Source: Acinetobacter sp. ANC 3903
Lineage (GTDB): Bacteria; Pseudomonadota; Gammaproteobacteria; Pseudomonadales; Moraxellaceae
Assembly (NCBI RefSeq): GCF_002135315.1
Contig: NZ_NEGA01000002.1
Coordinates: 124,001 to 188,000, forward strand
Length of the DNA stretch: 64,000 nucleotides
Reading direction: 5' to 3'
Position numbers and translations under genes: made by a program. Under the pieces are notes generated by a model that was not told the origin of the DNA, searched no databases, and saw nothing but the letters and a program-made list of their open reading frames with translations. This document shows positions 1 to 64,000 of this stretch, piece after piece (positions within the stretch are counted from its first letter, which is position 1; every line of letters begins with the position of its first letter).

Positions 1-84
1 ACGAACTTTGGCAAAACCATGCTCCAAAGACTCTAAAGTCTTGTTCATACGGTCTTCGCTGTCTTTTTTAAGATCGTTAATCAT
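1..84 (-). CDS. frr: Ribosome recycling factor, N-terminal part (gene runs off the window)
   Basis: The first 28 codons begin MINDLKKDSEDRMNKTLESL and continue EHGFAKVR, the conserved N-terminal helix of ribosome recycling factor. The protein splits post-termination 70S ribosomes together with EF-G. The rest of the gene lies to the left of the window. It follows pyrH on the same strand after about 78 bp, the usual pyrH-frr order in proteobacteria, so the two are probably co-transcribed. The start ATG is at 84-82. The identification is firm despite the truncation, because both the sequence and the neighbour agree. Confidence 0.93.
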   Translation of the reverse strand, partial: MINDLKKDSEDRMNKTLESLEHGFAKVR

Positions 85-162
85 ATGATCTTCCTTACTT
101 AATTCTAAGAGATGTAATAACTAAATAGCGTGTAGTATAAAGAGCTTTCAGGCTCACGTACA

Positions 163-891
163 TTAATTCGTAACGTGAGTCCCTTCTTTTTCACCCATTA
201 CCACTGAAAGTAATGAACCTGCTTTATTCATATCGAATACTTGAAGCGGTACGTTATGGTCACGACATAGGCAAATCGCGGTTAAGTCCATCACACCCAA
301 TTTTTCATCCAGCACCTGATCGAATGTAAGCGCTTCGTACTTCACAGCATCATCATATTTGCTTGGATCTTTGTTATAAACGCCATCTACTTTGGTTGCT
401 TTCAAGATCAGATTGGCTTCAATTTCAATACCACGCAAGCAAGCTGCTGTATCGGTCGTAAAGAACGGATTACCTGTACCAGCAACAAATACGCATACTT
501 CACCTTGAGTCAAATGACGGATGGCATCACGACTTGAATATGATTCAACCACTGCACCAATCGGTAGCGCAGACATCAAACGGGTTTTAATATTACGGCG
601 CACCAAGGCATCGCGTAATGCCAAACCGTTCATCACAGTAGCAAGCATCCCCATCTGGTCACCGGTTACACGGCCAACCAAACCATCTTTTTGCAACTGG
701 CTACCGCGGTACAAGTTACCACCACCAACCACAATACCTACCTGAACACCCAAACCAACCAGATGAGCAATCGCTAAAGACATTTGATCAAGCACAGTTG
801 CGTCAATACCCATGTCTTTATTTCCAGCCAGTGCTTCACCAGAAAGTTTTAATAAAATACGTTCATAACGGGGCTTTTTTGAGTCCATCAT
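163..891 (-). CDS. pyrH: UMP kinase
   Basis: Amino-acid-kinase-fold enzyme that phosphorylates UMP to UDP in the cytoplasm, the first committed step toward UTP and CTP. Visible family motifs are KLSGEAL (residues 15-21), the GGGN glycine loop (56-59), and the C-terminal [13 protein letters not shown] stretch. The length of 242 aa is normal. Two ATG codons are adjacent (MMDSKK), so the true start is one of these two. It lies upstream of frr on the same strand. Bacterial PyrH is allosterically controlled by GTP and UTP; no RNA-level control element is evident here. Confidence 0.97.
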
Positions 892-949
892 CAGGAAATC
901 TCCGAATCTTCAAATATCTAAAATTTTATTCGTTTACTTAAATTACAAA

Positions 950-2293
950 TCAGGCAGATTTAATCTGAATTAACTTGGCATATAAATCATATTCATCTGC
1001 ATCGGTAATTTCGACTTCAAGCAAATCGCCGGCTTTAATCTGGCTTTTATCAATATCTTCCACAAAGACATTGCCATCAATTTCAGGCGCATCTGCATAC
1101 GAACGAGCCACTGCAACCGGGAATTCTTCTTCCAGATCATCAACCAGTACAGTCATGGTTTGGCCAATGCGTTTTTGCAGTTTGGCTGCTGAAATTTCTT
1201 GCTGAACCTGCATGAAACGCTCATAGCGATCTTGCTTGATTTCTTCCGGCACATGATCCGGCAAGTCATTTGCTGTTGCACCTTCAACTGGTGAATAGGT
1301 AAAACAGCCCACGCGATCCAACTGAGCTTCTTTTAACCATTCCAGCAGGATTTGGAAATCTTCTTCAGTTTCACCCGGGAAACCCACCACAAATGTAGAA
1401 CGAATGACCAGCTCAGGGCATTTTTCACGCCAAAGTTTTAGGCGTTCTAAAGTATTTTCACTGTGCGCTGGTCGCTTCATCAATTTTAAGATGCGCGGAC
1501 TGGCATGCTGAAAAGGAATATCTAGATATGGCAGGATTTTACCTTGCGCCATCAAGTCAATCACAGCATCTACATGCGGATATGGATAGACATAGTGCAA
1601 ACGCACCCAGATTCCAAGTTGACCCAAAGCTTCGCACATATCGAAGAATTTGGTTTTAACCGGCTGGCCGTTCCAGAAATCAAGCTTGTATTTGGTATCT
1701 ACACCGTAAGCCGAAGTATCTTGAGAAATCACCAAGACTTCTTTTACTCCAGCTTTTTTCAATGCTTGAGCTTCGTTTAAAACCGAACCAACCGGACGTG
1801 AAACCAGGTCACCACGCATGCTTGGAATAATACAGAAGGTACAACGATGGTTGCAGCCTTCGGATATTTTTAAATAGGCATAGTGTTTTGGCGTTAAACG
1901 GATACCCTGTTCAGGAACAAGGTCAATAAACGGATTATGCTTTGGTGGTTCCGGGACGTACTGGTGTACGGCTTCCATCACTTCTTGATATGCCGCAGCA
2001 CCCGTCACTTTTAAGACATTCGGGTGCATTTGGCGAATTTTGTCTTCATCTTTACCCAAACAGCCGGTCACAATCACACGACCGTTTGCGCTCATGGCTT
2101 CGCCAATCGCATCTAAAGATTCTTGTACTGCAGATTCAATAAAACCACAGGTATTAACAACAACTAAATCAGCACCATCATAATCTGATGCTACATCATA
2201 ACCTTCAGTCTTTAACTGAGTTAAAATTCGTTCGGAATCTACCAATGCCTTAGGACAACCTAAAGAAACAAAACCGACTTTGGGGGATTTCAT
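950..2293 (-). CDS. rimO: Ribosomal protein S12 methylthiotransferase
   Basis: Radical-SAM methylthiotransferase that adds a beta-methylthio group to the conserved aspartate of ribosomal protein S12. Domain order is an N-terminal UPF0004 domain with three cluster cysteines (about C13, C49, C78), the radical-SAM core with CNHRCTFC (C147, C151, C154), and a C-terminal TRAM domain. The frame stays open upstream to 2338. I place the start at 2293 ([15 protein letters not shown]) because a GGAG-type ribosome-binding site precedes it and the resulting 447 aa fits the family. Its start faces ntrB across a 360-bp divergent spacer. Confidence 0.95.
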
Positions 2294-2374
2294 GAATCTG
2301 CACTCCACTGTAATGCGCGTATTGTATGTCTTTTCCACTGATAAAAACAGCTGAAATCCCGACTCTTTGCATTA

Positions 2375-2431
2375 CGCACCAAAATATGCCTATATTTTTA
2401 GCAAATATTTAATACGCACTATTTTGGTTCA
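2375..2431 (+). promoter_or_regulatory. Candidate NtrC-binding sites upstream of ntrBC
   Basis: The 17-mer at 2415-2431 (CGCACTATTTTGGTTCA) matches the NtrC enhancer pattern TGCACY-N5-GGTGCA at most non-spacer positions. A left half-site (CGCACC followed by an A-run) lies 40 bp upstream at 2375-2391. Both are about 130-190 bp upstream of the start predicted for the sigma-54 promoter at 2537, a normal enhancer distance. The call comes from motif reading only. Confidence 0.45.
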
Positions 2432-2536
2432 CCAATGATTTTATTTCCATTACTATGGAATTGAAATTCTGTCATTAAAAACAAAAAAGCACACTTTTAT
2501 AGCGGCAGAATTTATATTTATACCCATACTCAAAGT

Positions 2537-2552
2537 TGGCGTGCATTTTGCT
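2537..2552 (+). promoter_or_regulatory. Candidate sigma-54 promoter of ntrBC
   Basis: TTGGC at 2536-2540 and TTGCT at 2548-2552 place GG and GC exactly ten bases apart, the hallmark of a -24/-12 RpoN promoter. Transcription would start near 2563, about 90 nt before the ntrB ATG. Autoregulation of ntrBC through NtrC and sigma-54 is known in enteric bacteria. Confidence 0.65.
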
Positions 2553-2653
2553 TTATTTCGACAACGTTTAACTCGTTGAATGTCCCATAACAGGGAGAAA
2601 TGACAAGAAGTGCAGATGCCATTGCGCTATTTTAACACAGGATACTTTCGCTA

Positions 2654-3763
2654 ATGGATCAACCCGTCGCTATCGACTACCGCCTTTTAGTGGATAATTT
2701 AACCACCGCAATTTTATTGGTCGACAGTAACCTTAATATTTTTTATTTAAATTCTTCTTGTGAATCTTTGTTCGACATTAGTTTACTGCGTGCGGCGGGA
2801 CAACCGGTTTTAAATTTGCTGCATATGCCCGATGATGAGTTTAATACTGAAGAAGCCCTATTAAATACCTTTAAAACCGGACAACATTATACCCGCCGGG
2901 AAGCTACCATTAGCGTCAACTTTAAAGATATTCATGTGGATTATACCGTTTCACAAATCAACTCGGAAAAACCCTATCACCCGCTTCTACTGATCGAGTT
3001 AAACCAGATTGACCGGATGCTGAAAATATCCAAAGAAGAAAACCTGATTCAGCAACACCAGGTCGCTCGGCAACTGATTCGCGGTGTCGCACATGAAATT
3101 AAAAATCCTTTAGGCGGCATCCGTGGTGCCACCCAGTTACTGGCGCGCAGCCTGAACGATCCACAATATGAAGAATTTACCGACATTATTATTAGTGAAG
3201 TAGACCGTTTACGTAATTTGGCCGATACCATGCTGGGTTCTCGCCAGTTGCCAAGTTACGAACTGGTCAATGTGCATGAACCTTTGGAACGTGTCCGTTC
3301 ACTGATTACCAATCAAACCAAAAAGAAAATCAAAATTACCCGTGACTATGACCTGTCCTTGCCTGAAGTCATGGCAGATCGTGACCAGCTGATTCAGGTC
3401 ATGCTCAATATCAGCGTCAATGCCGTGCAAGCCATGATGGAAAACAAAGAGTTTTTTGTAGACCATCAGCCTGAACTGATTTTAAGAACCCGGATTCAGC
3501 GTCTGGTCACTATTAATGGTGTATTAAAACGCTCCGCGGTACGAATTGATATTGAAGATAACGGTCCCGGTGTACCGGAAGAAATTTTAGAATCGGTGTT
3601 TTACCCCTTGGTCACAGGACGTGCTAAAGGTACCGGTCTCGGTTTGAGTATTGCGCAAAACATAATGCACCAACATAGTGGAATGATTGAATGCCAATCT
3701 GTTCCAGGAAAAACAGTATTTAGCTTATATTTACCTTGGGAGTCTAACCATGTCGCGAAATAA
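2654..3763 (+). CDS. ntrB: Nitrogen regulation sensor kinase NtrB
   Basis: Cytoplasmic histidine kinase/phosphatase that phosphorylates NtrC when nitrogen is limiting, normally under PII control. It has an N-terminal PAS-like domain (about 10-115), a HisKA region with the H-box GVAHEIKNPLGG (phospho-acceptor H147), and a HATPase domain with DNGPGVP and the G-box GRAKGTGLGLSIA. No transmembrane segment is present, as expected for NtrB. The length of 369 aa is close to enteric NtrB. Its 3' end overlaps ntrC by 14 bp, implying translational coupling. The candidate sigma-54 promoter upstream suggests positive autoregulation. Confidence 0.96.
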   Translation: MDQPVAIDYRLLVDNLTTAILLVDSNLNIFYLNSSCESLFDISLLRAAGQPVLNLLHMPDDEFNTEEALLNTFKTGQHYTRREATISVNFKDIHVDYTVSQINSEKPYHPLLLIELNQIDRMLKISKEENLIQQHQVARQLIRGVAHEIKNPLGGIRGATQLLARSLNDPQYEEFTDIIISEVDRLRNLADTMLGSRQLPSYELVNVHEPLERVRSLITNQTKKKIKITRDYDLSLPEVMADRDQLIQVMLNISVNAVQAMMENKEFFVDHQPELILRTRIQRLVTINGVLKRSAVRIDIEDNGPGVPEEILESVFYPLVTGRAKGTGLGLSIAQNIMHQHSGMIECQSVPGKTVFSLYLPWESNHVAK

Positions 3764-5231
3764 AATATGGGTCATTGATGATGATCGTGCCATGCGCTGG
3801 GTATTGGAAAAAACTTTTAAAGAAGAAGGTTTTGACGTTACCAGTTTTGAAGAAGCACAATCTGCACTCGATCAGCTCAGCATAGATACCCCCGATGTAA
3901 TTTTGACTGACATTCGTATGCCTGGCATTGATGGTCTAACCTTCTTGAGCAAAGTCAAAACCAGTCATCCAGATTTACCGGTCATTATTATGACTGCGCA
4001 TTCGGATCTGGAATCTGCTGTATCCAGTTATCAAACCGGTGCTTTTGAATATTTACCTAAACCGTTTGATATTGATGAAGCCTTGGCCTTGGTCAACCGT
4101 GCCATTCTGCACATTGCCAAATTACAGCAGCAAGAATCTGCCAAAATTGCTCCTCCAATTCAGTCTGCTGAAATCATTGGTGAATCGCCTGCGATGCAGG
4201 AAGTATTTCGTGCCATTGGCCGTTTGTCACAATCGCATATTACTGTGCTGATTAATGGTGAATCTGGAACAGGTAAAGAGCTGGTTGCTCATGCGCTACA
4301 CCGCCATTCACCACGTAGCAGCAAACCTTTTATTGCCTTGAATATGGCAGCCATTCCGAAGGACCTGATTGAAACTGAACTTTTCGGTCATGAGAAAGGC
4401 GCATTCACAGGTGCCAATTCACAGCGCCAGGGCCGTTTTGAACAAGCCAATGGCGGTACGCTATTTCTAGATGAAATCGGGGATATGCCATTTGAAACCC
4501 AAACCCGTTTACTGCGTGTCTTGGCAGATGGCGAGTTCTATCGTGTCGGTGGACATATTCCGGTTAAGGTTGATGTGCGTATTGTAGCGGCAACGCACCA
4601 AGACCTGGAAAAACTGGTGCATGATGGACGCTTCCGTGAAGATTTGTATCACCGTCTGAATGTGATCCGTATTCACATTCCAAAGCTTGCACATCGTAGT
4701 GAAGACATTCCTATGCTGGCACAGCACTTCCTGGCTCGCGCGGGTAAAGAACTCGGCGTAAATCCTAAGATCTTGCGTCCTGAAACCCAAGAATATATGC
4801 AACAACTGCCTTGGCAAGGCAATGTGCGTCAGCTAGAAAATACCTGTCGCTGGCTTACAGTGATGATTACTGGTCGTGAAGTGTATCCTGAAGATCTTCC
4901 TTCAGAATTAAAACAGATTCCAATTCAACGCTCAGGTGAAGATGCTCAGCCGCACAATACCTTTGACCGTATTTCACTGCATCATTGGGATGAGTTATTG
5001 GGTCAATGGGCTATCCAGAAACTGAAAAATGGCGAGATGAAGATTCTGGACATTGCCACACCAATGTTTGAACGCACTTTAATTACCGCAGCTTTGCAGC
5101 AAACTCGTGGTCGTAAACGCCATGCTGCGGAATTGCTGGGCTGGGGTCGCAACACGCTGACTCGCAAGCTCAAAGAACTGGGGATGGACACGGCAGATGA
5201 TGACGTTGAAGAAGAAGTGATAGAAAGCTAA
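3750..5231 (+). CDS. ntrC: Nitrogen regulation response regulator NtrC
   Basis: Sigma-54 enhancer-binding activator. It has a receiver domain with the acidic pocket at D10-D12 and phospho-acceptor D54, an AAA+ domain with Walker A GESGTGKE and the sigma-54 contact loop GAFTGA, and a C-terminal Fis-type helix-turn-helix ([20 protein letters not shown]). The start is set at [12 protein letters not shown], giving 493 aa; the frame is open further upstream, but those codons lie inside ntrB. Likely targets in this window are the ntrB promoter and the two divergent nas promoters near 63 kb. A strong terminator follows. Confidence 0.97.
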
Positions 5232-5254
5232 ACTTTTCTACCCATCTAAAAAAT

Positions 5255-5278
5255 AAAAGCTCCTTCGGGAGCTTTTTT
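5255..5278 (+). terminator. Terminator of ntrBC
   Basis: Nine-base-pair stem AAAAGCTCC / GGAGCTTTT with a TTCG tetraloop, running into a T-tract. It sits 24 bp after the ntrC stop. Confidence 0.9.
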
Positions 5279-5290
5279 ATTAGACACTAT

Positions 5291-5617
5291 TCAGGCAGTA
5301 AAACCTATATAACGAAAATATCCCTCTACCCCCAGATCAGACTTAAAAATCATATAGTCCGGATAAGTTGCTTTGGCAATTTCGGCAAACATATTCACCT
5401 GATCATCATGGGCATGCAAATCATCTACACAACGCGGCATGGTTTGCTCAAATTCATCCGTCATATATTCAAAACCAATATCCATGGCGATAAACAATAC
5501 ATGCTCGCAGGGTTGTATATATTGTTCTTCAGCCCAATTGATCACCTGCTGCTGACAGTGTGGACATTGGATATTATCTGTGGCTTGAATATCGAGTTCG
5601 ATCAGTTGATAGCTCAT
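5291..5617 (-). CDS. Hypothetical protein, 108 aa, with a CPHC pair
   Basis: Not recognised. The protein is small, acidic and soluble (MSYQLIELDIQATDNIQCPH...). It has a CPHC pair at residues 18-21 and further Cys/His residues (PCEH near 36-39, RCVDDLHAHDD near 62-72), which could form a small zinc site; this is inference only. No signal peptide or membrane segment is visible. It converges on ntrC across that gene's terminator and stands alone on its strand. The coding call rests on an ATG start, normal composition and clean placement between terminators. Confidence 0.7.
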   Translation of the reverse strand: MSYQLIELDIQATDNIQCPHCQQQVINWAEEQYIQPCEHVLFIAMDIGFEYMTDEFEQTMPRCVDDLHAHDDQVNMFAEIAKATYPDYMIFKSDLGVEGYFRYIGFTA

Positions 5618-5688
5618 AACATTTAGATTCAGTTTTCTATCCGACTATATTAACAAACTCCAGTAAAGTGAATCCTTAAAAATCCTCA

Positions 5689-5719
5689 ATAAAAAAAGGG
5701 AATCTCGAGGATTCCCTTT
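5689..5719 (-). terminator. Terminator of the MFS transporter gene
   Basis: Perfect ten-base-pair stem AAAGGGAATC / GATTCCCTTT at 5695-5719, followed on the minus strand by a T-run (A-run at 5690-5697 on the plus strand). It lies 16 bp past the transporter stop. Confidence 0.88.
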
Positions 5720-5735
5720 CATAAAATTTACAAAT

Positions 5736-6941
5736 TTATTTATGTGCCGATTTATAACGCGATAACGCAGTCACAGCCACTGCTGAAATAACCACAGCAG
5801 GTAAACTTGCCATTAAAATCCCCGAAGTTCCCAAGCCGATCGCCAAGATTTTTCCTGTCAATAATGGCCCAGTCATGGCACCTAATCGACCCAAAGAAAT
5901 CGCACTGCCCACGCCTGTCACTTTACCTGTACCCGAATAGAAAATCGGTGAAATGCCATACAGAATCGATTGTCCACCTGTCGAGAAAATCCCGCCCATA
6001 AACCCGGCCAAAACAAGTACTGGAATAGAGGTAGAAGTAAATAACAATACAAGGGCAATAAATAAACCACTATAGATAATTGCTGCCATCTGCCACAGTT
6101 TTAAACGGTCCAGCAAATAACCCAAAGCCAGAGTACCAATTACAGCACCTACCTGGAATACCAGCATCACCATGAAAGCTTGTGGTTTTTCCAAGCCTTG
6201 CTCCATCAGCAAATTAGGTAACCAGCTAATCAAAATATAATTGATCATCAGGGTAAAGAAGAAACCTACCCAAAGCGGCATCGTATATTTATATTGCTGA
6301 TTCTTAAACAATACCTGCACCATTGATGGAACAGCTTCAGTCGCAGCTTGCTCAACAGCAACCTCCTTAGGCTTATCTTTAAGAATCATTGCCATGAATG
6401 GGAGCAGTGCTAATGGTGCCAAGCCTCCAATCAGGAAAAGCGTATGCCAAGAAATATCTTTAAATACGATAGCCAAACCTGCAACAAAAATTGCGCCTAC
6501 CGGTAATCCGCAATACATCAAGCTATTCAATTTACCGCGATTGGCTTCACTCGCTTCATCACCTACCACGGAAATCATGGTTGGCATTGCTGCACCTAAA
6601 CCCAATCCGGTAAAGAAGCGCGCTGCATATAAAATTTCAACACTCGGCGCAATTGCAGTGAGTGACATAAATAGGCCGAAAATTGCAATTGAAAGCATTA
6701 AAACTTTCTTTTGACCTAAATAATCCGCTACTCGGCCGCCAAAGAATGCGCCAAACAACATCCCAAAAACACCTAAACTAAATACATAGCCCATTTGCAC
6801 TTGGCCTAGAGCAAATGTTTCAGCAATTCCTTTTGCTGCAATACCGGGGGCTTGAAGATCAAAACCCTCAAAAAATGCGACCCAAAAACACAGAAACACC
6901 GTTAAGAATTTCTGCATTTTAGCTGTTTGTATTTGTGCCAT
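5736..6941 (-). CDS. MFS transporter, aromatic acid:H+ symporter type
   Basis: Twelve-helix major facilitator protein (401 aa) of the inner membrane. The first helix carries FFEGFDLQAPGIAA (about 23-36), resembling the DGFD signature of the aromatic acid:H+ symporter group (PcaK, BenK, MhpT). The 2-3 loop has the MFS motif A form GGRVADYLGQKK (68-79). The family takes up benzoate, hydroxybenzoate or phenylpropanoid acids by proton symport; the substrate here cannot be read from sequence. No catabolic genes adjoin it. A 9-bp inverted repeat just upstream may be an operator. It has its own terminator, so it is probably monocistronic. Confidence 0.85.
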   Translation of the reverse strand: MAQIQTAKMQKFLTVFLCFWVAFFEGFDLQAPGIAAKGIAETFALGQVQMGYVFSLGVFGMLFGAFFGGRVADYLGQKKVLMLSIAIFGLFMSLTAIAPSVEILYAARFFTGLGLGAAMPTMISVVGDEASEANRGKLNSLMYCGLPVGAIFVAGLAIVFKDISWHTLFLIGGLAPLALLPFMAMILKDKPKEVAVEQAATEAVPSMVQVLFKNQQYKYTMPLWVGFFFTLMINYILISWLPNLLMEQGLEKPQAFMVMLVFQVGAVIGTLALGYLLDRLKLWQMAAIIYSGLFIALVLLFTSTSIPVLVLAGFMGGIFSTGGQSILYGISPIFYSGTGKVTGVGSAISLGRLGAMTGPLLTGKILAIGLGTSGILMASLPAVVISAVAVTALSRYKSAHK

Positions 6942-6961
6942 GATTGAACTCCGTCCATAGT

Positions 6962-6989
6962 AAGCAAATTACCCTGCAGCAATTTGCTT
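6962..6989 (-). promoter_or_regulatory. Inverted repeat upstream of the MFS gene
   Basis: AAGCAAATT (6962-6970) and AATTTGCTT (6981-6989) form a perfect 9-bp inverted repeat with a 10-bp centre, 21 bp upstream of the transporter start. The position suits a repressor operator (MarR- or IclR-type, inference) or a 5' leader hairpin. Confidence 0.4.
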
Positions 6990-7312
6990 CGCTATTTTCA
7001 GATCAATCCTTTCAAATAAATACCACTACAATGGTCGGGTTTATTGAACACCAACATAGCAAATAGCGATTGAATTAGACTTAAAAGATTATATAAATAG
7101 ACTTTTTAAATCTTATTAATATAGATTAAATAATATTTTCAAATACTTATAATTTCGGTAGTTATTTATGATCAAACCATAGTCAAAAGCAATGGTTTAA
7201 AATTAAACGATAAAAACCCGCATTTCGCGGGCTTTTGCTAAGAGAAAAAGCAGTGTTAAATTGATTTAGATTTCATATAATAAAAAAATTATATTTTTTA
7301 ATAATTTATAAA
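6990..7312. other. AT-rich spacer between the MFS and SIR2 genes
   Basis: About 320 bp without a credible gene. It holds the terminator-like hairpin at 7213-7236 and a TATAAT hexamer at 7276-7281 that may be the -10 box of the SIR2 gene (no good -35). The composition turns very AT-rich toward the SIR2 start. Confidence 0.6.
7213..7236. terminator. Orphan terminator-like hairpin left of the SIR2 gene
   Basis: AAAACCCGC, a five-base loop ATTTC, then GCGGGCTTTT. No gene in the current arrangement ends into it on either strand: the MFS gene starts leftward at 6941 and the SIR2 gene starts at 7313 rightward. It resembles the hairpin on the far side of the SIR2 gene (8767-8793), which suggests that gene was inserted beside or between terminators. 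Confidence 0.6.
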
Positions 7313-8764
7313 ATGAGCTTTACAGTACAAGAAGTTGCCCAGCTTTTAAAGCAGGCGAAAGAAAAACAAAAGCCTTATGTTTTCTTTACTGGTGCAGGAT
7401 GCTCACGTTCTGCGGGTGTACCCACAGCTATAGAACTTATAGATGAAATTAGAGAAAAATTTCCTATTCAAATAAAGAATATAGACCATGAAAAAGAAAA
7501 ATATAATTATGGTCTATATATGTCTGCTTTAGATAAACATGAAAGAAGGCAACTGTTAGAACCCTATATTATTAAGAATCAAAAGATTAACTGGGCTCAT
7601 ATTGCTTTAGCTTGTTTAATGCAAGAAGGATATATTCAACGTGTCTTAACTTTTAATTTTGATAGTATCTTATCTCGAGCATGCAGTTTATTAGGCTTAC
7701 ATCCGTCAATTTATGATTTTGCAACAGCAAATCCTCACCTCTATCATTTGATTAACGATCCTTCAATTGTACACCTGCATGGTCAAGGAACAGGTTTCAT
7801 TCAATTAAATACAAAAGAAGAAACCCAATATCACACAGAACTACTCGGTGATTTTATTGCTGCAACTTTAAATACAAATCCTAGTCTATTTATTGGATAT
7901 AGCGGCAATGCTGATGAATTTTTTCCCTTACTTAAAGATAAATATTCAGAGCAGCACCGACTTATATGGACTGGAAGAAAAGAAAATATTGATAATATAG
8001 AAGCAGATTCGGTAAAAGACTTCTTAAAGCAAAATAACAATCTGACACATTACATTGGTGGTACAGATGCTGACCATTTTTTAATTCAGCTTGCTAAAGA
8101 ATTAGAGTGTTTTCCACCTAAACTATTTTTAAATCCTTATATCTTTTTGACAGAGCAGCTTAATCAAGTACAACCCTATCCACTCGGTGATAACTTAGAC
8201 ATTCTGCAAAATCTTAGAGAACATTTAACTGAATGGGGCAGTAAATCATTAATAACTAACTTATACACTGTGTTTATACATAAATATCCCACCAAAGAAT
8301 CAACCAATGGTCTTAACCCTAAAATGATCGATGAAATCGTATGGGCGTATGATCAACAAGCTAGAGATTTATATTCTGAAAATAAAATAGAAGAGTGTTT
8401 TGCTCTTTATGAGCGCGCATTAAAAATAAATAACCAAAATTGGATAGGTTTAAATAATTACGCTATCAGACTGATTGCATACTCTCAACAAATACAGGAT
8501 AACGATTATTTTAATCAAGCCTCAACTCTGTTAGAAATTGCCTTAAAAATAGATCCTGATCGGACATTTACTTTAGCTGTTTACCATTGCATCAAAGGTG
8601 ATAAATACAAAACCAACCAAAATCTTATGCGAGCTTCTACCAGATATAGCTATCCACGTCTAAAAGAATTCGAAAATATTTTTAACTCTAACAACTATCA
8701 CGATGCGGAATGGTATCAATACATTATAAAAGAGCTTAAAGAGAATGATGATTTACCATTTTAA
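7313..8764 (+). CDS. SIR2-family protein with C-terminal TPR-like repeats
   Basis: A 483-aa soluble protein. The N-terminal SIR2 fold carries FFTGAGCSRSAGVP (about 24-37, NAD-binding loop), TFNFD (113-117, with the conserved Asn), HLHG (154-157, catalytic His) and FIGYSGNADE (193-202). The active site therefore looks intact. Residues 340-430 form TPR-like helical pairs (RDLYSENKIEECFALYERAL and STLLEIALKIDPDR). Zinc-ribbon cysteines of protein deacetylases are absent. SIR2 domains of this bacterial type act as NADases in antiphage systems such as Thoeris and DSR; that role here is inference. The gene is much more AT-rich than its neighbours, monocistronic and without a clear Shine-Dalgarno, suggesting transfer. 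Confidence 0.8.
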   Translation: MSFTVQEVAQLLKQAKEKQKPYVFFTGAGCSRSAGVPTAIELIDEIREKFPIQIKNIDHEKEKYNYGLYMSALDKHERRQLLEPYIIKNQKINWAHIALACLMQEGYIQRVLTFNFDSILSRACSLLGLHPSIYDFATANPHLYHLINDPSIVHLHGQGTGFIQLNTKEETQYHTELLGDFIAATLNTNPSLFIGYSGNADEFFPLLKDKYSEQHRLIWTGRKENIDNIEADSVKDFLKQNNNLTHYIGGTDADHFLIQLAKELECFPPKLFLNPYIFLTEQLNQVQPYPLGDNLDILQNLREHLTEWGSKSLITNLYTVFIHKYPTKESTNGLNPKMIDEIVWAYDQQARDLYSENKIEECFALYERALKINNQNWIGLNNYAIRLIAYSQQIQDNDYFNQASTLLEIALKIDPDRTFTLAVYHCIKGDKYKTNQNLMRASTRYSYPRLKEFENIFNSNNYHDAEWYQYIIKELKENDDLPF

Positions 8765-8766
8765 AT

Positions 8767-8793
8767 AAAAAACCCGCACTCAGCGGGTTTTTT
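8767..8793. terminator. Bidirectional terminator between SIR2 gene and mnmG
   Basis: AAACCCGC / GCGGGTTT stem with loop ACTCA, flanked by an A-run on the left and a T-run on the right, so it can stop both convergent transcripts. It begins 3 bp after the SIR2 stop and lies 16 bp past the mnmG stop. Confidence 0.88.
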
Positions 8794-8808
8794 ATCACTT
8801 CAAAAATC

Positions 8809-10689
8809 TTAAGCAGATTTTTTCGCTTGGTTATTTTTACGGATGGTAATCATCACCAGTTGAACAGCAGCTGGTGTTACACCCGGAATACGACCTGCTT
8901 GAGCAAGGGTTTCAGGACGAACATCTTTCAATTTAAGCGTAATTTCACGCGATAAACCTGAAACTACATCATAATCAAAATCTGAAGGAATACGGGTCTC
9001 TTCCAGACGCTTCATTTGAGCCACATCTTCTTGCTGACGATTGATATAACCTTCGTATTTCACAGCAATTTCAATTTGCTCACCCACAAACGCAGAAACT
9101 TCTGAACCTGTAAGTTCCGCAATTTGAGCAAAGCTGATGTTTGGACGTTTCAATAAGTCAATCGCTGAGCATTCCTTAGACAGATCTGCACCGGTCATTT
9201 CAACGAATTTTTTACCCATTGGGTTGTTTGGCGCAGCCCAAAGATGCTGTAAACGGCCTTTTTCAGTTTCTACCGCTTCCATTTTTTGGCAGAACGAATC
9301 CCAACGTACATCATCTACTAAGCCCAACTCACGACCAATAGTTGTTAAACGCTGATCCGCATTGTCTTCACGCAGCATCAAACGATATTCCGCACGTGAG
9401 GTAAACATGCGGTATGGTTCTTTAGTACCCAACGTAATCAAGTCATCAACCAATACACCCATGTACGCTTCATCACGTTTAGGTGTCCATTGTTCCTGAT
9501 CCCATGCACGGCGTGCAGCATTCAAGCCAGCCAATAAACCTTGTGCACCAGCTTCTTCATAACCGGTTGTACCGTTGATTTGACCTGCGAAGTACAAATT
9601 ATTAATCGATTTGGTTTCAAGTGAGAATTTTAAAGATTGCGGATTAAAGTAATCGTATTCAATTGCATAACCCGGACGAAGAATATGGGCATTCTCCATA
9701 CCACGGATTGAACGTACCAGTTCAAACTGCACATCAAATGGAAGTGATGTTGAAATACCATTTGGATAAAGCTCGTGCGTATCTAAACCTTCTGGTTCCA
9801 AGAACACTTGATGCGAGTCTTTATCGGCAAATTTATGAATTTTATCTTCAATCGATGGGCAATAACGTGGACCTACACCTTCAATCACACCGGTATACAT
9901 CGGTGAACGGTCGAGTCCGCCACGAATAATGTCGTGGGTACGTTCATTGGTATGCGTGATATAACAGTTGATCTGTTCAGGGTGCATAGATGCATCACCC
10001 ATGAATGACATGGTCGGAGAAGGGAAATCACCCGGCTGTGGTGTCATGACAGAGAAATCAACTGAACGTGCATCAATACGTGGCGGCGTACCTGTTTTTA
10101 AACGACCTACTGGCAAGTTCAATTCACGTAAGCGCGCAGCCAATGAAATGGATGGAGGATCACCGGCACGGCCACCTGAAGCATTGTTTAGACCAATATG
10201 AATCACACCGCCTAAGAAGGTACCCGTGGTTAACACCACGGTTTTCGCATCAAAGCGAATGCCCATTTGCGTAACCACACCTTTAACGGTATCACCTTCA
10301 ACAATCAGGTCATCTGCAGCTTGCTGGAAAATATCCAGATTGGCCTGATTTTCCAGGGTATGACGAATTGCCGCTTTAAAACGGATTCGGTCAGCCTGTG
10401 CACGCGTTGCACGTACTGCCGCACCTTTACGTGAGTTCAAAATACGGAACTGAATACCGCCTTTATCGGCAGCCAATGCCATTGCACCACCCAAGGCATC
10501 AATTTCACGTACCAGGTGAGATTTACCAATACCACCAATGGCCGGGTTACAGCTCATCTGCCCTAAAGTCTCAATGTTGTGAGTTAAGAGCAAAGTCTGT
10601 CGACCCATACGCGCTGCAGCGAGGGCTGCTTCGGTACCTGCGTGACCGCCACCGATAACAATGACATCGTAAACTTTAGGATAATGCAT
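8809..10689 (-). CDS. mnmG: tRNA uridine-5-carboxymethylaminomethyl modification enzyme MnmG
   Basis: FAD-dependent enzyme that, with MnmE (not in the window), installs the carboxymethylaminomethyl group at wobble uridine 34 of several tRNAs. The N-terminal FAD loop reads [19 protein letters not shown], followed by the family block [23 protein letters not shown]. The C-terminal helical domain that binds MnmE and tRNA is complete (ending near [18 protein letters not shown]). The length of 626 aa is typical. It is monocistronic here, ending at the shared terminator at 8767-8793. The start ATG at 10689 gives [15 protein letters not shown]. Confidence 0.97.
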
Positions 10690-10943
10690 AATGGTTTGAG
10701 AGATAAAAAATGATGACGGAGTATTATATCAAAACTGAGCAAAATAAGTTGACAAAATGAGTCGAATTTCTCACTGAGGACGGAATTGATTTTCACTCTG
10801 CTAATGTTGCAATGTAATCTTGCTTTTCAGACCTACTATAGAAATGAAACATTTAATCTTCAATATTTACTTGATTCGCATTGTTTTAATTTGATTATTT
10901 TTTAAGCTAAACAGGTGGTACATTACAAACAAAGGTATCAAAG

Positions 10944-11372
10944 ATGAATAAGAATATTTTCCTCTCTTCAATGCTCTGTGGTTTATGTTTCGCCTCATTT
11001 GCAGCTTCGGTCAATGCCCAGTCTGACTCGAATTACAATGCGCAAAAGTACCAACAGGTCTGTAAAGGTAAATCTCAGGGAACACCAGTCACTTTTGCCT
11101 ACCGTGCTGTGATTTGGAATGGTACGTGTGAAACCCAATTCTTCCCTTCTTCAAAAAATGCGTCTATTAGAGGAGATGAACCCGAACTTTACTCCACATG
11201 TAGTAATGGAGATAACAAAGCAACAACAGCAACCATTAATGGTAGCGAAATGAAAGGTAAATGTGCTTTAGGCTATATGCCACCCCGTCCTACTCAATCA
11301 CAAATGCAATCACAACCTGAAATGCGAACTCAACCTCAAATGCAGTCACAACCTGAGATGCAACCTCAGTAA
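10944..11372 (+). CDS. Secreted hypothetical protein with Gln/Pro/Met-rich tail
   Basis: A 142-aa protein with a clear Sec signal peptide (MNKNIFLSSMLCGLCFASFA, then ASVNAQ with cleavage after an Ala-x-Ala-type site). The mature part has four cysteines (about C41, C60, C88, C103) that could form disulphides in the periplasm. From residue 117 the tail is a short repeat built on QMQSQPEMxxQP, present about twice. Function not recognised. It stands alone between mnmG (divergent) and its own terminator. A periplasmic or surface role is inferred only from the signal peptide. Confidence 0.72.
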   Translation: MNKNIFLSSMLCGLCFASFAASVNAQSDSNYNAQKYQQVCKGKSQGTPVTFAYRAVIWNGTCETQFFPSSKNASIRGDEPELYSTCSNGDNKATTATINGSEMKGKCALGYMPPRPTQSQMQSQPEMRTQPQMQSQPEMQPQ

Positions 11373-11405
11373 TCTCCATAAAAAGTTAATTTAATTCAAA
11401 TTATT

Positions 11406-11437
11406 AACGGGTAAAATACTTGAATTTTACCCGTTTC
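11406..11437 (+). terminator. Terminator after the secreted-protein gene
   Basis: Perfect 12-bp stem AACGGGTAAAAT / ATTTTACCCGTT with a six-base loop. The T-run is short, so strength is uncertain. Confidence 0.7.
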
Positions 11438-11509
11438 ATATATTGCTTATTTAAAAATCTTGTTTAAACTCTAAGGATATCAAAAGATAAAAACAAAAAA
11501 GGATATTCC

Positions 11510-12400
11510 ATGGATTCAGGACTCTTTACCCTTTTTTTACCTCTTATACTTGCCTTCATGATGGTGGGCTTAGGACTTGAACTTACAGTTAAAGATTTTC
11601 TTCGTATCCGTTATCACCCCAAAGCTATTTTTTTAGCCTTATTTTCACAACAAGTCATTTTGGTGGGCGTTGCATTTTTTATTTGTATTTTATTTAAGCC
11701 ATCTCCACTTTTAGCTATTGGCTTAATGTTGCTTGCTGCTTCTCCTGGTGGCCCTACAGCAAATTTGATTAGCTATATTTTTAAGGGAGATGTGGCCTTA
11801 AACCTTACCCTTACAGCCCTTAATTCTATTATTTGCACCTTTACCCTGCCTTTTATTGTCAATTTATCCATGCATTATTTTTTAGGTGAGTCTCAAAGCT
11901 TTGCCATGCCTATTGAAAAAATCACTCAGGTCTTTTTAATTATTTTTGTTCCGGTTTGTTTAGGTATGCTGATTCGTTCATATACGCCAAAAACCGCATT
12001 ACAACTCAATAAACCTATGCGATTTTTTTCAGTCATCTTTTTAATTTCGATTTTCTTGTATGCGCTCTATAAAGAAAGGCTTCATCTCACTGAATATTTT
12101 TCCGAGATTGGCATTGCCATGGCATTGTTTTGCCTCATCAGTTTTTTAGTGGGTTATCTGGTTCCCCATTTAGCAGGAATTTCCGATAGGCAGGCACGGG
12201 CATGTACCTTTGAAGTGGGGATTCACAATACAGGTTTTGCGCTGACTATTGCACTTTCGGTGTTATCAAATACTACCATTGCCATCCCCGCAGGAATTTA
12301 TACTATTTTTATGTATATTTTTGCCTTCACTTTTGGTTATATCTTAAACAAAGATCCACAGTTGCCTAATAAAGCCAATGCACACACTTTAAATAGTTAA
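11510..12400 (+). CDS. Bile acid:sodium symporter (BASS) family transporter, copy 1
   Basis: A 296-aa inner-membrane protein with about nine or ten hydrophobic helices. It contains the BASS signatures GLGLEL (near residue 20) and LLAASPGGPTANLISY (about 77-92), and FEVGIHNTGFALTIAL in the second half. The fold imports organic anions with sodium; the substrate is unknown, and calling it a bile-acid transporter would over-read the family name. It is a close paralogue of the gene at 12613, sharing the opening MDSG and most membrane segments. An AGGA ribosome-binding site precedes the ATG. Confidence 0.85.
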   Translation: MDSGLFTLFLPLILAFMMVGLGLELTVKDFLRIRYHPKAIFLALFSQQVILVGVAFFICILFKPSPLLAIGLMLLAASPGGPTANLISYIFKGDVALNLTLTALNSIICTFTLPFIVNLSMHYFLGESQSFAMPIEKITQVFLIIFVPVCLGMLIRSYTPKTALQLNKPMRFFSVIFLISIFLYALYKERLHLTEYFSEIGIAMALFCLISFLVGYLVPHLAGISDRQARACTFEVGIHNTGFALTIALSVLSNTTIAIPAGIYTIFMYIFAFTFGYILNKDPQLPNKANAHTLNS

Positions 12401-12612
12401 ATATATTTGCCCTGTTGAAAATACATCAATAGAGCATATTGCACCCCCTATAAAAAATAAATTCAATTCATATATTTATGTAAAGCAGGAGCAGTAACCT
12501 GCCTGCATATTTGTTCATATTTCTATTCAATCGGGATTGTTGTATATAGTTGCCTAAAAAAAATCTGCAAAAACTTAATCAAAAAAACAAATAGAAAAAC
12601 AGGAAATTTCAC

Positions 12613-13545
12613 ATGGATTCAGGAGTCATTACCATTTTACTGCCTTTAGCACTGGCTATTATTATGGTGGGCTTGGGACTGGAGTTAACCCCCAAAGACT
12701 TTGCCCGAGTCAGCAAACATCCTAAAGCCGTTTTAATTGCGCTATTTTGCCAACTGGTAGTTCTGGTCAGTATTGCATTTGTGATCTGCAAGGTGTTGGC
12801 GCTTCCACCATTACTTGCGGTAGGGTTAATGCTGCTTGCAGCTTCACCTGGTGGCAGCACAGCCAACTTGTTTAGCTATCTGTTCAAGGGTGATATTGCA
12901 CTGAATATTACCTTAACCGCAATCAATTCCATCATTGCAGCTTTCACACTACCTTTTATTGCCAATTTTGCCATCCAGCATTTTATCAATGACGGACAAC
13001 AAATTAGCTTACAGTTCAGTAAGATATTGCAAGTCTTTGCCATTATCATTGTCCCGGTCTGTATAGGCATGCTGATTCGCCACTATGCTCCACATTTCAC
13101 AGAAAAATTAAATAAGCCGCTACGCATATTCGCTGTCATATTTTTAATATCAATTATTATTGGTGCGATTGTGAGTGAACGTCAGAATATTGCCGAGTAC
13201 TTGACTCAAGTGGGAGCAGCTACTGCACTGTTCTGTATGTTTAGCCTGTGTATTGGTTATTTCGTGCCTCGGCTACTTGGCATTAATAGTGCCCAGGCGC
13301 GTGCCTGTGCATTTGAAATTGGCATCCACAACAGCACTTTGGCCATGACCATTGCGCTTACCGTTATGGCTAACTCCACCATAGCCATGCCAGCTGCAGT
13401 ATATTCTATTTTTATGTATATCTTTGCCGGGCTATTTGGCATGCTTTTAAATAAATTTGCAGCTCATCCAGCGGCCGCTATCCCCACCTGCTTCAGCTTC
13501 CATAAAAAAGGATGTACATGTACGTCCTTTTCTTTTTCAAGATAG
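12613..13545 (+). CDS. Bile acid:sodium symporter (BASS) family transporter, copy 2, with extended C-terminus
   Basis: A 310-aa paralogue of the gene at 11510, with the same GLGLEL, LLAASPGGSTANLFSY and FEIGIHNSTLAMTIAL blocks. After the last helix (about residue 280) the reading frame passes through a Cys/Ser/Phe-rich tail (FHKKGCTCTSFSFSR) that is actually encoded by the stem of a transcription terminator at 13506-13536. A TAA just before the hairpin exists in the +2 frame (about 13502-13505), so an old frameshift or lost stop probably added the tail. The transport core looks intact. Separate promoters are likely, since 212 bp separate the two copies. Confidence 0.83.
   Translation: MDSGVITILLPLALAIIMVGLGLELTPKDFARVSKHPKAVLIALFCQLVVLVSIAFVICKVLALPPLLAVGLMLLAASPGGSTANLFSYLFKGDIALNITLTAINSIIAAFTLPFIANFAIQHFINDGQQISLQFSKILQVFAIIIVPVCIGMLIRHYAPHFTEKLNKPLRIFAVIFLISIIIGAIVSERQNIAEYLTQVGAATALFCMFSLCIGYFVPRLLGINSAQARACAFEIGIHNSTLAMTIALTVMANSTIAMPAAVYSIFMYIFAGLFGMLLNKFAAHPAAAIPTCFSFHKKGCTCTSFSFSR
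13506..13536 (+). terminator. Terminator lying inside the 3' end of the BASS copy 2 gene
   Basis: Stem AAAAGGATGTAC / GTACGTCCTTTT (one G-T pair) followed by TCTTTTT. It ends before the annotated stop at 13543-13545, so the coding frame reads through it. Confidence 0.8.
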
Positions 13546-13623
13546 TTTTTATCAATATATAGTTGTTTCAGCCCGAGTTCCGTTACAATGGCATCTTTAT
13601 AAAGACAAATTTAGGTTATCTCC

Positions 13624-14541
13624 GTGAAGTGGTTACAAATTCATATTACTGTTGAGCAAGCTCAAGTCGATTTCACTGAAACACTATTAAGTTCATTAGG
13701 TGCAGTGAGCGTAACTTTAGATGATGCTGAAAATCAGGACTTGCTTGAACCACTTCCAGGTGAAACTCCACTCTGGAACAAAGTCATTGTGACTGGCATC
13801 TACGCTCAGGAAGATGACGAAGAAATTGATGTTGATGCACTGATTACCTTTATTACTGCTCAAATGCCTGAAGCACCAGTACGTTATGAATTTCTTGAAG
13901 ATCAGGAATGGGAACGTACCTGGATGGATGCCTATGAGCCAATCCAGATTGCCTATAAATACTGGATTGTACCTGAATGGATGGAAGCTCCTGAAGCCGA
14001 TGCGGTCAATATCAAGCTTGATCCAGGCCTGGCGTTTGGTACTGGCAACCACGCAAGTACCTTCCTTTGCCTGCAATGGTTAGGAAAGACCGATGTGAAA
14101 GATAAAATTGTGATCGATTATGGCTGTGGTTCAGGCATTTTGGGCGTGGCTGCTTTATTGCTGGGTGCTAAAAAAGTCTATGCGACTGATATTGACCCTC
14201 AAGCTGTTTTAGCGACCCAACAAAATGCTGAATTGAATGGTGTACTGGAGAACCTGTTTGTAGGTTTACCGGATGAGTTCAATGAAGAACTTAAAAATCA
14301 AAAAGCCGATGTGTTTGTTGCCAACATTCTTGCAGGCCCGTTAATGACCCTTGCGCCTGAATTCGCAACTTTGGTTAAATCTGAGGGAGAGTTCGCACTT
14401 GCCGGCATATTAGAAGAGCAAGTTGCTGATGTTTCTAGTGTTTATTCTGAATTTTTTGATATACTGCAAGTCGAAAAACGTGAAGAACATTGGTGTCGAA
14501 TTTCGGGTAAACGCCAAAATACCCCTACAAATCTTGAATAG
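13624..14541 (+). CDS. prmA: Ribosomal protein L11 methyltransferase
   Basis: SAM-dependent methyltransferase that trimethylates several amino groups of ribosomal protein L11. The N-terminal ferredoxin-like substrate domain (1 to about 120) is followed by the conserved [20 protein letters not shown] block and the SAM loop [20 protein letters not shown] (near residues 163-182), then VANILAGPL. The length of 305 aa is close to E. coli PrmA. The start codon is GTG (MKWLQIHI). The next gene begins 3 bp after its stop, so the two form an operon. Confidence 0.95.
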
Positions 14542-14544
14542 ACT

Positions 14545-15420
14545 ATGAGCGAAAAACAAACCTCCTGCCCTAACTGTTTGACCAAGTACAAAGTCTCTGT
14601 GGCTCAACTTACAGTTGCTCGGGGCATGGTTTGTTGTGCAAAATGCTCGACCAATTTTAATGCATTGAACCATCTGGTAGTAGAGAAAGAAGATACTTCC
14701 TCTACTCCTCCTGCTAGTTCTTCGTTAAACCTCAAGCGAGAAACACATTCATCCAATGAATTGTCTCCCGATCAGCCCATTAACCATCCACACGTAGAAC
14801 AACATTTATTAAACATTTTCGCCCGTAAAGTTGAAAACTCGAATATTGATTTAAAAACCTATCTCAATAACTTAAATTATTTTAGTACCGAACCTATTGG
14901 TAATTACCCTACACTGAATTGGTCAGAAAAAGCCGAACAAGAGAAAAGATATGGTGCGTGGCACTATGTTTTATGGGGAACAATTAACTTATGCTTAGTC
15001 AGTTTACTTATTTTGCAGTTTTTTTGGTTTAACCCGAAAATTTTAAATAATAGCCCGGTATTTAGTGCGCTATTTAACACTGTCTGCCAGAGCTTTAGCT
15101 GTTCAATTATGGAACAGAATTATCATCTGATTTCCACCAACAAGCTAAAGGTTAAACAAATTTCCAAACAACAAACCCAGTTCACAGGCGAATTGATTAA
15201 CTACCATACCCAAAGTTTGGCACTTCCTATTATTCGGGTAAATTTGAAAGAGAATGGTCAAACCATATCTACTTATTCCTTTATACCTTCTGAATATTTG
15301 ATTAGCAGCCTGCAAGGGATACAACGGATTCCCCAGAATAGTCCTTTTAAATTCAAATTTAGTGTTCCGGTGGCACGTAAAAGCTTTGATACTTATAGTT
15401 TAGAAATAATTCGTCCGTAA
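14545..15420 (+). CDS. Zinc-ribbon membrane protein, DUF3426-like
   Basis: A 291-aa protein with an N-terminal MJ0042-type zinc ribbon (C8, C11, C31, C34 in CPNC...CAKC), a low-complexity linker, one transmembrane helix (about 148-168, LWGTINLCLVSLLILQFFWF) and a C-terminal extracytoplasmic domain typical of DUF3426 proteins. The family is often found beside prmA in gammaproteobacteria and its function is unknown. The N-terminus would be cytoplasmic and the C-terminal domain periplasmic. It is co-transcribed with prmA and precedes fis after 393 bp. Confidence 0.8.
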   Translation: MSEKQTSCPNCLTKYKVSVAQLTVARGMVCCAKCSTNFNALNHLVVEKEDTSSTPPASSSLNLKRETHSSNELSPDQPINHPHVEQHLLNIFARKVENSNIDLKTYLNNLNYFSTEPIGNYPTLNWSEKAEQEKRYGAWHYVLWGTINLCLVSLLILQFFWFNPKILNNSPVFSALFNTVCQSFSCSIMEQNYHLISTNKLKVKQISKQQTQFTGELINYHTQSLALPIIRVNLKENGQTISTYSFIPSEYLISSLQGIQRIPQNSPFKFKFSVPVARKSFDTYSLEIIRP

Positions 15421-15813
15421 AATTGAAAAAAACTATTAAAAAATACAAAAAAATGTAAAAAAAATGTAGTTTTCTTGCTCACTTTTTCTTAGACAATGCT
15501 ATGATACGCGCCACGAAAGCTTAGTGCTGCAAACTCCTCGAAAATTTTTACAACAAAATCGTCTAACTGAAATGCGCTTTATTATAAATATAGCGTATAG
15601 AGTAGATTTTTTTGTTTTGATTTTGGGTGGTAACAAATATTAATCTATTGTTACGCTTAAATTTCGATCAGAAACGTCGAGTTGTGGCAAGCTAAATGAT
15701 CAAGTTTTAGAGTTCTAGTTTTAGGATCTAAAACTAGAACTCATTGAATTTCTATAGACCACTTTTATATATCTCTTTACCCAAGTGATATTTGATTTTT
15801 CGGATTAATTCGC
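15421..15813. other. Long leader/intergenic region upstream of fis
   Basis: 393 bp without a coding frame. It includes a possible promoter near 15475-15505 (TTGCTC and TATGAT, 19-bp gap), a GTAACAA/TTGTTAC inverted repeat at about 15630-15655, and the very strong perfect hairpin at 15710-15742. A long fis leader or a small RNA gene would both fit. Confidence 0.5.
15710..15742. repeat. Perfect 15-bp inverted repeat with 3-base loop
   Basis: GAGTTCTAGTTTTAG, loop GAT, then its exact reverse complement. There is no T-tract on either side, so it is not a standard terminator. It lies 72 bp upstream of the fis ATG. Confidence 0.85.
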
Positions 15814-16083
15814 ATGAATAGCAAGTCTCCTATTTTTACTGCACAATCTGATGTCGCTCTTCGTATTCACGTAGATCGCGCAGTTCGCCATTACTTTGCA
15901 CAATTGCAAGGCGAGCAACCCTCTCAGGTGTATGACATGGTGCTGGCAGAAATGGAGAAGCCTCTTTTGTCTGTAGTTCTAGAGTATACGCGTGGCAATC
16001 AGACTCGTGCTGCCGAGATTCTCGGACTAAACCGTGGTACTTTACGTAAAAAGTTAAAAGCTCACGGTTTAATGAGTGAATAA
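15814..16083 (+). CDS. fis: DNA-binding protein Fis
   Basis: An 89-aa nucleoid protein that bends DNA and activates stable-RNA promoters and other targets. The C-terminal helix-turn-helix ([20 protein letters not shown], then KAHGL) is intact, and the preceding dimerisation helices are present. In enteric bacteria fis sits behind dusB; here it follows the prmA pair instead and has a long leader of its own. A strong terminator lies 5 bp after the stop. The ATG at 15814 ([17 protein letters not shown]) is the only sensible start. Confidence 0.93.
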
Positions 16084-16088
16084 ATGAT

Positions 16089-16121
16089 AAAATGCTTGCG
16101 GCTTCCGCAGGCATTTTTTTT
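16089..16121 (+). terminator. Terminator of fis
   Basis: Stem AAAATGCTTGCGG / CCGCAGGCATTTT with loop CTT, running into eight or more T residues. Confidence 0.93.
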
Positions 16122-16177
16122 ACCTGTATTTTGCCTATTTGTTTTAATCTGTTCCTTTGAAAACTGTGACGAAGATC

Positions 16178-17752
16178 ATGACTATTAAACGCGCTTTAAT
16201 CTCTGTTTCTGACAAGACTGGTATTGTTGAGTTTGCACAAGACCTTGCTGCTCTTGGGGTAGAAATTTTATCTACGGGTGGTACTTACAAGTTGTTAAAA
16301 GACAACAATGTTGCCGTAGTTGAAGTTTCAGAGCACACTGGTTTCCCAGAGATGATGGACGGCCGTGTAAAAACGCTACATCCGAAAATTCATGGTGGTA
16401 TTCTGGCTCGTCGTGGTCTAGATGAAGCTGTGATGGCAGAACACAATATCGATGCAATTGATTTGGTTGTTGTAAACCTTTATCCGTTTGCTGCGACTGT
16501 TGCAAAACCAAACTGTTCACTTGCTGATGCGATCGAAAATATCGACATCGGTGGTCCAACAATGGTTCGTGCTGCTGCGAAAAACCATGCTTCTGTAGGC
16601 ATTGTAGTCAATGCTTCTGACTATGCAACTGTGGTAGCGGAGCTTAAAGCTGAAGGTGCTTTATCTCATGCAACACGTTTTGACTTGGCAGTGAAAGCTT
16701 TTGAACATACAGCTCAATATGACGGCATGATTGCTTCTTACCTTGGCGCTCGCGTTGGTAAAGAAGAAGGTCAAGCAGACAAGTTTGCGCGTACTTTCAA
16801 TACACAATTGAACAAAGCACAAGATCTTCGTTATGGTGAAAACCCACATCAATCAGCTGCTTTCTATGTAGAGTCAACTGCAACAGAAGCTTCTGTTTCA
16901 ACTGCTAAACAGTTACAAGGTAAAGAATTATCTTATAACAACATTGCAGATACAGATGCAGCGCTTGAATGTGTTAAATCATTTGCTAAACCTGCATGTG
17001 TGATTGTAAAACATGCAAACCCATGTGGCGTTGCAGTATCTCTAGACGGTATTAAAGCTGCTTATGATTTAGCTTATGCAACTGACCCTGAATCTGCATT
17101 CGGTGGCATCATTGCTTTCAACCGTGAATTAGACGTGGCAACTGCACAAGCGATTGTTGATCGTCAATTCGTTGAAGTGATTATTGCACCAAGCATCGCT
17201 GAAGGTGTTTTAGAAGTAACAGGTGCGAAGAAAAACGTACGTGTACTGGTATGTGGTGAGCTTCCTGCAATTGATGCACGCCAATCTCAACTTGACTATA
17301 AACGCGTAAATGGTGGTTTGTTAGTACAAGATCAAGATTTAGGCATGATCACTAAAGATGACCTTAAAGTTGTGACTAAACGTGCACCTACTGAACCTGA
17401 AATCGACGATATGATTTTTGCCTGGAAAGTTGCGAAATACGTTAAATCTAACGCAATTGTATATGCGAAAGGCCGTCAAACCATTGGTGTGGGTGCAGGT
17501 CAAATGAGCCGCGTAAACTCAGCTCGTATTGCTGCAATCAAAGCTGAACATGCAGGTCTGGTAGTTGAAGGTGCTGTAATGGCGTCTGACGCATTCTTCC
17601 CATTCCGTGACGGTATTGATAACGCTGCGAAAGCGGGTATCAAATGCATCATCCAACCGGGCGGTTCAATGCGTGATGAAGAAACCATTGCAGCGGCTGA
17701 CGAAGCTGGTATTGCAATGGTCTTCACTGGCATGCGTCACTTCCGCCACTAA
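16178..17752 (+). CDS. purH: Bifunctional AICAR transformylase / IMP cyclohydrolase
   Basis: Catalyses the last two steps of purine synthesis: formylation of AICAR and ring closure to IMP. The N-terminal cyclohydrolase domain begins [20 protein letters not shown] and holds [15 protein letters not shown]; the C-terminal transformylase has KHANPCGVA (catalytic Lys-His at about 278-279) and ends [11 protein letters not shown], as in other PurH proteins. The frame is open 7 codons upstream with a TTG, but the ATG at 16178 matches the family N-terminus and gives 524 aa. purD follows after a hairpin-bearing spacer on the same strand. Confidence 0.97.
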
Positions 17753-17815
17753 GCACACAGCTTAGAATGTAATGACAAACTCATACATGTGGTTTAAAAC
17801 AGATTTCTAATCTTG

Positions 17816-17854
17816 CATAAAGTCCTCTCCTATTTTTAGGCTGAGGACTTTATG
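17816..17854. repeat. 12-bp inverted repeat between purH and purD
   Basis: CATAAAGTCCTC (17816-17827) and GAGGACTTTATG (17843-17854) pair perfectly around a 15-base loop. No T-tract follows. The loop and right arm resemble the hairpin after cysE (29433-29470). Confidence 0.7.
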
Positions 17855-17882
17855 TCATTTTCGATTCATGGAGTATGAACCG

Positions 17883-19166
17883 ATGAATATTTTAGTTTTG
17901 GGTAATGGCGGTCGTGAACATGCATTGGCATGGAAAATCGCTCAGGATGAAAAAGTCGCTAAAGTTTTTGTTGCACCCGGTAATGCTGGAACAGCAACTG
18001 AAAATAAATGTGAAAACGTGAATTTAAGCATTTTAGACAATGCTGCGATTATCGATTTCGCAAAAAATAATGCAGTTGATTTAATCATTGTTGGTCCTGA
18101 AGCGCCGCTAGTAAACGGTGTTGTTGATGCCTGCCGTGCAGCTGGTGTAAAAGTTTGGGGCCCAACTCAATTTGCAGCACAGCTTGAAGGCTCTAAAGCT
18201 TTTGCCAAGCATTTCTTAAAACGCCACAACATTCCAACTGCTTTTTATGATGTATTTACCGAAGTCGATGCTGCCAAAGCATTTGTCGAGAAAAACGGTG
18301 CACCAATCGTCATCAAAGCAGATGGTCTTGCTGCGGGTAAAGGCGTAATTGTTGCCATGACCAATCAAGAAGCATTTGATGCGATTGATGACATGCTTGC
18401 AGGCAACAAATTTGGCGATGCTGGTTCTCGTGTTGTGATTGAAGAGTTCCTTGCCGGTGAAGAAGCGTCTTTCATTTGTATGATTGATGGCGACAATATC
18501 CTGCCAATGGCAACTTCTCAAGATCACAAACGCATTTTTGAAGGCGATCAAGGTCCAAATACCGGCGGCATGGGTGCATACTCTCCTGCTCCAGTTGTGA
18601 CTGCGGATGTATTCGAAAAAACCATGAATGAAGTGATGCGTCCAACCGTTGAAGGAATGAAAAAAGACGGTCACGTGTATACAGGTTTCTTGTATGCCGG
18701 TTTGATGATTGATGAACAAGGTCAGCCTAAAGTGATCGAGTTTAACTGTCGTTTTGGCGACCCTGAAACCCAACCCATCATGATGCGTCTGAAATCATCT
18801 TTGGTTGATCTGGTTGAAGCAGGTATTGCAGGTAACCTTCCTGCGGAAGCTGAATGGGATGAGCGCAAGACTGTAGGCATCGTGCTTGCATCTAAAGGCT
18901 ACCCTGAAACTTCAAGCAATGGTGATGTAATTTCAGGCCTAGATACTGAAATGACTGATGCCAAAGTTTTCCATGCTGGCACAAAAGCCAATGAAAAAGG
19001 CGAAATCGTAACCTCTGGTGGCCGCGTACTTTGTGTGACCGCACTGGGTAATACCATTGGTGAAGCACAAGCTAAAGCTTTAGAGCTTTGCCAAAAAGTA
19101 ACTTTTGATGGTGTTCAATACCGTAAAGATATTGGTTACCGTGCGATTGCGCGTGAAAATGCTTAA
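17883..19166 (+). CDS. purD: Phosphoribosylamine-glycine ligase (GAR synthetase)
   Basis: ATP-grasp enzyme joining glycine to phosphoribosylamine, the second step of purine synthesis. Family blocks are MNILVLGNGGREHALAWK at the N-terminus, KADGLAAGKGVIVA in the ATP-grasp domain, and GGMGAYSPAP and EFNCRFGDPETQ near the active site. An ATG at 17868 is also in frame, but a GGAG at 17870-17873 positioned before 17883 and the family N-terminus favour the second ATG, giving 427 aa. It pairs functionally with purH just upstream. A terminator follows. Confidence 0.97.
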   Translation: MNILVLGNGGREHALAWKIAQDEKVAKVFVAPGNAGTATENKCENVNLSILDNAAIIDFAKNNAVDLIIVGPEAPLVNGVVDACRAAGVKVWGPTQFAAQLEGSKAFAKHFLKRHNIPTAFYDVFTEVDAAKAFVEKNGAPIVIKADGLAAGKGVIVAMTNQEAFDAIDDMLAGNKFGDAGSRVVIEEFLAGEEASFICMIDGDNILPMATSQDHKRIFEGDQGPNTGGMGAYSPAPVVTADVFEKTMNEVMRPTVEGMKKDGHVYTGFLYAGLMIDEQGQPKVIEFNCRFGDPETQPIMMRLKSSLVDLVEAGIAGNLPAEAEWDERKTVGIVLASKGYPETSSNGDVISGLDTEMTDAKVFHAGTKANEKGEIVTSGGRVLCVTALGNTIGEAQAKALELCQKVTFDGVQYRKDIGYRAIARENA

Positions 19167-19191
19167 TTCTTTTAAAGAATAGATTAAGCCT

Positions 19192-19221
19192 AAAAAGCCC
19201 ACATTTTTGTGGGCTTTTTTA
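19192..19221 (+). terminator. Terminator of purD
   Basis: AAAAAGCCCACA / TGTGGGCTTTTTT hairpin with a T-rich loop and T-tract, 25 bp after the purD stop. Confidence 0.93.
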
Positions 19222-19366
19222 ATACCTTAGATTCTCAGATGAAGTGCAATAGAAATTAATTTAAGTATAATTTCAAGAAGTTGATATTTCACACCAAAAT
19301 CCTATTCAGCTGCACACCCTCCTTTAAATAGAGTTTAAGTACATGTTTTTAAATAACTAAAAAATC

Positions 19367-19394
19367 ATTTCGTATAAGGCGTATTAGATTAATT
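19367..19394 (+). repeat. dif-like XerC/XerD site, left
   Basis: XerC arm ATTTCGTATAA (19367-19377), 6-bp spacer GGCGTA, XerD arm TTAGATTAATT (19384-19394). The XerD arm differs only slightly from the general TTATGTTAAAT-type arm. Confidence 0.75.
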
Positions 19395-19404
19395 TTAGGA
19401 ATAC

Positions 19405-20289
19405 TTAAGATTTAGGTTTTGTTGCAATCCAACACAGTAAAGACCCCAAACATACTATTAAAGCGCCTTTCCAAAAACCTACTGTTAAATGTGTACTTAA
19501 AACCAATGCTGAAACTAATGCTGAAAATACAGGTATGAAGTAGGAGGCTGTAGCCAATAAAGTCACATTCCCATGCATAATTCCCACATTCCATGCCCCA
19601 TAGCCAATACCCATAGCAAATGCGGCTAATACCAAGTAAATGATAGAATCTAATTCAAAATAAGGAGATACATCGCCTGATAGAATCCATTTTATCCATA
19701 AAACAATAGACACCATAATAAAGAATAATGTAATCCCATTTTTACCATTAGCAGCTCTTGCAGTTAGTGTGCAATATGCAGCCCAGAGAAAAACACCTAA
19801 TAAAGCTAGACCATAACTAAATGGATTATCTTTAATATTAGACATCATATCTTTAAAGCTAAATCCTTCATCCCCACCAAGCACCAAACAAATTCCTATA
19901 ATTGATAAGCACACGCCAGGAATAATTAAGAAATTAGCTTTCTGCTTATTAAATATAATCGAGAAAAGTATAGTTACTGTAGGCCACAAATAATTAACCA
20001 TGCCTATCTCTATGGCTTGTTTACTATTTGTTGAATAGCCGATCGACAAAGAAAGACAAATTTCATAAGACACAAAGAGAATACTGCCCCCAATTAGGTA
20101 TTTAGAGGGGAAATCTTTCAGATTAGTCCAACCGAATGAAATTAGAAGAAAAATTGAGGCTAGTGAATATATTAAGGCGGCCCCACCAATTGGTCCAAAA
20201 TAATGACTGACTTCTTTGATTAGAGCGACAATTAAGCTCCACAAGAAAATGGCAGTAAGACCAATCAATGTAGCTTTTTTTGAGTTCAT
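19405..20289 (-). CDS. yddG: DMT-family transporter, YddG-like aromatic amino acid exporter
   Basis: A 294-aa inner-membrane protein with about ten hydrophobic helices in two EamA repeats. The opening (KKATLIGLTAIFLWSLIVALIKEVSH) and the internal block GMVNYLWPTVTILFSI resemble YddG, which exports aromatic amino acids and analogues. Substrate assignment is by resemblance only. The gene is AT-rich and sits alone between two dif-like sites, so it is probably an acquired cassette. Its promoter would have to lie in the 81 bp up to the right-hand site or be supplied from outside. Its 3' end nearly touches the left site. Confidence 0.8.
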   Translation of the reverse strand: MNSKKATLIGLTAIFLWSLIVALIKEVSHYFGPIGGAALIYSLASIFLLISFGWTNLKDFPSKYLIGGSILFVSYEICLSLSIGYSTNSKQAIEIGMVNYLWPTVTILFSIIFNKQKANFLIIPGVCLSIIGICLVLGGDEGFSFKDMMSNIKDNPFSYGLALLGVFLWAAYCTLTARAANGKNGITLFFIMVSIVLWIKWILSGDVSPYFELDSIIYLVLAAFAMGIGYGAWNVGIMHGNVTLLATASYFIPVFSALVSALVLSTHLTVGFWKGALIVCLGSLLCWIATKPKS

Positions 20290-20370
20290 TTCTCTTATTC
20301 ATGAATATAGGTGGGAGATATATTAAATAAAAAGACTATAAAAATATGATTTTTTTATTTGATTTTTTCT

Positions 20371-20398
20371 ATTTAGCATACTAGTGCTTATACGAAAT
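20371..20398 (-). repeat. dif-like XerC/XerD site, right (inverted)
   Basis: Read on the minus strand: XerC arm ATTTCGTATAA (20398-20388), spacer GCACTA, XerD arm GTATGCTAAAT (20381-20371). The XerC arm is identical to the left site; the XerD arm differs from TTATGTTAAAT at two positions. Confidence 0.72.
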
Positions 20399-21180
20399 AC
20401 ATTTAATAAAACCTTTGTTTTTAATATATTTAAATATTTTTTCGTCCTAAAAAACAGTAAAAAACTGGCCTGGAAACAAGTTTCTTTTTGATGAGCATTT
20501 TTGGCACGTATCGCTAATAACCGCTAATAACTTTGTTTAAAAAAATCATTTTAAGTTTTCGCTGACTTTTCAAAGTAGTTATTTCCTGAATAATTCACAA
20601 ACTTTTTGAAACAATATTTCGTATAAAAACGTGCTTCCCCCTCCTACCTTTATTATTTTCATTAACCAATTCACTATGTTCTTTTTATTCCGAATTTAAG
20701 CAACAAGACTTCCTAAACCTGAAGAAATAATATTAAAAATATGAAATTACTGCTTATCCCTTTTTCAGCTTTGTATTTTCTAAAATTATATAGGAACAAA
20801 ATTTTTTTAATTAGAAGTTTTACTCATTTCAATAAATTTAATCTATTGTTTTATGAGTTAATTTATAAAAACGTCTCACTTTATTATGCAAAATTAAGCT
20901 AAATATCAGATTTATAATCACTATTATGCATAAAAAAAAATTGTTATGATGTGTCCAATTTTTAGGAATAAGTCATCATGAAAATTGTTTGATTACAGCA
21001 ATTTGCTTTATTCAAACAAAAAACATCTCTCCATGATGCTACCGATCTCCAATTGCGTTGATGAATGAGACATTTTAAAGTGATCTGCATCAATCAGTTG
21101 ATCTGATTCAAGCTTGATTTAATCTCTCCAATGACATATTCGTAAATTTATCGCCAAATTAAATTTATTAGGACATATAC
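20399..21180. other. AT-rich gene-free region upstream of metQ
   Basis: About 780 bp with no convincing gene. Contents are a lone XerC-type arm at 20616-20626, a tandem duplicate of CGCTAATAAC at 20512-20531, a possible -10 box TATGAT at 20945-20950, and a four-codon frame (Met-Lys-Ile-Val-stop) at 20980-20994. The last 230 bp may be an untranslated leader of metQ. I could not match it to a known methionine riboswitch. Confidence 0.5.
20616..20626 (+). repeat. Orphan XerC-type half-site
   Basis: A third exact ATTTCGTATAA, 218 bp beyond the right module site. The following 6-bp spacer and 11-bp stretch (GCTTCCCCCTC) do not resemble a XerD arm, so it is a half-site or decayed site. Confidence 0.5.
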
Positions 21181-22053
21181 ATGAAAAAGCTCCTTGGTCT
21201 TGTTTTAGGTCTTTCAGTTGGCTTGTCTGGCTGTGGTAAACAAGAAGCACCTGCAAATGACGCAGCTCAAAATAAAGATTCTGCCGAAGTTCAAACCGTA
21301 ACCATGGCCTCTACAGGTTCGGATGCTGAAATCTGGCGTTACATTGCGACACTTCCAGAAACAAAAGCTGCTGGCATTAAACTTGAAGTGAAAAACTTCA
21401 CCGATTATGTGTCTATGAACACAGCCGTAGCCAATAAAGAAATTGATGTAAACGCATTTCAATCTTATGCCTATCTGGTTGCTTTCAACGAATCCAATAA
21501 AGATAAGATTGCTCCGCTTTCTACCACTTACCTTGAACCAATGGGTATTTACTCAAGTAAAGTGAAGAAACTGGATGAATTCAAAACCGGTGCAACCATT
21601 GCCATTCCTAACGATGGTGCCAATGAATCACGTGCATTATTGTTACTTCAATCCGCCGGTTTGGTAAAATTAAAACCGAGTTTTGACAATGTGAAAGGTA
21701 CACCTGCTGATATCGTTGAAAACAACAAAAAAATTGTGATTAAACCGATTCAGATGGCAACTGCTGTACGTGTTAAAGACGAAGTAGATGCGATTGTCTT
21801 GGGTAATACCCTGGCAATGGAAGGTGGCTTAAATGTACTGAAAGACTCTATTTACTATGAGCCAGTAGACCAAAGCACAAAAATGAATGTCAACATTCTT
21901 GCTGTTGCAGCTGATCGTCAAAATGACCCTGTACTGAAAAAAGTGGGCGCGCTTTACCACACAGAAGCAGTGAACAAATACGTTCAGGAAAAGTTTGGTG
22001 GTACTAAAGTTGACGTAAATAAACCGATTAGCTATCTCACTGAAGCAAAATAG
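21181..22053 (+). CDS. metQ: D-methionine ABC transporter substrate-binding lipoprotein
   Basis: NlpA-family lipoprotein that binds methionine in the periplasm and delivers it to MetNI. The lipoprotein signal MKKLLGLVLGLSVGLSGC places the lipidated cysteine at residue 18. Family blocks include FTDYVSMNTAVANKEIDVNAFQ and IAIPNDGANESRALLLLQSAGL. The length of 290 aa is normal. metN and metI follow on the same strand, but an intrinsic terminator separates metQ from them, which could give excess binding protein over the membrane complex. The long 5' region suggests regulated expression. Confidence 0.95.
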   Translation: MKKLLGLVLGLSVGLSGCGKQEAPANDAAQNKDSAEVQTVTMASTGSDAEIWRYIATLPETKAAGIKLEVKNFTDYVSMNTAVANKEIDVNAFQSYAYLVAFNESNKDKIAPLSTTYLEPMGIYSSKVKKLDEFKTGATIAIPNDGANESRALLLLQSAGLVKLKPSFDNVKGTPADIVENNKKIVIKPIQMATAVRVKDEVDAIVLGNTLAMEGGLNVLKDSIYYEPVDQSTKMNVNILAVAADRQNDPVLKKVGALYHTEAVNKYVQEKFGGTKVDVNKPISYLTEAK

Positions 22054-22072
22054 TAATATAATTGGTACATCT

Positions 22073-22107
22073 AAACAGGCAAAGTTTCTTTGCCTGTTTT
22101 TCTTTTT
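22073..22107 (+). terminator. Intra-operon terminator between metQ and metN
   Basis: Perfect 12-bp stem AAACAGGCAAAG / CTTTGCCTGTTT with loop TTT, then a T-rich run (TTTCTTTTT). Confidence 0.88.
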
Positions 22108-22126
22108 ATAGATAGTTTTTGACCAT

Positions 22127-23152
22127 ATGATTGAATTTAAAAATATTTCAAAACACTATCAGCTTAAAGGTCAAACAATTCGCGCCCTGGATCAAATTAA
22201 TTTACAGATTCCAGCTGGCAGTATTTTTGGCATTATTGGCTATAGTGGTGCGGGTAAAAGTACCTTAATCCGCCTGATTAATTTGCTCGAACGACCAAAT
22301 GATGGTCAAGTCATCATTAATCAAAAAGATTTTACCGCATTAGATGCACGTTCATTACGTCAGGAACGCGCCAACATTGGTATGATCTTTCAGCATTTTA
22401 ATTTGTTGCAGAGCAAAACTGTAGCAGCCAATATAGAAATGCCAATGAAATTGTTGGGCTGGAGCAAAGCCGATCGTGAAAAGCGTTTGGCAGAATTGCT
22501 CGAATTTATTGATCTTAAGCATAAAAAAGATGCTTATCCGGATGAACTGTCTGGCGGTCAAAAACAGCGAGTCGGTATTGCCCGTGCCCTCGCCAATCAT
22601 CCTAAAATTTTACTCTGTGATGAAGCGACCTCGGCACTGGATCCGCAAACCACCAAGTCTGTTTTAGATTTGCTTAAAAAAATTAATAAAGAACAAGGTA
22701 TTACCATTGTCATGGTGACCCATGAAATGGACGTGATTGAATCTGTTTGTGATTATGTTGCGGTGATGGAACAAGGCCAGGTCATCGAAACGGGTTCGAC
22801 ACTGGAAATTTTCAGTCAGCCACAGCATCCTACCACCAAAAGTTTTATTCAAACCGTGCTGCAACAACAGTTACCGGTGAATATTTTAAATAGTCTGGAA
22901 AACAAAAATCATAACAGCATTTATAGCCTGCAATTTTTAGGTACATCTGCGCAAGAAACTGTAGTACAGGCAGCGATTAAACAGTTTGATATCAGCTTGA
23001 ATATCTTGTTTGCCAATATGACTGAAATTAACGGTTCAGTGATTGGACAAATGTTTATACAGCTTTTAGGTGAACCTGCTGTAATTGAACAGACTGTTGC
23101 ATTTTTCCAGCAAAATGGTGTCAAGGTTGAGCAATCTGGAGTCAGCGCATGA
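22127..23152 (+). CDS. metN: D-methionine ABC transporter ATP-binding protein
   Basis: ATPase of the methionine importer. Walker A GYSGAGKST (38-46), signature LSGGQKQRVGIARAL, Walker B ILLCDEATSALD and the switch His in VMVTHEMD are all present. The C-terminal part (about 265-341) is the NIL/ACT-like domain through which cytoplasmic methionine trans-inhibits MetN in E. coli. The length of 341 aa is typical. metI overlaps the stop by four bases (ATGA), so translation is coupled. The gene begins 20 bp after a terminator, so its transcription depends on read-through or an unseen promoter. Confidence 0.95.
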   Translation: MIEFKNISKHYQLKGQTIRALDQINLQIPAGSIFGIIGYSGAGKSTLIRLINLLERPNDGQVIINQKDFTALDARSLRQERANIGMIFQHFNLLQSKTVAANIEMPMKLLGWSKADREKRLAELLEFIDLKHKKDAYPDELSGGQKQRVGIARALANHPKILLCDEATSALDPQTTKSVLDLLKKINKEQGITIVMVTHEMDVIESVCDYVAVMEQGQVIETGSTLEIFSQPQHPTTKSFIQTVLQQQLPVNILNSLENKNHNSIYSLQFLGTSAQETVVQAAIKQFDISLNILFANMTEINGSVIGQMFIQLLGEPAVIEQTVAFFQQNGVKVEQSGVSA

Positions 23153-23844
23153 GAGATTTAATTGTTCAATGGCTGACAGAAATCACGGCACCTTACTGGA
23201 AAAGTTCGCTGTCGATTGATCAATTTGTGACAGCATTGCAAGAAACCTTTCATATGGTGTTTTTTGCCATGCTGTTTGGTTGTATCTGGGGCTTTATCCA
23301 GGCCATCATTTTATTGGTGACCCGTCCGGCAGGCATTCTGCCGAACCGTGTGATTTATCATGGCTTAAACCCGATTGTAAATGCGCTGCGTTCATTACCC
23401 TTTATTATCCTGCTGATTGCCTTTATTCCGCTGACTAAATTGCTGGTGGGAACATCAATTGGCACATGGGCGGCAATTGTGCCGCTGACCATTTATATTG
23501 GTCCTTATATGGGTCGATTGATTGAAACTTCATTGCTTGAAGTAAATGAAGGCATTATCGAATCAGCACAAGCCATGGGTGCTTCGCCACTGCAAATTAT
23601 TTTCAAGTTTATTTTGCCTGAAGCACGCAGTTCACTGATTTTAAACCTGACCACTGCCACCATCAGCCTGATTGGTGCCACTGCAATGGCGGGTGCGGTC
23701 GGTGCCGGGGGGATTGGTGACCTTGCCATTTCTTATGGTTATCAGCGTTTTGATACCAGTGTGGTGATTTTGACCGTGATTGTGCTGTTATTGCTGGTGC
23801 AATTTGTACAGACCTTTGGTGAATGGCTGTCACGTTTAAGATAA
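23149..23844 (+). CDS. metI: D-methionine ABC transporter permease
   Basis: A 231-aa inner-membrane permease with five or six helices and the ABC-permease coupling loop (EGIIESAQAMGASPLQIIFKFILPEA region). The segment TISLIGATAMAGAVGAGGIGDLA is characteristic of MetI. It overlaps metN by ATGA and is followed by a terminator, completing the metQ-metN-metI unit. Confidence 0.95.
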   Translation: MRDLIVQWLTEITAPYWKSSLSIDQFVTALQETFHMVFFAMLFGCIWGFIQAIILLVTRPAGILPNRVIYHGLNPIVNALRSLPFIILLIAFIPLTKLLVGTSIGTWAAIVPLTIYIGPYMGRLIETSLLEVNEGIIESAQAMGASPLQIIFKFILPEARSSLILNLTTATISLIGATAMAGAVGAGGIGDLAISYGYQRFDTSVVILTVIVLLLLVQFVQTFGEWLSRLR

Positions 23845-23873
23845 CCCTATAACCTTAATATCCCACATTTAAG

Positions 23874-23898
23874 AGCCTTCCACATGGAGGGCTTTTTT
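23874..23898 (+). terminator. Terminator of metNI
   Basis: AGCCTTCC / GGAGGGCT stem (one T-G pair), loop ACAT, followed by a run of T residues. Confidence 0.85.
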
Positions 23899-24136
23899 AT
23901 CACAAATATAAATCTGAATAAGCGGATCGTTACACATTACATTCAGCCTTGATAGAGGACTCAAAATTCTAAAATCCATTTCATCTTGTTGCAGCGATAA
24001 GGTTTTAATTTCCTGCGTGATCCCGACTATTTTTCCAGCCAAAAAATAAAATTTGAACTTGAATTAGCTAAATATTAGTCCATGACTTTTCCTAGAGCAT
24101 GCTAAACTATCCAGTGGTTTTTGCAGGGACTCATTT

Positions 24137-27100
24137 ATGCAGTTTGTTCATCTTGGTATTCATACAGAATTTTCAATTACAGAATCGATCGTACGTATAC
24201 CTGACTTAGTCAAAGCTGCAGCAAATGAAGAGATGCCTGCCCTCGCATTAACAGATTTATCCAACCTGCATGCCGCAGTAAAATTTTATAAAAAATGTCT
24301 CGATAAAGGCATTAAACCCATTTTAGGTTCAGAAATCCGCCTGAATGATGCTGAACATCGCGTGACCTTGTTGTCCATGACCAATAAAGGCTGGCGCAGT
24401 CTGACCGAACTGGTTTCTGAAGGTTTTATTTCAGGTCAGCAACTGGATATTCCTTGTGTGCAAAAAGACTGGATTTTAGATCAGCATCAAGACCTGATTG
24501 TGCTATTGGGCATGCAATCTGATGTCGGCAAAATGCTGATCACATCAAATCCAGATAAGGCTGAACCCCTCCTTCAGGAATGGATTGAAAAATTTGGCAA
24601 TCGGGTTTATTTGGCTTTGACTCGCACCAACCGCCCTGATGAAGATGCCTTTATTGAAGAAGCTGTCAAACTTGCAAAAAAATACAATATTGGCGTGGTC
24701 GCCCATAACGATGTGCACTTTATTACACGTGATGATTTTGAAGCCCATGAAGCACGGGTCTGTATTGCCGATGGTTATGTATTGGGTGATAACCGCCGTC
24801 CTAAAACCTATAGCCCTGAACAGTACTTTAAAACCGCTGTGGAAATGACTGAACTATTTTCAGATATTCCAACAGCCATTGAAAATACCTACCACATTGC
24901 CAAGCGTTGTAATGTGACTTTACGCTTAGGCTTTAATGACTTGCCGGATTACCCGATTCCGGAAGGCCATACCATTGATACCTATTTTGCCCATTTGTCC
25001 GAACAAGGTCTGGAAGAACGACTTAACTTTCTTTATCCGCCTGAAAAGCGCGGTGAAGACTGGCCGGAAATTCGTAAACCTTATGACGAACGTTTAGCCT
25101 TTGAAGTGAAGATTATTCTCGACATGGGTTTCCCGGGTTACTTCCTGATCGTGATGGACTTCATTCAGTGGTCTAAAGGTAACGGCGTACCCGTGGGTCC
25201 GGGTCGTGGTTCGGGTGCAGGTTCTCTGGTGGCCTATAGCTTAAAGATTACCGATCTTGATCCCCTGCGTTATGACCTGCTGTTCGAACGTTTCCTGAAC
25301 CCGGAACGTGTGTCGATGCCCGACTTTGACGTCGATTTCTGTATTGCCGGTCGTGACCGCGTGATTGAATATGTGGCTCGTACATATGGTCACGATGCGG
25401 TATCGCAAATTGCAACCTTCGGTACCATGGCTGCTAAAGGTGCCATTCGTGACGTAGCACGTGTTCTGGGTAAATCCTATGGTTTGGCTGACCGTATTTC
25501 GAAAATGATTCCGACCAAGCCTTTGGGTTTGAGTCTGGAAGAATCCATAGAAGCCGAGCCACAGCTGAAAGATATTGTCACCAATCCATCCAATCCTGAC
25601 AACGATGATGCCGCTGAAATTTGGGAAATGGCTCTGAAACTTGAAGGCATTACCCGTAATACCGGTAAGCATGCGGGTGGTGTGGTTATTGCACCGACCA
25701 AGCTGACCGACTATTCAGCAGTCATGTGTGATGCCGATGGTACAGGCCGTGTAGCACAGTTCGATAAAGACGATGTCGAATCGGCCGGTCTGGTCAAATT
25801 CGACTTCTTGGGCCTGCGTAACCTCACCGTGATTGAAGATGCGATTCAGCACATCAATGCACGTGCCGATATCAAAGATCCGGTGAATATTTCTTATATT
25901 CCGCTGGATGATAAAGCAGCTTACGAAATTTTCGCGTCTGCAAATACTACTGCGGTATTCCAGTTTGAATCCGTGGGCATGAAAAAAATGCTCAAGGAAG
26001 CGCGCCCAAGTAAGTTTGAAGAGATTATTGCATTCGTGTCCTTGTACCGACCGGGTCCAATGGATCTTATTCCTGACTTTATCCATCGTATGCATGGCGG
26101 TGAGTTTGAATATTTACATCCACTGTTAGAAGGCGTACTAGAGCCAACTTACGGCATTATGGTGTATCAGGAACAGGTCATGCAGGCTGCGCAGTTCTGT
26201 GCGGGTTATAGCTTGGGCGGTGCGGATTTACTGCGCCGTGCCATGGGTAAGAAAAAACCTGAAGAAATGGTCAAACAACGCCAGATCTTTATTAAGGGTG
26301 CTGCTGAAAAAGATATTGACGAAGCGACCGCCAACCATATCTTCGACTATATGGAAAAATTCGCCGGCTATGGTTTTAACAAATCACACGCTGCGGCCTA
26401 TGCCCTGGTTGCCTATCAAACCGCCTGGTTAAAAGCGCATTATCCGGCTGAATTTATGGCAGCGGTCATGACTTCGGAAATGCAGAACACCGACAACGTG
26501 GTGTTCCTGATTGATGACTGCCGTCATAACAATTTGGAAGTGCTTCCACCTTCGGTGAACATGTCGATCTATCAATTCCATGCCAGTAGCGAAAATACCA
26601 TTGTCTATGGTTTGGGTGCGATCAAAGGCGTGGGTGAAGCAGCAATGCAGTCGGTCATTGAATCGCGTGTCAGTGATGGCCCCTATAAAGACTTATTCGA
26701 CTTCTGCCACCGGGTCGATTTAAAGAAAATCAATAAACGTACCCTCGAAGCACTGATTCGTGCAGGTGCTATGGATTGTTTGGGGATTGAACGTGCAGAT
26801 TTAATGGCACAGCTCCCTGAAGCGGTACAAGCCGCTGAACAGGCACGCTCGAACCGTGAAACCGGTATTATGGATTTGTTTGGTGAAGTTGAAGAAGTTC
26901 AGCGTAAACCATCAAAACCGGTGAAACCGTGGTCTGATGAAGTCCGCCTCAAAGGTGAAAAAGATACTTTAGGCCTGTACTTAACCGGTCACCCGATTGA
27001 TGTGTATCGTCCGGAACTCAAATCTTTTATTCCGGTCCGAATCAATGAACTGACCCCGACCCGTCGTGGCGTGACCACCGTATTTGCCGGTTTGGTTGTA

Positions 27101-27706
27101 GATATCGCCAATTTCCCGAACCGGATGATGGTCACTCTTGATGATGGTACAGCACGTATTGAAGTGTCGGCCAATCATGAACGGTTCCAGCGTTTTAAAG
27201 ACATCATCCAGAATGAAAAAGTGGTGGTCATTGAAGGCGAAATATACGAGCGCGAAGGTTTTGACCGTCCAATGGGGCGCTTGACCAAAGCCTTTAGCCT
27301 GAATGAAATCCGTCAAAAACGTGCCAACAGCATTCAGATCAAGCTGAACCCGGAACATCTCACCGCTTCACTGAGTCAGGATTTACGCAAGATTTTAACG
27401 CCATTCTGTAATGTCGACATGTGTAACCATATCCCGATGCAATTACAGATTGATTATGCTTATGCTTCAGCAGACATCCATTTAGGCCTGAACTGGAACG
27501 TGGCACCACTAGATGAACTGCTGGCGAAATTACGTGACTATTTTGGCAAAGACGTGATTCACATCGAATATCAGGTTAAATCCAAAGCGGCCAAAGCCGT
27601 CAGTTACGAGCAGGCCAAGCCTGCCAATGTTCCACCGCCTCCAGCCAATGTGAGCATGGATGATGCGATGGACATGTATCAGGCTGAAGCCAGTCAATAT
27701 TCTTAA
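24137..27706 (+). CDS. dnaE: DNA polymerase III alpha subunit
   Basis: Replicative DNA polymerase catalytic subunit, 1189 aa. It has an N-terminal PHP domain (FVHLGIHTEFSITESI), the C-family polymerase core with PVGPGRGSGAGSLVAY and the catalytic aspartates in PDFDVDF (D398 and D400), the helix-hairpin-helix region, and a C-terminal OB fold (TTVFAGLVVDIANFPNRMMV). Some PHP metal ligands appear substituted (for example HTEFS rather than HSEYS), as in other non-nucleolytic alpha subunits; proofreading then falls to DnaQ elsewhere. trmJ follows 33 bp later on the same strand. Confidence 0.97.
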   Translation: MQFVHLGIHTEFSITESIVRIPDLVKAAANEEMPALALTDLSNLHAAVKFYKKCLDKGIKPILGSEIRLNDAEHRVTLLSMTNKGWRSLTELVSEGFISGQQLDIPCVQKDWILDQHQDLIVLLGMQSDVGKMLITSNPDKAEPLLQEWIEKFGNRVYLALTRTNRPDEDAFIEEAVKLAKKYNIGVVAHNDVHFITRDDFEAHEARVCIADGYVLGDNRRPKTYSPEQYFKTAVEMTELFSDIPTAIENTYHIAKRCNVTLRLGFNDLPDYPIPEGHTIDTYFAHLSEQGLEERLNFLYPPEKRGEDWPEIRKPYDERLAFEVKIILDMGFPGYFLIVMDFIQWSKGNGVPVGPGRGSGAGSLVAYSLKITDLDPLRYDLLFERFLNPERVSMPDFDVDFCIAGRDRVIEYVARTYGHDAVSQIATFGTMAAKGAIRDVARVLGKSYGLADRISKMIPTKPLGLSLEESIEAEPQLKDIVTNPSNPDNDDAAEIWEMALKLEGITRNTGKHAGGVVIAPTKLTDYSAVMCDADGTGRVAQFDKDDVESAGLVKFDFLGLRNLTVIEDAIQHINARADIKDPVNISYIPLDDKAAYEIFASANTTAVFQFESVGMKKMLKEARPSKFEEIIAFVSLYRPGPMDLIPDFIHRMHGGEFEYLHPLLEGVLEPTYGIMVYQEQVMQAAQFCAGYSLGGADLLRRAMGKKKPEEMVKQRQIFIKGAAEKDIDEATANHIFDYMEKFAGYGFNKSHAAAYALVAYQTAWLKAHYPAEFMAAVMTSEMQNTDNVVFLIDDCRHNNLEVLPPSVNMSIYQFHASSENTIVYGLGAIKGVGEAAMQSVIESRVSDGPYKDLFDFCHRVDLKKINKRTLEALIRAGAMDCLGIERADLMAQLPEAVQAAEQARSNRETGIMDLFGEVEEVQRKPSKPVKPWSDEVRLKGEKDTLGLYLTGHPIDVYRPELKSFIPVRINELTPTRRGVTTVFAGLVVDIANFPNRMMVTLDDGTARIEVSANHERFQRFKDIIQNEKVVVIEGEIYEREGFDRPMGRLTKAFSLNEIRQKRANSIQIKLNPEHLTASLSQDLRKILTPFCNVDMCNHIPMQLQIDYAYASADIHLGLNWNVAPLDELLAKLRDYFGKDVIHIEYQVKSKAAKAVSYEQAKPANVPPPPANVSMDDAMDMYQAEASQYS

Positions 27707-27739
27707 TTTTTAAATCTTTAAATTCAAATCGGACACATT

Positions 27740-28597
27740 ATGAGTCAAGTTGACAATGCTGTGGTTTCCGCACATCTCTCCCATGTGCGTATTGTCATGG
27801 TCAATACTACCTTACCCGCCAATATTGGTAGCGCATTACGTGCAATGAAAACCATGGGTCTATCCAAGCTGGTACTGGTCGCGCCCAAAACCTACCCGCA
27901 TCCTGATATTGATGCCTTGGCCGCAGGTGCAGCCGATCTGATTGAACAGATTGAAATTGTACCTACGTTGGAAGAAGCGATTAAAGATTGCCATCTGGTC
28001 TTTGGAACCAGTGCGCGTAGCCGTACCATTCCCTGGCCTTTACTGGATGCCCGACCTGCTGCGGAAAAATCATTGCAGGCGGTAGTACAAGACCAACAGG
28101 AAATTGCGGTGATTTTTGGTCGTGAAGACCGCGGCTTGACCAATGAAGAATTAGCCTTGGCCAATTATCATGTCACTATTCCAGTCAATAACGATTACGG
28201 CGTACTCAATGTTGCGCAAGCCATTCAAGTGATTTGCTATGAAATGCGCATGGCAGCGATGGCGTTGACTGAGCAGAAGGAAGATCCTGAGGCAACAATG
28301 CACGTGACTGACAGTATTGACATGCAATGGGACGAACCCCTAGTCACGCATGAACAAATGGAACAATTTTACCCGCATATTGAAAAAATGCTGGCTGAAA
28401 TTGAATTTATGGACCCGAAAAACCCACGATTATTGCCTTTACGCTTGCGCCGATTATTTGGACGTATACAATTAGATCGTATGGAATATCATTTACTTCG
28501 TGGCATATTCAGCCGTGTACAGGCATTAAATAACGGTACATGGAAAAAATCTACAGACAAAACAACCGATTCTTCAGAGGATCAATCTAATGCTTAA
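27740..28597 (+). CDS. trmJ: tRNA (cytidine/uridine-2'-O-)-methyltransferase TrmJ
   Basis: SPOUT-family methyltransferase acting on the ribose of tRNA position 32. Knot-forming motifs are visible: [23 protein letters not shown] near the N-terminus, [15 protein letters not shown], and [22 protein letters not shown]. The length of 285 aa is slightly above E. coli TrmJ. Its last 8 bp overlap the start of cysE, indicating coupled translation, although the two functions are unrelated. Confidence 0.92.
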
Positions 28598-29399
28598 GCA
28601 GCTCAAAGAAGATATACAAGCTGTATTCGCGCGCGATCCTGCCGCTCGAAACACTTTAGAAGTTCTTACCACTTATCCTGGCATACACGCGCTGATTATG
28701 CACCGTGTTGCTCATGAACTTTGGCAAAAAGAGTGTAAAGGCTCGGCTCGCCTGCTGTCTTCTTTTAGCCGCTTTGCCACAGGCATTGAAATTCACCCGG
28801 GTGCGAAAATTGGCCGCCGTTTCTTTATCGATCATGGCATGGGCGTAGTCATTGGTGAAACTGCCGAGATTGGTGATGATGTCACCCTGTATCACGGCGT
28901 AACGCTTGGCGGCACCACCTGGAATAAAGGCAAGCGCCATCCGACTTTGGAAGATGGCGTGGTCGTGGGTGCAGGAGCAAAAATCCTCGGCCCATTTACT
29001 GTGGGGAAAAATGCAAAGGTCGGTTCCAATGCCGTGGTGACCAAGGCAGTTCCCCCCAATACCACAGCAGTAGGCAATCCGGCGCGTTTTATTACCAAAG
29101 ACCAGCCTAAAGATGCAGAAGAGGCGCGTCGTCGTGATTATGCAGAAAGTATTGGTTTCCAGCCTTATGCAGCCACACAGGATCAGTCCGATCCGATTCT
29201 GGATGGCATGCGTATTTTATTGGATCGTATTCAACTTAATGAAAAACGCATGAATACTTTATGCCAGCGTTTATCTTTGCTTGACCCAAGCTTTAAAAAG
29301 CAGCAGCAAAATGAACAGCCCTTCAGTGTTGAAGAACTTAAAATCATTGAAGATGTGCGCCGCGAATGTGAAGCACAAAGTAGTCAATCTAAAGCTTAA
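28590..29399 (+). CDS. cysE: Serine O-acetyltransferase
   Basis: Converts L-serine and acetyl-CoA to O-acetylserine, the first step of cysteine synthesis. The left-handed beta-helix hexapeptide region is clear ([24 protein letters not shown], with catalytic His in the DHGMG and YHGVTLG segments), preceded by the helical IHPGAKIG block. The length of 269 aa is close to E. coli CysE. The C-terminal extension is charged and Gln-rich. It overlaps trmJ by 8 bp. Feedback inhibition by cysteine is usual for the family. Confidence 0.94.
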
Positions 29400-29432
29400 C
29401 CAGCTGATCTGAATCTTAACAAGCGCTTACTT

Positions 29433-29470
29433 GTATGTTCCTGAGCATTTTTCTAGACTGAGGAACATAC
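29433..29470. repeat. 10-bp inverted repeat after cysE
   Basis: GTATGTTCCT (29433-29442) and AGGAACATAC (29461-29470) with an 18-base loop. The loop end and right arm (ATTTTTCTAGACTGAGGA) resemble the purH-purD spacer hairpin. No T-tract follows. Confidence 0.6.
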
Positions 29471-29510
29471 CGAATGACCAATTTTAAAATTAAATGAATG
29501 GATGATCCAT

Positions 29511-30425
29511 ATGACTCTTAAGCCTTTGGCATGTACCTTAATTGCTGTTTCTTTACTTTCGGGGTGTAGCTCGACACCAACAAAAGATAAAAATTCGAAT
29601 TCCCCTATTGTTTTCACTGAACCTGAATTGACCGCTCCGTTCTATGCACTGAATCCATTTAACTATGATGCGCCTCCTCCATTTGAAATTGCATTACAAA
29701 AAGCTGCTGCACAGCCTGTAACAAAAATGGAGGTGATCTCGCCAAGTGATCCGTCGAAAAAAGTAACCCTTGATGTCAACAAGTTGATCATTCCTACAGT
29801 AAACAGCAATCAACGTAATGTAAAATATGCGGTTATTGCCGGTGATAATGAATTTGATATCACTGAAATTGATGACTTCTTGCAGTTGGTAGAAGGCAAG
29901 GCACGTCATTACCCGCCTCGTTTCACTGAACGTCAGGAACGTAAAGGCTTTGAAGCTAAACTCAAACAAGTGACTCAGCAGCTAGATACCTTGGCTTCGA
30001 AAGACAATGCCTCTTTTGATGTGCTGATCCGTGCATTTAAAGCCAGCGTAATGGCCCGTAACCTGGACTTGGGTTCAGTCTATACCACCAAATCTTTAAC
30101 CTATGCACAGCGTATTTTAAGAATCAACACCAATGACGCCGAAGCAAACTTCTGGTTTGGTTTTGGTTTATCTGAAGGTGGTGGTCAACGTGAAGCCATT
30201 CCTTATTTAGATAAAGCCATGAAAGCGGGTGTGCAGGAAGCTTATCTCTGTGCGGCAAATAACTACATTGCCATGGAACAAAAGAAAAATGCGATTCAGG
30301 TGATGAAAAATTACAAAGTGAAATATCCGCAGGAAGCTGAAGTTGCTGACCGTTTAATTACTGAAATTGAAAAACAAGGTCGCTGGAATGTATGGCAAGT
30401 GCTTAATCCAGCTAAAGCCCCTTAA
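29511..30425 (+). CDS. Lipoprotein with TPR-like C-terminal region
   Basis: A 304-aa predicted lipoprotein: MTLKPLACTLIAVSLLSGC gives a lipobox with the lipidated cysteine at residue 19. The C-terminal third has TPR-like helices (EANFWFGFGLSEGGGQREAIPY and AANNYIAMEQKKNAIQVMKN). Function not recognised. An in-frame ATG also lies at 29502, but the second one gives a standard signal length. Another lipoprotein gene follows after a terminator, so both may act in the envelope; nothing more specific can be said. Confidence 0.8.
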   Translation: MTLKPLACTLIAVSLLSGCSSTPTKDKNSNSPIVFTEPELTAPFYALNPFNYDAPPPFEIALQKAAAQPVTKMEVISPSDPSKKVTLDVNKLIIPTVNSNQRNVKYAVIAGDNEFDITEIDDFLQLVEGKARHYPPRFTERQERKGFEAKLKQVTQQLDTLASKDNASFDVLIRAFKASVMARNLDLGSVYTTKSLTYAQRILRINTNDAEANFWFGFGLSEGGGQREAIPYLDKAMKAGVQEAYLCAANNYIAMEQKKNAIQVMKNYKVKYPQEAEVADRLITEIEKQGRWNVWQVLNPAKAP

Positions 30426-30450
30426 TTTTTAAATCTTAAATGAGCATTTC

Positions 30451-30479
30451 AAATAGGCCGTTCAGTACGGCCTATTTTT
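30451..30479 (+). terminator. Terminator between the two lipoprotein genes
   Basis: AAATAGGCCG / CGGCCTATTT stem with loop TTCAGTA, ending in a T-run. Confidence 0.88.
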
Positions 30480-30555
30480 ATGTGCATGAATTGAAAATTA
30501 GAAGAATTATCGTATGATGAAGAAAAATTCAAACAATACTTAGTTGACAATCTTT

Positions 30556-32565
30556 ATGCCAAAACAAATATATAAAGTTTTATTTGCTTCGCTGCTGAGT
30601 AGTTACCTGCTTACAGGTTGTCAAATTGTCAGTGTTAAAAGCCAAGCCATCAATGTCTCGATTGCCAATGAACGTGACAGTATTCTGACCCGCAATAAAT
30701 TGAGTGAAGCCAGCTTGAATGTCCTGTCTATGACCGGTCGTGAAGCTAAAATTTGCTCCGACCAACCCGACCAGTGTATTCAGGAACTGCAACAAATTCC
30801 GCAAATCCAGGATGAACAACTGCTCTCTACAGCAAGTGAAATCTATTTAGCCAAAGCCTTAACCTTCGAAAAATCAAATGATTGCAAAGTCGGCATATTA
30901 AGCAGCACCCGCTCTGAAGAAAAACAAAAACTGCAAAAAGACACCTATGAGCAATGTTTAGACCAGCAACTGTATATGCTGGATCGAAGCATTCGCTATA
31001 GCTATGCCTATATGTTTAAAACCAAACGTGAACCCCAAGGCCGTATTTTTGATAACCGGCAGGTCCAGATTCGTGACTTTTATAATTTAGCCCTGGCCAA
31101 ACTGGTTTCAGCCTATGGCTTACGCTACAAACCCACGACTGTAGAACCGCAAATTAAAGTCGGTAAAAGCATTTACAGCATTAACTTCGATTACTATCCT
31201 CAATTAAAAGATCAAAAAATTGAACAATTGCTTTCCAGTTATAATCTGAACTTTTCAGGTTTACGTTCAATCACCCGCCGTGATGGTTTTGGTTCAGAAT
31301 TTGTCTTGGTTTTACCGCAAGTCAAAGAGGATATCGGTGAATCTAAACATCCCTATATTATCGACCCGATAAATTTTAGTTACAAAAATGGCATCAATCC
31401 GAATATTCATCAAGCGCGCTATCTGGCAGCAACCCTGACTGCACAGCCCAAGTCGGCAACCAATGTCAAAGATATTTTAAATAATGCAGAATTTGAACTC
31501 AAAGCCTTTGACCCTTATAAATACGAACAGGTCAATGTAGGCGGCAAAAACTACCCGCTGGCAGCCAACTTCTCTACCCCGTATGGTTTATGGCTGGCGC
31601 AAAACAATCTGGGCAAAGCAGCTTATTTGACCCTGATCAATCGTGATGAACATCTCACCATGCCGCATTTATACATGCTTGAACCGTATAACCCGAATAA
31701 AAAAGTCATTGTACTGGTGCATGGTCTGGCCAGTAGCCCGGAAGCCTGGATTCGTCTAACCAACGATATTATGGGTGATACGGTACTGCGGGAAAACTTC
31801 CAGGTCTGGCAAGTATTTTATTCTACCAATATGCCGATTATTGAAAGCCGCTTTCAGATTTATGCCCTGCTCACTCAAGCCTTTGCCCAGGTCGATGCCA
31901 ATGCACCAGCCAAAAAAGATGCAGTACTGGTTGGGCATAGTATGGGCGGCATTATCGCCCGTCTTTTGGTCAGTGATGCCGATACCACCAAAAAAGCATT
32001 ATCGATGATGAATAATCGCCAGTTAAATAAATATCAAAAATTACCGATCATTTCGCAACGTTTGGTGATGAAGGATATTCCTAATTTCTCTCGTGCCATT
32101 TTCCTCGCAAGCCCACACAAAGGAACAGATTATGCCGATCGCTGGTTTACCAGAGCAGCACGTAAAATCATCCGCATTCCTGGCGCATTTCTCTCTGCAA
32201 TTAGCGATAGCATACAAAGTCAGGATCTGGATTTTAAAGACTTGTTGCAGCAAATTGATCATGGTCTCATCCAAAATGGCCCCAGTGATTTAAGTCACCA
32301 ATCGAAATTCATGGAACTCACCAAAGATATTCAGCCACGTAAAGGCTTGGTGTTCCACTCCATTATGGGCAATGCGACGACAAGTGATGATCCCAATATC
32401 ATTACTGATGATGTGGTGCCCTATAGAAGCGCGCATTTAGATGGTGCTGCTTCGGAAAAAATCATCAAGGGTGGCCATTCGATTCAGGAAACGCCAGAAG
32501 CGGTTTTAGAACTGCGTCGAATATTACGACTACATTTGACCAAACTCGGTTTGCATCAACCTTAA
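30556..32565 (+). CDS. Large lipoprotein with C-terminal alpha/beta-hydrolase (lipase/esterase-like) domain
   Basis: A 669-aa predicted lipoprotein (lipobox LLTGC, cysteine about residue 22). The first 370 or so residues are not recognised. The C-terminal part is an alpha/beta hydrolase: the oxyanion region VIVLVHGLASSPEAW, the nucleophile elbow VGHSMGG (Ser462), and a late KGGHSIQ His that could complete the triad, with the acid uncertain. It is probably anchored in the envelope and acts on a lipid or ester substrate there (inference). A TTG at 30544 is also in frame; the ATG at 30556 gives a cleaner signal. Confidence 0.85.
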   Translation: MPKQIYKVLFASLLSSYLLTGCQIVSVKSQAINVSIANERDSILTRNKLSEASLNVLSMTGREAKICSDQPDQCIQELQQIPQIQDEQLLSTASEIYLAKALTFEKSNDCKVGILSSTRSEEKQKLQKDTYEQCLDQQLYMLDRSIRYSYAYMFKTKREPQGRIFDNRQVQIRDFYNLALAKLVSAYGLRYKPTTVEPQIKVGKSIYSINFDYYPQLKDQKIEQLLSSYNLNFSGLRSITRRDGFGSEFVLVLPQVKEDIGESKHPYIIDPINFSYKNGINPNIHQARYLAATLTAQPKSATNVKDILNNAEFELKAFDPYKYEQVNVGGKNYPLAANFSTPYGLWLAQNNLGKAAYLTLINRDEHLTMPHLYMLEPYNPNKKVIVLVHGLASSPEAWIRLTNDIMGDTVLRENFQVWQVFYSTNMPIIESRFQIYALLTQAFAQVDANAPAKKDAVLVGHSMGGIIARLLVSDADTTKKALSMMNNRQLNKYQKLPIISQRLVMKDIPNFSRAIFLASPHKGTDYADRWFTRAARKIIRIPGAFLSAISDSIQSQDLDFKDLLQQIDHGLIQNGPSDLSHQSKFMELTKDIQPRKGLVFHSIMGNATTSDDPNIITDDVVPYRSAHLDGAASEKIIKGGHSIQETPEAVLELRRILRLHLTKLGLHQP

Positions 32566-32956
32566 TGTCCATTGAAACCTCAGTAAAAGATCGACCGGCA
32601 AAGTCAGACAAAGCGAACCTTGCTGGTCGATCGGCTCAGATTGAATCGTTGCCACTCATCTTTGCTTCAGACTAAAACATTTCCGCTTTGCTTTTGCATC
32701 ACAGCAGAACTGCTGTTTTTCTATTTTTTACCCATTTACTGCAAAGCATTTTTCGCAATTCATGCAAATTTGATAAGATGTCTGGGCAGATGAGACTCAG
32801 TTTTTTCCTAGATCGGGTTGGCTAGAAAATGACAACAATAGCAGAGCCAAAACCTAGGATTCAACTGACAAAAATTTATGCATAAATTTGAAATTGGTGA
32901 GACAGCCAAGTTTTTAACGATTTAAATGTATTCAAATATTTAAGGATTTTACCTCA
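32566..32956. other. Gene-free region upstream of mutS
   Basis: 391 bp. It contains a 13-bp inverted repeat, GATCGACCGGCAA at 32589-32601 and TTGCTGGTCGATC at 32620-32632 (one G-T pair, 18-base loop, no T-tract), and further on a CCTAG / CTAGG pair bracketing about 40 bp near 32808-32860. No coding frame or recognisable RNA gene was found. A mutS promoter probably lies near 32770-32790. Confidence 0.5.
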
Positions 32957-35593
32957 ATGAGTTACCCGGAAATCATGGCTGATTTTTCCAATTTAACGCC
33001 GATGATGCAGCAGTACATGAGCGTCAAAATGCAGCATCCACATTCACTGATGTTTTATCGCATGGGTGACTTTTATGAACTGTTTTTTGACGATGCCCAT
33101 AAAGCAGCCAAATTATTGGGGATTACCTTAACTCATCGTGGCAAGGCCAATGGTGATCCGATTCCCATGGCAGGTGTTCCCTATCATGCGGCCGAAGGCT
33201 ATTTAGCCCGTCTGGTCAAGAAAGGCGAAACGGTCGTTATTTGCGAGCAACTGGGTGAGGTTACCGGTAAAGGTCCGGTTGAACGCGGTGTAGTCCGTAT
33301 CATTACCCCAGGTACCCTGACCGATGATGCACTGTTAAACAGTTATCAATCTTCCAATCTGGTTGCACTGTGCCTACAGCAAGGCCAGATTGGTATCGCA
33401 CTGCTGGATTTGAGCGCAGGTATTTTCAAAGTCCAGCAACAGGAGTTCCAGCACGAGCAGCTGGCGATTGAGCTTTCACGCTTAATGCCAAGTGAAATTG
33501 TGGTCGATGAAGACATTGTTGACCCCAATATTATTGAGCAAATTAAAAAACAGCTCGACTGCCCTGTGACCCGCCGTCCCAATGTCGATTTCAACCTGAA
33601 CAATGCGCAAAAAACTTTATGTGACCAGTTTGCGGTAGCTACCCTTTCCGGTTTTGGTATTGATCATTTACCGCTTGCCAAGGCAGCGGCAGCAGCGTTG
33701 ATTCATTACGCTAAAGAAACCCAGAAGACTGCACTGCCACATATCCGTTCCATTCAACTGGAACAAAGCAGTGACTTTATTGCTTTAGATCCGGTCACAA
33801 GGCGTAATCTGGAACTGGTGGAACCATTGTTTGAGCATGGCACCTCTTTATTCCAGCTCATTAATGACTGTCAGACCGCAATGGGCGGCCGTCTGCTCAG
33901 CCGCACCCTGATGCAGCCTTTACGCGACACCAAAATACTGGATGCCCGTCTGGATGCCATTACCGCCATGCTAAATGGCTATCATGAGTCTCCTGTTCGT
34001 CTGGTCCTGAAAGAAATTAGCGATATTGAACGTGTATTAAGTCGGGTGGCTTTAGGCAGTGCGCGTCCGCGTGATCTGGTGCAACTGCGTCAGGCCTGTG
34101 CGCAAATTCCGTTCTTACGTCATGCCCTTCAGCCGATGACTCAAGCTAAGCAATCCGATCTAATTCAGCAATTGAATGATGAACTGGGTGATTTTCATGG
34201 CTTACATCAACGCCTGATGTCTGCGATTGTTGAAAATCCCCCGGTATTACTCCGTGATGGTAATGTCATTGCAGAAGGTTTCGATACCGAACTGGATGAG
34301 CTGCGTAAAATCCGTGATCACGCCGGACAGTTCCTTATTGATCTGGAAACCCAAGAACGTGCCAACACCGGCATTTCAACCCTAAAAATTGGCTATAACC
34401 GTGTCAGTGGCTACTATATCGAGCTGACCCGTGCTCAGGCGGAGCAGGCACCGGATCATTATATCCGTCGCCAGACTTTAAAAAATGCTGAACGCTATAT
34501 CACCCCAGAACTGAAATCTTTTGAAGATAAAGTGCTGTCAAGTGAATCACGTGCCCTTGCACGTGAAAAAATGCTGTTTGAAATACTGCTGGATGAATTA
34601 CGTCAAGACATTGGCAATTTACAAATGATGAGCAGCTCGATTGCGCAGATTGACATGCTGGCCAATTTCGCCCATCAGGCCCGTTTGCGTAACTGGTCGC
34701 GTCCAGAATACAGCCCTGAAATTGGGGTCAAAATTGTTGCAGGCCGACATCCTGTGGTTGAAGCCTTAAGCAAGACAGCCTTTACTCCGAATGACACCAC
34801 CTTAGATTACAACCACCGTATGGCGATTGTGACCGGGCCGAATATGGGCGGTAAATCGACCTTTATGCGCCAAACGGCGCTGATCAGTCTACTCGCCTAC
34901 TGTGGTGCTTACGTACCGGCCAAATCGGCAGTATTAGGCCCAATTGATCGCGTCTTTACCCGTATTGGTTCAGCAGATGACTTATCGACCGGTAAATCAA
35001 CCTTTATGGTGGAAATGACGGAAACTTCACAGATTCTACATCATGCCACCAACCAGTCTTTGGTGTTGATGGATGAAGTCGGACGCGGTACCAGTACTTA
35101 CGATGGTCTATCTTTGGCTTGGGCCTGTGTGATTGACCTGAGCAAGCGCATTAAATGCCTGTGCTTATTTGCCACTCATTATTTTGAACTCACCGAACTG
35201 GGTAAAGAGTCAGGCATTGATAACTACCATGTCACGGCCAAAGAACTGAACGGTAATTTAATTTTGCTGCACAAGGTTCAGCATGGTCCTGCCAGTCAAA
35301 GTCATGGCTTACAGGTGGCCAAACTGGCCGGCATTCCAGCCAGCGTGATTAAAGAGGCGCAAAACCGGTTGAAGATTTTGGAAAAGCAGCAACATCAGCA
35401 ACTCAATAAAGCCGTACAAAATGATTTATTTAGTGTGGTTGATGAACCTGCTATTGAAATCATTGAACGTATAGTGGAAATTGAAAAAGATGTGCCTGCA
35501 TTGAATCTGTTAAGGTCGCTAGATGTAGACAGCCTTTCTCCTCGGGAAGCCTTGCAACAGATTTATGCATTAAAAGATGCATTAGAAAGCTAA
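32957..35593 (+). CDS. mutS: DNA mismatch repair protein MutS
   Basis: Recognises mismatches and recruits MutL. The N-terminal mismatch-binding domain has the Phe-x-Glu wedge in [11 protein letters not shown], followed by connector, lever and clamp domains. The ATPase has Walker [10 protein letters not shown] (near residue 628) and the Walker B/dimer segment [17 protein letters not shown]. The short C-terminal tetramerisation-like tail is present ([20 protein letters not shown]). The length of 878 aa is normal. It is flanked by its own terminator, so probably monocistronic. Confidence 0.97.
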
Positions 35594-35608
35594 TCAAAAT
35601 CTGCATCA

Positions 35609-35636
35609 AAAAAGACTTCTAAATAGAAGTCTTTTT
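35609..35636 (+). terminator. Terminator of mutS
   Basis: AAAAAGACTTCT / AGAAGTCTTTTT stem with loop AAAT, 15 bp after the stop. Confidence 0.93.
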
Positions 35637-35792
35637 CATTTACTACAATTATTTAATGAAATATGCAATTTTTATCAAAATTAACAGCGCTATATATAAC
35701 AAATATCAATAAAAGCAATTGTTAGTTAGCAGCATTTTTGCCTAAAATACTGCAAGAGTAATTAGAACCATATTTTTTAGGTAGCTGTCGCC

Positions 35793-36116
35793 ATGACCTT
35801 TGTTGTCACTGAAAATTGTATTAAATGTAAATACCAAGACTGCGTAGAAGTTTGTCCGGTAGATTGTTTCTACGAAGGTCCAAATTTCCTCGTAATTAAT
35901 CCTGATGAATGTATTGACTGTGCATTATGCGAACCTGAATGCCCGGCTAATGCTATTTTCTCGGAAGATGAGTTACCTGAAGGTCAAGAAGTCTTTATTG
36001 AACTTAATGCTGATCTTTCACAAAAATGGCCAAATATCACTCAAATTGGCGATCAGCCTGCTGACCGTGAAGAATGGAATGGTAAAGCTGACAAGTTACA
36101 GTATTTGGAAAAATAA
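35793..36116 (+). CDS. fdxA: Seven-iron ferredoxin FdxA
   Basis: A 107-aa cytoplasmic electron carrier with one [3Fe-4S] and one [4Fe-4S] cluster, judged from the cysteine pattern [17 protein letters not shown] in the first half and [12 protein letters not shown] in the second. The C-terminal extension ([20 protein letters not shown]) is typical of the FdxA/Azotobacter ferredoxin I type. The partner is unknown. It often lies beside mutS in Pseudomonas and relatives, as here. It has its own terminator. Confidence 0.93.
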
Positions 36117-36136
36117 TACTGGACTTGGACTTGAAA

Positions 36137-36164
36137 AAAGATCAGCCTATGCTGATCTTTTTTT
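36137..36164 (+). terminator. Terminator of fdxA
   Basis: AAAGATCAGC / GCTGATCTTT stem with loop CTAT and a T-run. Confidence 0.92.
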
Positions 36165-36258
36165 ATACTGAAAAAATACATTTGATTGCAATATTTTCAA
36201 ATTTTATCCGTCAAATTAGATTAAAATAGCTCGTGTTTATAAATATTTGATTTCTATA

Positions 36259-36972
36259 ATGAAGCATGTTTTAAAGGGATTACTGGGCCTAACCCTAATC
36301 CCACTTGTCATGATTGGATGTAGCACATCTCCTCATAAACAAGGGCAAACACCCGATGGGAAACGGATCTTCATACCCCAAGAACGCATTAGCCTGGAAC
36401 GCCAAATTCACCCTAAAACAGTGCCTTATGTTTATAATTCATGGGTAGCAATAGGTGATAATTTACATCGTGTACGTGAATATGAAATTTTTCTGGAACG
36501 TAATGGGGTGGGTAATATTATCCCGAGTTTTGAATTATTGCGTACCGCTCGTGACTGGCAAAAATGCGGCCGTCCCCAATATATGATTCCAAATCGTGAA
36601 TTGTGGAACAATCAGATTGCGACATTACGTGTCTTTAAATACCTGGTTGCTGCCAAAGTACTTACTGACTTTGAAGTGACCTCCGTTTACCGGGATTTGC
36701 CACTTAACCAATGTGCCGGTGGTGCAAATTCGTCACGCCACTTATTTAATTCGGCGATCGATTTCCGTATTGGGCCTGAAGTGCCCCAAGCAGAAGATTA
36801 TGCATTTATTGAAAATAGCAAATTTAAATTATGTCAATTCTGGGTGCAGTACGGACAAAGCCTGAATATGGGGCTGGGTCTGTATGCTTCTGGTCAAATC
36901 CATATTGATACTCAAGGGTACCGCACCTGGGGTCCAGACCACTCACGCCACAGCTCGATGTGTAATTTTTAA
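36259..36972 (+). CDS. Lipoprotein with M15-type peptidase-like domain
   Basis: A 237-aa predicted lipoprotein (signal MKHVLKGLLGLTLIPLVMIGC, cysteine at residue 21). The C-terminal half resembles M15/D-Ala-D-Ala carboxypeptidase-like proteins: SVYRDLPLNQCAGGANSSRH, then LFNSAIDFRI gives the H-x6-D zinc pair, and QIHIDTQGYRTWG supplies the third His. It could trim peptidoglycan peptides in the periplasm; the exact bond is not predictable. The ATG at 36259 is preferred over an upstream TTG because it begins the signal peptide. It stands alone between terminators. Confidence 0.8.
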   Translation: MKHVLKGLLGLTLIPLVMIGCSTSPHKQGQTPDGKRIFIPQERISLERQIHPKTVPYVYNSWVAIGDNLHRVREYEIFLERNGVGNIIPSFELLRTARDWQKCGRPQYMIPNRELWNNQIATLRVFKYLVAAKVLTDFEVTSVYRDLPLNQCAGGANSSRHLFNSAIDFRIGPEVPQAEDYAFIENSKFKLCQFWVQYGQSLNMGLGLYASGQIHIDTQGYRTWGPDHSRHSSMCNF

Positions 36973-36990
36973 AATCATGTATTGTGGTAA

Positions 36991-37017
36991 AAAAGAGATC
37001 CTACTGATCTCTTTTTT
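36991..37017 (+). terminator. Terminator after the M15-like gene
   Basis: AAAAGAGATC / GATCTCTTTT stem with loop CTACT, followed by T residues. Confidence 0.92.
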
Positions 37018-37107
37018 ATTGCCCTATTTTCAATAAATCAAAACGATAAATTGCACTCTGAATGGAAAGGTTTAAAATGCATGCATCGCAACACAGGTGA
37101 CCAAACT

Positions 37108-37773
37108 ATGCAACAAATGTGGACAGAGATTGATGCTTACATCGATGCACATTTAATTCCAGAAGACCCCATTCTGCAACAGACATTAAAAAATACTGAA
37201 GATAAAGGTTTTCCAGATCACCTTGCCGTCGCGCCTAATCAGGGCATGCTGCTGCAAATGCTTATTCAAATGAACAAGTGCAAGCGTGTGCTTGAATTGG
37301 GTACTTTTGCTGCCTACAGTACCATGTGGCTTGCACGTGCCCTGCCTGAGAATGGTTATATCCTGACCATTGAAGGTCGTGATACCCATGCAGCCTTGGG
37401 ACAAGAAAATATTGATAATGCCAAACTTCCACAGACTATTGATCTTAAAGTTGGCCGTGCTGCAGATGTATTAAAGGCATTACCTGACAATTTTGAACCT
37501 TTTGACTTTGTGTTTATTGATGCCGACAAACAGAGTTATCCTGAGTATTTGGAACTTAGCTTAAACCTGTCACATTCAGGGACCATTATTGTGCTGGATA
37601 ATGTAATTCGCGCTGGTGATATCATTAACCCCGACAATCACAAACCAAGTATTGAAGGTATTCGTGATATGTTTTCTGCTATGCAAGACCATCCTCGAAT
37701 TCTGTCCTGTACCGCCTTACAAACAGTTGGAAGCAAAGGACATGATGGCTTTGCTATCGCCATAGTGAAATAA
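37108..37773 (+). CDS. Class I SAM-dependent O-methyltransferase
   Basis: A 221-aa soluble enzyme of the catechol/caffeoyl-CoA O-methyltransferase type. The SAM loop is VLELGTFAAYSTMWLA, and the metal and substrate region DFVFIDADKQSYPEY and IIVLDNVIRAG match the family. Substrate unknown. The frame is open 19 codons upstream (TTG and another ATG), but AGGTGA shortly before the ATG at 37108 and the family N-terminus favour this start. It is not in an operon with a recognisable pathway. Confidence 0.85.
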   Translation: MQQMWTEIDAYIDAHLIPEDPILQQTLKNTEDKGFPDHLAVAPNQGMLLQMLIQMNKCKRVLELGTFAAYSTMWLARALPENGYILTIEGRDTHAALGQENIDNAKLPQTIDLKVGRAADVLKALPDNFEPFDFVFIDADKQSYPEYLELSLNLSHSGTIIVLDNVIRAGDIINPDNHKPSIEGIRDMFSAMQDHPRILSCTALQTVGSKGHDGFAIAIVK

Positions 37774-37847
37774 TATGACACAAAGGTTAAAAAACAATCT
37801 TTTTGTTTTTTTATTTATTTATTAGCCATTTACAAATACTGTCCATA

Positions 37848-37876
37848 TAGTTATCCACAAGTTATGCGGATAACTA
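37848..37876. repeat. 9-bp inverted repeat containing a DnaA-box sequence
   Basis: TAGTTATCC (37848-37856) and GGATAACTA (37868-37876). The left arm runs into TTATCCACA (37851-37859), a perfect DnaA-box 9-mer; the right side read in reverse is TTATCCGCA, one mismatch away. This may be chance. Confidence 0.4.
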
Positions 37877-37916
37877 TGACCAATTATTAAGCGTATTTGT
37901 AAAGTATTGATAATAC

Positions 37917-38759
37917 TTATTTCACCACCAATAACGGTACGCTTGAATTTCGGAATATACTGGTTGCCACGCTACCCAAAAAGAATTGGCGAATTTTACT
38001 GTGACTAAATGCACCAAGTAATATCAGTTGTATCCCATGTTCGCTTTGGTATTCAAGTATATTTTCCGAAACATCGCCATAACGGTATTCAGTCACCACA
38101 TCAAGGCCAGCATCACGTAAATACTGTGAAGGCTCATTTAGGATTTCCGGATGATCACCGACATATAGCAGATGGCATTGCAATAATTTTAATAAATCAC
38201 TTTGCGCTACACGTTTCATCAAATTGACACAGGTCGGTGAATATTCATAGGCAAAAATAAATCGGGTTGGTGGCTTAAACTGTTCTCCAACTGTCATGAT
38301 TGTACATTTTGCACCACGAATAAAATTTTCGACATTACTGCCGATCGGCTTGTTTCGTTCCGCAGAGCGCTCCCCGACGCGGCCAATAATGGCTATGTCA
38401 TCTTCTTTAAGCACATGAAAGCTTTGTTCTAAAAAATCGCCTTTTTCTTGCAGATGCGAGGCACTAATCTGATATTTTTGCTGAATCATTTCAGAAATGT
38501 GATTTAAAAGATTATTACTGTAATCCAGTGCCAGTTCACTTTGTTTTTGTTCAAGTTCTGCCAGTTCTTTCAGTAACATTGCATTACTTTCAAAACCAAT
38601 TACCCCACTGATTTCACCCAAATGATAACTGGCTGGGTAATAGTCTAAAACCTGTAATAATACCAATTCACGTTGTGTCTGCTTCGCAACCCATGCCGCA
38701 GCTTCAGCAACTGCATTTACACATGGAGAAGAATCAATACAAGCGATTACACGTTTCAT
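37917..38759 (-). CDS. Universal stress protein, tandem UspA domains
   Basis: A 280-aa cytoplasmic protein made of two Usp domains. The first begins MKRVIACIDSSPCVNAVAEAAAWVA; the second ends in LILLGAFSHSKIRQFFLGSVATSIFRNSSVPLLVVK, close to the ATP-binding G-x2-G-x9-G-S/T motif. Tandem Usp proteins of the UspE type respond to starvation or oxidative stress, but no specific role can be assigned. It stands alone on its strand; upstream neighbours are separated by 134 bp. Confidence 0.88.
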   Translation of the reverse strand: MKRVIACIDSSPCVNAVAEAAAWVAKQTQRELVLLQVLDYYPASYHLGEISGVIGFESNAMLLKELAELEQKQSELALDYSNNLLNHISEMIQQKYQISASHLQEKGDFLEQSFHVLKEDDIAIIGRVGERSAERNKPIGSNVENFIRGAKCTIMTVGEQFKPPTRFIFAYEYSPTCVNLMKRVAQSDLLKLLQCHLLYVGDHPEILNEPSQYLRDAGLDVVTEYRYGDVSENILEYQSEHGIQLILLGAFSHSKIRQFFLGSVATSIFRNSSVPLLVVK

Positions 38760-38893
38760 TTTCGCCTCGCTTTTCGCCCATACAGGCTGTAAGTCTAATT
38801 GTTATTTTTAACTTAGCATATCTCTTTGTCACTGTGCATGCTTTTATGTAATTAAACTTACTCGCTGATTCATATTCATTTTATTGAAATTTT

Positions 38894-39511
38894 TTAATCC
38901 CGATGACGTATAAATATTGCAGGATTACCCACAACAATAGTTTCCTTTTCAACATTTTTGGTAACCATACTATTCATGCCGACAATGGCATGAGCATCAA
39001 TCTTTACACCATCTTTAACTCCAACATGCGCCCCTAACCAGACATCCTGCCCCACTTCGATGCCTTGCGAACGTACCGGTTGCTGGTAAATGGGCTGTGT
39101 CAGTTCCATACCATGGTCAAAGGCATACAGATGGCAGTATGCGGCCATACGAACCTGATCATGCAGCTTAATCCCTGCTCTGCCACCATCCAGAATACAA
39201 TGATGGTTGATCGCGACTTCATTGCCAATTTCTAAAGGCCCATGTAGCGTGCAATCTGCGGCAATGAAAGTATTATCACCAATGCTGATCTTGCGACCCG
39301 GCTCGGCAAAAATATGGGCCAAGGGTGAAATAAAACAATTTTCACCAATCTCGACAGTTTCCATTTCCATTAAATAAGCTTGATATTCTTTTTGCCATTC
39401 CTCAGCCCAACCGCGATTTTTCGGTTTTAATGACCAATATAGCCAGGGCATATAATTTAAACGGTGCTTATGCTGTTCACGATATTTTAATAGTGGGTCT
39501 TGCTCAGTCAT
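38894..39511 (-). CDS. Hexapeptide-repeat acyltransferase
   Basis: A 205-aa protein of the LbetaH/acetyltransferase (LacA/WbbJ-like) group, with repeats such as ISIGDNTFIAADCTLHGPLEIGNEVAINHHCILDGG and the closing segment VGVKDGVKIDAHAIVGMNSMVTKNV plus VVGNPA. It probably moves an acetyl group from acetyl-CoA to a sugar or other acceptor, which is unknown. The frame is open 11 codons upstream, but the ATG at 39511 is best; it overlaps the end of the YigZ gene by 8 bp, so translation is coupled. Confidence 0.83.
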   Translation of the reverse strand: MTEQDPLLKYREQHKHRLNYMPWLYWSLKPKNRGWAEEWQKEYQAYLMEMETVEIGENCFISPLAHIFAEPGRKISIGDNTFIAADCTLHGPLEIGNEVAINHHCILDGGRAGIKLHDQVRMAAYCHLYAFDHGMELTQPIYQQPVRSQGIEVGQDVWLGAHVGVKDGVKIDAHAIVGMNSMVTKNVEKETIVVGNPAIFIRHRD

Positions 39512-40103
39512 GGTCTGGCTCTTCCACAATTTTAAGTTGTTCACGGCCGCGAGTTACATCCTGAATTTTCAGTGCAAAAGGCTGAATTTGATGGACTTGT
39601 AACAGGGCTTCGACCTGTACACCTGTGGCAGTATATTGTTCCTGAAATTCGATATGTTGCTGGTTCAGCTCATATTGAAAGATGGCCCATTCATTAAACT
39701 GACAGGAAAAACTGACCTTTTTCTTTTCAATCAGTTCGATTTTTTCCGCCAGTAACAAGCACTGCCCTGCACAACCGCCATAGGCACGCACCAGACCGCC
39801 AGTTCCGAGCTTAATGCCCCCATACCAGCGATTGACCAGAACGATGATATTGGTCAATTCATTGCCTTCAATTGTGGCCAGAATTGGTCTTCCCGCAGTG
39901 CCTGATGGTTCACCATCATCATTAAAACGGACATTATGACCAATTTTCCATGCCCAACACTGATGTGTCGTGGTGATATCTTTATGCAGCTCCAAAAAGT
40001 CTTTTACTGCCTGTTCATTTTCTACAGGAGCAGCAATTGCCTGAAAACGACTTTTCTTAATGTCTTCTTCAAAAGTAACTGGGGATGCAATCGTAAATGG
40101 CAT
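39504..40103 (-). CDS. YigZ/IMPACT family protein
   Basis: A 199-aa protein of the UPF0029/IMPACT family (YigZ in E. coli). The N-terminal block FTIASPVTFEEDIKKSRFQAIAAPV and the signature DDGEPSGTAGRPIL with VLVNRWYGGIKLGTGGLVRAYG are diagnostic. The C-terminal ferredoxin-like domain follows. The biochemical role in bacteria is unsettled. The start at 40103 (MPFTIASPV) replaces a longer frame that has no counterpart in relatives. It forms a two-gene unit with the acyltransferase. Confidence 0.9.
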   Translation of the reverse strand: MPFTIASPVTFEEDIKKSRFQAIAAPVENEQAVKDFLELHKDITTTHQCWAWKIGHNVRFNDDGEPSGTAGRPILATIEGNELTNIIVLVNRWYGGIKLGTGGLVRAYGGCAGQCLLLAEKIELIEKKKVSFSCQFNEWAIFQYELNQQHIEFQEQYTATGVQVEALLQVHQIQPFALKIQDVTRGREQLKIVEEPDHD

Positions 40104-40164
40104 AAATCTAGAATAAATAACAACACAGCGGCAGTATAGCCTGTTTTGAACAGCTTGCAGATAC

Positions 40165-40195
40165 AAAAAAAACCTTCTATAAAAGAAGGTTTTTA
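40165..40195 (-). terminator. Terminator of the Kdo/Lpt operon
   Basis: AACCTTCT / AGAAGGTT stem with loop ATAAA; on the minus strand it ends in a long T-run. It lies about 70 bp after the lptB stop. Confidence 0.88.
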
Positions 40196-40265
40196 GATTA
40201 AAAAAGTATTTTAAGTTAAATGATGCTGTAATTTATAAGATTAGATCAGTCTGATTAAACTTTAA

Positions 40266-41012
40266 TTAAACTGTAAAATCTTCACCCAAATAGACTTTAC
40301 GTACAGTTTCATTTTCCAGTACGTCTTGCGGTGTGCCTTCCGCAATCACTGCACCTTCACTGACAATATATGCATGCTCACAAATCGCTAAAGTTTCACG
40401 TACATTATGATCGGTGATCAATACACCAATTCCACGGTCTTTCAGGTTACGAATAATATCCTTGATATCACCGACAGAGATTGGGTCGACCCCGGCAAAA
40501 GGTTCATCCAGTAACATAAACTTAGGATCGGCAGCCAAAGCACGGGCAATTTCAGCACGGCGTCGTTCACCACCCGACACGCTCATTCCCAATGAATCTT
40601 TAATATGGCTGATTTTAAAGTCAGCCAGCAATTCATTTAAACGCTGCTGACGTTGCTGTTTGTTCAAATCCTTACGGGTTTCCAGAATCGCCATGATGTT
40701 TTCAGAAATTGTCAGTTTTCTAAAAATAGAAGCTTCTTGTGGTAAATAACCAATACCTTTACGGGCTCGTTCATGCATGGCCAAATCTGAGAGATCGAGA
40801 TCATCTAAATGAATCTCACCTTTGTCCATACGAACCAAACCCACCACCATATAGAAACTTGTGGTTTTACCTGCACCATTCGGACCAAGCAAGCCTACAA
40901 TCTGCCCACTCTGCATCTGGAAAGACACATCCTTGACGACCCATCTTTTACTATAGTTTTTTGCAAGGTGCTTAATACACAACGTTTGAGGCTGGTTGAG
41001 TGATTGATCCAT
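40266..41012 (-). CDS. lptB: LPS export ABC transporter ATPase
   Basis: Cytoplasmic ATPase of the LptB2FGC complex that extracts lipopolysaccharide (here probably lipooligosaccharide) from the inner membrane. Walker [10 protein letters not shown] (43-51), signature [15 protein letters not shown], Walker [13 protein letters not shown] and the switch His in [10 protein letters not shown] are present. The length of 248 aa is typical. Its ATG shares one base with the lptA stop (TAATG), so translation is coupled. It is the last gene of the kdsD-kdsC-lptC-lptA-lptB operon. Confidence 0.97.
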
Positions 41013-41578
41013 TAATCACGTGCTCCCGGGAAAGATTTTGAGCTTGATGGCGGAATAACAATTTGCACACGGCCTGAAGATGAGCCGGTATTGTTTGGTG
41101 TGCCCGTTGCTTCTACATCACCCTTGTTCATGCTGTATTTCAAGGTATTACCTCGAATACTGGCCCCATCTTGCTGTAACCATGCACCGCCAGTCAGAGT
41201 GATGATACCGGTTTCGGCATTATATAAAATCTTTTGTGCCTGACCTTTGGCCAAGCCTTTATTGACATCGGTTTTTTGCTGGAAACGTGCAGGACCGCCA
41301 CTCGCGGTAATGGTGCTGATTTGTTTTTGACTGTTCAGATTTGCCACAATTGAATTGGCTTGCAACTTCATGCTGCCCTGTTCAATGATGACATTACCGG
41401 TATAAGTGGTCACACCTGTTTTTTCATTATAGGTGGCACGGTCAGCGACCAATGAAATAGGCTGATTTCGGTCAGAAGGAATGGCAAATGCCGCTGCCGA
41501 CGAGAATACAACCAAACCGACTAAAGCTGCTTGCTTAAGCAAGGTTTTAGACAATGTAAGCTTAAGATTTTGGTTCAT
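41012..41578 (-). CDS. lptA: LPS transport periplasmic protein LptA
   Basis: A 188-aa periplasmic OstA-type beta-jellyroll protein that bridges LptC and LptD. It has a Sec signal ([20 protein letters not shown], ending ...AAAFA), then the OstA core [27 protein letters not shown] and the C-terminal GRVQIVIPP. The start at 41578 overlaps the lptC 3' end by 17 bp. The C-terminal tail is Ser/Gly-rich. Confidence 0.95.
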
Positions 41579-42110
41579 ATTTTCCTCGAATATTAAAAAA
41601 TTCGTATTGACCGTCATTTAAATTGGCTTTCAGACCTTGGCTCACGAATTCAGCTTGCGGAGATTCCACCACTACCTGTTTATCTGTTTCAATTACCCGG
41701 GTTTCAGGATATCCGGTTAATTCTTGAGTCCGAAACTGCATTTGACCTTGTTGCATCAGCTTGGTTGCCACTACATTCCCTGACAAAACCACGCGTTCAT
41801 TATCATCATAGCTATTTGCAACTTGGGCATAAAAAGTCGCATCTACTGCGCCGTTCTTATACATTGAGGCATTGAGGTTGGTCAGTTTTGCCGTTTCTTT
41901 TTGCAGATCCTGTTCCAGACGATCCACCTGGGCACGGACATGCAAATTACCGTTATCATCGGTTTGAGTCAGGTTAATTTTTTCAGCGGAATAGGTCATG
42001 CTTCTAGCTGAGTCAACCTCAAGCTTGTTACCCTTACCGCTGTAATAGTAGTAACCACCACTTATAGCTGCAATGGCTATAGCAGTTACATATAAAACTT
42101 TTGTATCCAT
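41562..42110 (-). CDS. lptC: LPS export protein LptC
   Basis: A 182-aa single-pass inner-membrane protein with an N-terminal helix (VLYVTAIAIAAISGGYYYY) and a periplasmic jellyroll domain that passes LPS from LptFG to LptA. Sequence conservation in LptC is low, so the call leans on the fold-like features and on its position between kdsC and lptA, the standard order. It is 41 bp downstream of kdsC. Confidence 0.92.
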   Translation of the reverse strand: MDTKVLYVTAIAIAAISGGYYYYSGKGNKLEVDSARSMTYSAEKINLTQTDDNGNLHVRAQVDRLEQDLQKETAKLTNLNASMYKNGAVDATFYAQVANSYDDNERVVLSGNVVATKLMQQGQMQFRTQELTGYPETRVIETDKQVVVESPQAEFVSQGLKANLNDGQYEFFNIRGKYEPKS

Positions 42111-42151
42111 AAGTGGGGTACTTAACTCAAATTCAATGGATTATTTAATAA

Positions 42152-42691
42152 TTAATGTGGGACAGCGGTATATTTTTCAAGAAGCTCTTCATAAGCTCCT
42201 TTGGCCGTTAAAATCATGTCACAGATTTCACGCACCGCACCACGACCACCCATGGCCTGTGTGACCAGATCTGCACGGCGTCGAACTTCGACATGTCCAT
42301 TCGGTACCGTCACTTTCATGCCTGCAATCGCAAATGCCGAAAGATCAGGCCAGTCGTCGCCCATATACAAACAATCTTCTGGAGCAACATTCAATTGGGC
42401 ACAGGCTTCACGTAATGCAACACCTTTATCTTCACGGCCCTGAAAAACCAGGTCTACGCCTAAGTCAGACATGCGCTTTTCCACAATATTACTTTTACGT
42501 CCAGTAATAATAATGACTTTCACACCTGCTTTCTGTACAAGTTTCATGCCCAAACCGTCACGAATATCAAAAGACTTGATTTCATCACCGGTATTGGTCA
42601 AGGTGACGAAACCATCACTCAGAATCCCGTCGACATCAAGAACCAAGGCTTCAACATGACGCGCCTGTTCCAATAAAATATAAGATGCCAT
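42152..42691 (-). CDS. kdsC: 3-deoxy-D-manno-octulosonate 8-phosphate phosphatase
   Basis: HAD-family phosphatase that releases Kdo from Kdo-8-phosphate. The nucleophile motif LVLDVDGILSDG (Asp nucleophile and acid), the ITGRKS motif, and the GDDWPDL metal motif are all present. The length of 179 aa is usual for the tetrameric capless form. It starts 3 bp after kdsD stops, consistent with the pathway order. Confidence 0.95.
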   Translation of the reverse strand: MASYILLEQARHVEALVLDVDGILSDGFVTLTNTGDEIKSFDIRDGLGMKLVQKAGVKVIIITGRKSNIVEKRMSDLGVDLVFQGREDKGVALREACAQLNVAPEDCLYMGDDWPDLSAFAIAGMKVTVPNGHVEVRRRADLVTQAMGGRGAVREICDMILTAKGAYEELLEKYTAVPH

Positions 42692-42694
42692 TTA

Positions 42695-43672
42695 TTAATT
42701 TACCCCGGCTTGAATCAAGTCATGCATGCTAATCACACCAATGACCTTATTTACACTATCTACGACAACAAATTGATTGATTTTCTTTTCGTTCATTCGC
42801 TCTAAAGCTTCAACCGCACGAGCGTCTTGTGAAATGGTTAAAGGATTTTTAGTCATGACTTCAGCAACAGCCAAGTTCACATCAAAACCCTGCTGCTTAT
42901 CAATTAGGCGACGTAAATCTCCATCGGTAAAAATACCCAATAGAACGTCATTTTGATCCACAATTGTGGTTAAACCTAGGCGTTTATTTGAAATTTCGTA
43001 TAGAACCTGATTCATTGGTGTATCTGGAGATACTTTTGGCAATTCTGTGCCTGTATGCATAAGGTGTTTGACATGTAGCAACAAACGTTTGCCCAAAGCA
43101 CCGGCTGGATGAGACAGGGCAAAATCATCGGCAGTAAAGCCACGTGCATCAAGTAAGGCAACCGCCAAGGCATCGCCTAAAGCCAAAGTTGCAGTGGTAC
43201 TTGAGGTCGGCGCCAGACCCAGTGGACAGGCTTCCTGGATATTTCCCAAGGTTAAAGCCACATCGGCATTTTGCGGCATCGGTCCTTTGTCATCACCACT
43301 AATGGTAATTAAAGGAATTTCCAAGCGTTTGATTAATGGCATGAGCATCATAATTTCGTCGCTCTTGCCCGAATTTGAAATAGCGATTAACACATCACCA
43401 GGAACCAGCATGCCCAGGTCGCCATGTCCTGCTTCACCTGGGTGCATAAAGAATGATGGCGTACCTGTAGAGGCAAAGGTTGCTGCCATTTTACGGCCAA
43501 TATGCCCAGACTTTCCCATACCGGTAATGACTAAACGCCCTCGGCACTGCAAAATAATTTCGCAGGCACGGCTAAAACGTTCATCAATTTGCGTCGCCAA
43601 TACTTCTAGCGCTTGTTCTTCTATACGCAAAGTTTCTAATGCGACTTTTTGAAAGTCTATTTGATTTGGCAT
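42695..43672 (-). CDS. kdsD: D-arabinose 5-phosphate isomerase
   Basis: Interconverts ribulose 5-phosphate and arabinose 5-phosphate, the first step toward Kdo. It has an N-terminal SIS domain (RLVITGMGKSGHIGRKMAATFASTGTPSFF, with ISNSGKSDE) and two C-terminal CBS domains (about 205-325). The start at 43672 (MPNQIDFQ) is an ATG; the longer frame uses TTG. A perfect 16-bp palindrome lies 30 bp upstream. It is the first gene of the operon. Confidence 0.95.
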   Translation of the reverse strand: MPNQIDFQKVALETLRIEEQALEVLATQIDERFSRACEIILQCRGRLVITGMGKSGHIGRKMAATFASTGTPSFFMHPGEAGHGDLGMLVPGDVLIAISNSGKSDEIMMLMPLIKRLEIPLITISGDDKGPMPQNADVALTLGNIQEACPLGLAPTSSTTATLALGDALAVALLDARGFTADDFALSHPAGALGKRLLLHVKHLMHTGTELPKVSPDTPMNQVLYEISNKRLGLTTIVDQNDVLLGIFTDGDLRRLIDKQQGFDVNLAVAEVMTKNPLTISQDARAVEALERMNEKKINQFVVVDSVNKVIGVISMHDLIQAGVN

Positions 43673-43687
43673 ATTTGGTGGGTTCAA

Positions 43688-44092
43688 AGTAGGTTTACCT
43701 TAACTCTATATAGAGTTGACTCAGTCTAGCAAAAAATAATTTTCGCAATTTTATCATATCTATGCAAATGGCACGTTTTAATATGTATAAGATTTCATGA
43801 ATTGTGCAGAAATTATGGTTTGTGGATAAAAAGAATATATCCCTATTCTTCTCATTTCACATAAATTGGAATGATTGCTGATTCAATTTTTATCCCCTAA
43901 TCTTTTTAAGTCATTATTTTAATTTAAGCGGAGTATAGCATTGCACCTGCCACAAACTGAGAATGTCCACCTTTTGATGTTTCCACAGAACGATCCTGCT
44001 AAAAAAATCCTGCATTTTTTCGTTTTAACTTTATGAAAAAAAATGCTTAGGTTAAGATGAGCCATCTTTTGGTAGAAACAATTTGAAGACCT
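43688..44092. other. Divergent intergenic region between kdsD and cysS
   Basis: 405 bp without a gene. It includes the palindrome AACTCTATATAGAGTT at 43702-43717 and TGTGGATAA at 43821-43829, which is a DnaA-box 9-mer on the minus strand. Promoters for both flanking genes must lie here; none is strong by eye. Confidence 0.55.
43702..43717. promoter_or_regulatory. Perfect 16-bp palindrome upstream of kdsD
   Basis: AACTCTATATAGAGTT is self-complementary over its whole length. Its position just before the operon start suggests a dimeric regulator site or promoter overlap (inference). Confidence 0.35.
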
Positions 44093-45514
44093 ATGCAACC
44101 TTTTGTTCTATATAACTCAGAGCAACGTAAAAAAGTAGAATTCGTACCTCGTAAAGAAGGTCATATTGACATGTATGTCTGCGGTATGACCGTATATGAT
44201 TACTGTCATATTGGTCATGCTCGAGTTATGGTTGCATTTGACTACATTATCCGTTTCCTGCGCAGTCAGGGCTGGAATGTAAAATACGTACGTAATATCA
44301 CCGATATTGATGACAAAATCATCAAACGTGCCAATGAAAATGGCGAAAGCATTACTGCATTGACCGATCGTTTTATCAAAGCCATGAACGAAGATGCTGA
44401 GAATCTGGGCTGTCTGCATCCAGATGAAGCTCCTCGTGCGACGGATTATATTGACCAGATGCAAAACATGATTGGCAACCTGGTCAATAATGGCACGGCT
44501 TATCCATCTGCAAATGGCGATGTTTATTTTGAAGTAGAAAAGTTTGTCAAATATGGTCGTCTCTCAGGCCGTAAACTGGAAGATATGCAGGCTGGCGCCT
44601 CTGAACGTGTCGATGTTGAAGTAGAAAAGAAACATCCTTTTGACTTTGTGCTGTGGAAACATGCCAAAGAAAATGAACCTTCATGGGCTTCACCTTGGGG
44701 CAATGGCCGTCCGGGCTGGCATATTGAATGTTCAGCCATGTCAACCTGCTGCCTAGGCAATCATTTTGACATTCATGGTGGCGGTTCAGATTTAACTTTC
44801 CCGCATCATGAAAATGAAATTGCGCAATCGGAAGCCTCAACTGGTGAACAGTATGTCAATTACTGGATGCATGTCGGCTTTATTAATGTCGACGGCGAAA
44901 AAATGTCGAAGTCTTTAGGCAACTTCTTCACCATTCGCGATGTCATGGATAAGTTCCATCCTGAAGTGATCCGTTTCTTTATTGTCTCTTCGCATTACCG
45001 CAGCCCTGTCAACTTCTCTGACACCGCTTTAAAAGAAGCAAAAAATACCCTTTCCCGTTTCTATCATTCATTTAAGGCGTATCAGCAAGCCTATGGTGAA
45101 AAAACTGTAGATAGTTTAGACGATGCTTTGGTTGAGCGTTTTAATGCAGCCATGCGCGATGATTTTAATACCGCTGAAGCGATTGCCGTATTATTTGAAA
45201 TCAATAAAGAATTGAACCGTGCAGTGAAAGATGAAAATGCCGAACAGGCTACGGTGTATTATTCTACTTTACGTCACTTGACTAATATTTTAGGTTTGGT
45301 ACAGCACAATGTAGATGATTTCTTGAAATCTGATATTGGTCAGGAAGCATTAGGCTTGTCAGAACAACAGATTGAAGATTTGATTCAGCAACGTAAAGAT
45401 GCAAAAAAGGCCAAGGAATTTGCTAAAGCCGATGAAATTCGCCAGTCTTTGCTCGATCAAGGCGTGGTTCTGGAAGATACCCGTCAAGGAACAATTTGGC
45501 GTCGTGCTGATTAA
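44093..45514 (+). CDS. cysS: Cysteinyl-tRNA synthetase
   Basis: Class I synthetase charging tRNA-Cys. HIGH motif HIGH at 39-42 ([14 protein letters not shown]), KMSKS motif EKMSKSLGN near residue 270, and the zinc ligands including C30 in YVCGMTVYD plus the GWHIECSAM and [13 protein letters not shown] blocks. The length of 473 aa is normal. A tRNA-Gly gene with its own promoter follows 65 bp after the stop. Confidence 0.97.
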
Positions 45515-45538
45515 TTAAACATTTGGAAGCATAAAGAG

Positions 45539-45566
45539 TTGACAGTTGAATTAAACTCTCTATAAT
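45539..45566 (+). promoter_or_regulatory. Strong sigma-70 promoter of tRNA-Gly
   Basis: TTGACA at 45539-45544 and TATAAT at 45561-45566, both exact consensus, with a 16-bp spacer. The tRNA begins 14 bp after the -10 box. Confidence 0.85.
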
Positions 45567-45579
45567 TCACTTCCATATT

Positions 45580-45655
45580 GCGGGAATAGCTCAGTTGGTA
45601 GAGCATAACCTTGCCAAGGTTGGGGTCGGGAGTTCGAGTCTCCTTTCCCGCTCCA
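45580..45655 (+). tRNA. tRNA-Gly (anticodon GCC)
   Basis: 76 nt with the CCA encoded. The acceptor stem GCGGGAA pairs with TTCCCGC, the D-arm holds AGCTCAGTTGGTAGAGC, the anticodon arm is ACCTT-GCC-AAGGT with the anticodon at 45613-45615, and the T-arm contains GTTCGAGTC. A consensus promoter precedes it and a terminator follows within 10 bp, so it is an independent transcription unit. Confidence 0.97.
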
Positions 45656-45662
45656 GAATACG

Positions 45663-45696
45663 AAAAAGCCCTTATCATTGATAAGGGCTTTTTTTT
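45663..45696 (+). terminator. Terminator of tRNA-Gly
   Basis: AAAAGCCCTTATC / GATAAGGGCTTTT stem with loop ATT and a run of T residues. Confidence 0.95.
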
Positions 45697-45951
45697 ATAA
45701 CCTAATTTTTATCATTTATTTTTTTAGGTAATTTGAGCCTCCAAGGAAGCTCAATATAAAAATAGGTTTGATGTTTAGTATTATAAATCAAAAGATAATT
45801 TTCAGATTTAATAAATATTTTAGTGAATTCATATGATTAATATTTTGCTGAATTAAGTATAAAAGATACATTTTTATCCTTTTCCCTTCCCTCATTCCAG
45901 CTATGTTAATCTTTGAACAGATAATGAATTTTGAAACAAGAGGATAGCATC

Positions 45952-46404
45952 ATGGGTTACCAGCACATCTTAGTTTCTGTGGATGATTCCCCTATCTCTC
46001 TCGCTGCAGCTGACCAGGCAATGATGTTGGCTAAAGCCATGGGAAGTAAAGTGACCATCGTCAGTATTGTAGTTATCGATCCTTTAACCAGTGTCAGTTT
46101 TTATAAAAATGTACCTGGAGTCACAGATTATTTTATGGAAGCCAAAGCCCACGCTAAAAATATATTGGCTGAGCTAGCTGTCAGATTTTCTGAAGCAGGC
46201 ATTACAGCAGAAACTAAACTTTTAGCCAAACAATCACCGAGTGAAGGCATTGCTGAACTTGCCGATGAATTAAATGCTGATTTAATTGTAGTCGGCTCGC
46301 ATGGGCTTACAGGTTTGAAAAAGACTTTTATTGGCAGTATCGCACAAGACATTCTGACGGCAAGCCATGTTCCTGTACTTGTGGTCAAACACACCCATTC
46401 ATAG
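45952..46404 (+). CDS. Universal stress protein, single UspA domain
   Basis: A 150-aa Usp protein (MGYQHILVSVDDSPISLAAADQA) with the C-terminal ATP-binding motif VVGSHGLTGLKKTFIGSIAQDIL and the closing SHVPVLVVK. AGAGGA precedes the ATG at 45952. The 297-bp spacer upstream is AT-rich and shows no other gene. It is probably monocistronic; a 13-bp palindrome follows it. Its general role in stress survival is inferred from the family. Confidence 0.9.
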   Translation: MGYQHILVSVDDSPISLAAADQAMMLAKAMGSKVTIVSIVVIDPLTSVSFYKNVPGVTDYFMEAKAHAKNILAELAVRFSEAGITAETKLLAKQSPSEGIAELADELNADLIVVGSHGLTGLKKTFIGSIAQDILTASHVPVLVVKHTHS

Positions 46405-46416
46405 TTTTTAATCCTG

Positions 46417-46443
46417 AATTAACCCACATCATGTGGGTTAATT
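46417..46443 (+). terminator. Possible terminator after the Usp gene
   Basis: AATTAACCCACAT and ATGTGGGTTAATT are exact complements around a single C. There is no long T-tract, so termination is uncertain. Confidence 0.55.
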
Positions 46444-46594
46444 GATTTATAGCGATTTAACATTTATAAAAATAAAAGCCAGAGTAATATCACCAAAATG
46501 ACGATACTATTACGACCATAAACCAATACACATCGTCATGCTTGAAGCATAAACTTTGCTCACATCTTTTTTATAGATATGCAAAGAGTAAAAC

Positions 46595-46981
46595 ATGTCA
46601 CAACAAGATTATGAAAATGGATTAAAAGTTCGTACTGAAGTCATGGGCGAGACTTTTGTAAAACGTGCACAGGACAATACCGTACCCTTTACCCAGCCCT
46701 TACAAGACTGGATTAATGAACATGCTTGGGGTTCAACCTGGCAACGTGAAGGCGTACTACCGCGCAAATATCGTTCACTAATTACCATTGCCTTTTTGAC
46801 CGCACAAAAAAGCCCCACCGAACTTAAGGGTCATGTACGCGGAGCTTTAAATAACGGCGCAACTGTAGAAGAAATTCAGGAAGTCCTGCTTCACAGCTTG
46901 CCTTATTGTGGCGCACCTGCCACTCAGGAAGCCTTCCGTGCTGCTCTCGAAGTCATCAATGAATATCAAAAACCTGAATAG
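46595..46981 (+). CDS. Carboxymuconolactone decarboxylase family protein, PcaC-like
   Basis: A 128-aa protein similar over its whole length to gamma-carboxymuconolactone decarboxylase (PcaC): YENGLKVRTEVMGETFVKRA near the start, then GALNNGATVEEIQEVLLHS and PYCGAPATQEAF. PcaC acts in the protocatechuate branch of beta-ketoadipate degradation. No other pca gene is near, so this may be a paralogue with a different role. The CxxC pair of the AhpD peroxidase subgroup is missing. A ribosome-binding site (AAAGAG) precedes the ATG. Confidence 0.82.
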   Translation: MSQQDYENGLKVRTEVMGETFVKRAQDNTVPFTQPLQDWINEHAWGSTWQREGVLPRKYRSLITIAFLTAQKSPTELKGHVRGALNNGATVEEIQEVLLHSLPYCGAPATQEAFRAALEVINEYQKPE

Positions 46982-47118
46982 GCGTGTTTTAGTTTTTTTG
47001 CTTGATTTTTATAGAAATAGCTTAAGTATTTTATGATTCAGCCTGGTTAGACTATTCTGAACTTAGGCTATTTCACTTTTAATGGCCTGAGTCATTTAGA
47101 CACATCCATCTGAACGTT

Positions 47119-47760
47119 TTATTGAGGCTGCAATTTCCCTTGACTGAGCTGCAAAGTTTCAGCCTGTAAATATTCCAGTTCTTCTTTATGATGGGTGACA
47201 TAGATCATCGGCACATCCAGCTCATCTTTCATCCGTTTTAAAAATGGTAAAATCTGCTGTTTTAACTGACTATCTAATCCGGTAAGTGGTTCATCTAGCA
47301 GCAATAGATTTGGTGAAGATAATAGCGCCCGGCCTATCGAGACGCGCTGCGCCTCGCCTCCTGAAAGCTGATGTGCTTTACGTTGAAGCAGGGATTTTAA
47401 TTCCAACAACGCTACAATGTCATCAAACTGGAATTTTCGTTCCGATGCAGCCAGCATTTTTTCTGCATAGCACAAATTCTGTTTTACATTTAGATGCGGA
47501 AATAGCAAAGCCTGCTGAAAAATCAAAGCGATTTTGCGTTGATGCATTGGCAGCTGAATGTTTTTCCGGGTGTCGACCAATATATGCTGATTAAACTGGA
47601 TATAACCCTGAGTAGGCTTTAATAATCCCACAATATTTTTTAACAAAGTGCTTTTGCCACAACCCGAAGCACCAACAATGCCCAAAAGTGACTGCTGCAT
47701 CTCCAGTTCAATATTCAACAGGCAATTATCTTGTTGATATTGAAATGCACATTTCAACAT
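47119..47760 (-). CDS. modC: Molybdate ABC transporter ATP-binding protein, short form
   Basis: A 213-aa ATPase with Walker A GASGCGKST, signature LSGGEAQRVSIGRAL, Walker B LLLLDEPLTGLD and the switch His (YVTHHKEEL). It ends right after the nucleotide-binding domain and lacks the C-terminal MOP/TOBE molybdate-sensing domain of E. coli ModC (about 350 aa). The start at 47760 follows GGGAGCTTGAA, one base after the modB stop. It is the last gene of the molybdenum run; no terminator is obvious in the 137 bp after it. Confidence 0.9.
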   Translation of the reverse strand: MLKCAFQYQQDNCLLNIELEMQQSLLGIVGASGCGKSTLLKNIVGLLKPTQGYIQFNQHILVDTRKNIQLPMHQRKIALIFQQALLFPHLNVKQNLCYAEKMLAASERKFQFDDIVALLELKSLLQRKAHQLSGGEAQRVSIGRALLSSPNLLLLDEPLTGLDSQLKQQILPFLKRMKDELDVPMIYVTHHKEELEYLQAETLQLSQGKLQPQ

Positions 47761-47761
47761 T

Positions 47762-48445
47762 TCAAGCTCCCAATTTGCGTTGATATTTTTGCAGAATAAA
47801 GTAATTGGCAATTAAGGTGCTAAAAGCCAAAATGAGTGATAAAGCCACCAGTCGCATTGCCATATCTTCACCATTGGGTTGTTGCAGCAAGGAATAAATT
47901 GCGATGGGAATGGTGCGGGTTTCATCCGGAATATTGCCCACAAAAGTAATGGTGGCACCAAACTCCCCCAGGCTGCGGCTGAAACACAAAATGCTGCCCA
48001 TCAGGATGCCGGGAATAGCCAGCGGCAAATTGATACTGAAAAACACCCTCCACGGCGCTGCTCCCAGCGAACCGGCAATCTGTTCCAGCTGCTGGTTCAT
48101 CAGCTGAAAGGAAAGCCGAATCGGTTGCACCATAAGGGGAAATGCCACAATCATCGATGCCAATACTGCCCCTTTCCAGTTAAAGGCCAGCTGTATGCCC
48201 AGTGTGTGCAGATATTTTCCAATAATTCCCTGATTGCCAAATAACACCAGCAGCAAATAGCCCAATACGACTGGAGGCAAAACCATCGGAAGCTGTAATA
48301 GTGCTTCAACCAGAAACTTAAGCCGAAATTCATGCCGTGCCAACATCCAGGCCAAAGCAACAGCAAAAGGCAAGCAGAACAAAGTCGCAAAGCTTGCTAC
48401 TTTGGCAGATAAATACAGCGCAGCGAGTTCCTCTGGACTTAACAT
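47762..48445 (-). CDS. modB: Molybdate ABC transporter permease
   Basis: A 227-aa inner-membrane permease with about five or six helices and the coupling loop EQIAGSLGAAPWRVFFSINLPLAIPGI. The motif ILCFSRSLGEFGATITFVGN is strongly conserved in ModB. It sits between modA and modC with gaps of 27 bp and 1 bp, a standard modABC arrangement. Confidence 0.94.
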   Translation of the reverse strand: MLSPEELAALYLSAKVASFATLFCLPFAVALAWMLARHEFRLKFLVEALLQLPMVLPPVVLGYLLLVLFGNQGIIGKYLHTLGIQLAFNWKGAVLASMIVAFPLMVQPIRLSFQLMNQQLEQIAGSLGAAPWRVFFSINLPLAIPGILMGSILCFSRSLGEFGATITFVGNIPDETRTIPIAIYSLLQQPNGEDMAMRLVALSLILAFSTLIANYFILQKYQRKLGA

Positions 48446-48472
48446 CTTTTAGCCATCTCCCCCGTGATCTGC

Positions 48473-49234
48473 CTAAGATTTCAGGCTAAAACCATATTTT
48501 TTAAATACTGCTTTGGCTTGAGCACTTTTTTCCACAAACTGTTCAAATTGCACTGCCTCTTTATTCTTTTCGCCCTGCTTGGTTAAAGCCAGTGGATACG
48601 CAATCGGGCTATGTGAGTTTGCCGGAAAAGTACCGATGATTTTTACTTTCTGGCTGATCAAGGCATCGGTTTTATAGACGATCCCCACTTCACATTCACC
48701 ACGCTCAACAAAAGCCAAGGCCGAGCGCACATCATCCGTTCCGACAATCCGTCCATTTAAGCTATTCAGCCAGTTCAGTTTAATCAGGCTCTGTTTAGCA
48801 TATTTACCCGCAGGCACAGATTCCATTTGTCCTGTGCATAAATGTCCTTTAAACGCTTGGGCAAACTTAAAATTGGACTGTGGCTTAAATGAAATATTTA
48901 AATTTTTTGGACTGATGGCCACAAGCTGGTTAAACAATAGAGGTCGAACCACAGCTGCATTGACCATTTTGTTTTGCACTAGATAACTCATCCAGTCCTG
49001 ATCGGCCGAGAAAAATACATCACTGCTCGCCCCAGCCTGTACCTGTTTGGCCAAAGCTGAAGATGCACCAAATACCGGTACAATTTTTGTTTGAGGATGT
49101 TTGGCCTGGTAAATATGGGCAATATCGGTCATGGCATTGCTCAGACTGGCCGCAGCATAAATTTTCACTGTTCCGGCATGGGTTGCAGAAAATATCGATG
49201 CAAAACAAACTGATAAAAACAGAAAATTTTTCAT
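48473..49234 (-). CDS. modA: Molybdate-binding periplasmic protein
   Basis: Periplasmic binding protein for molybdate/tungstate. The signal peptide MKNFLFLSVCFASIFSATHA is followed by the ModA opening GTVKIYAAASLSNAMTDIA and the oxyanion-site segments FGASSALAKQ and GTDDVRSALAFVERGECEVGIVYKTDA. Three in-frame ATGs exist: 49249 (overlapping the moeA stop), 49240 and 49234. AGGA sits 8 bp before the last, which also gives a standard signal peptide, so I prefer 49234 (253 aa). Confidence 0.92.
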   Translation of the reverse strand: MKNFLFLSVCFASIFSATHAGTVKIYAAASLSNAMTDIAHIYQAKHPQTKIVPVFGASSALAKQVQAGASSDVFFSADQDWMSYLVQNKMVNAAVVRPLLFNQLVAISPKNLNISFKPQSNFKFAQAFKGHLCTGQMESVPAGKYAKQSLIKLNWLNSLNGRIVGTDDVRSALAFVERGECEVGIVYKTDALISQKVKIIGTFPANSHSPIAYPLALTKQGEKNKEAVQFEQFVEKSAQAKAVFKKYGFSLKS

Positions 49235-49248
49235 GTGCATTTTCCTCA

Positions 49249-50490
49249 TCAGTGAATAAATAAGCCTTGGACGATATCCCCTTCAGCCAAACTTTGCCCT
49301 GCGGGAATACGCACCAGACAATTGGCCTGCATTAAATTGCTCAGCATATGGGATTGCTGTTTGGACAGACTTTTTACTTTTAAAACCGACTGGTCAAAAC
49401 TGGCGGACATTCTTAAAAAACGTTCTCTGCTGTCCATTTTTAAATCATGGGTGAGTACTGCACTAAACCAGTTGGGCTGCTGCTTTTGTCCTTGTAAGGC
49501 ATTTAATAAAGTTGCCGTATAAATTTGCATGCCTACATAGACTGCTGCGGGATTGCCCGGTAGTCCCAATAAATAGCAACTTGTTCGGTCATTTCGGGTT
49601 AATTCTGCAAAGAACATCGGCTTGCCCGGTTTCTGTTTCACTTTCCAGAACAGCTGTTCAAAGCCTAAATCCAGTGCTACCGGTCGAATAAAATCATAAT
49701 CTCCAACCGATACTCCGCCGGTGGTTAAAATCAGGTAATGACTTTCCGATAATTCCTGAATGAGTGCCTGAACTGCATCTTCTGTATCTGCGACATGGAA
49801 TATTTCAACCTGTTGCCCTGCATTTTGAAACCATGCTTCAATCAAAGGCCCATTGGCATCGAAAATTTTTCCTGCTGTAAAGTCAGCTACACTTTCTGCG
49901 ACCTCATCTCCAGTAATCACCACTGCAACTTTAGGATATTGAAAAACTTCAATGCCTTGAATGCCCGCCATACTTAAAGAGGCGATTGCACCTACAGACA
50001 GTTGTTGTCCTTTATTTGCCAATAATTGTCCAACTGAAATTTCTTCACCCACATCACGAATGTCGGCATTGGCTTTTAAGTGTTCCGTTATTTCAATTTT
50101 GCCTGAATCGATGAGCTTGACAATTTCCTGACGCGCCACCATGGTGGTTCCAAATGGAATTTTGGCACCGGTAAAAATCCGTACCGCTTGCCCATCTTGG
50201 AGTCGCAGTTCATCCTGTTGACCCGCCCGAATTTCACCGATCAGTTCAAATTCACTATGCGGCTCAATTGCAGACTGGGCAGATAGCGCATAACCATCTA
50301 CCGCACTTTGCGAAAATAAGGGCAGATTGATGGCAGCATACACATCTTGCGCCAAATAGCGGTTTAAAGCCCGATTTAGGCCAAGACTTTCCGTGGCGAG
50401 GCTCTTGGTCTTCTGCAAAATTAAATTTAAGGCCTGATCTACCGTAATCAGGCCTTGTTCTGCTCCGCACCCAGACATTATGCTATTCAT
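49249..50490 (-). CDS. moeA: Molybdopterin molybdenumtransferase
   Basis: Inserts molybdenum into adenylylated molybdopterin. The 413-aa protein has the linker domain, the MoaB/MogA-like domain (KVAVVITGDEVAE ... ILTTGGVSVGDYDF ... LPGNPAAVYVG) and a C-terminal beta barrel. It overlaps moaCB by ATGA at its start and leads straight into modA at its end (TGATG), so the whole moaCB-moeA-modABC run is probably one transcript. Confidence 0.95.
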   Translation of the reverse strand: MNSIMSGCGAEQGLITVDQALNLILQKTKSLATESLGLNRALNRYLAQDVYAAINLPLFSQSAVDGYALSAQSAIEPHSEFELIGEIRAGQQDELRLQDGQAVRIFTGAKIPFGTTMVARQEIVKLIDSGKIEITEHLKANADIRDVGEEISVGQLLANKGQQLSVGAIASLSMAGIQGIEVFQYPKVAVVITGDEVAESVADFTAGKIFDANGPLIEAWFQNAGQQVEIFHVADTEDAVQALIQELSESHYLILTTGGVSVGDYDFIRPVALDLGFEQLFWKVKQKPGKPMFFAELTRNDRTSCYLLGLPGNPAAVYVGMQIYTATLLNALQGQKQQPNWFSAVLTHDLKMDSRERFLRMSASFDQSVLKVKSLSKQQSHMLSNLMQANCLVRIPAGQSLAEGDIVQGLFIH

Positions 50491-51410
50491 TGATAACCGC
50501 CTTGATGTGGAATATTTTTTTGCACATCAAATAAATGCACCAATGCAGGCAGCACGGCAATTAAGGATTCTTTGGCGCCTTGGCGACTTCCCGGCAAGGT
50601 CATGACTAGGCTGTTATCAATATAACCGGCCACACCGCGACTTAAGGCCGCATAAGGTGTACGTTTTTGACCAAAACTACGCGATGCTTCCATCAGTCCT
50701 GGAATCTCACGTTTTAATAAAGGCTGAATGGTTTCGACAGTTAAGTCTTTCGGCCCCAGCCCTGTTCCACCTACGGTTAGAATCAGCGGATAGTCATTTT
50801 TTTGCTGTTCAATCAGTGCCAGCAACTGTTCAGGGCTGTCAGGAATGACGCAGTAAGCAATATTGCTAAAATTGGCTTCCTGCAAGATTTCCAGCACATT
50901 TTGCCCTGCCGTATCCGGCTTTTTGCCTGCGGCCACGGTATCCGACAGCACAATGATAGACGCCGGCAAAGATTCTTTTAAGGCACGGGTAAAATGGGAC
51001 TTGCCGCCTTTTTTCTTTTGTAATTTAACCTGATCCAGACATAGGTCTTCCGGTTCACAATGCGGTTTCAGCATGTCATACAAGGTTAACCCAGCCAGAC
51101 TGACTGCGGTCAAAGCTTCCATTTCCACCCCGGTCGGCCCAATGGTTTCCACCGTGGCAATAATTTCCACATGTGCATCAAACAGTTCATATTCCACATC
51201 GGCACGGTAAATCGGTAGCGGATGACATAGCGGAATCAGTTCATCGGTACGTTTCGCCGCTAAAATTCCGGCAATCCGTGCAGTTTTCAGTGCATCACCT
51301 TTTTCAGTATTGCCATTACGTAACAACTCAATGCAATGTGGCGGTGCATGCAGAATCCCTGTGGCCACTGCAGTCCGATAACTCTCTGCTTTCATCCCAA
51401 CATTTTTCAT
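50487..51410 (-). CDS. moaCB: Bifunctional MoaC-MoaB fusion, molybdopterin synthesis
   Basis: A 307-aa fusion. Residues 1 to about 142 are MoaC, cyclic pyranopterin monophosphate synthase (YRTAVATGIL, LIPLCHPLPI, GPTGVEMEALTAVSLAGLT, KKGGKSHF). Residues from about 150 form a MoaB/MogA-type domain that adenylylates molybdopterin (IIVLSDTVAAGKKPDTAG, LTVGGTGLGPKDLT, TLPGSRQGAKESL). The extreme N-terminus is about a dozen residues shorter than usual MoaC. The fusion joins an early and a late step of the pathway. It follows moaE after 84 bp and overlaps moeA by four bases. Confidence 0.93.
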   Translation of the reverse strand: MKNVGMKAESYRTAVATGILHAPPHCIELLRNGNTEKGDALKTARIAGILAAKRTDELIPLCHPLPIYRADVEYELFDAHVEIIATVETIGPTGVEMEALTAVSLAGLTLYDMLKPHCEPEDLCLDQVKLQKKKGGKSHFTRALKESLPASIIVLSDTVAAGKKPDTAGQNVLEILQEANFSNIAYCVIPDSPEQLLALIEQQKNDYPLILTVGGTGLGPKDLTVETIQPLLKREIPGLMEASRSFGQKRTPYAALSRGVAGYIDNSLVMTLPGSRQGAKESLIAVLPALVHLFDVQKNIPHQGGYQ

Positions 51411-51494
51411 TGCATCTTTCCTGAATTCATTTTTACTTTAAATATTGCTGTTGACTGACATCTACTCGGGTTCAATAAGTAGATTAATCTGCTT

Positions 51495-52028
51495 TTAATG
51501 ATGACAATGTGCATGATCAGCGTGTGCAGATTGTTTATCTGTATATGGTTTATCTGCATGATGATGTGCGTGCCCCTGCTGCGCTGTATCTTTACGGATA
51601 CAGCAACCTTCTACATATTGGCTGCTGCCATCCATGTAAAATTCTTCTTTCCATACCGGAACTTCATGTTTTACCCGTTCAACGGCTTCTTCACAGGCAG
51701 CAAAGGCTTCGTGGCGATGTGCAGCATAGGCAATGGCAATAATGGCCTTTTCCCCAATATCCAAAGCGCCAATCCGGTGAATTACTCGCACATAAGAAAC
51801 CGTATATTTGGCTTGAATCTCCTGCTCGATCTGACGGATCATTTTTTCCGCGACAGGTGCATAAGCGGTATATTTCAGCGCTTTAACCGCTTTACCTTCA
51901 TGATGATTACGCACGGTTCCAATAAACACGCCAATCCCGCCACATTCAGGAAAATGTTCAATCGGGTCAAAGCTGTCTAGGCTTAAGGCGGTATCCTGAA
52001 TTCTGGAAAATGTTTTCAATACTGTCAT
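51495..52028 (-). CDS. moaE: Molybdopterin synthase catalytic subunit with His-rich tail
   Basis: Large subunit of molybdopterin synthase, transferring sulphur from MoaD thiocarboxylate to cPMP. The core is complete: GGIGVFIGTVRNHHEGKAV, HRIGALDIGEKAIIAIAYAAHR, and the active-site VPVWKEEFYMDGS. After about residue 150 there is a 25-residue His-rich tail (QGHAHHHADKPYTDKQSAHA then DHAHCHH), with nine His and one Cys, unusual for MoaE and probably metal-binding. The start at 52028 follows GGAGG with 5-bp spacing, formed by the last codons of moaD. Confidence 0.93.
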   Translation of the reverse strand: MTVLKTFSRIQDTALSLDSFDPIEHFPECGGIGVFIGTVRNHHEGKAVKALKYTAYAPVAEKMIRQIEQEIQAKYTVSYVRVIHRIGALDIGEKAIIAIAYAAHRHEAFAACEEAVERVKHEVPVWKEEFYMDGSSQYVEGCCIRKDTAQQGHAHHHADKPYTDKQSAHADHAHCHH

Positions 52029-52029
52029 T

Positions 52030-52281
52030 TCAACCTCCGGCCACTGGGGACAACAGCACGAGGGTACTGTCTGCATTCAACTGGGTTTGACGTGGAATAA
52101 TGTCCTCACCGATGGCACAGGCACAGCGTTCAAGCATGGTAAAAGCTGCCGGATAATCCTGTCCGACTTGTACTAAAACCTCGGCAACAGTGCTCCGAGC
52201 ACTGCATAACAGGGCTAAATTTGCGGGTAACTGTCGTTCTACCGCACCGAAGGCTTCAATTTGAATTTTGATCTGTGGCAT
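52030..52281 (-). CDS. moaD: Molybdopterin synthase sulphur carrier subunit
   Basis: An 83-aa ubiquitin-fold protein (MPQIKIQIEAFGAVERQL ... LLSPVAGG). The C-terminal Gly-Gly is the site adenylylated and thiocarboxylated before sulphur transfer to cPMP. The codons GGA GGT for this Gly-Gly also form the Shine-Dalgarno of moaE. The start at 52281 follows an identical GGAGGT at the end of moaA. The activating enzyme MoeB is not in the window. Confidence 0.93.
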   Translation of the reverse strand: MPQIKIQIEAFGAVERQLPANLALLCSARSTVAEVLVQVGQDYPAAFTMLERCACAIGEDIIPRQTQLNADSTLVLLSPVAGG

Positions 52282-52282
52282 T

Positions 52283-53332
52283 TCAACCTCCAATCATATG
52301 CATGCTGATTTTACGGGATGGCTCATTTTTCAAGCGTTGTTGAATGGCATGAAAGCCCTGTTCTTTATTCCAGATATAATTTGATACAGTGCGATGCAAG
52401 CCCAGTTCACTCAAAGGTGTAGATGCAGCCAGGGCTTTAATTTCAGTTTTTAGCTGCAAACCTTGCGGTGCAAACAGGCAGTTATAAAATTCGCCTTGTG
52501 CGGTTAAACGCAGCCGATCACAGCTGCCACAAAATGAATGGGTAATGGTAGAAATAATGCCAATTGGATGACCATCAATCAGATATTGTCTTGCCGGATC
52601 GGAAGTCGAATGAGCTGCATGATGCTCTTGGCTAGTCACGATAAATTCAGTGCTTAGGGTATCTAAAATCTGCTGTTCGCTGACCACATGTGCAGTCGAC
52701 CATTTACGCTCACCGTCCAGTGGCATAAATTCAATAAAACGGAGCTGGATATTTTGCTCAACGGACCAGCGTGCCAACGGCAAAATCTGATTGTCATTGA
52801 TGCCGTTCATCAATACGCTATTGATCTTGATAGGCAAACCGACCTCTTGTGCTGCACGAATTCCGGCAAGTACGGGGCTTAAATCTTTTTGGGTCAGCTG
52901 TTTAAATTGATCAGCATCCAGACTGTCCAGACTGATGTTCAAATCATCCAGTCCGGCCTGTTTTAAAGCCTGTGCATATTGTTTGAGATAATGACCATTG
53001 CTGGTCATGGAGATGCGTTTCAGTCCCAAGGGTTTCAGGTTTTGCAGTTGTGCCACAAAATGCACTACCCCTTGACGCATTAAAGGCTCTCCCCCGGTAA
53101 TGCGAATCGCTTCTATGCCACGATGCACCATAAAAGCACAAAAATGATAAAGCTCTTCAAAACTGAGCAAGTCGTGTTTTTTCATCCATTCAGGATGTTC
53201 CGGCATGCAATAGGCACACTTAAAATTACAGCGATCGGTCACTGAAATTCGCAATTTACGCTTGCTTCGACCAAACTGATCGACAAATCGCGCATCGGTT
53301 TCAAGTTCTGTCATCATATTCATGTGGAACAT
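52283..53332 (-). CDS. moaA: GTP 3',8-cyclase
   Basis: Radical-SAM enzyme starting molybdopterin synthesis from GTP. The N-terminal cluster motif is CNFKCAYCMPE, the C-terminal second cluster region is HSFCGSCDRLRLTAQGEFYNCLF, and the protein ends in the essential Gly-Gly (HMIGG). The length of 349 aa fits the family. The start is 53332 or the internal ATG at 53323; both precede conserved sequence. The GGAGGT of the last codons acts as the moaD ribosome-binding site. Confidence 0.95.
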   Translation of the reverse strand: MFHMNMMTELETDARFVDQFGRSKRKLRISVTDRCNFKCAYCMPEHPEWMKKHDLLSFEELYHFCAFMVHRGIEAIRITGGEPLMRQGVVHFVAQLQNLKPLGLKRISMTSNGHYLKQYAQALKQAGLDDLNISLDSLDADQFKQLTQKDLSPVLAGIRAAQEVGLPIKINSVLMNGINDNQILPLARWSVEQNIQLRFIEFMPLDGERKWSTAHVVSEQQILDTLSTEFIVTSQEHHAAHSTSDPARQYLIDGHPIGIISTITHSFCGSCDRLRLTAQGEFYNCLFAPQGLQLKTEIKALAASTPLSELGLHRTVSNYIWNKEQGFHAIQQRLKNEPSRKISMHMIGG

Positions 53333-53456
53333 CCATCTTCAGGCATCTTGTTGTAATTGCACAGATGTTGTGCGCAAGATTTAAAGTGCCCAATCTTGTT
53401 ATTGTTAGAATTGCAATAAGTGTTCCAACTTTGTGCCAAAGGCAAAAGATTCTGTT

Positions 53457-54083
53457 TTAATGCAGAAATTTAAGTTGTTGATGCTGCTGTAGCTCATCCA
53501 GTGAATTAATGCTGTGAAAAAATAGGGCACGATTTTTAAAACTTGCTACTTGGGCGTGCAAGTCGGCAAAACAGTGTTTTAGACTGCGCTGTTTTTGTTC
53601 GAGATGATTGATAAAGGTAGGTAGACTACTGCGTTTAAGCAGACAAAATGGATACAGGGCCGTACCATTAATTTCCACATAGGCCACCTCTGCCAGACTG
53701 TTTTTCGCCAAAACCTGATGCAACTTGAGTAGAACTCGTGAAGGGATATAGGTCACATCGCAGGGGACAAATAGCACATAGTCGGCCTGTACATGTGCCC
53801 AAGCGCTTTTCATGCCCATCAGTGGACCTAAAAAGCCGCTTTCATCATCCTGATAGCAATGAATGCTGGGAATAATTTTCTGGTAAATCGAATCATCCCG
53901 GTGGCTGTTAATCCAGACGTGCGCTACATCGGATTTTAACTGTTGATGGATTTTGATCAGTTGAATCTGGTCATCAAATTTCTGTAGCAGCTTATTGATG
54001 CCATTCATGCGCCGTGCCTGCCCCCCAGCTAAAATCACCAGATCGGTGCTGGGATAAACAGCATTTTTTAATGTTTTTCTCAT
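53457..54083 (-). CDS. mobA: Molybdenum cofactor guanylyltransferase
   Basis: Attaches GMP to Mo-molybdopterin, making the bis-MGD form needed by the adjacent nitrate reductase. The nucleotide-binding motif reads LAGGQARRMNGINKLL, a slight departure from the usual LAGGxSxRMGGxDK. The conserved VPCDVTYIPSRVL segment follows. The length of 208 aa is normal. It overlaps the nitrate reductase gene by ATGA, tying cofactor maturation to the enzyme that uses it. Confidence 0.9.
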   Translation of the reverse strand: MRKTLKNAVYPSTDLVILAGGQARRMNGINKLLQKFDDQIQLIKIHQQLKSDVAHVWINSHRDDSIYQKIIPSIHCYQDDESGFLGPLMGMKSAWAHVQADYVLFVPCDVTYIPSRVLLKLHQVLAKNSLAEVAYVEINGTALYPFCLLKRSSLPTFINHLEQKQRSLKHCFADLHAQVASFKNRALFFHSINSLDELQQHQQLKFLH

Positions 54084-56860
54084 TCTACCGCCTCCATTTG
54101 ACAGGCTTTAATCAGGCCACGAATTTCAGGCAAACATGAACCGCAGTTACCGCCCGCTTTTAGGCATGCAGTAACCTGTTTTTCATCAGTGATATTTTTG
54201 GTTTTGATGGTATCAATAATTCGGTTTTTACCGACTTTAAAACAGCTACAGACCAGTGGACCTTCATTGTTCGCCATCGACATTGGCTGTCCTGCCAGTA
54301 AGGCTTTACGGTGCATTGCACTTAAACGTTCACGCTTAAACAGGCTTGCGACCCAGTCGCGGTCTGGCAATAAAGCCTTCGGTGCAATATACAGGCTGGC
54401 AATCAAGTGCCCATCCTTCAACACCACACTGTGACTGATATGCGCAGTTTGATCTTCAATGTTCAGCCATTCAAAACTTTCATCCTGAAACGGCAACAGC
54501 TCTTTTAACTGTTCAGTGGTCTGGGTAAATTTTTTACGGTCGGCCAGTTCATAACGCACAGCTTTGGCGGTGGTGATTTTGGTCCACCACACGGTATTTT
54601 GAATGGAAGATTGCACGATCTTTTCAAAACCCTGACGCACATAAAATACGCCTTGCCACTGGCTATAAAATGGGTGAATGATCACCGGGGTATGCTTAAA
54701 TTCGGGTTCACCGGAAATGGCATCCACCACTGGATTAACGACCTTGCCAATCCGTGCATCCGATGCCACCTGATCATTCCAGTGAATCGGTGCAAAGACT
54801 TGTCCACGGCGAATGTTGTCACTCACCGTGGCACGAAGTACACAATTGCCCCACTTCGATTTAACTTCCACCAGCTCGCCATCTTTCACCCCATATTTCA
54901 AAGCATCATGCGGATGAATTTCACAATACGGCTCGGCGCGATGGCTAGCTAAATTGGCAGAGAGTCCGGTACGGCTCATGGTGTGCCACTGGTCACGAAT
55001 CCGTCCGGTATTCAAAACCAGTGGAAACTCATTACAGGTTTGATGAACCGGATTTACCGCCGAAATAGCAATAAATTTGGCTTTAGCATCAGCATGACTA
55101 AATTGCCCTTTGGAATATAATCGAGCTACAGAGCCATCTGCCTGATCTTTGTTCCAGACTGGCCATTGCACCGGTTGCAGATCATCATATTCAACTGTAT
55201 TTAAATCGCTTAAACCGCTTAGATTGAAATAACGGAAATTTTCCACTTCATGGCGATGGGCCAAGTCTGAGTTTTGTTCAGCCGACAATTGCGCATGTTC
55301 CAGGAAAATTTCATGACTATTTTTAAAATCAAAGCCATTGAAACCTAATTTTTTTGCGACCTGACTGATCGCCCACCAATCCACTTTCGCCTCTAGCGGT
55401 GCATCTAAAAAAGCACGCTGTCTGGAAATACGGCGTTCAGAGTTGGTGACAGTACCGTCTTTTTCACCCCAGCCCAGTGCAGGTAACAGCACATCGGCAT
55501 ATTGCGTGGTATCGGTGTCCTGACAAATATCGGACACCACCACAAACTCGCATTTTTCCAGAGCACGTTTCACTTGATCTGCATCGGGCAAACTCACCAC
55601 AGGATTGGTGGCCATAATCCAGATGGCTTTAATCTTGCCACTTTCTACAGCATGGAATAGATCAACCGCCTTGAAACCCGCTTGCTTGGCAATATAGGGA
55701 CTTTGCCAGAAGTTTTGTACCAGCTGTTGATGGCTCGCATTTTCCAGTTCCAGATGTGCTGCCAGCATATTCGCTAATCCCCCCACTTCACGCCCGCCCA
55801 TGGCATTCGGTTGCCCGGTCATGGAAAAAGGTGCAGCACCCTGTTTGCCAATTTTCCCCGTAAATAAATGACAGTTGGTAATGCTGTTGGCCTTGTTCAC
55901 CCCTTGGGAGGACTGATTCACCCCCATAGAAAACAGGGTCATCACTTTTTCGGTTTGGGCAAATTTTTCATAGAAAGTTTGCAGTTTTTCAATAGAAATA
56001 CCGGTGCGATGAGCTACATCTTCAATTGAGACTTCGCTTTGGCTTTGTGCTAAAGCCTGTTCTAAACCTTGCGTATATTGATCAATAAAATGTTGGTTAG
56101 CATGACCATTTTTAAATAGATATTGTAATAGGCCATTAAATAGAGCGACATCCTGCCCCGGTAAGATCGGCAAATGTAAATCCGCAGCTTCACAGGTGCT
56201 GGTAAAACGCGGATCAATCACCACCACAAACAGATCACGCTGTTCTTTGGCTTGCATGATGCGTTGATACAGCACCGGATGACACCATGCCGTATTAGAA
56301 CCGACCAATACCACCATGTCGGTATGTTCAAAATCTGCATAGCTGGCTGGAACGATATCTTCACCAAAGGCACGTTTGTGTGCCGCAACTGCGGAAGACA
56401 TACAGAGTCGTGAATTGGTGTCGATATTGGCCGTACCCAAATAACCTTTAACGAATTTATTCACCACATAATAGTCTTCCGTCAGCAATTGCCCGGACAC
56501 ATAAAAGGCAATACTGTCACGCCCGTATTGATCAATGTATTGCTGAAACTTATTGGCAATTAAATCTGTTGCGGTATTCCAATCAGTCTTTTCACGCTGA
56601 TTCTTTCGGCCCAGCATTGGATGAAGAACACGTGTTTCCAGGCCAATGGTATCAGCCAAATTACTGCCTTTAATGCACAGTTTTCCATAGTTGGATGGAT
56701 GATTTACATCCCCGGTAACCGAAACTTTTTGACCTAAAGCTGTGTCCTGTACAGTCGCAGTGACACCACAACCTACACCACAATAGGGACAGGTAGTGTG
56801 CGTGGTCTTAGTTTGTAATTCTGTGGAGCTATGCAGTTCCATCACAGGGATACTATTCAT
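54080..56860 (-). CDS. nasA: Assimilatory nitrate reductase, catalytic subunit
   Basis: A 926-aa cytoplasmic molybdopterin oxidoreductase reducing nitrate to nitrite. The N-terminal [4Fe-4S] motif is CPYCGVGCGV (C24, C27, C31) with C62. The Mo-bis-MGD domains follow (YVSGQLLTEDYYVVNKF, MGVNQSSQGVNKANS, molybdopterin-dinucleotide domain from about 620). The C-terminus adds a BFD-like [2Fe-2S] domain (VCSCFKVGKNRIID ... GGNCGSC), as in Klebsiella NasA. AAGGAG five bases before the ATG supports this start. Electrons probably come from the FAD protein encoded at 57148. Confidence 0.94.
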   Translation of the reverse strand: MNSIPVMELHSSTELQTKTTHTTCPYCGVGCGVTATVQDTALGQKVSVTGDVNHPSNYGKLCIKGSNLADTIGLETRVLHPMLGRKNQREKTDWNTATDLIANKFQQYIDQYGRDSIAFYVSGQLLTEDYYVVNKFVKGYLGTANIDTNSRLCMSSAVAAHKRAFGEDIVPASYADFEHTDMVVLVGSNTAWCHPVLYQRIMQAKEQRDLFVVVIDPRFTSTCEAADLHLPILPGQDVALFNGLLQYLFKNGHANQHFIDQYTQGLEQALAQSQSEVSIEDVAHRTGISIEKLQTFYEKFAQTEKVMTLFSMGVNQSSQGVNKANSITNCHLFTGKIGKQGAAPFSMTGQPNAMGGREVGGLANMLAAHLELENASHQQLVQNFWQSPYIAKQAGFKAVDLFHAVESGKIKAIWIMATNPVVSLPDADQVKRALEKCEFVVVSDICQDTDTTQYADVLLPALGWGEKDGTVTNSERRISRQRAFLDAPLEAKVDWWAISQVAKKLGFNGFDFKNSHEIFLEHAQLSAEQNSDLAHRHEVENFRYFNLSGLSDLNTVEYDDLQPVQWPVWNKDQADGSVARLYSKGQFSHADAKAKFIAISAVNPVHQTCNEFPLVLNTGRIRDQWHTMSRTGLSANLASHRAEPYCEIHPHDALKYGVKDGELVEVKSKWGNCVLRATVSDNIRRGQVFAPIHWNDQVASDARIGKVVNPVVDAISGEPEFKHTPVIIHPFYSQWQGVFYVRQGFEKIVQSSIQNTVWWTKITTAKAVRYELADRKKFTQTTEQLKELLPFQDESFEWLNIEDQTAHISHSVVLKDGHLIASLYIAPKALLPDRDWVASLFKRERLSAMHRKALLAGQPMSMANNEGPLVCSCFKVGKNRIIDTIKTKNITDEKQVTACLKAGGNCGSCLPEIRGLIKACQMEAVE

Positions 56861-57147
56861 AGAGACTCCTTAAGTTTTGAAATATACAATTTGATTCATT
56901 TCAAATAGATTCATTACGACGGTGTCTTTTCAATAGAACTTATTTTTCTGGATTAACCTTCGGTTCAACCTACTTTTCTTTCGGGAAAAGTAGGCAAAAC
57001 CATTGTCATCCGCAAAACTCGTTCACATCCGTCATTTAACAAAAAATTCGCAGAAACATTCATTTTCATATTTTGTCCTGACTCAAACAGTTGCGGATGA
57101 CGTTTCCGCGTATCCTGTTTTTTGGTACATTACAAAATGGATTTTTC
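56861..57147. other. Structured intergenic region upstream of nasA
   Basis: 287 bp with two nested inverted repeats. CCTACTTTTC and GAAAAGTAGG (about 56969-56994) form a tight hairpin; GTCATCCGCAA (57005-57015) and TTGCGGATGAC (57091-57101) are exact complements 75 bp apart. The style resembles dispersed intergenic repeats, but I see only one copy here. No -24/-12 promoter was found. Confidence 0.55.
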
Positions 57148-58782
57148 TTAACCTGCTTTTTTTAATGCAAAATCTTTACCAAACAGCAATTTATTACGAA
57201 TATTACTGATTGGTGTTTGATCAGAAATCAGTTCTGCATACCAAGCCCCATCTTCAGTATCACCAAACAATACTGCACCAATCACCTTATCTTTTTGAAT
57301 AATAATGCGTTTATAGATCTGACGTTTTTCATCATTCAAGATAATATCTTCGTAATCGTCCTGCGGTTCGCTATTTTCTAAATCAATTCGGCCTGCTGAA
57401 AATACATCACAGCCGCTGACCTTGAGCTGGGTTGGAACCGTCGGTGCCTTAAAGGTCAGGCTGCCATGCTCTGCCAAATGTGATGCACAAATGAAAGCCT
57501 GGCCCCAAAGTGGTTCAACCAGACCGAAGGTTTGATTACGATGCTCGATACATTCACCCACCGCATAAATACTTGGGTCAAAAGTTTGCATGGTGTCATT
57601 CACCATCACGCCACGGTTACAGCGCAAACCTGCACTTTGTGCCAATGCCATATTCGGGCGGATCCCGACAGCAAAAACCACCAGATCAGCCTCTAAAACA
57701 GTGCCATCTTTAAGTTTAATGTGGGTCACATGACTGTCTTCGCCAATCAATTGTTCTGTATTGGCTTGAGTAATGATGGTGATACCCTTCGCTTCAATAC
57801 TTTGCCTTAACAAGCTGCTTGCACGGCTATCCAGTTGACGTTCCATGATGCGATCCATCAAATGTAAAACTGTCACATTCATGCCACGTTGTTTCAGGCC
57901 ATAAGCCGCTTCAAGACCCAACAGACCACCACCAATCACCACGGCATTCTGTTTGGTTTTGCAGTAATCCAGCATGGTATTCACATCATAAATATCCCGG
58001 AAACTGAGCACGCCTTTCAAGTCACTACCCGAAATGGGTGGAACAAACGGTTTCGAACCGGTCGCCAGAATCAGACGGTCATAATCCACGATTTCGCCTT
58101 TTTCTGTATAGACCTGCTTACGCGGACGGTCGATTTTGACCGCAGCATCACCGGCAATAAAGCGAATACCCTTCTCTGCATACCAGGCATGCGAATGCAG
58201 CATGATGTCATCAATAGTTTTATCACCTGACAGGACTGGCGAGAGCATGATGCGATTATAGTTACCCCAAGGTTCTTCACCAATCACGGTCACTTCATAA
58301 CGCTCGGGTGCCATGTCGAGTAGGTCTTCCAGGCAACGCATACCCGCCAGACCATTGCCCACCAATACCAGTTTCATCTTTTCCTGAGCGGTGCCATTGT
58401 TGGTGATATAGGTTTTTTGCGGCGTTGGATGAACCCAGACTTTGCCTTGTTCAATTTTGCTTGGAAATACCAGCAGCTTTTGGTCTTTATCTTCCAGGCA
58501 ACGCCCAGTTGCCAGACTGAAATGCTGTTTATAAATTGGAGAGGCAACCACACGCTCACCTTGTAAATCACCCACAATCCCGCGTGACATCACAAAGGCT
58601 TGGCTAAACGGATCCTGATTACTTAAGGCATAAACACGTTTTTCATTGCCGACACGGAACAGCGCAATTTGTTGATCGTTGATCAATGCACCCACCCCGG
58701 TATTGGGCGTGATGTCATCCAGACTACACACTTCGACCCAATCCAGCTCATTGGTTTTATTCATCTCTTTAAATATTGTCAT
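57148..58782 (-). CDS. NirD-like domain fused to FAD/NAD(P)H reductase (NasC-type)
   Basis: A 544-aa two-part protein. Residues 15-118 match NirD, the Rieske-fold small subunit of nitrite reductase (DPFSQAFVMSRGIVGDLQGE, VVASPIYKQHFSLATGRCLED); Rieske cluster ligands are absent, as in NirD. From M136 a second protein begins (MKLVLVGNGLAGMRCLEDLL), an FAD/NAD oxidoreductase with a second nucleotide motif VIGGGLLGLEAAYGL, like NasC or the NirB N-terminus. It likely passes NADH electrons to nitrate reductase, while the NirD part may serve NirB (inference). It begins 20 bp after nirB, where nirD usually lies. Confidence 0.88.
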   Translation of the reverse strand: MTIFKEMNKTNELDWVEVCSLDDITPNTGVGALINDQQIALFRVGNEKRVYALSNQDPFSQAFVMSRGIVGDLQGERVVASPIYKQHFSLATGRCLEDKDQKLLVFPSKIEQGKVWVHPTPQKTYITNNGTAQEKMKLVLVGNGLAGMRCLEDLLDMAPERYEVTVIGEEPWGNYNRIMLSPVLSGDKTIDDIMLHSHAWYAEKGIRFIAGDAAVKIDRPRKQVYTEKGEIVDYDRLILATGSKPFVPPISGSDLKGVLSFRDIYDVNTMLDYCKTKQNAVVIGGGLLGLEAAYGLKQRGMNVTVLHLMDRIMERQLDSRASSLLRQSIEAKGITIITQANTEQLIGEDSHVTHIKLKDGTVLEADLVVFAVGIRPNMALAQSAGLRCNRGVMVNDTMQTFDPSIYAVGECIEHRNQTFGLVEPLWGQAFICASHLAEHGSLTFKAPTVPTQLKVSGCDVFSAGRIDLENSEPQDDYEDIILNDEKRQIYKRIIIQKDKVIGAVLFGDTEDGAWYAELISDQTPISNIRNKLLFGKDFALKKAG

Positions 58783-58802
58783 CTTCTTTCTCCTTTATTC
58801 TT

Positions 58803-61349
58803 TTAAGCTTCAACAACAGGAATACGGGTCACATCACGTTCAGCCTCGGTTTTTGGGCGGATTTGACCGCGAACCTCAGCGAATTGGATGTGTGGATCGT
58901 TTTGTTGTTCAACTTTTGCATTGATAAAGGTTTTAAAGCGTTTACGCACTTCCGGATCTTCCACCGCAGTGCGCCATTCATCCTGATAGGTGCCGACGAC
59001 ATGCTCCATACGGCGTTCCAGTTCAGCAGCAATGCCTAAAGAATCTTCAACCACAACAGCTTTAAGATAGTCCAGCCCGCCTTCCAGATTGTCGCGCCAT
59101 ACCGAAGTACGTTGCAGGCGATCAGCCGTTTGGATATAGAACATAAAGAAACGGTCGATATAACGAATCAGGGTTTGTGTATCCAGGTCAGATGCCAACA
59201 GTTCAGCATGACGAGGCTTCATGCCGCCATTACCGCAGACATACAGGTTCCAGCCTTTTTCAGTCGCAATCACGCCCACATCTTTACTTTGTGCTTCGGC
59301 ACATTCACGGGTACAGCCAGACACTGCCATTTTCAATTTATGTGGAGAACGCAAACCTTTGTAGCGATTTTCCAGGAAGATCGCCAAGCCCACTGAATCA
59401 TCTACACCATAACGGCACCAGGTACTGCCGACACATGATTTCACGGTACGTAAAGACTTGCCGTAAGCATGGCCCGATTCAAAACCAGCATTGATCAGTT
59501 TTTCCCAGATTTCAGGCAATTGATGGACTTGCGCACCAAACATGTCGACACGTTGGCCACCCGTTAATTTGGTATATAAGCCATATTCTTTAGCGATTTG
59601 ACCAATGGCAATCAAGCCATCTGGCGTAACTTCGCCGCCTGCCATACGTGGCACAACAGAGTAAGAACCGTCTTTTTGGATATTGCCCAGATAATAGTCA
59701 TTGCTGTCTTGCAGGCCGGCATGGCTTGGCTTTAACACAAAGTCATTCCAGCAAGATGCCAAAATATTTGCCACCGTTGGTTTACAGATATCACAGCCCA
59801 GGCCATGACCATGCTGCCCGATCAGATCATCAAAAGTCTTGATTTCATTAACACGAACCAGGTGATACAGCTCTTGGCGTGAATAGGCAAAGTGTTCACA
59901 CAGATGGTTATTGACCGTCACGCCTTGGCGTTGTAATTCAGACTTCAATACTTGCGTGACCAAGGGCGCACAGCCACCACAAGCTGTTGCAGCTTTAGTG
60001 CATTTTTTTAGTGCACCGAGTGAAGTTGAACCGTCTGCAATCGCACTGCAAATGTCGGCCTTAGACACGTTATTACATGAACAGATGGTTGCACTATCTG
60101 GCAGTAAATCGACACCGCTGCCACCGGCTTTGGCGCTTGATTGTGCATAGCCCGGCATAATCAGGCTTTCAGGATTTTCTGGAATGTCCAATCCATTCAG
60201 CATCATTTGCAGCAGGTCATTATATTCTTTGGCACAGCCCACCAGCACTGCACCAAGTAATCTGGTTTTTTCCGCATTCACCACAATCTTTTTATAGATC
60301 AGGGCATCTTCATCGGCATAAAAATAGCTGAGTGCATTCGGGGTCATGGCATGGGCATCACCCACCGATGCCACATCTACACCCATCAGTTTCAGCTTGG
60401 TACTCATGTCCGCGCCGGCAAATGTATTGCAGGCTTGGTCCATGACATGTTTTGCTGCAATACGCGCCATGTCATAGCCCGGTGCAACCAAACCATAGAT
60501 TTTATTTTGCCAAAGCGCACATTCACCAATCGCGTAAATGTCCGCATCTGAAGTTTGGCAATAATCATTAATCACGATACCGCCACGCTCACCAAGCGCC
60601 AGGCCACTTTGACGCGCCAATTCATCCCGTGGGCGAATCCCCGCAGAGAATAAAACGATATCGGTTTCAAGTTCAGAACCATCGCCAAACTTCATCACGT
60701 GCGTGGTGTTACTGCCTGCCTCGATGCATTGAGTAGCTTTTTGGGTATGAACTTTTACACCCAGGTTTTCGATTTTTGCACGTAGAACCTTGCCCCCCAA
60801 GTCATCAATTTGCACCGCCATTAAGCGAGGTGCAAACTCGACCACATGCGTTTCCAAGTCCAGATCACGAAGGGCTTTAGCCGCTTCAAGACCTAACAGA
60901 CCACCGCCAATCACCACACCGGTTTTTGCATTTAAACTCGCAGCACGAATGGCATCCAGATCTTCAAGGGTGCGGTAAACAAAACAGTTTTCACGCTCAT
61001 TACCCGGAATAGGAGGAACAAAAGCATATGAACCGGTTGCCAGCACCAATTTGTCATAACTAATCACATCGCCATGATTGGTGGTAACCGTTTTATTTAA
61101 GCTATCAATGGCAGTTGCCTTGGTACTTAAACGCAGATCAATCCCATAAGCATCAGCAAAATCTGCACGGCAAAGTGTGAGGTCTTTGGCTGATTTACCG
61201 GTGAAATATTCAGTTAAATGAACACGGTCATAGGCTAAACGTGGTTCTTCTGCCAAGATGGTAATTTCAACTTCATCACCAGCATGCTCAAGCACGGATT
61301 CAATAAATTTGTGTCCTACCATGCCATGGCCAATCATTACCAGTTTCAT
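58803..61349 (-). CDS. nirB: NADH-dependent nitrite reductase large subunit
   Basis: An 848-aa siroheme enzyme reducing nitrite to ammonium. It has an FAD/NAD domain (MKLVMIGHGMVGHKFIES, GGGLLGLEAAKALRDL), BFD-like [2Fe-2S] segments (CSCNNVSKADICSAI, CGGC, then GLGCDICKP), a ferredoxin-like half domain, and the siroheme/[4Fe-4S] region with CVGSTWCRYG and SGCTRECAEA, giving four cluster cysteines. AGGAG precedes the ATG. It lies between the nitrate transporter and the NirD-fusion gene with gaps of 31 and 20 bp, so the three are one operon. Confidence 0.95.
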   Translation of the reverse strand: MKLVMIGHGMVGHKFIESVLEHAGDEVEITILAEEPRLAYDRVHLTEYFTGKSAKDLTLCRADFADAYGIDLRLSTKATAIDSLNKTVTTNHGDVISYDKLVLATGSYAFVPPIPGNERENCFVYRTLEDLDAIRAASLNAKTGVVIGGGLLGLEAAKALRDLDLETHVVEFAPRLMAVQIDDLGGKVLRAKIENLGVKVHTQKATQCIEAGSNTTHVMKFGDGSELETDIVLFSAGIRPRDELARQSGLALGERGGIVINDYCQTSDADIYAIGECALWQNKIYGLVAPGYDMARIAAKHVMDQACNTFAGADMSTKLKLMGVDVASVGDAHAMTPNALSYFYADEDALIYKKIVVNAEKTRLLGAVLVGCAKEYNDLLQMMLNGLDIPENPESLIMPGYAQSSAKAGGSGVDLLPDSATICSCNNVSKADICSAIADGSTSLGALKKCTKAATACGGCAPLVTQVLKSELQRQGVTVNNHLCEHFAYSRQELYHLVRVNEIKTFDDLIGQHGHGLGCDICKPTVANILASCWNDFVLKPSHAGLQDSNDYYLGNIQKDGSYSVVPRMAGGEVTPDGLIAIGQIAKEYGLYTKLTGGQRVDMFGAQVHQLPEIWEKLINAGFESGHAYGKSLRTVKSCVGSTWCRYGVDDSVGLAIFLENRYKGLRSPHKLKMAVSGCTRECAEAQSKDVGVIATEKGWNLYVCGNGGMKPRHAELLASDLDTQTLIRYIDRFFMFYIQTADRLQRTSVWRDNLEGGLDYLKAVVVEDSLGIAAELERRMEHVVGTYQDEWRTAVEDPEVRKRFKTFINAKVEQQNDPHIQFAEVRGQIRPKTEAERDVTRIPVVEA

Positions 61350-61380
61350 ATTGCTTCTCCTATTCTTTTAATCTATTGAT

Positions 61381-62721
61381 TTAAGCCATGTTGTTTCGTT
61401 CAAGCACTGCTTGTTCATACAGTTTTTGTTCCTTCTCTTTATGTTCAACCGAGAAGCGGATCATCAGAACAAAACTTGCTGCAAGGACTACAAATCCCCC
61501 CAGAAACATAAGGCAGGTTTGAATATCCAGCATGCCTTTCAGCAAGAAACCAGCCGCAACTGCACCCACATTACCGCCTGCACCAATAATGCCTGCCACG
61601 CCACCCAAAGCATCCCGGTCAATGAATGGCACCAGTGCATAGGTTGCGCCACAAGCCATATGGGTGAATAAGGCAAAGATAGTCATGGTTAAAATCGCCA
61701 GCATTGCGCTGTTCATTTGTGAGAATACAATCAGGAACAAGCCTTCCATCAAGATCATGGTAAACAGCACTTTGGTACGGCCATCCAGACCTTTTTTGGT
61801 TGCCACTTTGTCAGAAATAATTCCACCTAAAGCACGGGCAAACAGCGCGAGCAAACCAAAGATCCCGGCAGCGAGTCCTGCTTCTTTCAGGCCAAAGCTG
61901 AAATGTTCAACGTAGTACATTGCCACGATGTTGTGAATGAAAATTTCGATACCGAAACACGCAGCATAGGCACCAAACAGAATCCAGACACGGTAGTTGC
62001 GCGCAGCATGCATCAGAATTGCCATACCGCCTTTTTTATCGCTGCCGACTTGAATGCCTTGCGCACGAAGTTCCTTAAAGTTACCTTGTGGACAGTCTTG
62101 GGTGAATTTCCAGTAAAGCGCACCGACAATAATCATCAGAATACCTGGCACCAATAAAGCAATTCTCCAGCCCATCGCCTGTTCAACACCAAACATCACC
62201 AAGGCAGCAAGCATTAACGGCATCAAGGCTTGTGTCGCGCCGCCGCCGGCATTCCCCCAACCTGCTGATGCCGCATTGGCAGTCCCGACCACATTCGGTG
62301 CGAACATGATACTGGTGTGATATTGGGTGATCACGAAGCTGGCACCAATCGCACCAATCAATAAGCGGAAAAACAGGAAGGATTCATAGCTGTTGGCAGA
62401 AGCCACACCAAAGACTGGAATACTGCCGATAATTAATAATGCGGTATAAGTTTTGCGTGGACCGTATTTGTCGCATAAAGGCCCGACAATCAGCCGGACA
62501 ATAATGGTAATAGCCACGGCGGCAATATTGATATTGGCAATCTGGTCTTTAGTGAGATGAAATTCACCTGCAATGACCGGCATTAGAGGTGCACAGGCAA
62601 ACCAGGCAAAGAAGCAGACAAAAAAGGCGAGCCAACTCATGTGGAAGGCTCTCATCGCCGCGCTGTTAAAACTAAAAAGACTTATTTTTGTTGCCTTTTT
62701 TTCATATAAATTTGAAGACAT
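61381..62721 (-). CDS. narK: Nitrate/nitrite transporter, NNP family (MFS)
   Basis: A 446-aa, twelve-helix MFS protein. Both nitrate signature regions are present: GWGNAGGGATQALMPL in TM5 and GGIIGAGGNVGAVA-like GGVAGIIGAGGNVGAVAAGF in TM11. The first helix has MSWLAFFVCFFAWFACAPLMPVI, and motif A-like GPLCDKYGPRKT follows. It imports nitrate for the reductases encoded downstream. A strong AAGGAGAAGG ribosome-binding site precedes the ATG. It is the first gene of the operon and carries the ANTAR-like leader and sigma-54 promoter. Confidence 0.93.
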   Translation of the reverse strand: MSSNLYEKKATKISLFSFNSAAMRAFHMSWLAFFVCFFAWFACAPLMPVIAGEFHLTKDQIANINIAAVAITIIVRLIVGPLCDKYGPRKTYTALLIIGSIPVFGVASANSYESFLFFRLLIGAIGASFVITQYHTSIMFAPNVVGTANAASAGWGNAGGGATQALMPLMLAALVMFGVEQAMGWRIALLVPGILMIIVGALYWKFTQDCPQGNFKELRAQGIQVGSDKKGGMAILMHAARNYRVWILFGAYAACFGIEIFIHNIVAMYYVEHFSFGLKEAGLAAGIFGLLALFARALGGIISDKVATKKGLDGRTKVLFTMILMEGLFLIVFSQMNSAMLAILTMTIFALFTHMACGATYALVPFIDRDALGGVAGIIGAGGNVGAVAAGFLLKGMLDIQTCLMFLGGFVVLAASFVLMIRFSVEHKEKEQKLYEQAVLERNNMA

Positions 62722-62755
62722 AACCTTCTCCTTCCTGAACTGAACGTATTGGGTT

Positions 62756-62843
62756 ATCTGTTATGCGGATAGCTGCATAGCAGATTCGATCAGAACGGAC
62801 ATCGTTGGCCGTCTTACAAATTTTTTAGAGTCGTCTTTGACTC
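62756..62843 (-). promoter_or_regulatory. ANTAR-type leader: two A1/G4 hexaloop hairpins plus a third stem
   Basis: On the minus strand, hairpin 1 (62843-62828) is GAGTC-AAAGAC-GACTC. After a 15-nt linker, hairpin 2 (62812-62795) is ACGGCC-AACGAT-GTCCGT with one C-U mismatch. Both hexaloops have A at position 1 and G at position 4, the ANTAR RNA signature. A third stem (62785-62756) pairs ATCTG/CAGAT and TATGC/GCATA. No clear T-tract follows, so the exact off-state mechanism is not evident. Confidence 0.65.
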
Positions 62844-62854
62844 AGTAGAGATTA

Positions 62855-62870
62855 AGCAATGACTGTGCCA
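62855..62870 (-). promoter_or_regulatory. Sigma-54 promoter of the nitrate operon
   Basis: On the minus strand: TGGCACAGTCATTGCT. GG and GC are exactly ten bases apart, and both boxes (TTGGCAC, TTGCT) fit the -24/-12 consensus. Transcription would start near 62844, giving a leader of about 120 nt before the narK start. Confidence 0.8.
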
Positions 62871-63022
62871 ACAATAATAAAATATCTTTAAATTATTATT
62901 TTTTAACATTTTTTATTTAAGTTTTACCATGTTTCTCACAAACCAGTTGCTTCATCTGCCCTACTAAACAACAAAATGAGTATTCACAGCAACTACACTT
63001 GTGCTTCCTCGTAGCGCATTTT

Positions 63023-63039
63023 TGCATCAAGACAGTGCA
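63023..63039. promoter_or_regulatory. NtrC-like enhancer site between divergent nas promoters
   Basis: TGCATCAAGACAGTGCA: TGCA-N9-TGCA in a 17-bp frame, matching the outer palindrome of NtrC sites. It lies about 187 bp upstream of the predicted narK start and about 98 bp upstream of the predicted nasT start, so one site could serve both. Confidence 0.55.
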
Positions 63040-63102
63040 ATACGCTGTTCAATTCAAGTTTTATGTCTGATTCTTATAAAAAAAATAGAGTTTTATTAAT
63101 TT

Positions 63103-63118
63103 TGGCATTTAAATTGCT
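63103..63118 (+). promoter_or_regulatory. Candidate sigma-54 promoter of nasTS
   Basis: TGGCATTTAAATTGCT, with GG (63104-63105) and GC (63116-63117) ten bases apart. Transcription would begin near 63129, about 42 nt before the nasT ATG. Confidence 0.65.
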
Positions 63119-63170
63119 TTCGATTAGATAGAAATTTTTCTGGCTCTGCTTAGATGGTATTTAGCTCAAT

Positions 63171-63758
63171 ATGCCAAAACTAAAAATTGCACTGATTGAT
63201 GACGATCAAGAACGTGCCAACTATATAAAAGCTTCCCTGATCGAACATCATTTCGAGGTGGTGGCCTGCCTGACCATCGACCATTTAAGCCTGTTCCGTT
63301 TAGAACAGTTACATGCAGATGTGATTTTGCTGGATATGGATCATCCCCATCGCGACATTATTGAAAGTTGTGTCAGCCAGTTCGATTTACCCACCGTGCT
63401 GTTTACTAAAAACAGTCATAAAGACACCATTAAAAGTGCCATTGATGCCGGGGTCACAGCGTATATCGTGGACGGGATTGATCCGGCCAAACTGCAGAAC
63501 ATTCTGGAAATTTCAATTGCCCAGTATAAAAAACATAAAAAATTACTGGATGATCTGGAAGAAACCAAAAATAAACTGGCTGACCGTAAAGTGGTAGATC
63601 AAGCCAAAGTACTGATGATGCAATTGCATTCCCTCACTGAAGATCAGGCATTTCAATTACTCAGAAAAAATGCCATGAGCCATCGCATGACCATTGGAGA
63701 AATGGCACGGCGTTTATTGGATGCCCAACAACTGTTACAAAACCAATTCAAGGATTAG
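63171..63758 (+). CDS. nasT: Nitrate response antiterminator NasT (ANTAR regulator)
   Basis: A 195-aa protein with a receiver-like domain (LKIALIDDDQERANYI; acidic residues D10-D12 and D55) and a C-terminal ANTAR RNA-binding domain (about 132-190: ADRKVVDQAKVLMMQLHSL, TEDQAFQLLRKNAMS). In the known NasS-NasT systems, NasT is held by NasS and released by nitrate to bind paired hexaloop hairpins and allow transcription of nas genes. The matching RNA target lies in the divergent leader at 62756-62843. nasS starts 3 bp after its stop. Confidence 0.92.
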   Translation: MPKLKIALIDDDQERANYIKASLIEHHFEVVACLTIDHLSLFRLEQLHADVILLDMDHPHRDIIESCVSQFDLPTVLFTKNSHKDTIKSAIDAGVTAYIVDGIDPAKLQNILEISIAQYKKHKKLLDDLEETKNKLADRKVVDQAKVLMMQLHSLTEDQAFQLLRKNAMSHRMTIGEMARRLLDAQQLLQNQFKD

Positions 63759-63761
63759 CCC

Positions 63762-64000
63762 ATGACAGATTTAGAAAAAACCCAAATCCAGATTGGCTAC
63801 ATTCCTTTGCTTGACTGTGTGGCTATCCTTTGGGCCAAACAGCGTGGCTTTTTTGCAGAACTTGGTCTGGAGGTTACTTTAGTCAAGGAAGCCTCATGGG
63901 CAAGTCTCAGAGACCGGCTGGCCTTCGGCTTTTTAGATGCCGCCCATTGCCTGTCTGCCATGCTTCCTGCCGCAGCGCTAGGTGAAGACCAGCTCGGCAT
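63762..64000 (+). CDS. nasS: Nitrate sensor NasS, N-terminal part (runs off the window)
   Basis: The visible 79 codons begin MTDLEKTQIQIGYIPLLDCV and continue AILWAKQRGFFAELGLEVTLVKEASWASLRDRLAFGFLDAAHCLSAML, the opening of NrtA/CmpA/NasS-type nitrate-binding proteins. No signal peptide precedes it, which separates cytoplasmic NasS from periplasmic NrtA. It is directly downstream of nasT, the usual pairing. The remainder lies to the right of the window. Confidence 0.9.
   Translation, partial: MTDLEKTQIQIGYIPLLDCVAILWAKQRGFFAELGLEVTLVKEASWASLRDRLAFGFLDAAHCLSAMLPAAALGEDQLG

Follow-up and report, generated by a model that had tools for sequence, protein, structure and literature searches.

A chromosomal D-type dif module with a yddG-type gene in an apparent cassette slot between purD and metQ of Acinetobacter

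In a 64,000-bp stretch of the genome of Acinetobacter sp. ANC 3903 (here called the window; contig C12, positions 124001-188000, of genome G000, which comprises 3.31 Mb in 30 contigs), we found that a segment between purD and metQ is a chromosomal D-type dif module, that is, a module with the XerD arms of its two sites inside (Ambrose, Xiao and Hall, PMC13141974; all papers are cited from their accessible parts). We consider it probable (roughly 0.7) that this module occupies a long-lived purD-metQ slot, in which a plasmid fragment was captured and the cargo was then replaced several times, most likely by XerC/XerD. The features are listed in Table 1.

Table 1. Features of the purD-metQ slot and of the related module on contig C26. 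Positions refer to the window unless another contig is given.
Feature	Position	Strand	Remarks
purD, left border gene of the slot	17868..19166	+	named by the sequence-only reading and by eye
Left slot flank	19176..19366	+	common to G059 and G167; largely in G147; last part in G074, weakly in G086
Left-type dif-like site	19367..19394	+	XerC arm 19367-19377; 2 mismatches to pdif consensus
14-bp extension TTAGGAATACTTAA	19395..19408	+	directly 3' of left XerD arm, on the module side; overlaps yddG stop codon
yddG-type exporter gene, 294 aa, EamA/DMT family	19405..20289	-	intact; sole gene between the sites
Right-type dif-like site	20371..20398	-	XerC arm 20388-20398; 3 mismatches to pdif consensus
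End of plasmid C module	20399..20521	+	adjoins XerC arm of right site; decayed hairpin terminator (by eye)
Remaining right flank	20522..20754	+	common to G059, G167, G074 and G147 (175 genomes)
Third exact XerC-arm sequence, not counted as a site	20616..20626	+	XerD arm absent (9/11 mismatches)
metQ, right border gene of the slot	21181..22053	+	named by the sequence-only reading and by eye
C26 D module, TetR-like and HPP-family genes	L103:5946-7204 (G000:C26)		HPP by Pfam, other names by eye

The two sites are 28 bp long (11 + 6 + 11), close to the pdif consensus and inversely oriented, with internal XerD arms. The left site reads ATTTCGTATAA-GGCGTA-TTAGATTAATT, with a degenerate XerD arm, and the right site ATTTCGTATAA-GCACTA-GTATGCTAAAT. 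A preliminary interpretation made by a model from the letters of this DNA (the sequence-only reading) had described two 28-bp sites with identical XerC arms, 6-bp spacers and inward-facing XerD arms that closely bracket one AT-rich gene. Coordinates and orientation were confirmed, and the G+C content of the module is 33.2%, versus 42.0% for the window. At the same position as the left site, the closest relative of the window genome, G059 (Acinetobacter sp. ANC 4169; ffh DNA 97% identical, 175 genus genomes searched), has ATTTCGCATAA-GGTGTA-GTATGCTAATT.

Published XerD-arm variants are TTATGTTAATT and TTATGTTAAAT (PMC10132070), and two clusters of pdif spacers have been described (PMC6449649). 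Both variants (classes AATT and AAAT) and both spacer clusters are present in the module of the window, one at each end. Neither end is the main chromosomal dif site, which has the spacer TGTATA (PMC10132070) and not GGCGTA or GCACTA. Among 149 genomes searched, the TGTATA form was found in 13 of the 16 with listed positions, once in each except for G074, which has it twice.

The XerC arm alone is unremarkable, with 12 exact copies in the genome versus 9 for the reversed pattern; 8 of the 12 belong to two-armed sites (at most 3 mismatches) and 4 lie outside such sites. Two-armed sites of the form ATTTCGTATAA-N6-TTATGTTAATT with up to 3 mismatches occur 14 times in the genome versus 0 times for the reversed controls, and two of them lie here, 1 kb apart. 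In the genus, sites within 2 mismatches were found in 145 of 149 genomes, and the reversed pattern gave 7 matches in total. Thus, the numerous random XerC arms without XerD arms that the sequence-only reading had allowed for did not turn up, two-armed sites being far in excess of controls in genome and genus alike, and its interpretation of the segment as a chromosomal pdif module is supported, with the D type now specified. One exact copy of the XerC arm in the right flank (20616-20626) had been overlooked. G059 and G167 share it exactly, and G074 and G147 have altered forms of it; as a genuine site closing a C module it was rejected, because it has no XerD arm and is altered in the latter two genomes.

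The unremarkable count of XerC arms would suit a vertically inherited gene that happens to lie between two XerC-like words. Such a coincidence is scarcely credible given the excess of two-armed sites and the pairs of sites with other genes at the same locus in relatives. Moreover, near copies of yddG exist in just 4 of 149 genomes, in two of them (G000 and G059) at the purD-metQ locus, and chance is already contradicted by the slot comparison that follows.

We compared the purD-metQ interval in G000 and 16 relatives, picked for a close metQ, flank or ffh. Among these 17 genomes, five hold an inward-facing pair of sites and one a scar; eight lack a site, and three (G041, G097 and G113) were not classed, as purD is outside the compared stretch. 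The yddG module is found in G000 and G059. In G074, the slot holds a 193-aa transglutaminase-like gene (Transglut_core, E-value 2.9e-14), in G086 a 183-aa ORF for a membrane protein (membrane nature judged by eye), and in G147 a 6.1-kb island of five modules, with six sites alternating in orientation (D-C-D-C-D). The cargo of this island comprises a zinc-type alcohol dehydrogenase, an SDR, an HxlR-type regulator, a BOF-family protein, a LysR regulator, two YdcZ-like exporters and an Imm45-like protein (the names BOF, Imm45 and one of the two YdcZ come from Pfam, the rest from inspection by eye). In the scar of G167, no site was found within 6 mismatches, and the left flank is joined to a stub resembling the right XerC arm. 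No site within 5 mismatches was detected in G037, G081, G119, G082, G018, G131, G084 and G136, the last two having purD 3.6 kb from metQ.

Because the genes that lie between such sites at this locus are quite unlike in related species, the purD-metQ interval looks like a cassette slot, in which single-gene cassettes would have been swapped over evolutionary time. The yddG gene with both sites was shared only with the sister genome G059, so that vertical inheritance of gene and sites at this locus by all relatives, which the sequence-only reading had considered, was not what the compared genomes revealed. The slot belongs to a minority, since only 3 of 30 metQ loci (G000, G059 and G074) have the XerC arm within 1 mismatch in the 1.5 kb upstream; this set was kept apart from the 17 genomes, as 1.5 kb does not always reach purD. 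In G097, a D module for an ankyrin-repeat protein with inward-facing sites (L095:510-1580, G097:C13) lies about 3 kb before metQ, with purD outside the stretch.

The spacers differ among the occupants, on the left (GGCGTA, GGTGTA, CGTGTA, AGTGTA, ACTAAA) as well as on the right (GCACTA twice, TGGCCC, GTACTA, GCGCTA), and exchange between identical spacers was therefore not seen. We also scored the flanks in nine pairs of occupied slots with unlike cargo against shuffled sequences. Similarity ranged from 69% to 89% in the outer left 45 bp (63% in shuffles; z 1.5 to 6.4) and from 63% to 72% in the outer right 130 bp (60-62% in shuffles; z 1.4 to 4.7), the weakest outer comparisons being those with G086 (left z 1.5 to 3.6; right z 1.4 for G000-G086). 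The inner 130 bp were at shuffle level on both sides, z being -2.6 to 0.4 beyond the left site plus extension and -0.3 to 1.5 inward of the right site. The left flank (19176-19366) is absent in G037, G081 and G119. Positions 19191-19263 of the window are a short dispersed repeat found in many genomes of the genus, in several of them near contig ends.

Acinetobacter species readily take up DNA. Homologous recombination via the purD and metQ flanks after natural transformation, with the dif sites remaining passive on the chromosome, might therefore have moved whole intervals. G000 and G059 share 83% identity over the last 300 bp of purD and 98% over the first 300 bp of metQ, which suggests recombination near the slot. 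The presence of the slot is also discordant with ffh relatedness (G082, at 92%, is without it, and G147 and G074, both at 90%, have it), and the sites in G000 are degenerate. We nevertheless find this explanation unlikely, because similarity among the outer flanks extends as far as the XerC arm and drops to shuffle level inside, because the module on contig C26 (see below) corresponds to a plasmid module from site to site, because the alternating array of G147 is of the sort made by site-specific recombination, and because unlike cargo is found in two separate slots. Homologous recombination can spread variants, but would not readily produce new joints between flank and cargo at the sites.

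The second slot is near ffh. On contig C26, a D module is located between a cytochrome-assembly-like gene, which adjoins ffh, and a dus-like gene. Over 1,260 bp it shares 89.8% identity with a module of plasmid pYUSHP14-1, both limits of the match falling within 2 bp of the outer ends of the two sites. This match is the best direct sign that the chromosomal modules of this genome and plasmid modules may be the same movable units. We compared the second slot in the same genome and 13 relatives, with no dus gene found in the compared stretch, and the right border not set, in G059, G167, G086, G037, G147, G018 and G131. Inward-facing pairs are present in five (G000, G074, G082, G131 and G167); the slot contains a 190-aa ORF in G074, a 172-aa ORF with a weak right site in G082, four sites in G131 and weak sites in G167. 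G081 has the cargo of G000 (87.7% identical) with the right site alone remaining, G055 has one site and G086 one doubtful site, and no sites were found at this slot in G059, G037, G147, G018, G150 and G166. A third chromosomal D module of the window genome (L108:5069-5767, G000:C27) has inward-facing sites around a gene for a 195-aa protein, for which Pfam gave no match.

The right flank of the purD-metQ slot resembles plasmid DNA. Positions 20402-20520 match 34 plasmid records, all from Acinetobacter (best E-value 2e-17), and for 12 of these records we examined where the segment lies. Six of the 12 are complete or nearly complete small plasmids, in which it is found immediately next to the XerC arm of an AAAT-type pdif site (6 of 6 places); in the six further records, 5 of 8 places adjoin such a site. 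No site within 4 mismatches was found beside the segment in L111, in L183, where an annotated ISNCY transposase gene ends 28 bp before it, and at the second place of L193. At loci of the genus outside the slot, 8 of 11 segments have a site just before them (one of the AATT form) and 3 of 11 have none. According to these positions in plasmids and genus loci, the segment is usually the end of a plasmid C module. It includes a hairpin-like stretch that by eye looks intact in G074 and decayed in G000. An assignment as the replication end of a plasmid backbone was narrowed to the C-module end, as the segment is not beside rep in some plasmids.

With a plasmid C-module end as its right flank, the slot probably goes back to the capture of part of a dif-module plasmid. 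Other parts of the flanks were searched as well. A plasmid origin of positions 20540-20755 was rejected for want of any plasmid match, and for the left flank (19290-19366) it is not supported, with chance-level matches alone (E-values of about 2 or more among the matches listed).

The 294-aa product of the cargo gene scored 418.7 bits against the NCBIfam model NF008676 (aromatic amino acid DMT transporter YddG; cut-off 194), in line with its initial naming as a yddG-like exporter, and it belongs to the EamA family. The score against NF050091 was 92.8 bits, below the cut-off of 300. The protein is a probable exporter of amino acids or their analogues. Between G000 and G059, the gene has 18 synonymous (of 202.8) and 7 non-synonymous (of 679.2) differences, and the resulting dN/dS of 0.11 indicates purifying selection and residence since before the split of the two.

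YddG-type matches were found in 127 of 149 genomes, and besides G000 only G059 (98%), G068 (83%) and G075 (82%) reached at least 80%. In A. schindleri (G075) and G068, the gene is present without dif-like sites beside it. The DNA homology with these two genomes spans about 19405-20360, nearly the module interior, and then ends; by eye, the neighbors in A. schindleri are cytochrome bd oxidase-like genes. As the 82-83% protein identity to the schindleri-like genomes is about that of metQ (85-86%), yddG could be an old vertical gene of the lineage that was moved later.

Other modules occur in the same context, and the yddG module itself was not found elsewhere. A plasmid copy of it was rejected: the best plasmid YddG was less than 60% identical in 165 of 165 matching records, and no plasmid match to the 1032-bp segment spanned 80% of the region. 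Among the matches listed, an Acinetobacter plasmid YddG is 53.9% identical to that of the window. A YddG gene between pdif sites is not unique, since plasmid CP033752.1 has a YddG-type gene between an inward-facing left-type and right-type pair. There, it is part of a four-gene unit with MFS, M24 peptidase and GlxA-family genes, whereas the module of the window has one gene. The gene set of pAbe229-15 resembles that of CP033752.1 (PMC6863613).

The following course of events would account for the slot. An ancestor would have taken up part of a dif-module plasmid. This fragment would have extended beyond the D module, and the C-module end (20399-20521) would be a remnant of it. The fragment would have left behind an inverted pair of pdif sites, to be used as a docking place. 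A plasmid and the chromosome would then have recombined into a cointegrate at one of the sites, where the spacers match, and the cointegrate would have been resolved at the other, so that the module was swapped. In this way, host XerC/XerD would have replaced the cargo between the sites several times, in different species. We infer XerCD as the agent of the swaps, and the order of events, from what is seen in the sequence: the sites, their inverted geometry, the varied cargo at the same position, the plasmid-like right flank and the site-to-site plasmid match of the C26 module. XerC-dependent plasmid cointegrates at sites with closely related spacers have been reported (PMC11705084), and replacement of single modules by cointegrate formation and resolution has been proposed (PMC13141974).

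The tight flanking of the gene might also suggest a self-mobile inverted pair, with XerCD excising and inserting the single module as a unit. This is very improbable. Inverted sites with the spacers GGCGTA and GCACTA would allow inversion at most, no deletion between inverted pairs was observed on plasmids (PMC11705084), and inverse sites are described as precluding the excision of single modules (PMC13141974). Self-excision of the module was accordingly rejected because of its inverted sites and unlike spacers, and movement would need a partner replicon.

Recombination by XerC/XerD at the sites of the window is predicted to be weak, as the left XerD arm starts with TTAG and not TTAT; a deviation in ATAA-spacer-TTAT accompanies the failing xrs107 (PMC11705084). 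With such degenerate sites the module may be inert now, and its present mobility is doubtful. It has diverged together with the sister species, its gene is under purifying selection and its sites are decayed, so that it is probably a settled passenger by now. The mobility proposed by the sequence-only reading is hence upheld as evolutionary history, by the varied cargo in the slot, and not as current activity, in view of the decayed sites.

D-type modules of Acinetobacter plasmids (PMC13141974, PMC6449649) share with the module of the window the inverse 11-6-11 sites, the internal XerD arms, the single gene, the pair of XerD-arm variants and the pair of spacer clusters. The module of the window differs from them by its place on the chromosome, in an orthologous slot and beside plasmid C-module remains, and by its decayed sites. 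The chromosomal location alone is not new, since chromosomal dif modules were published in 2019 (PMC6449649) and a dif module island in 2026 (PMC12907356); non-resistance cargo, too, is in print (PMC6449649, PMC12907356), so that the module does not by itself widen the range of locations, as the sequence-only reading had suggested it would. Acinetobacter sp. M10 (PMC12907356) and A. indicus SGAir0564 (terC dif, PMC6449649) likewise have chromosomal dif modules, and M10 has rows of modules as in G147 and a module with an amino-acid exporter (LysE family). These are single strains with modules mostly about 99% identical to plasmid copies, whereas the modules described here are diverged and differ between species at fixed slots. 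In the open literature, mostly titles and abstracts, we found no paper on orthologous chromosomal dif slots or on YddG in a dif module. The kind of element is known; the turnover of cargo between species in orthologous slots, the plasmid-like flank and the class-specific extension described below were not found in print.

Integrons exchange small promiscuous gene cassettes at a fixed place by means of a tyrosine recombinase. The slot resembles them in its small cassettes, the tyrosine recombinase and the fixed place. Unlike for integrons, no dedicated integrase, folded attC or common promoter is known for the slot, which has double-strand dif-like sites and would rely on host XerCD. Single modules with inverted sites cannot excise, and published models explain their movement by cointegrate formation and resolution. 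Orthologous slots with unlike cargo are what this model would leave on a chromosome, and they would document the replacement of single modules in nature outside plasmids. They would suggest that the dif system edits chromosomes too, over species-level time.

The 14-bp extension next to the left site is not restricted to the window. Flank comparisons had shown that AATT-type sites have sequence in common past the XerD arm. We gathered sites using only the XerC arm and bases 1-9 of the XerD arm (at most 2 mismatches), split them by the base that separates AATT (left-type) from AAAT (right-type), and discarded similar neighbors. The consensus of the extension at left-type sites is TTAGRAAANCTTAA. 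TTAG directly follows the XerD arm in 41 of 50 AATT sites versus 0 of 39 AAAT sites, in 13 of 14 versus 0 of 18 in four plasmids new to the analysis, and in 57 of 67 versus 0 of 59 overall. At least 9 of the 13 informative bases of TTAGRAAANCTTAA are present in 59 of 67 AATT sites, in 0 of 59 AAAT sites, and in 0.5% of 8,000 random 14-mers from those plasmids. Information falls past base 14 (0.04 bit at base 15, at most 0.41 bit, at base 18) from up to 1.66 bit within the box. Main dif sites fall within the AAAT class, 8 of 39 sites of which have the spacer TGTATA.

No report of the extension was found in the open literature, including a search for the letters AATTTTAG with Acinetobacter and XerD, nor in the accessible parts of PMC13141974, PMC10132070, PMC9455709 and PMC11705084. 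According to the last of these, no accessory sequences were found near xrs38 and xrs66, which have spacers of the other class, T/CCGCCA (PMC11705084). The extension sharply distinguishes left-type from right-type sites and could be tested as a missing piece of the mechanism. As a tentative suggestion, which we regard as possible though somewhat unlikely, chromosomes might hold fixed docking slots of an integron-like cassette system without integrase. Its D modules would have a 42-bp composite end (XerC-6-XerD plus the box TTAGRAAANCTTAA) and a plain end, and the box might act as an accessory site, perhaps bound by OrfX, that gives polarity, so that left end is swapped with left end.

The site nearest to the end of orfX is of the AATT type, with the XerC arm toward orfX, in 8 of the 8 cases reached (1 of 9 stretches was too short). 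The orfX gene was named from annotation beside rep, or by eye in L101, and the orfX-side left-type sites came from L101, L109, L110, L181, L182, L186 and L187. The distance from the end of orfX to the XerC side of the site is 139-152 bp in seven cases and 310 bp in one, and the extension score at these sites is 9 to 12 in seven cases and 4 in one. L101 itself (G000:C21, 12.5 kb) is a small plasmid-like contig of the window genome with Rep-type, OrfX-type and DNA-methyltransferase-like genes (by eye). It also has a D module with a SMEK-domain protein, and is a possible exchange partner in the same cell.
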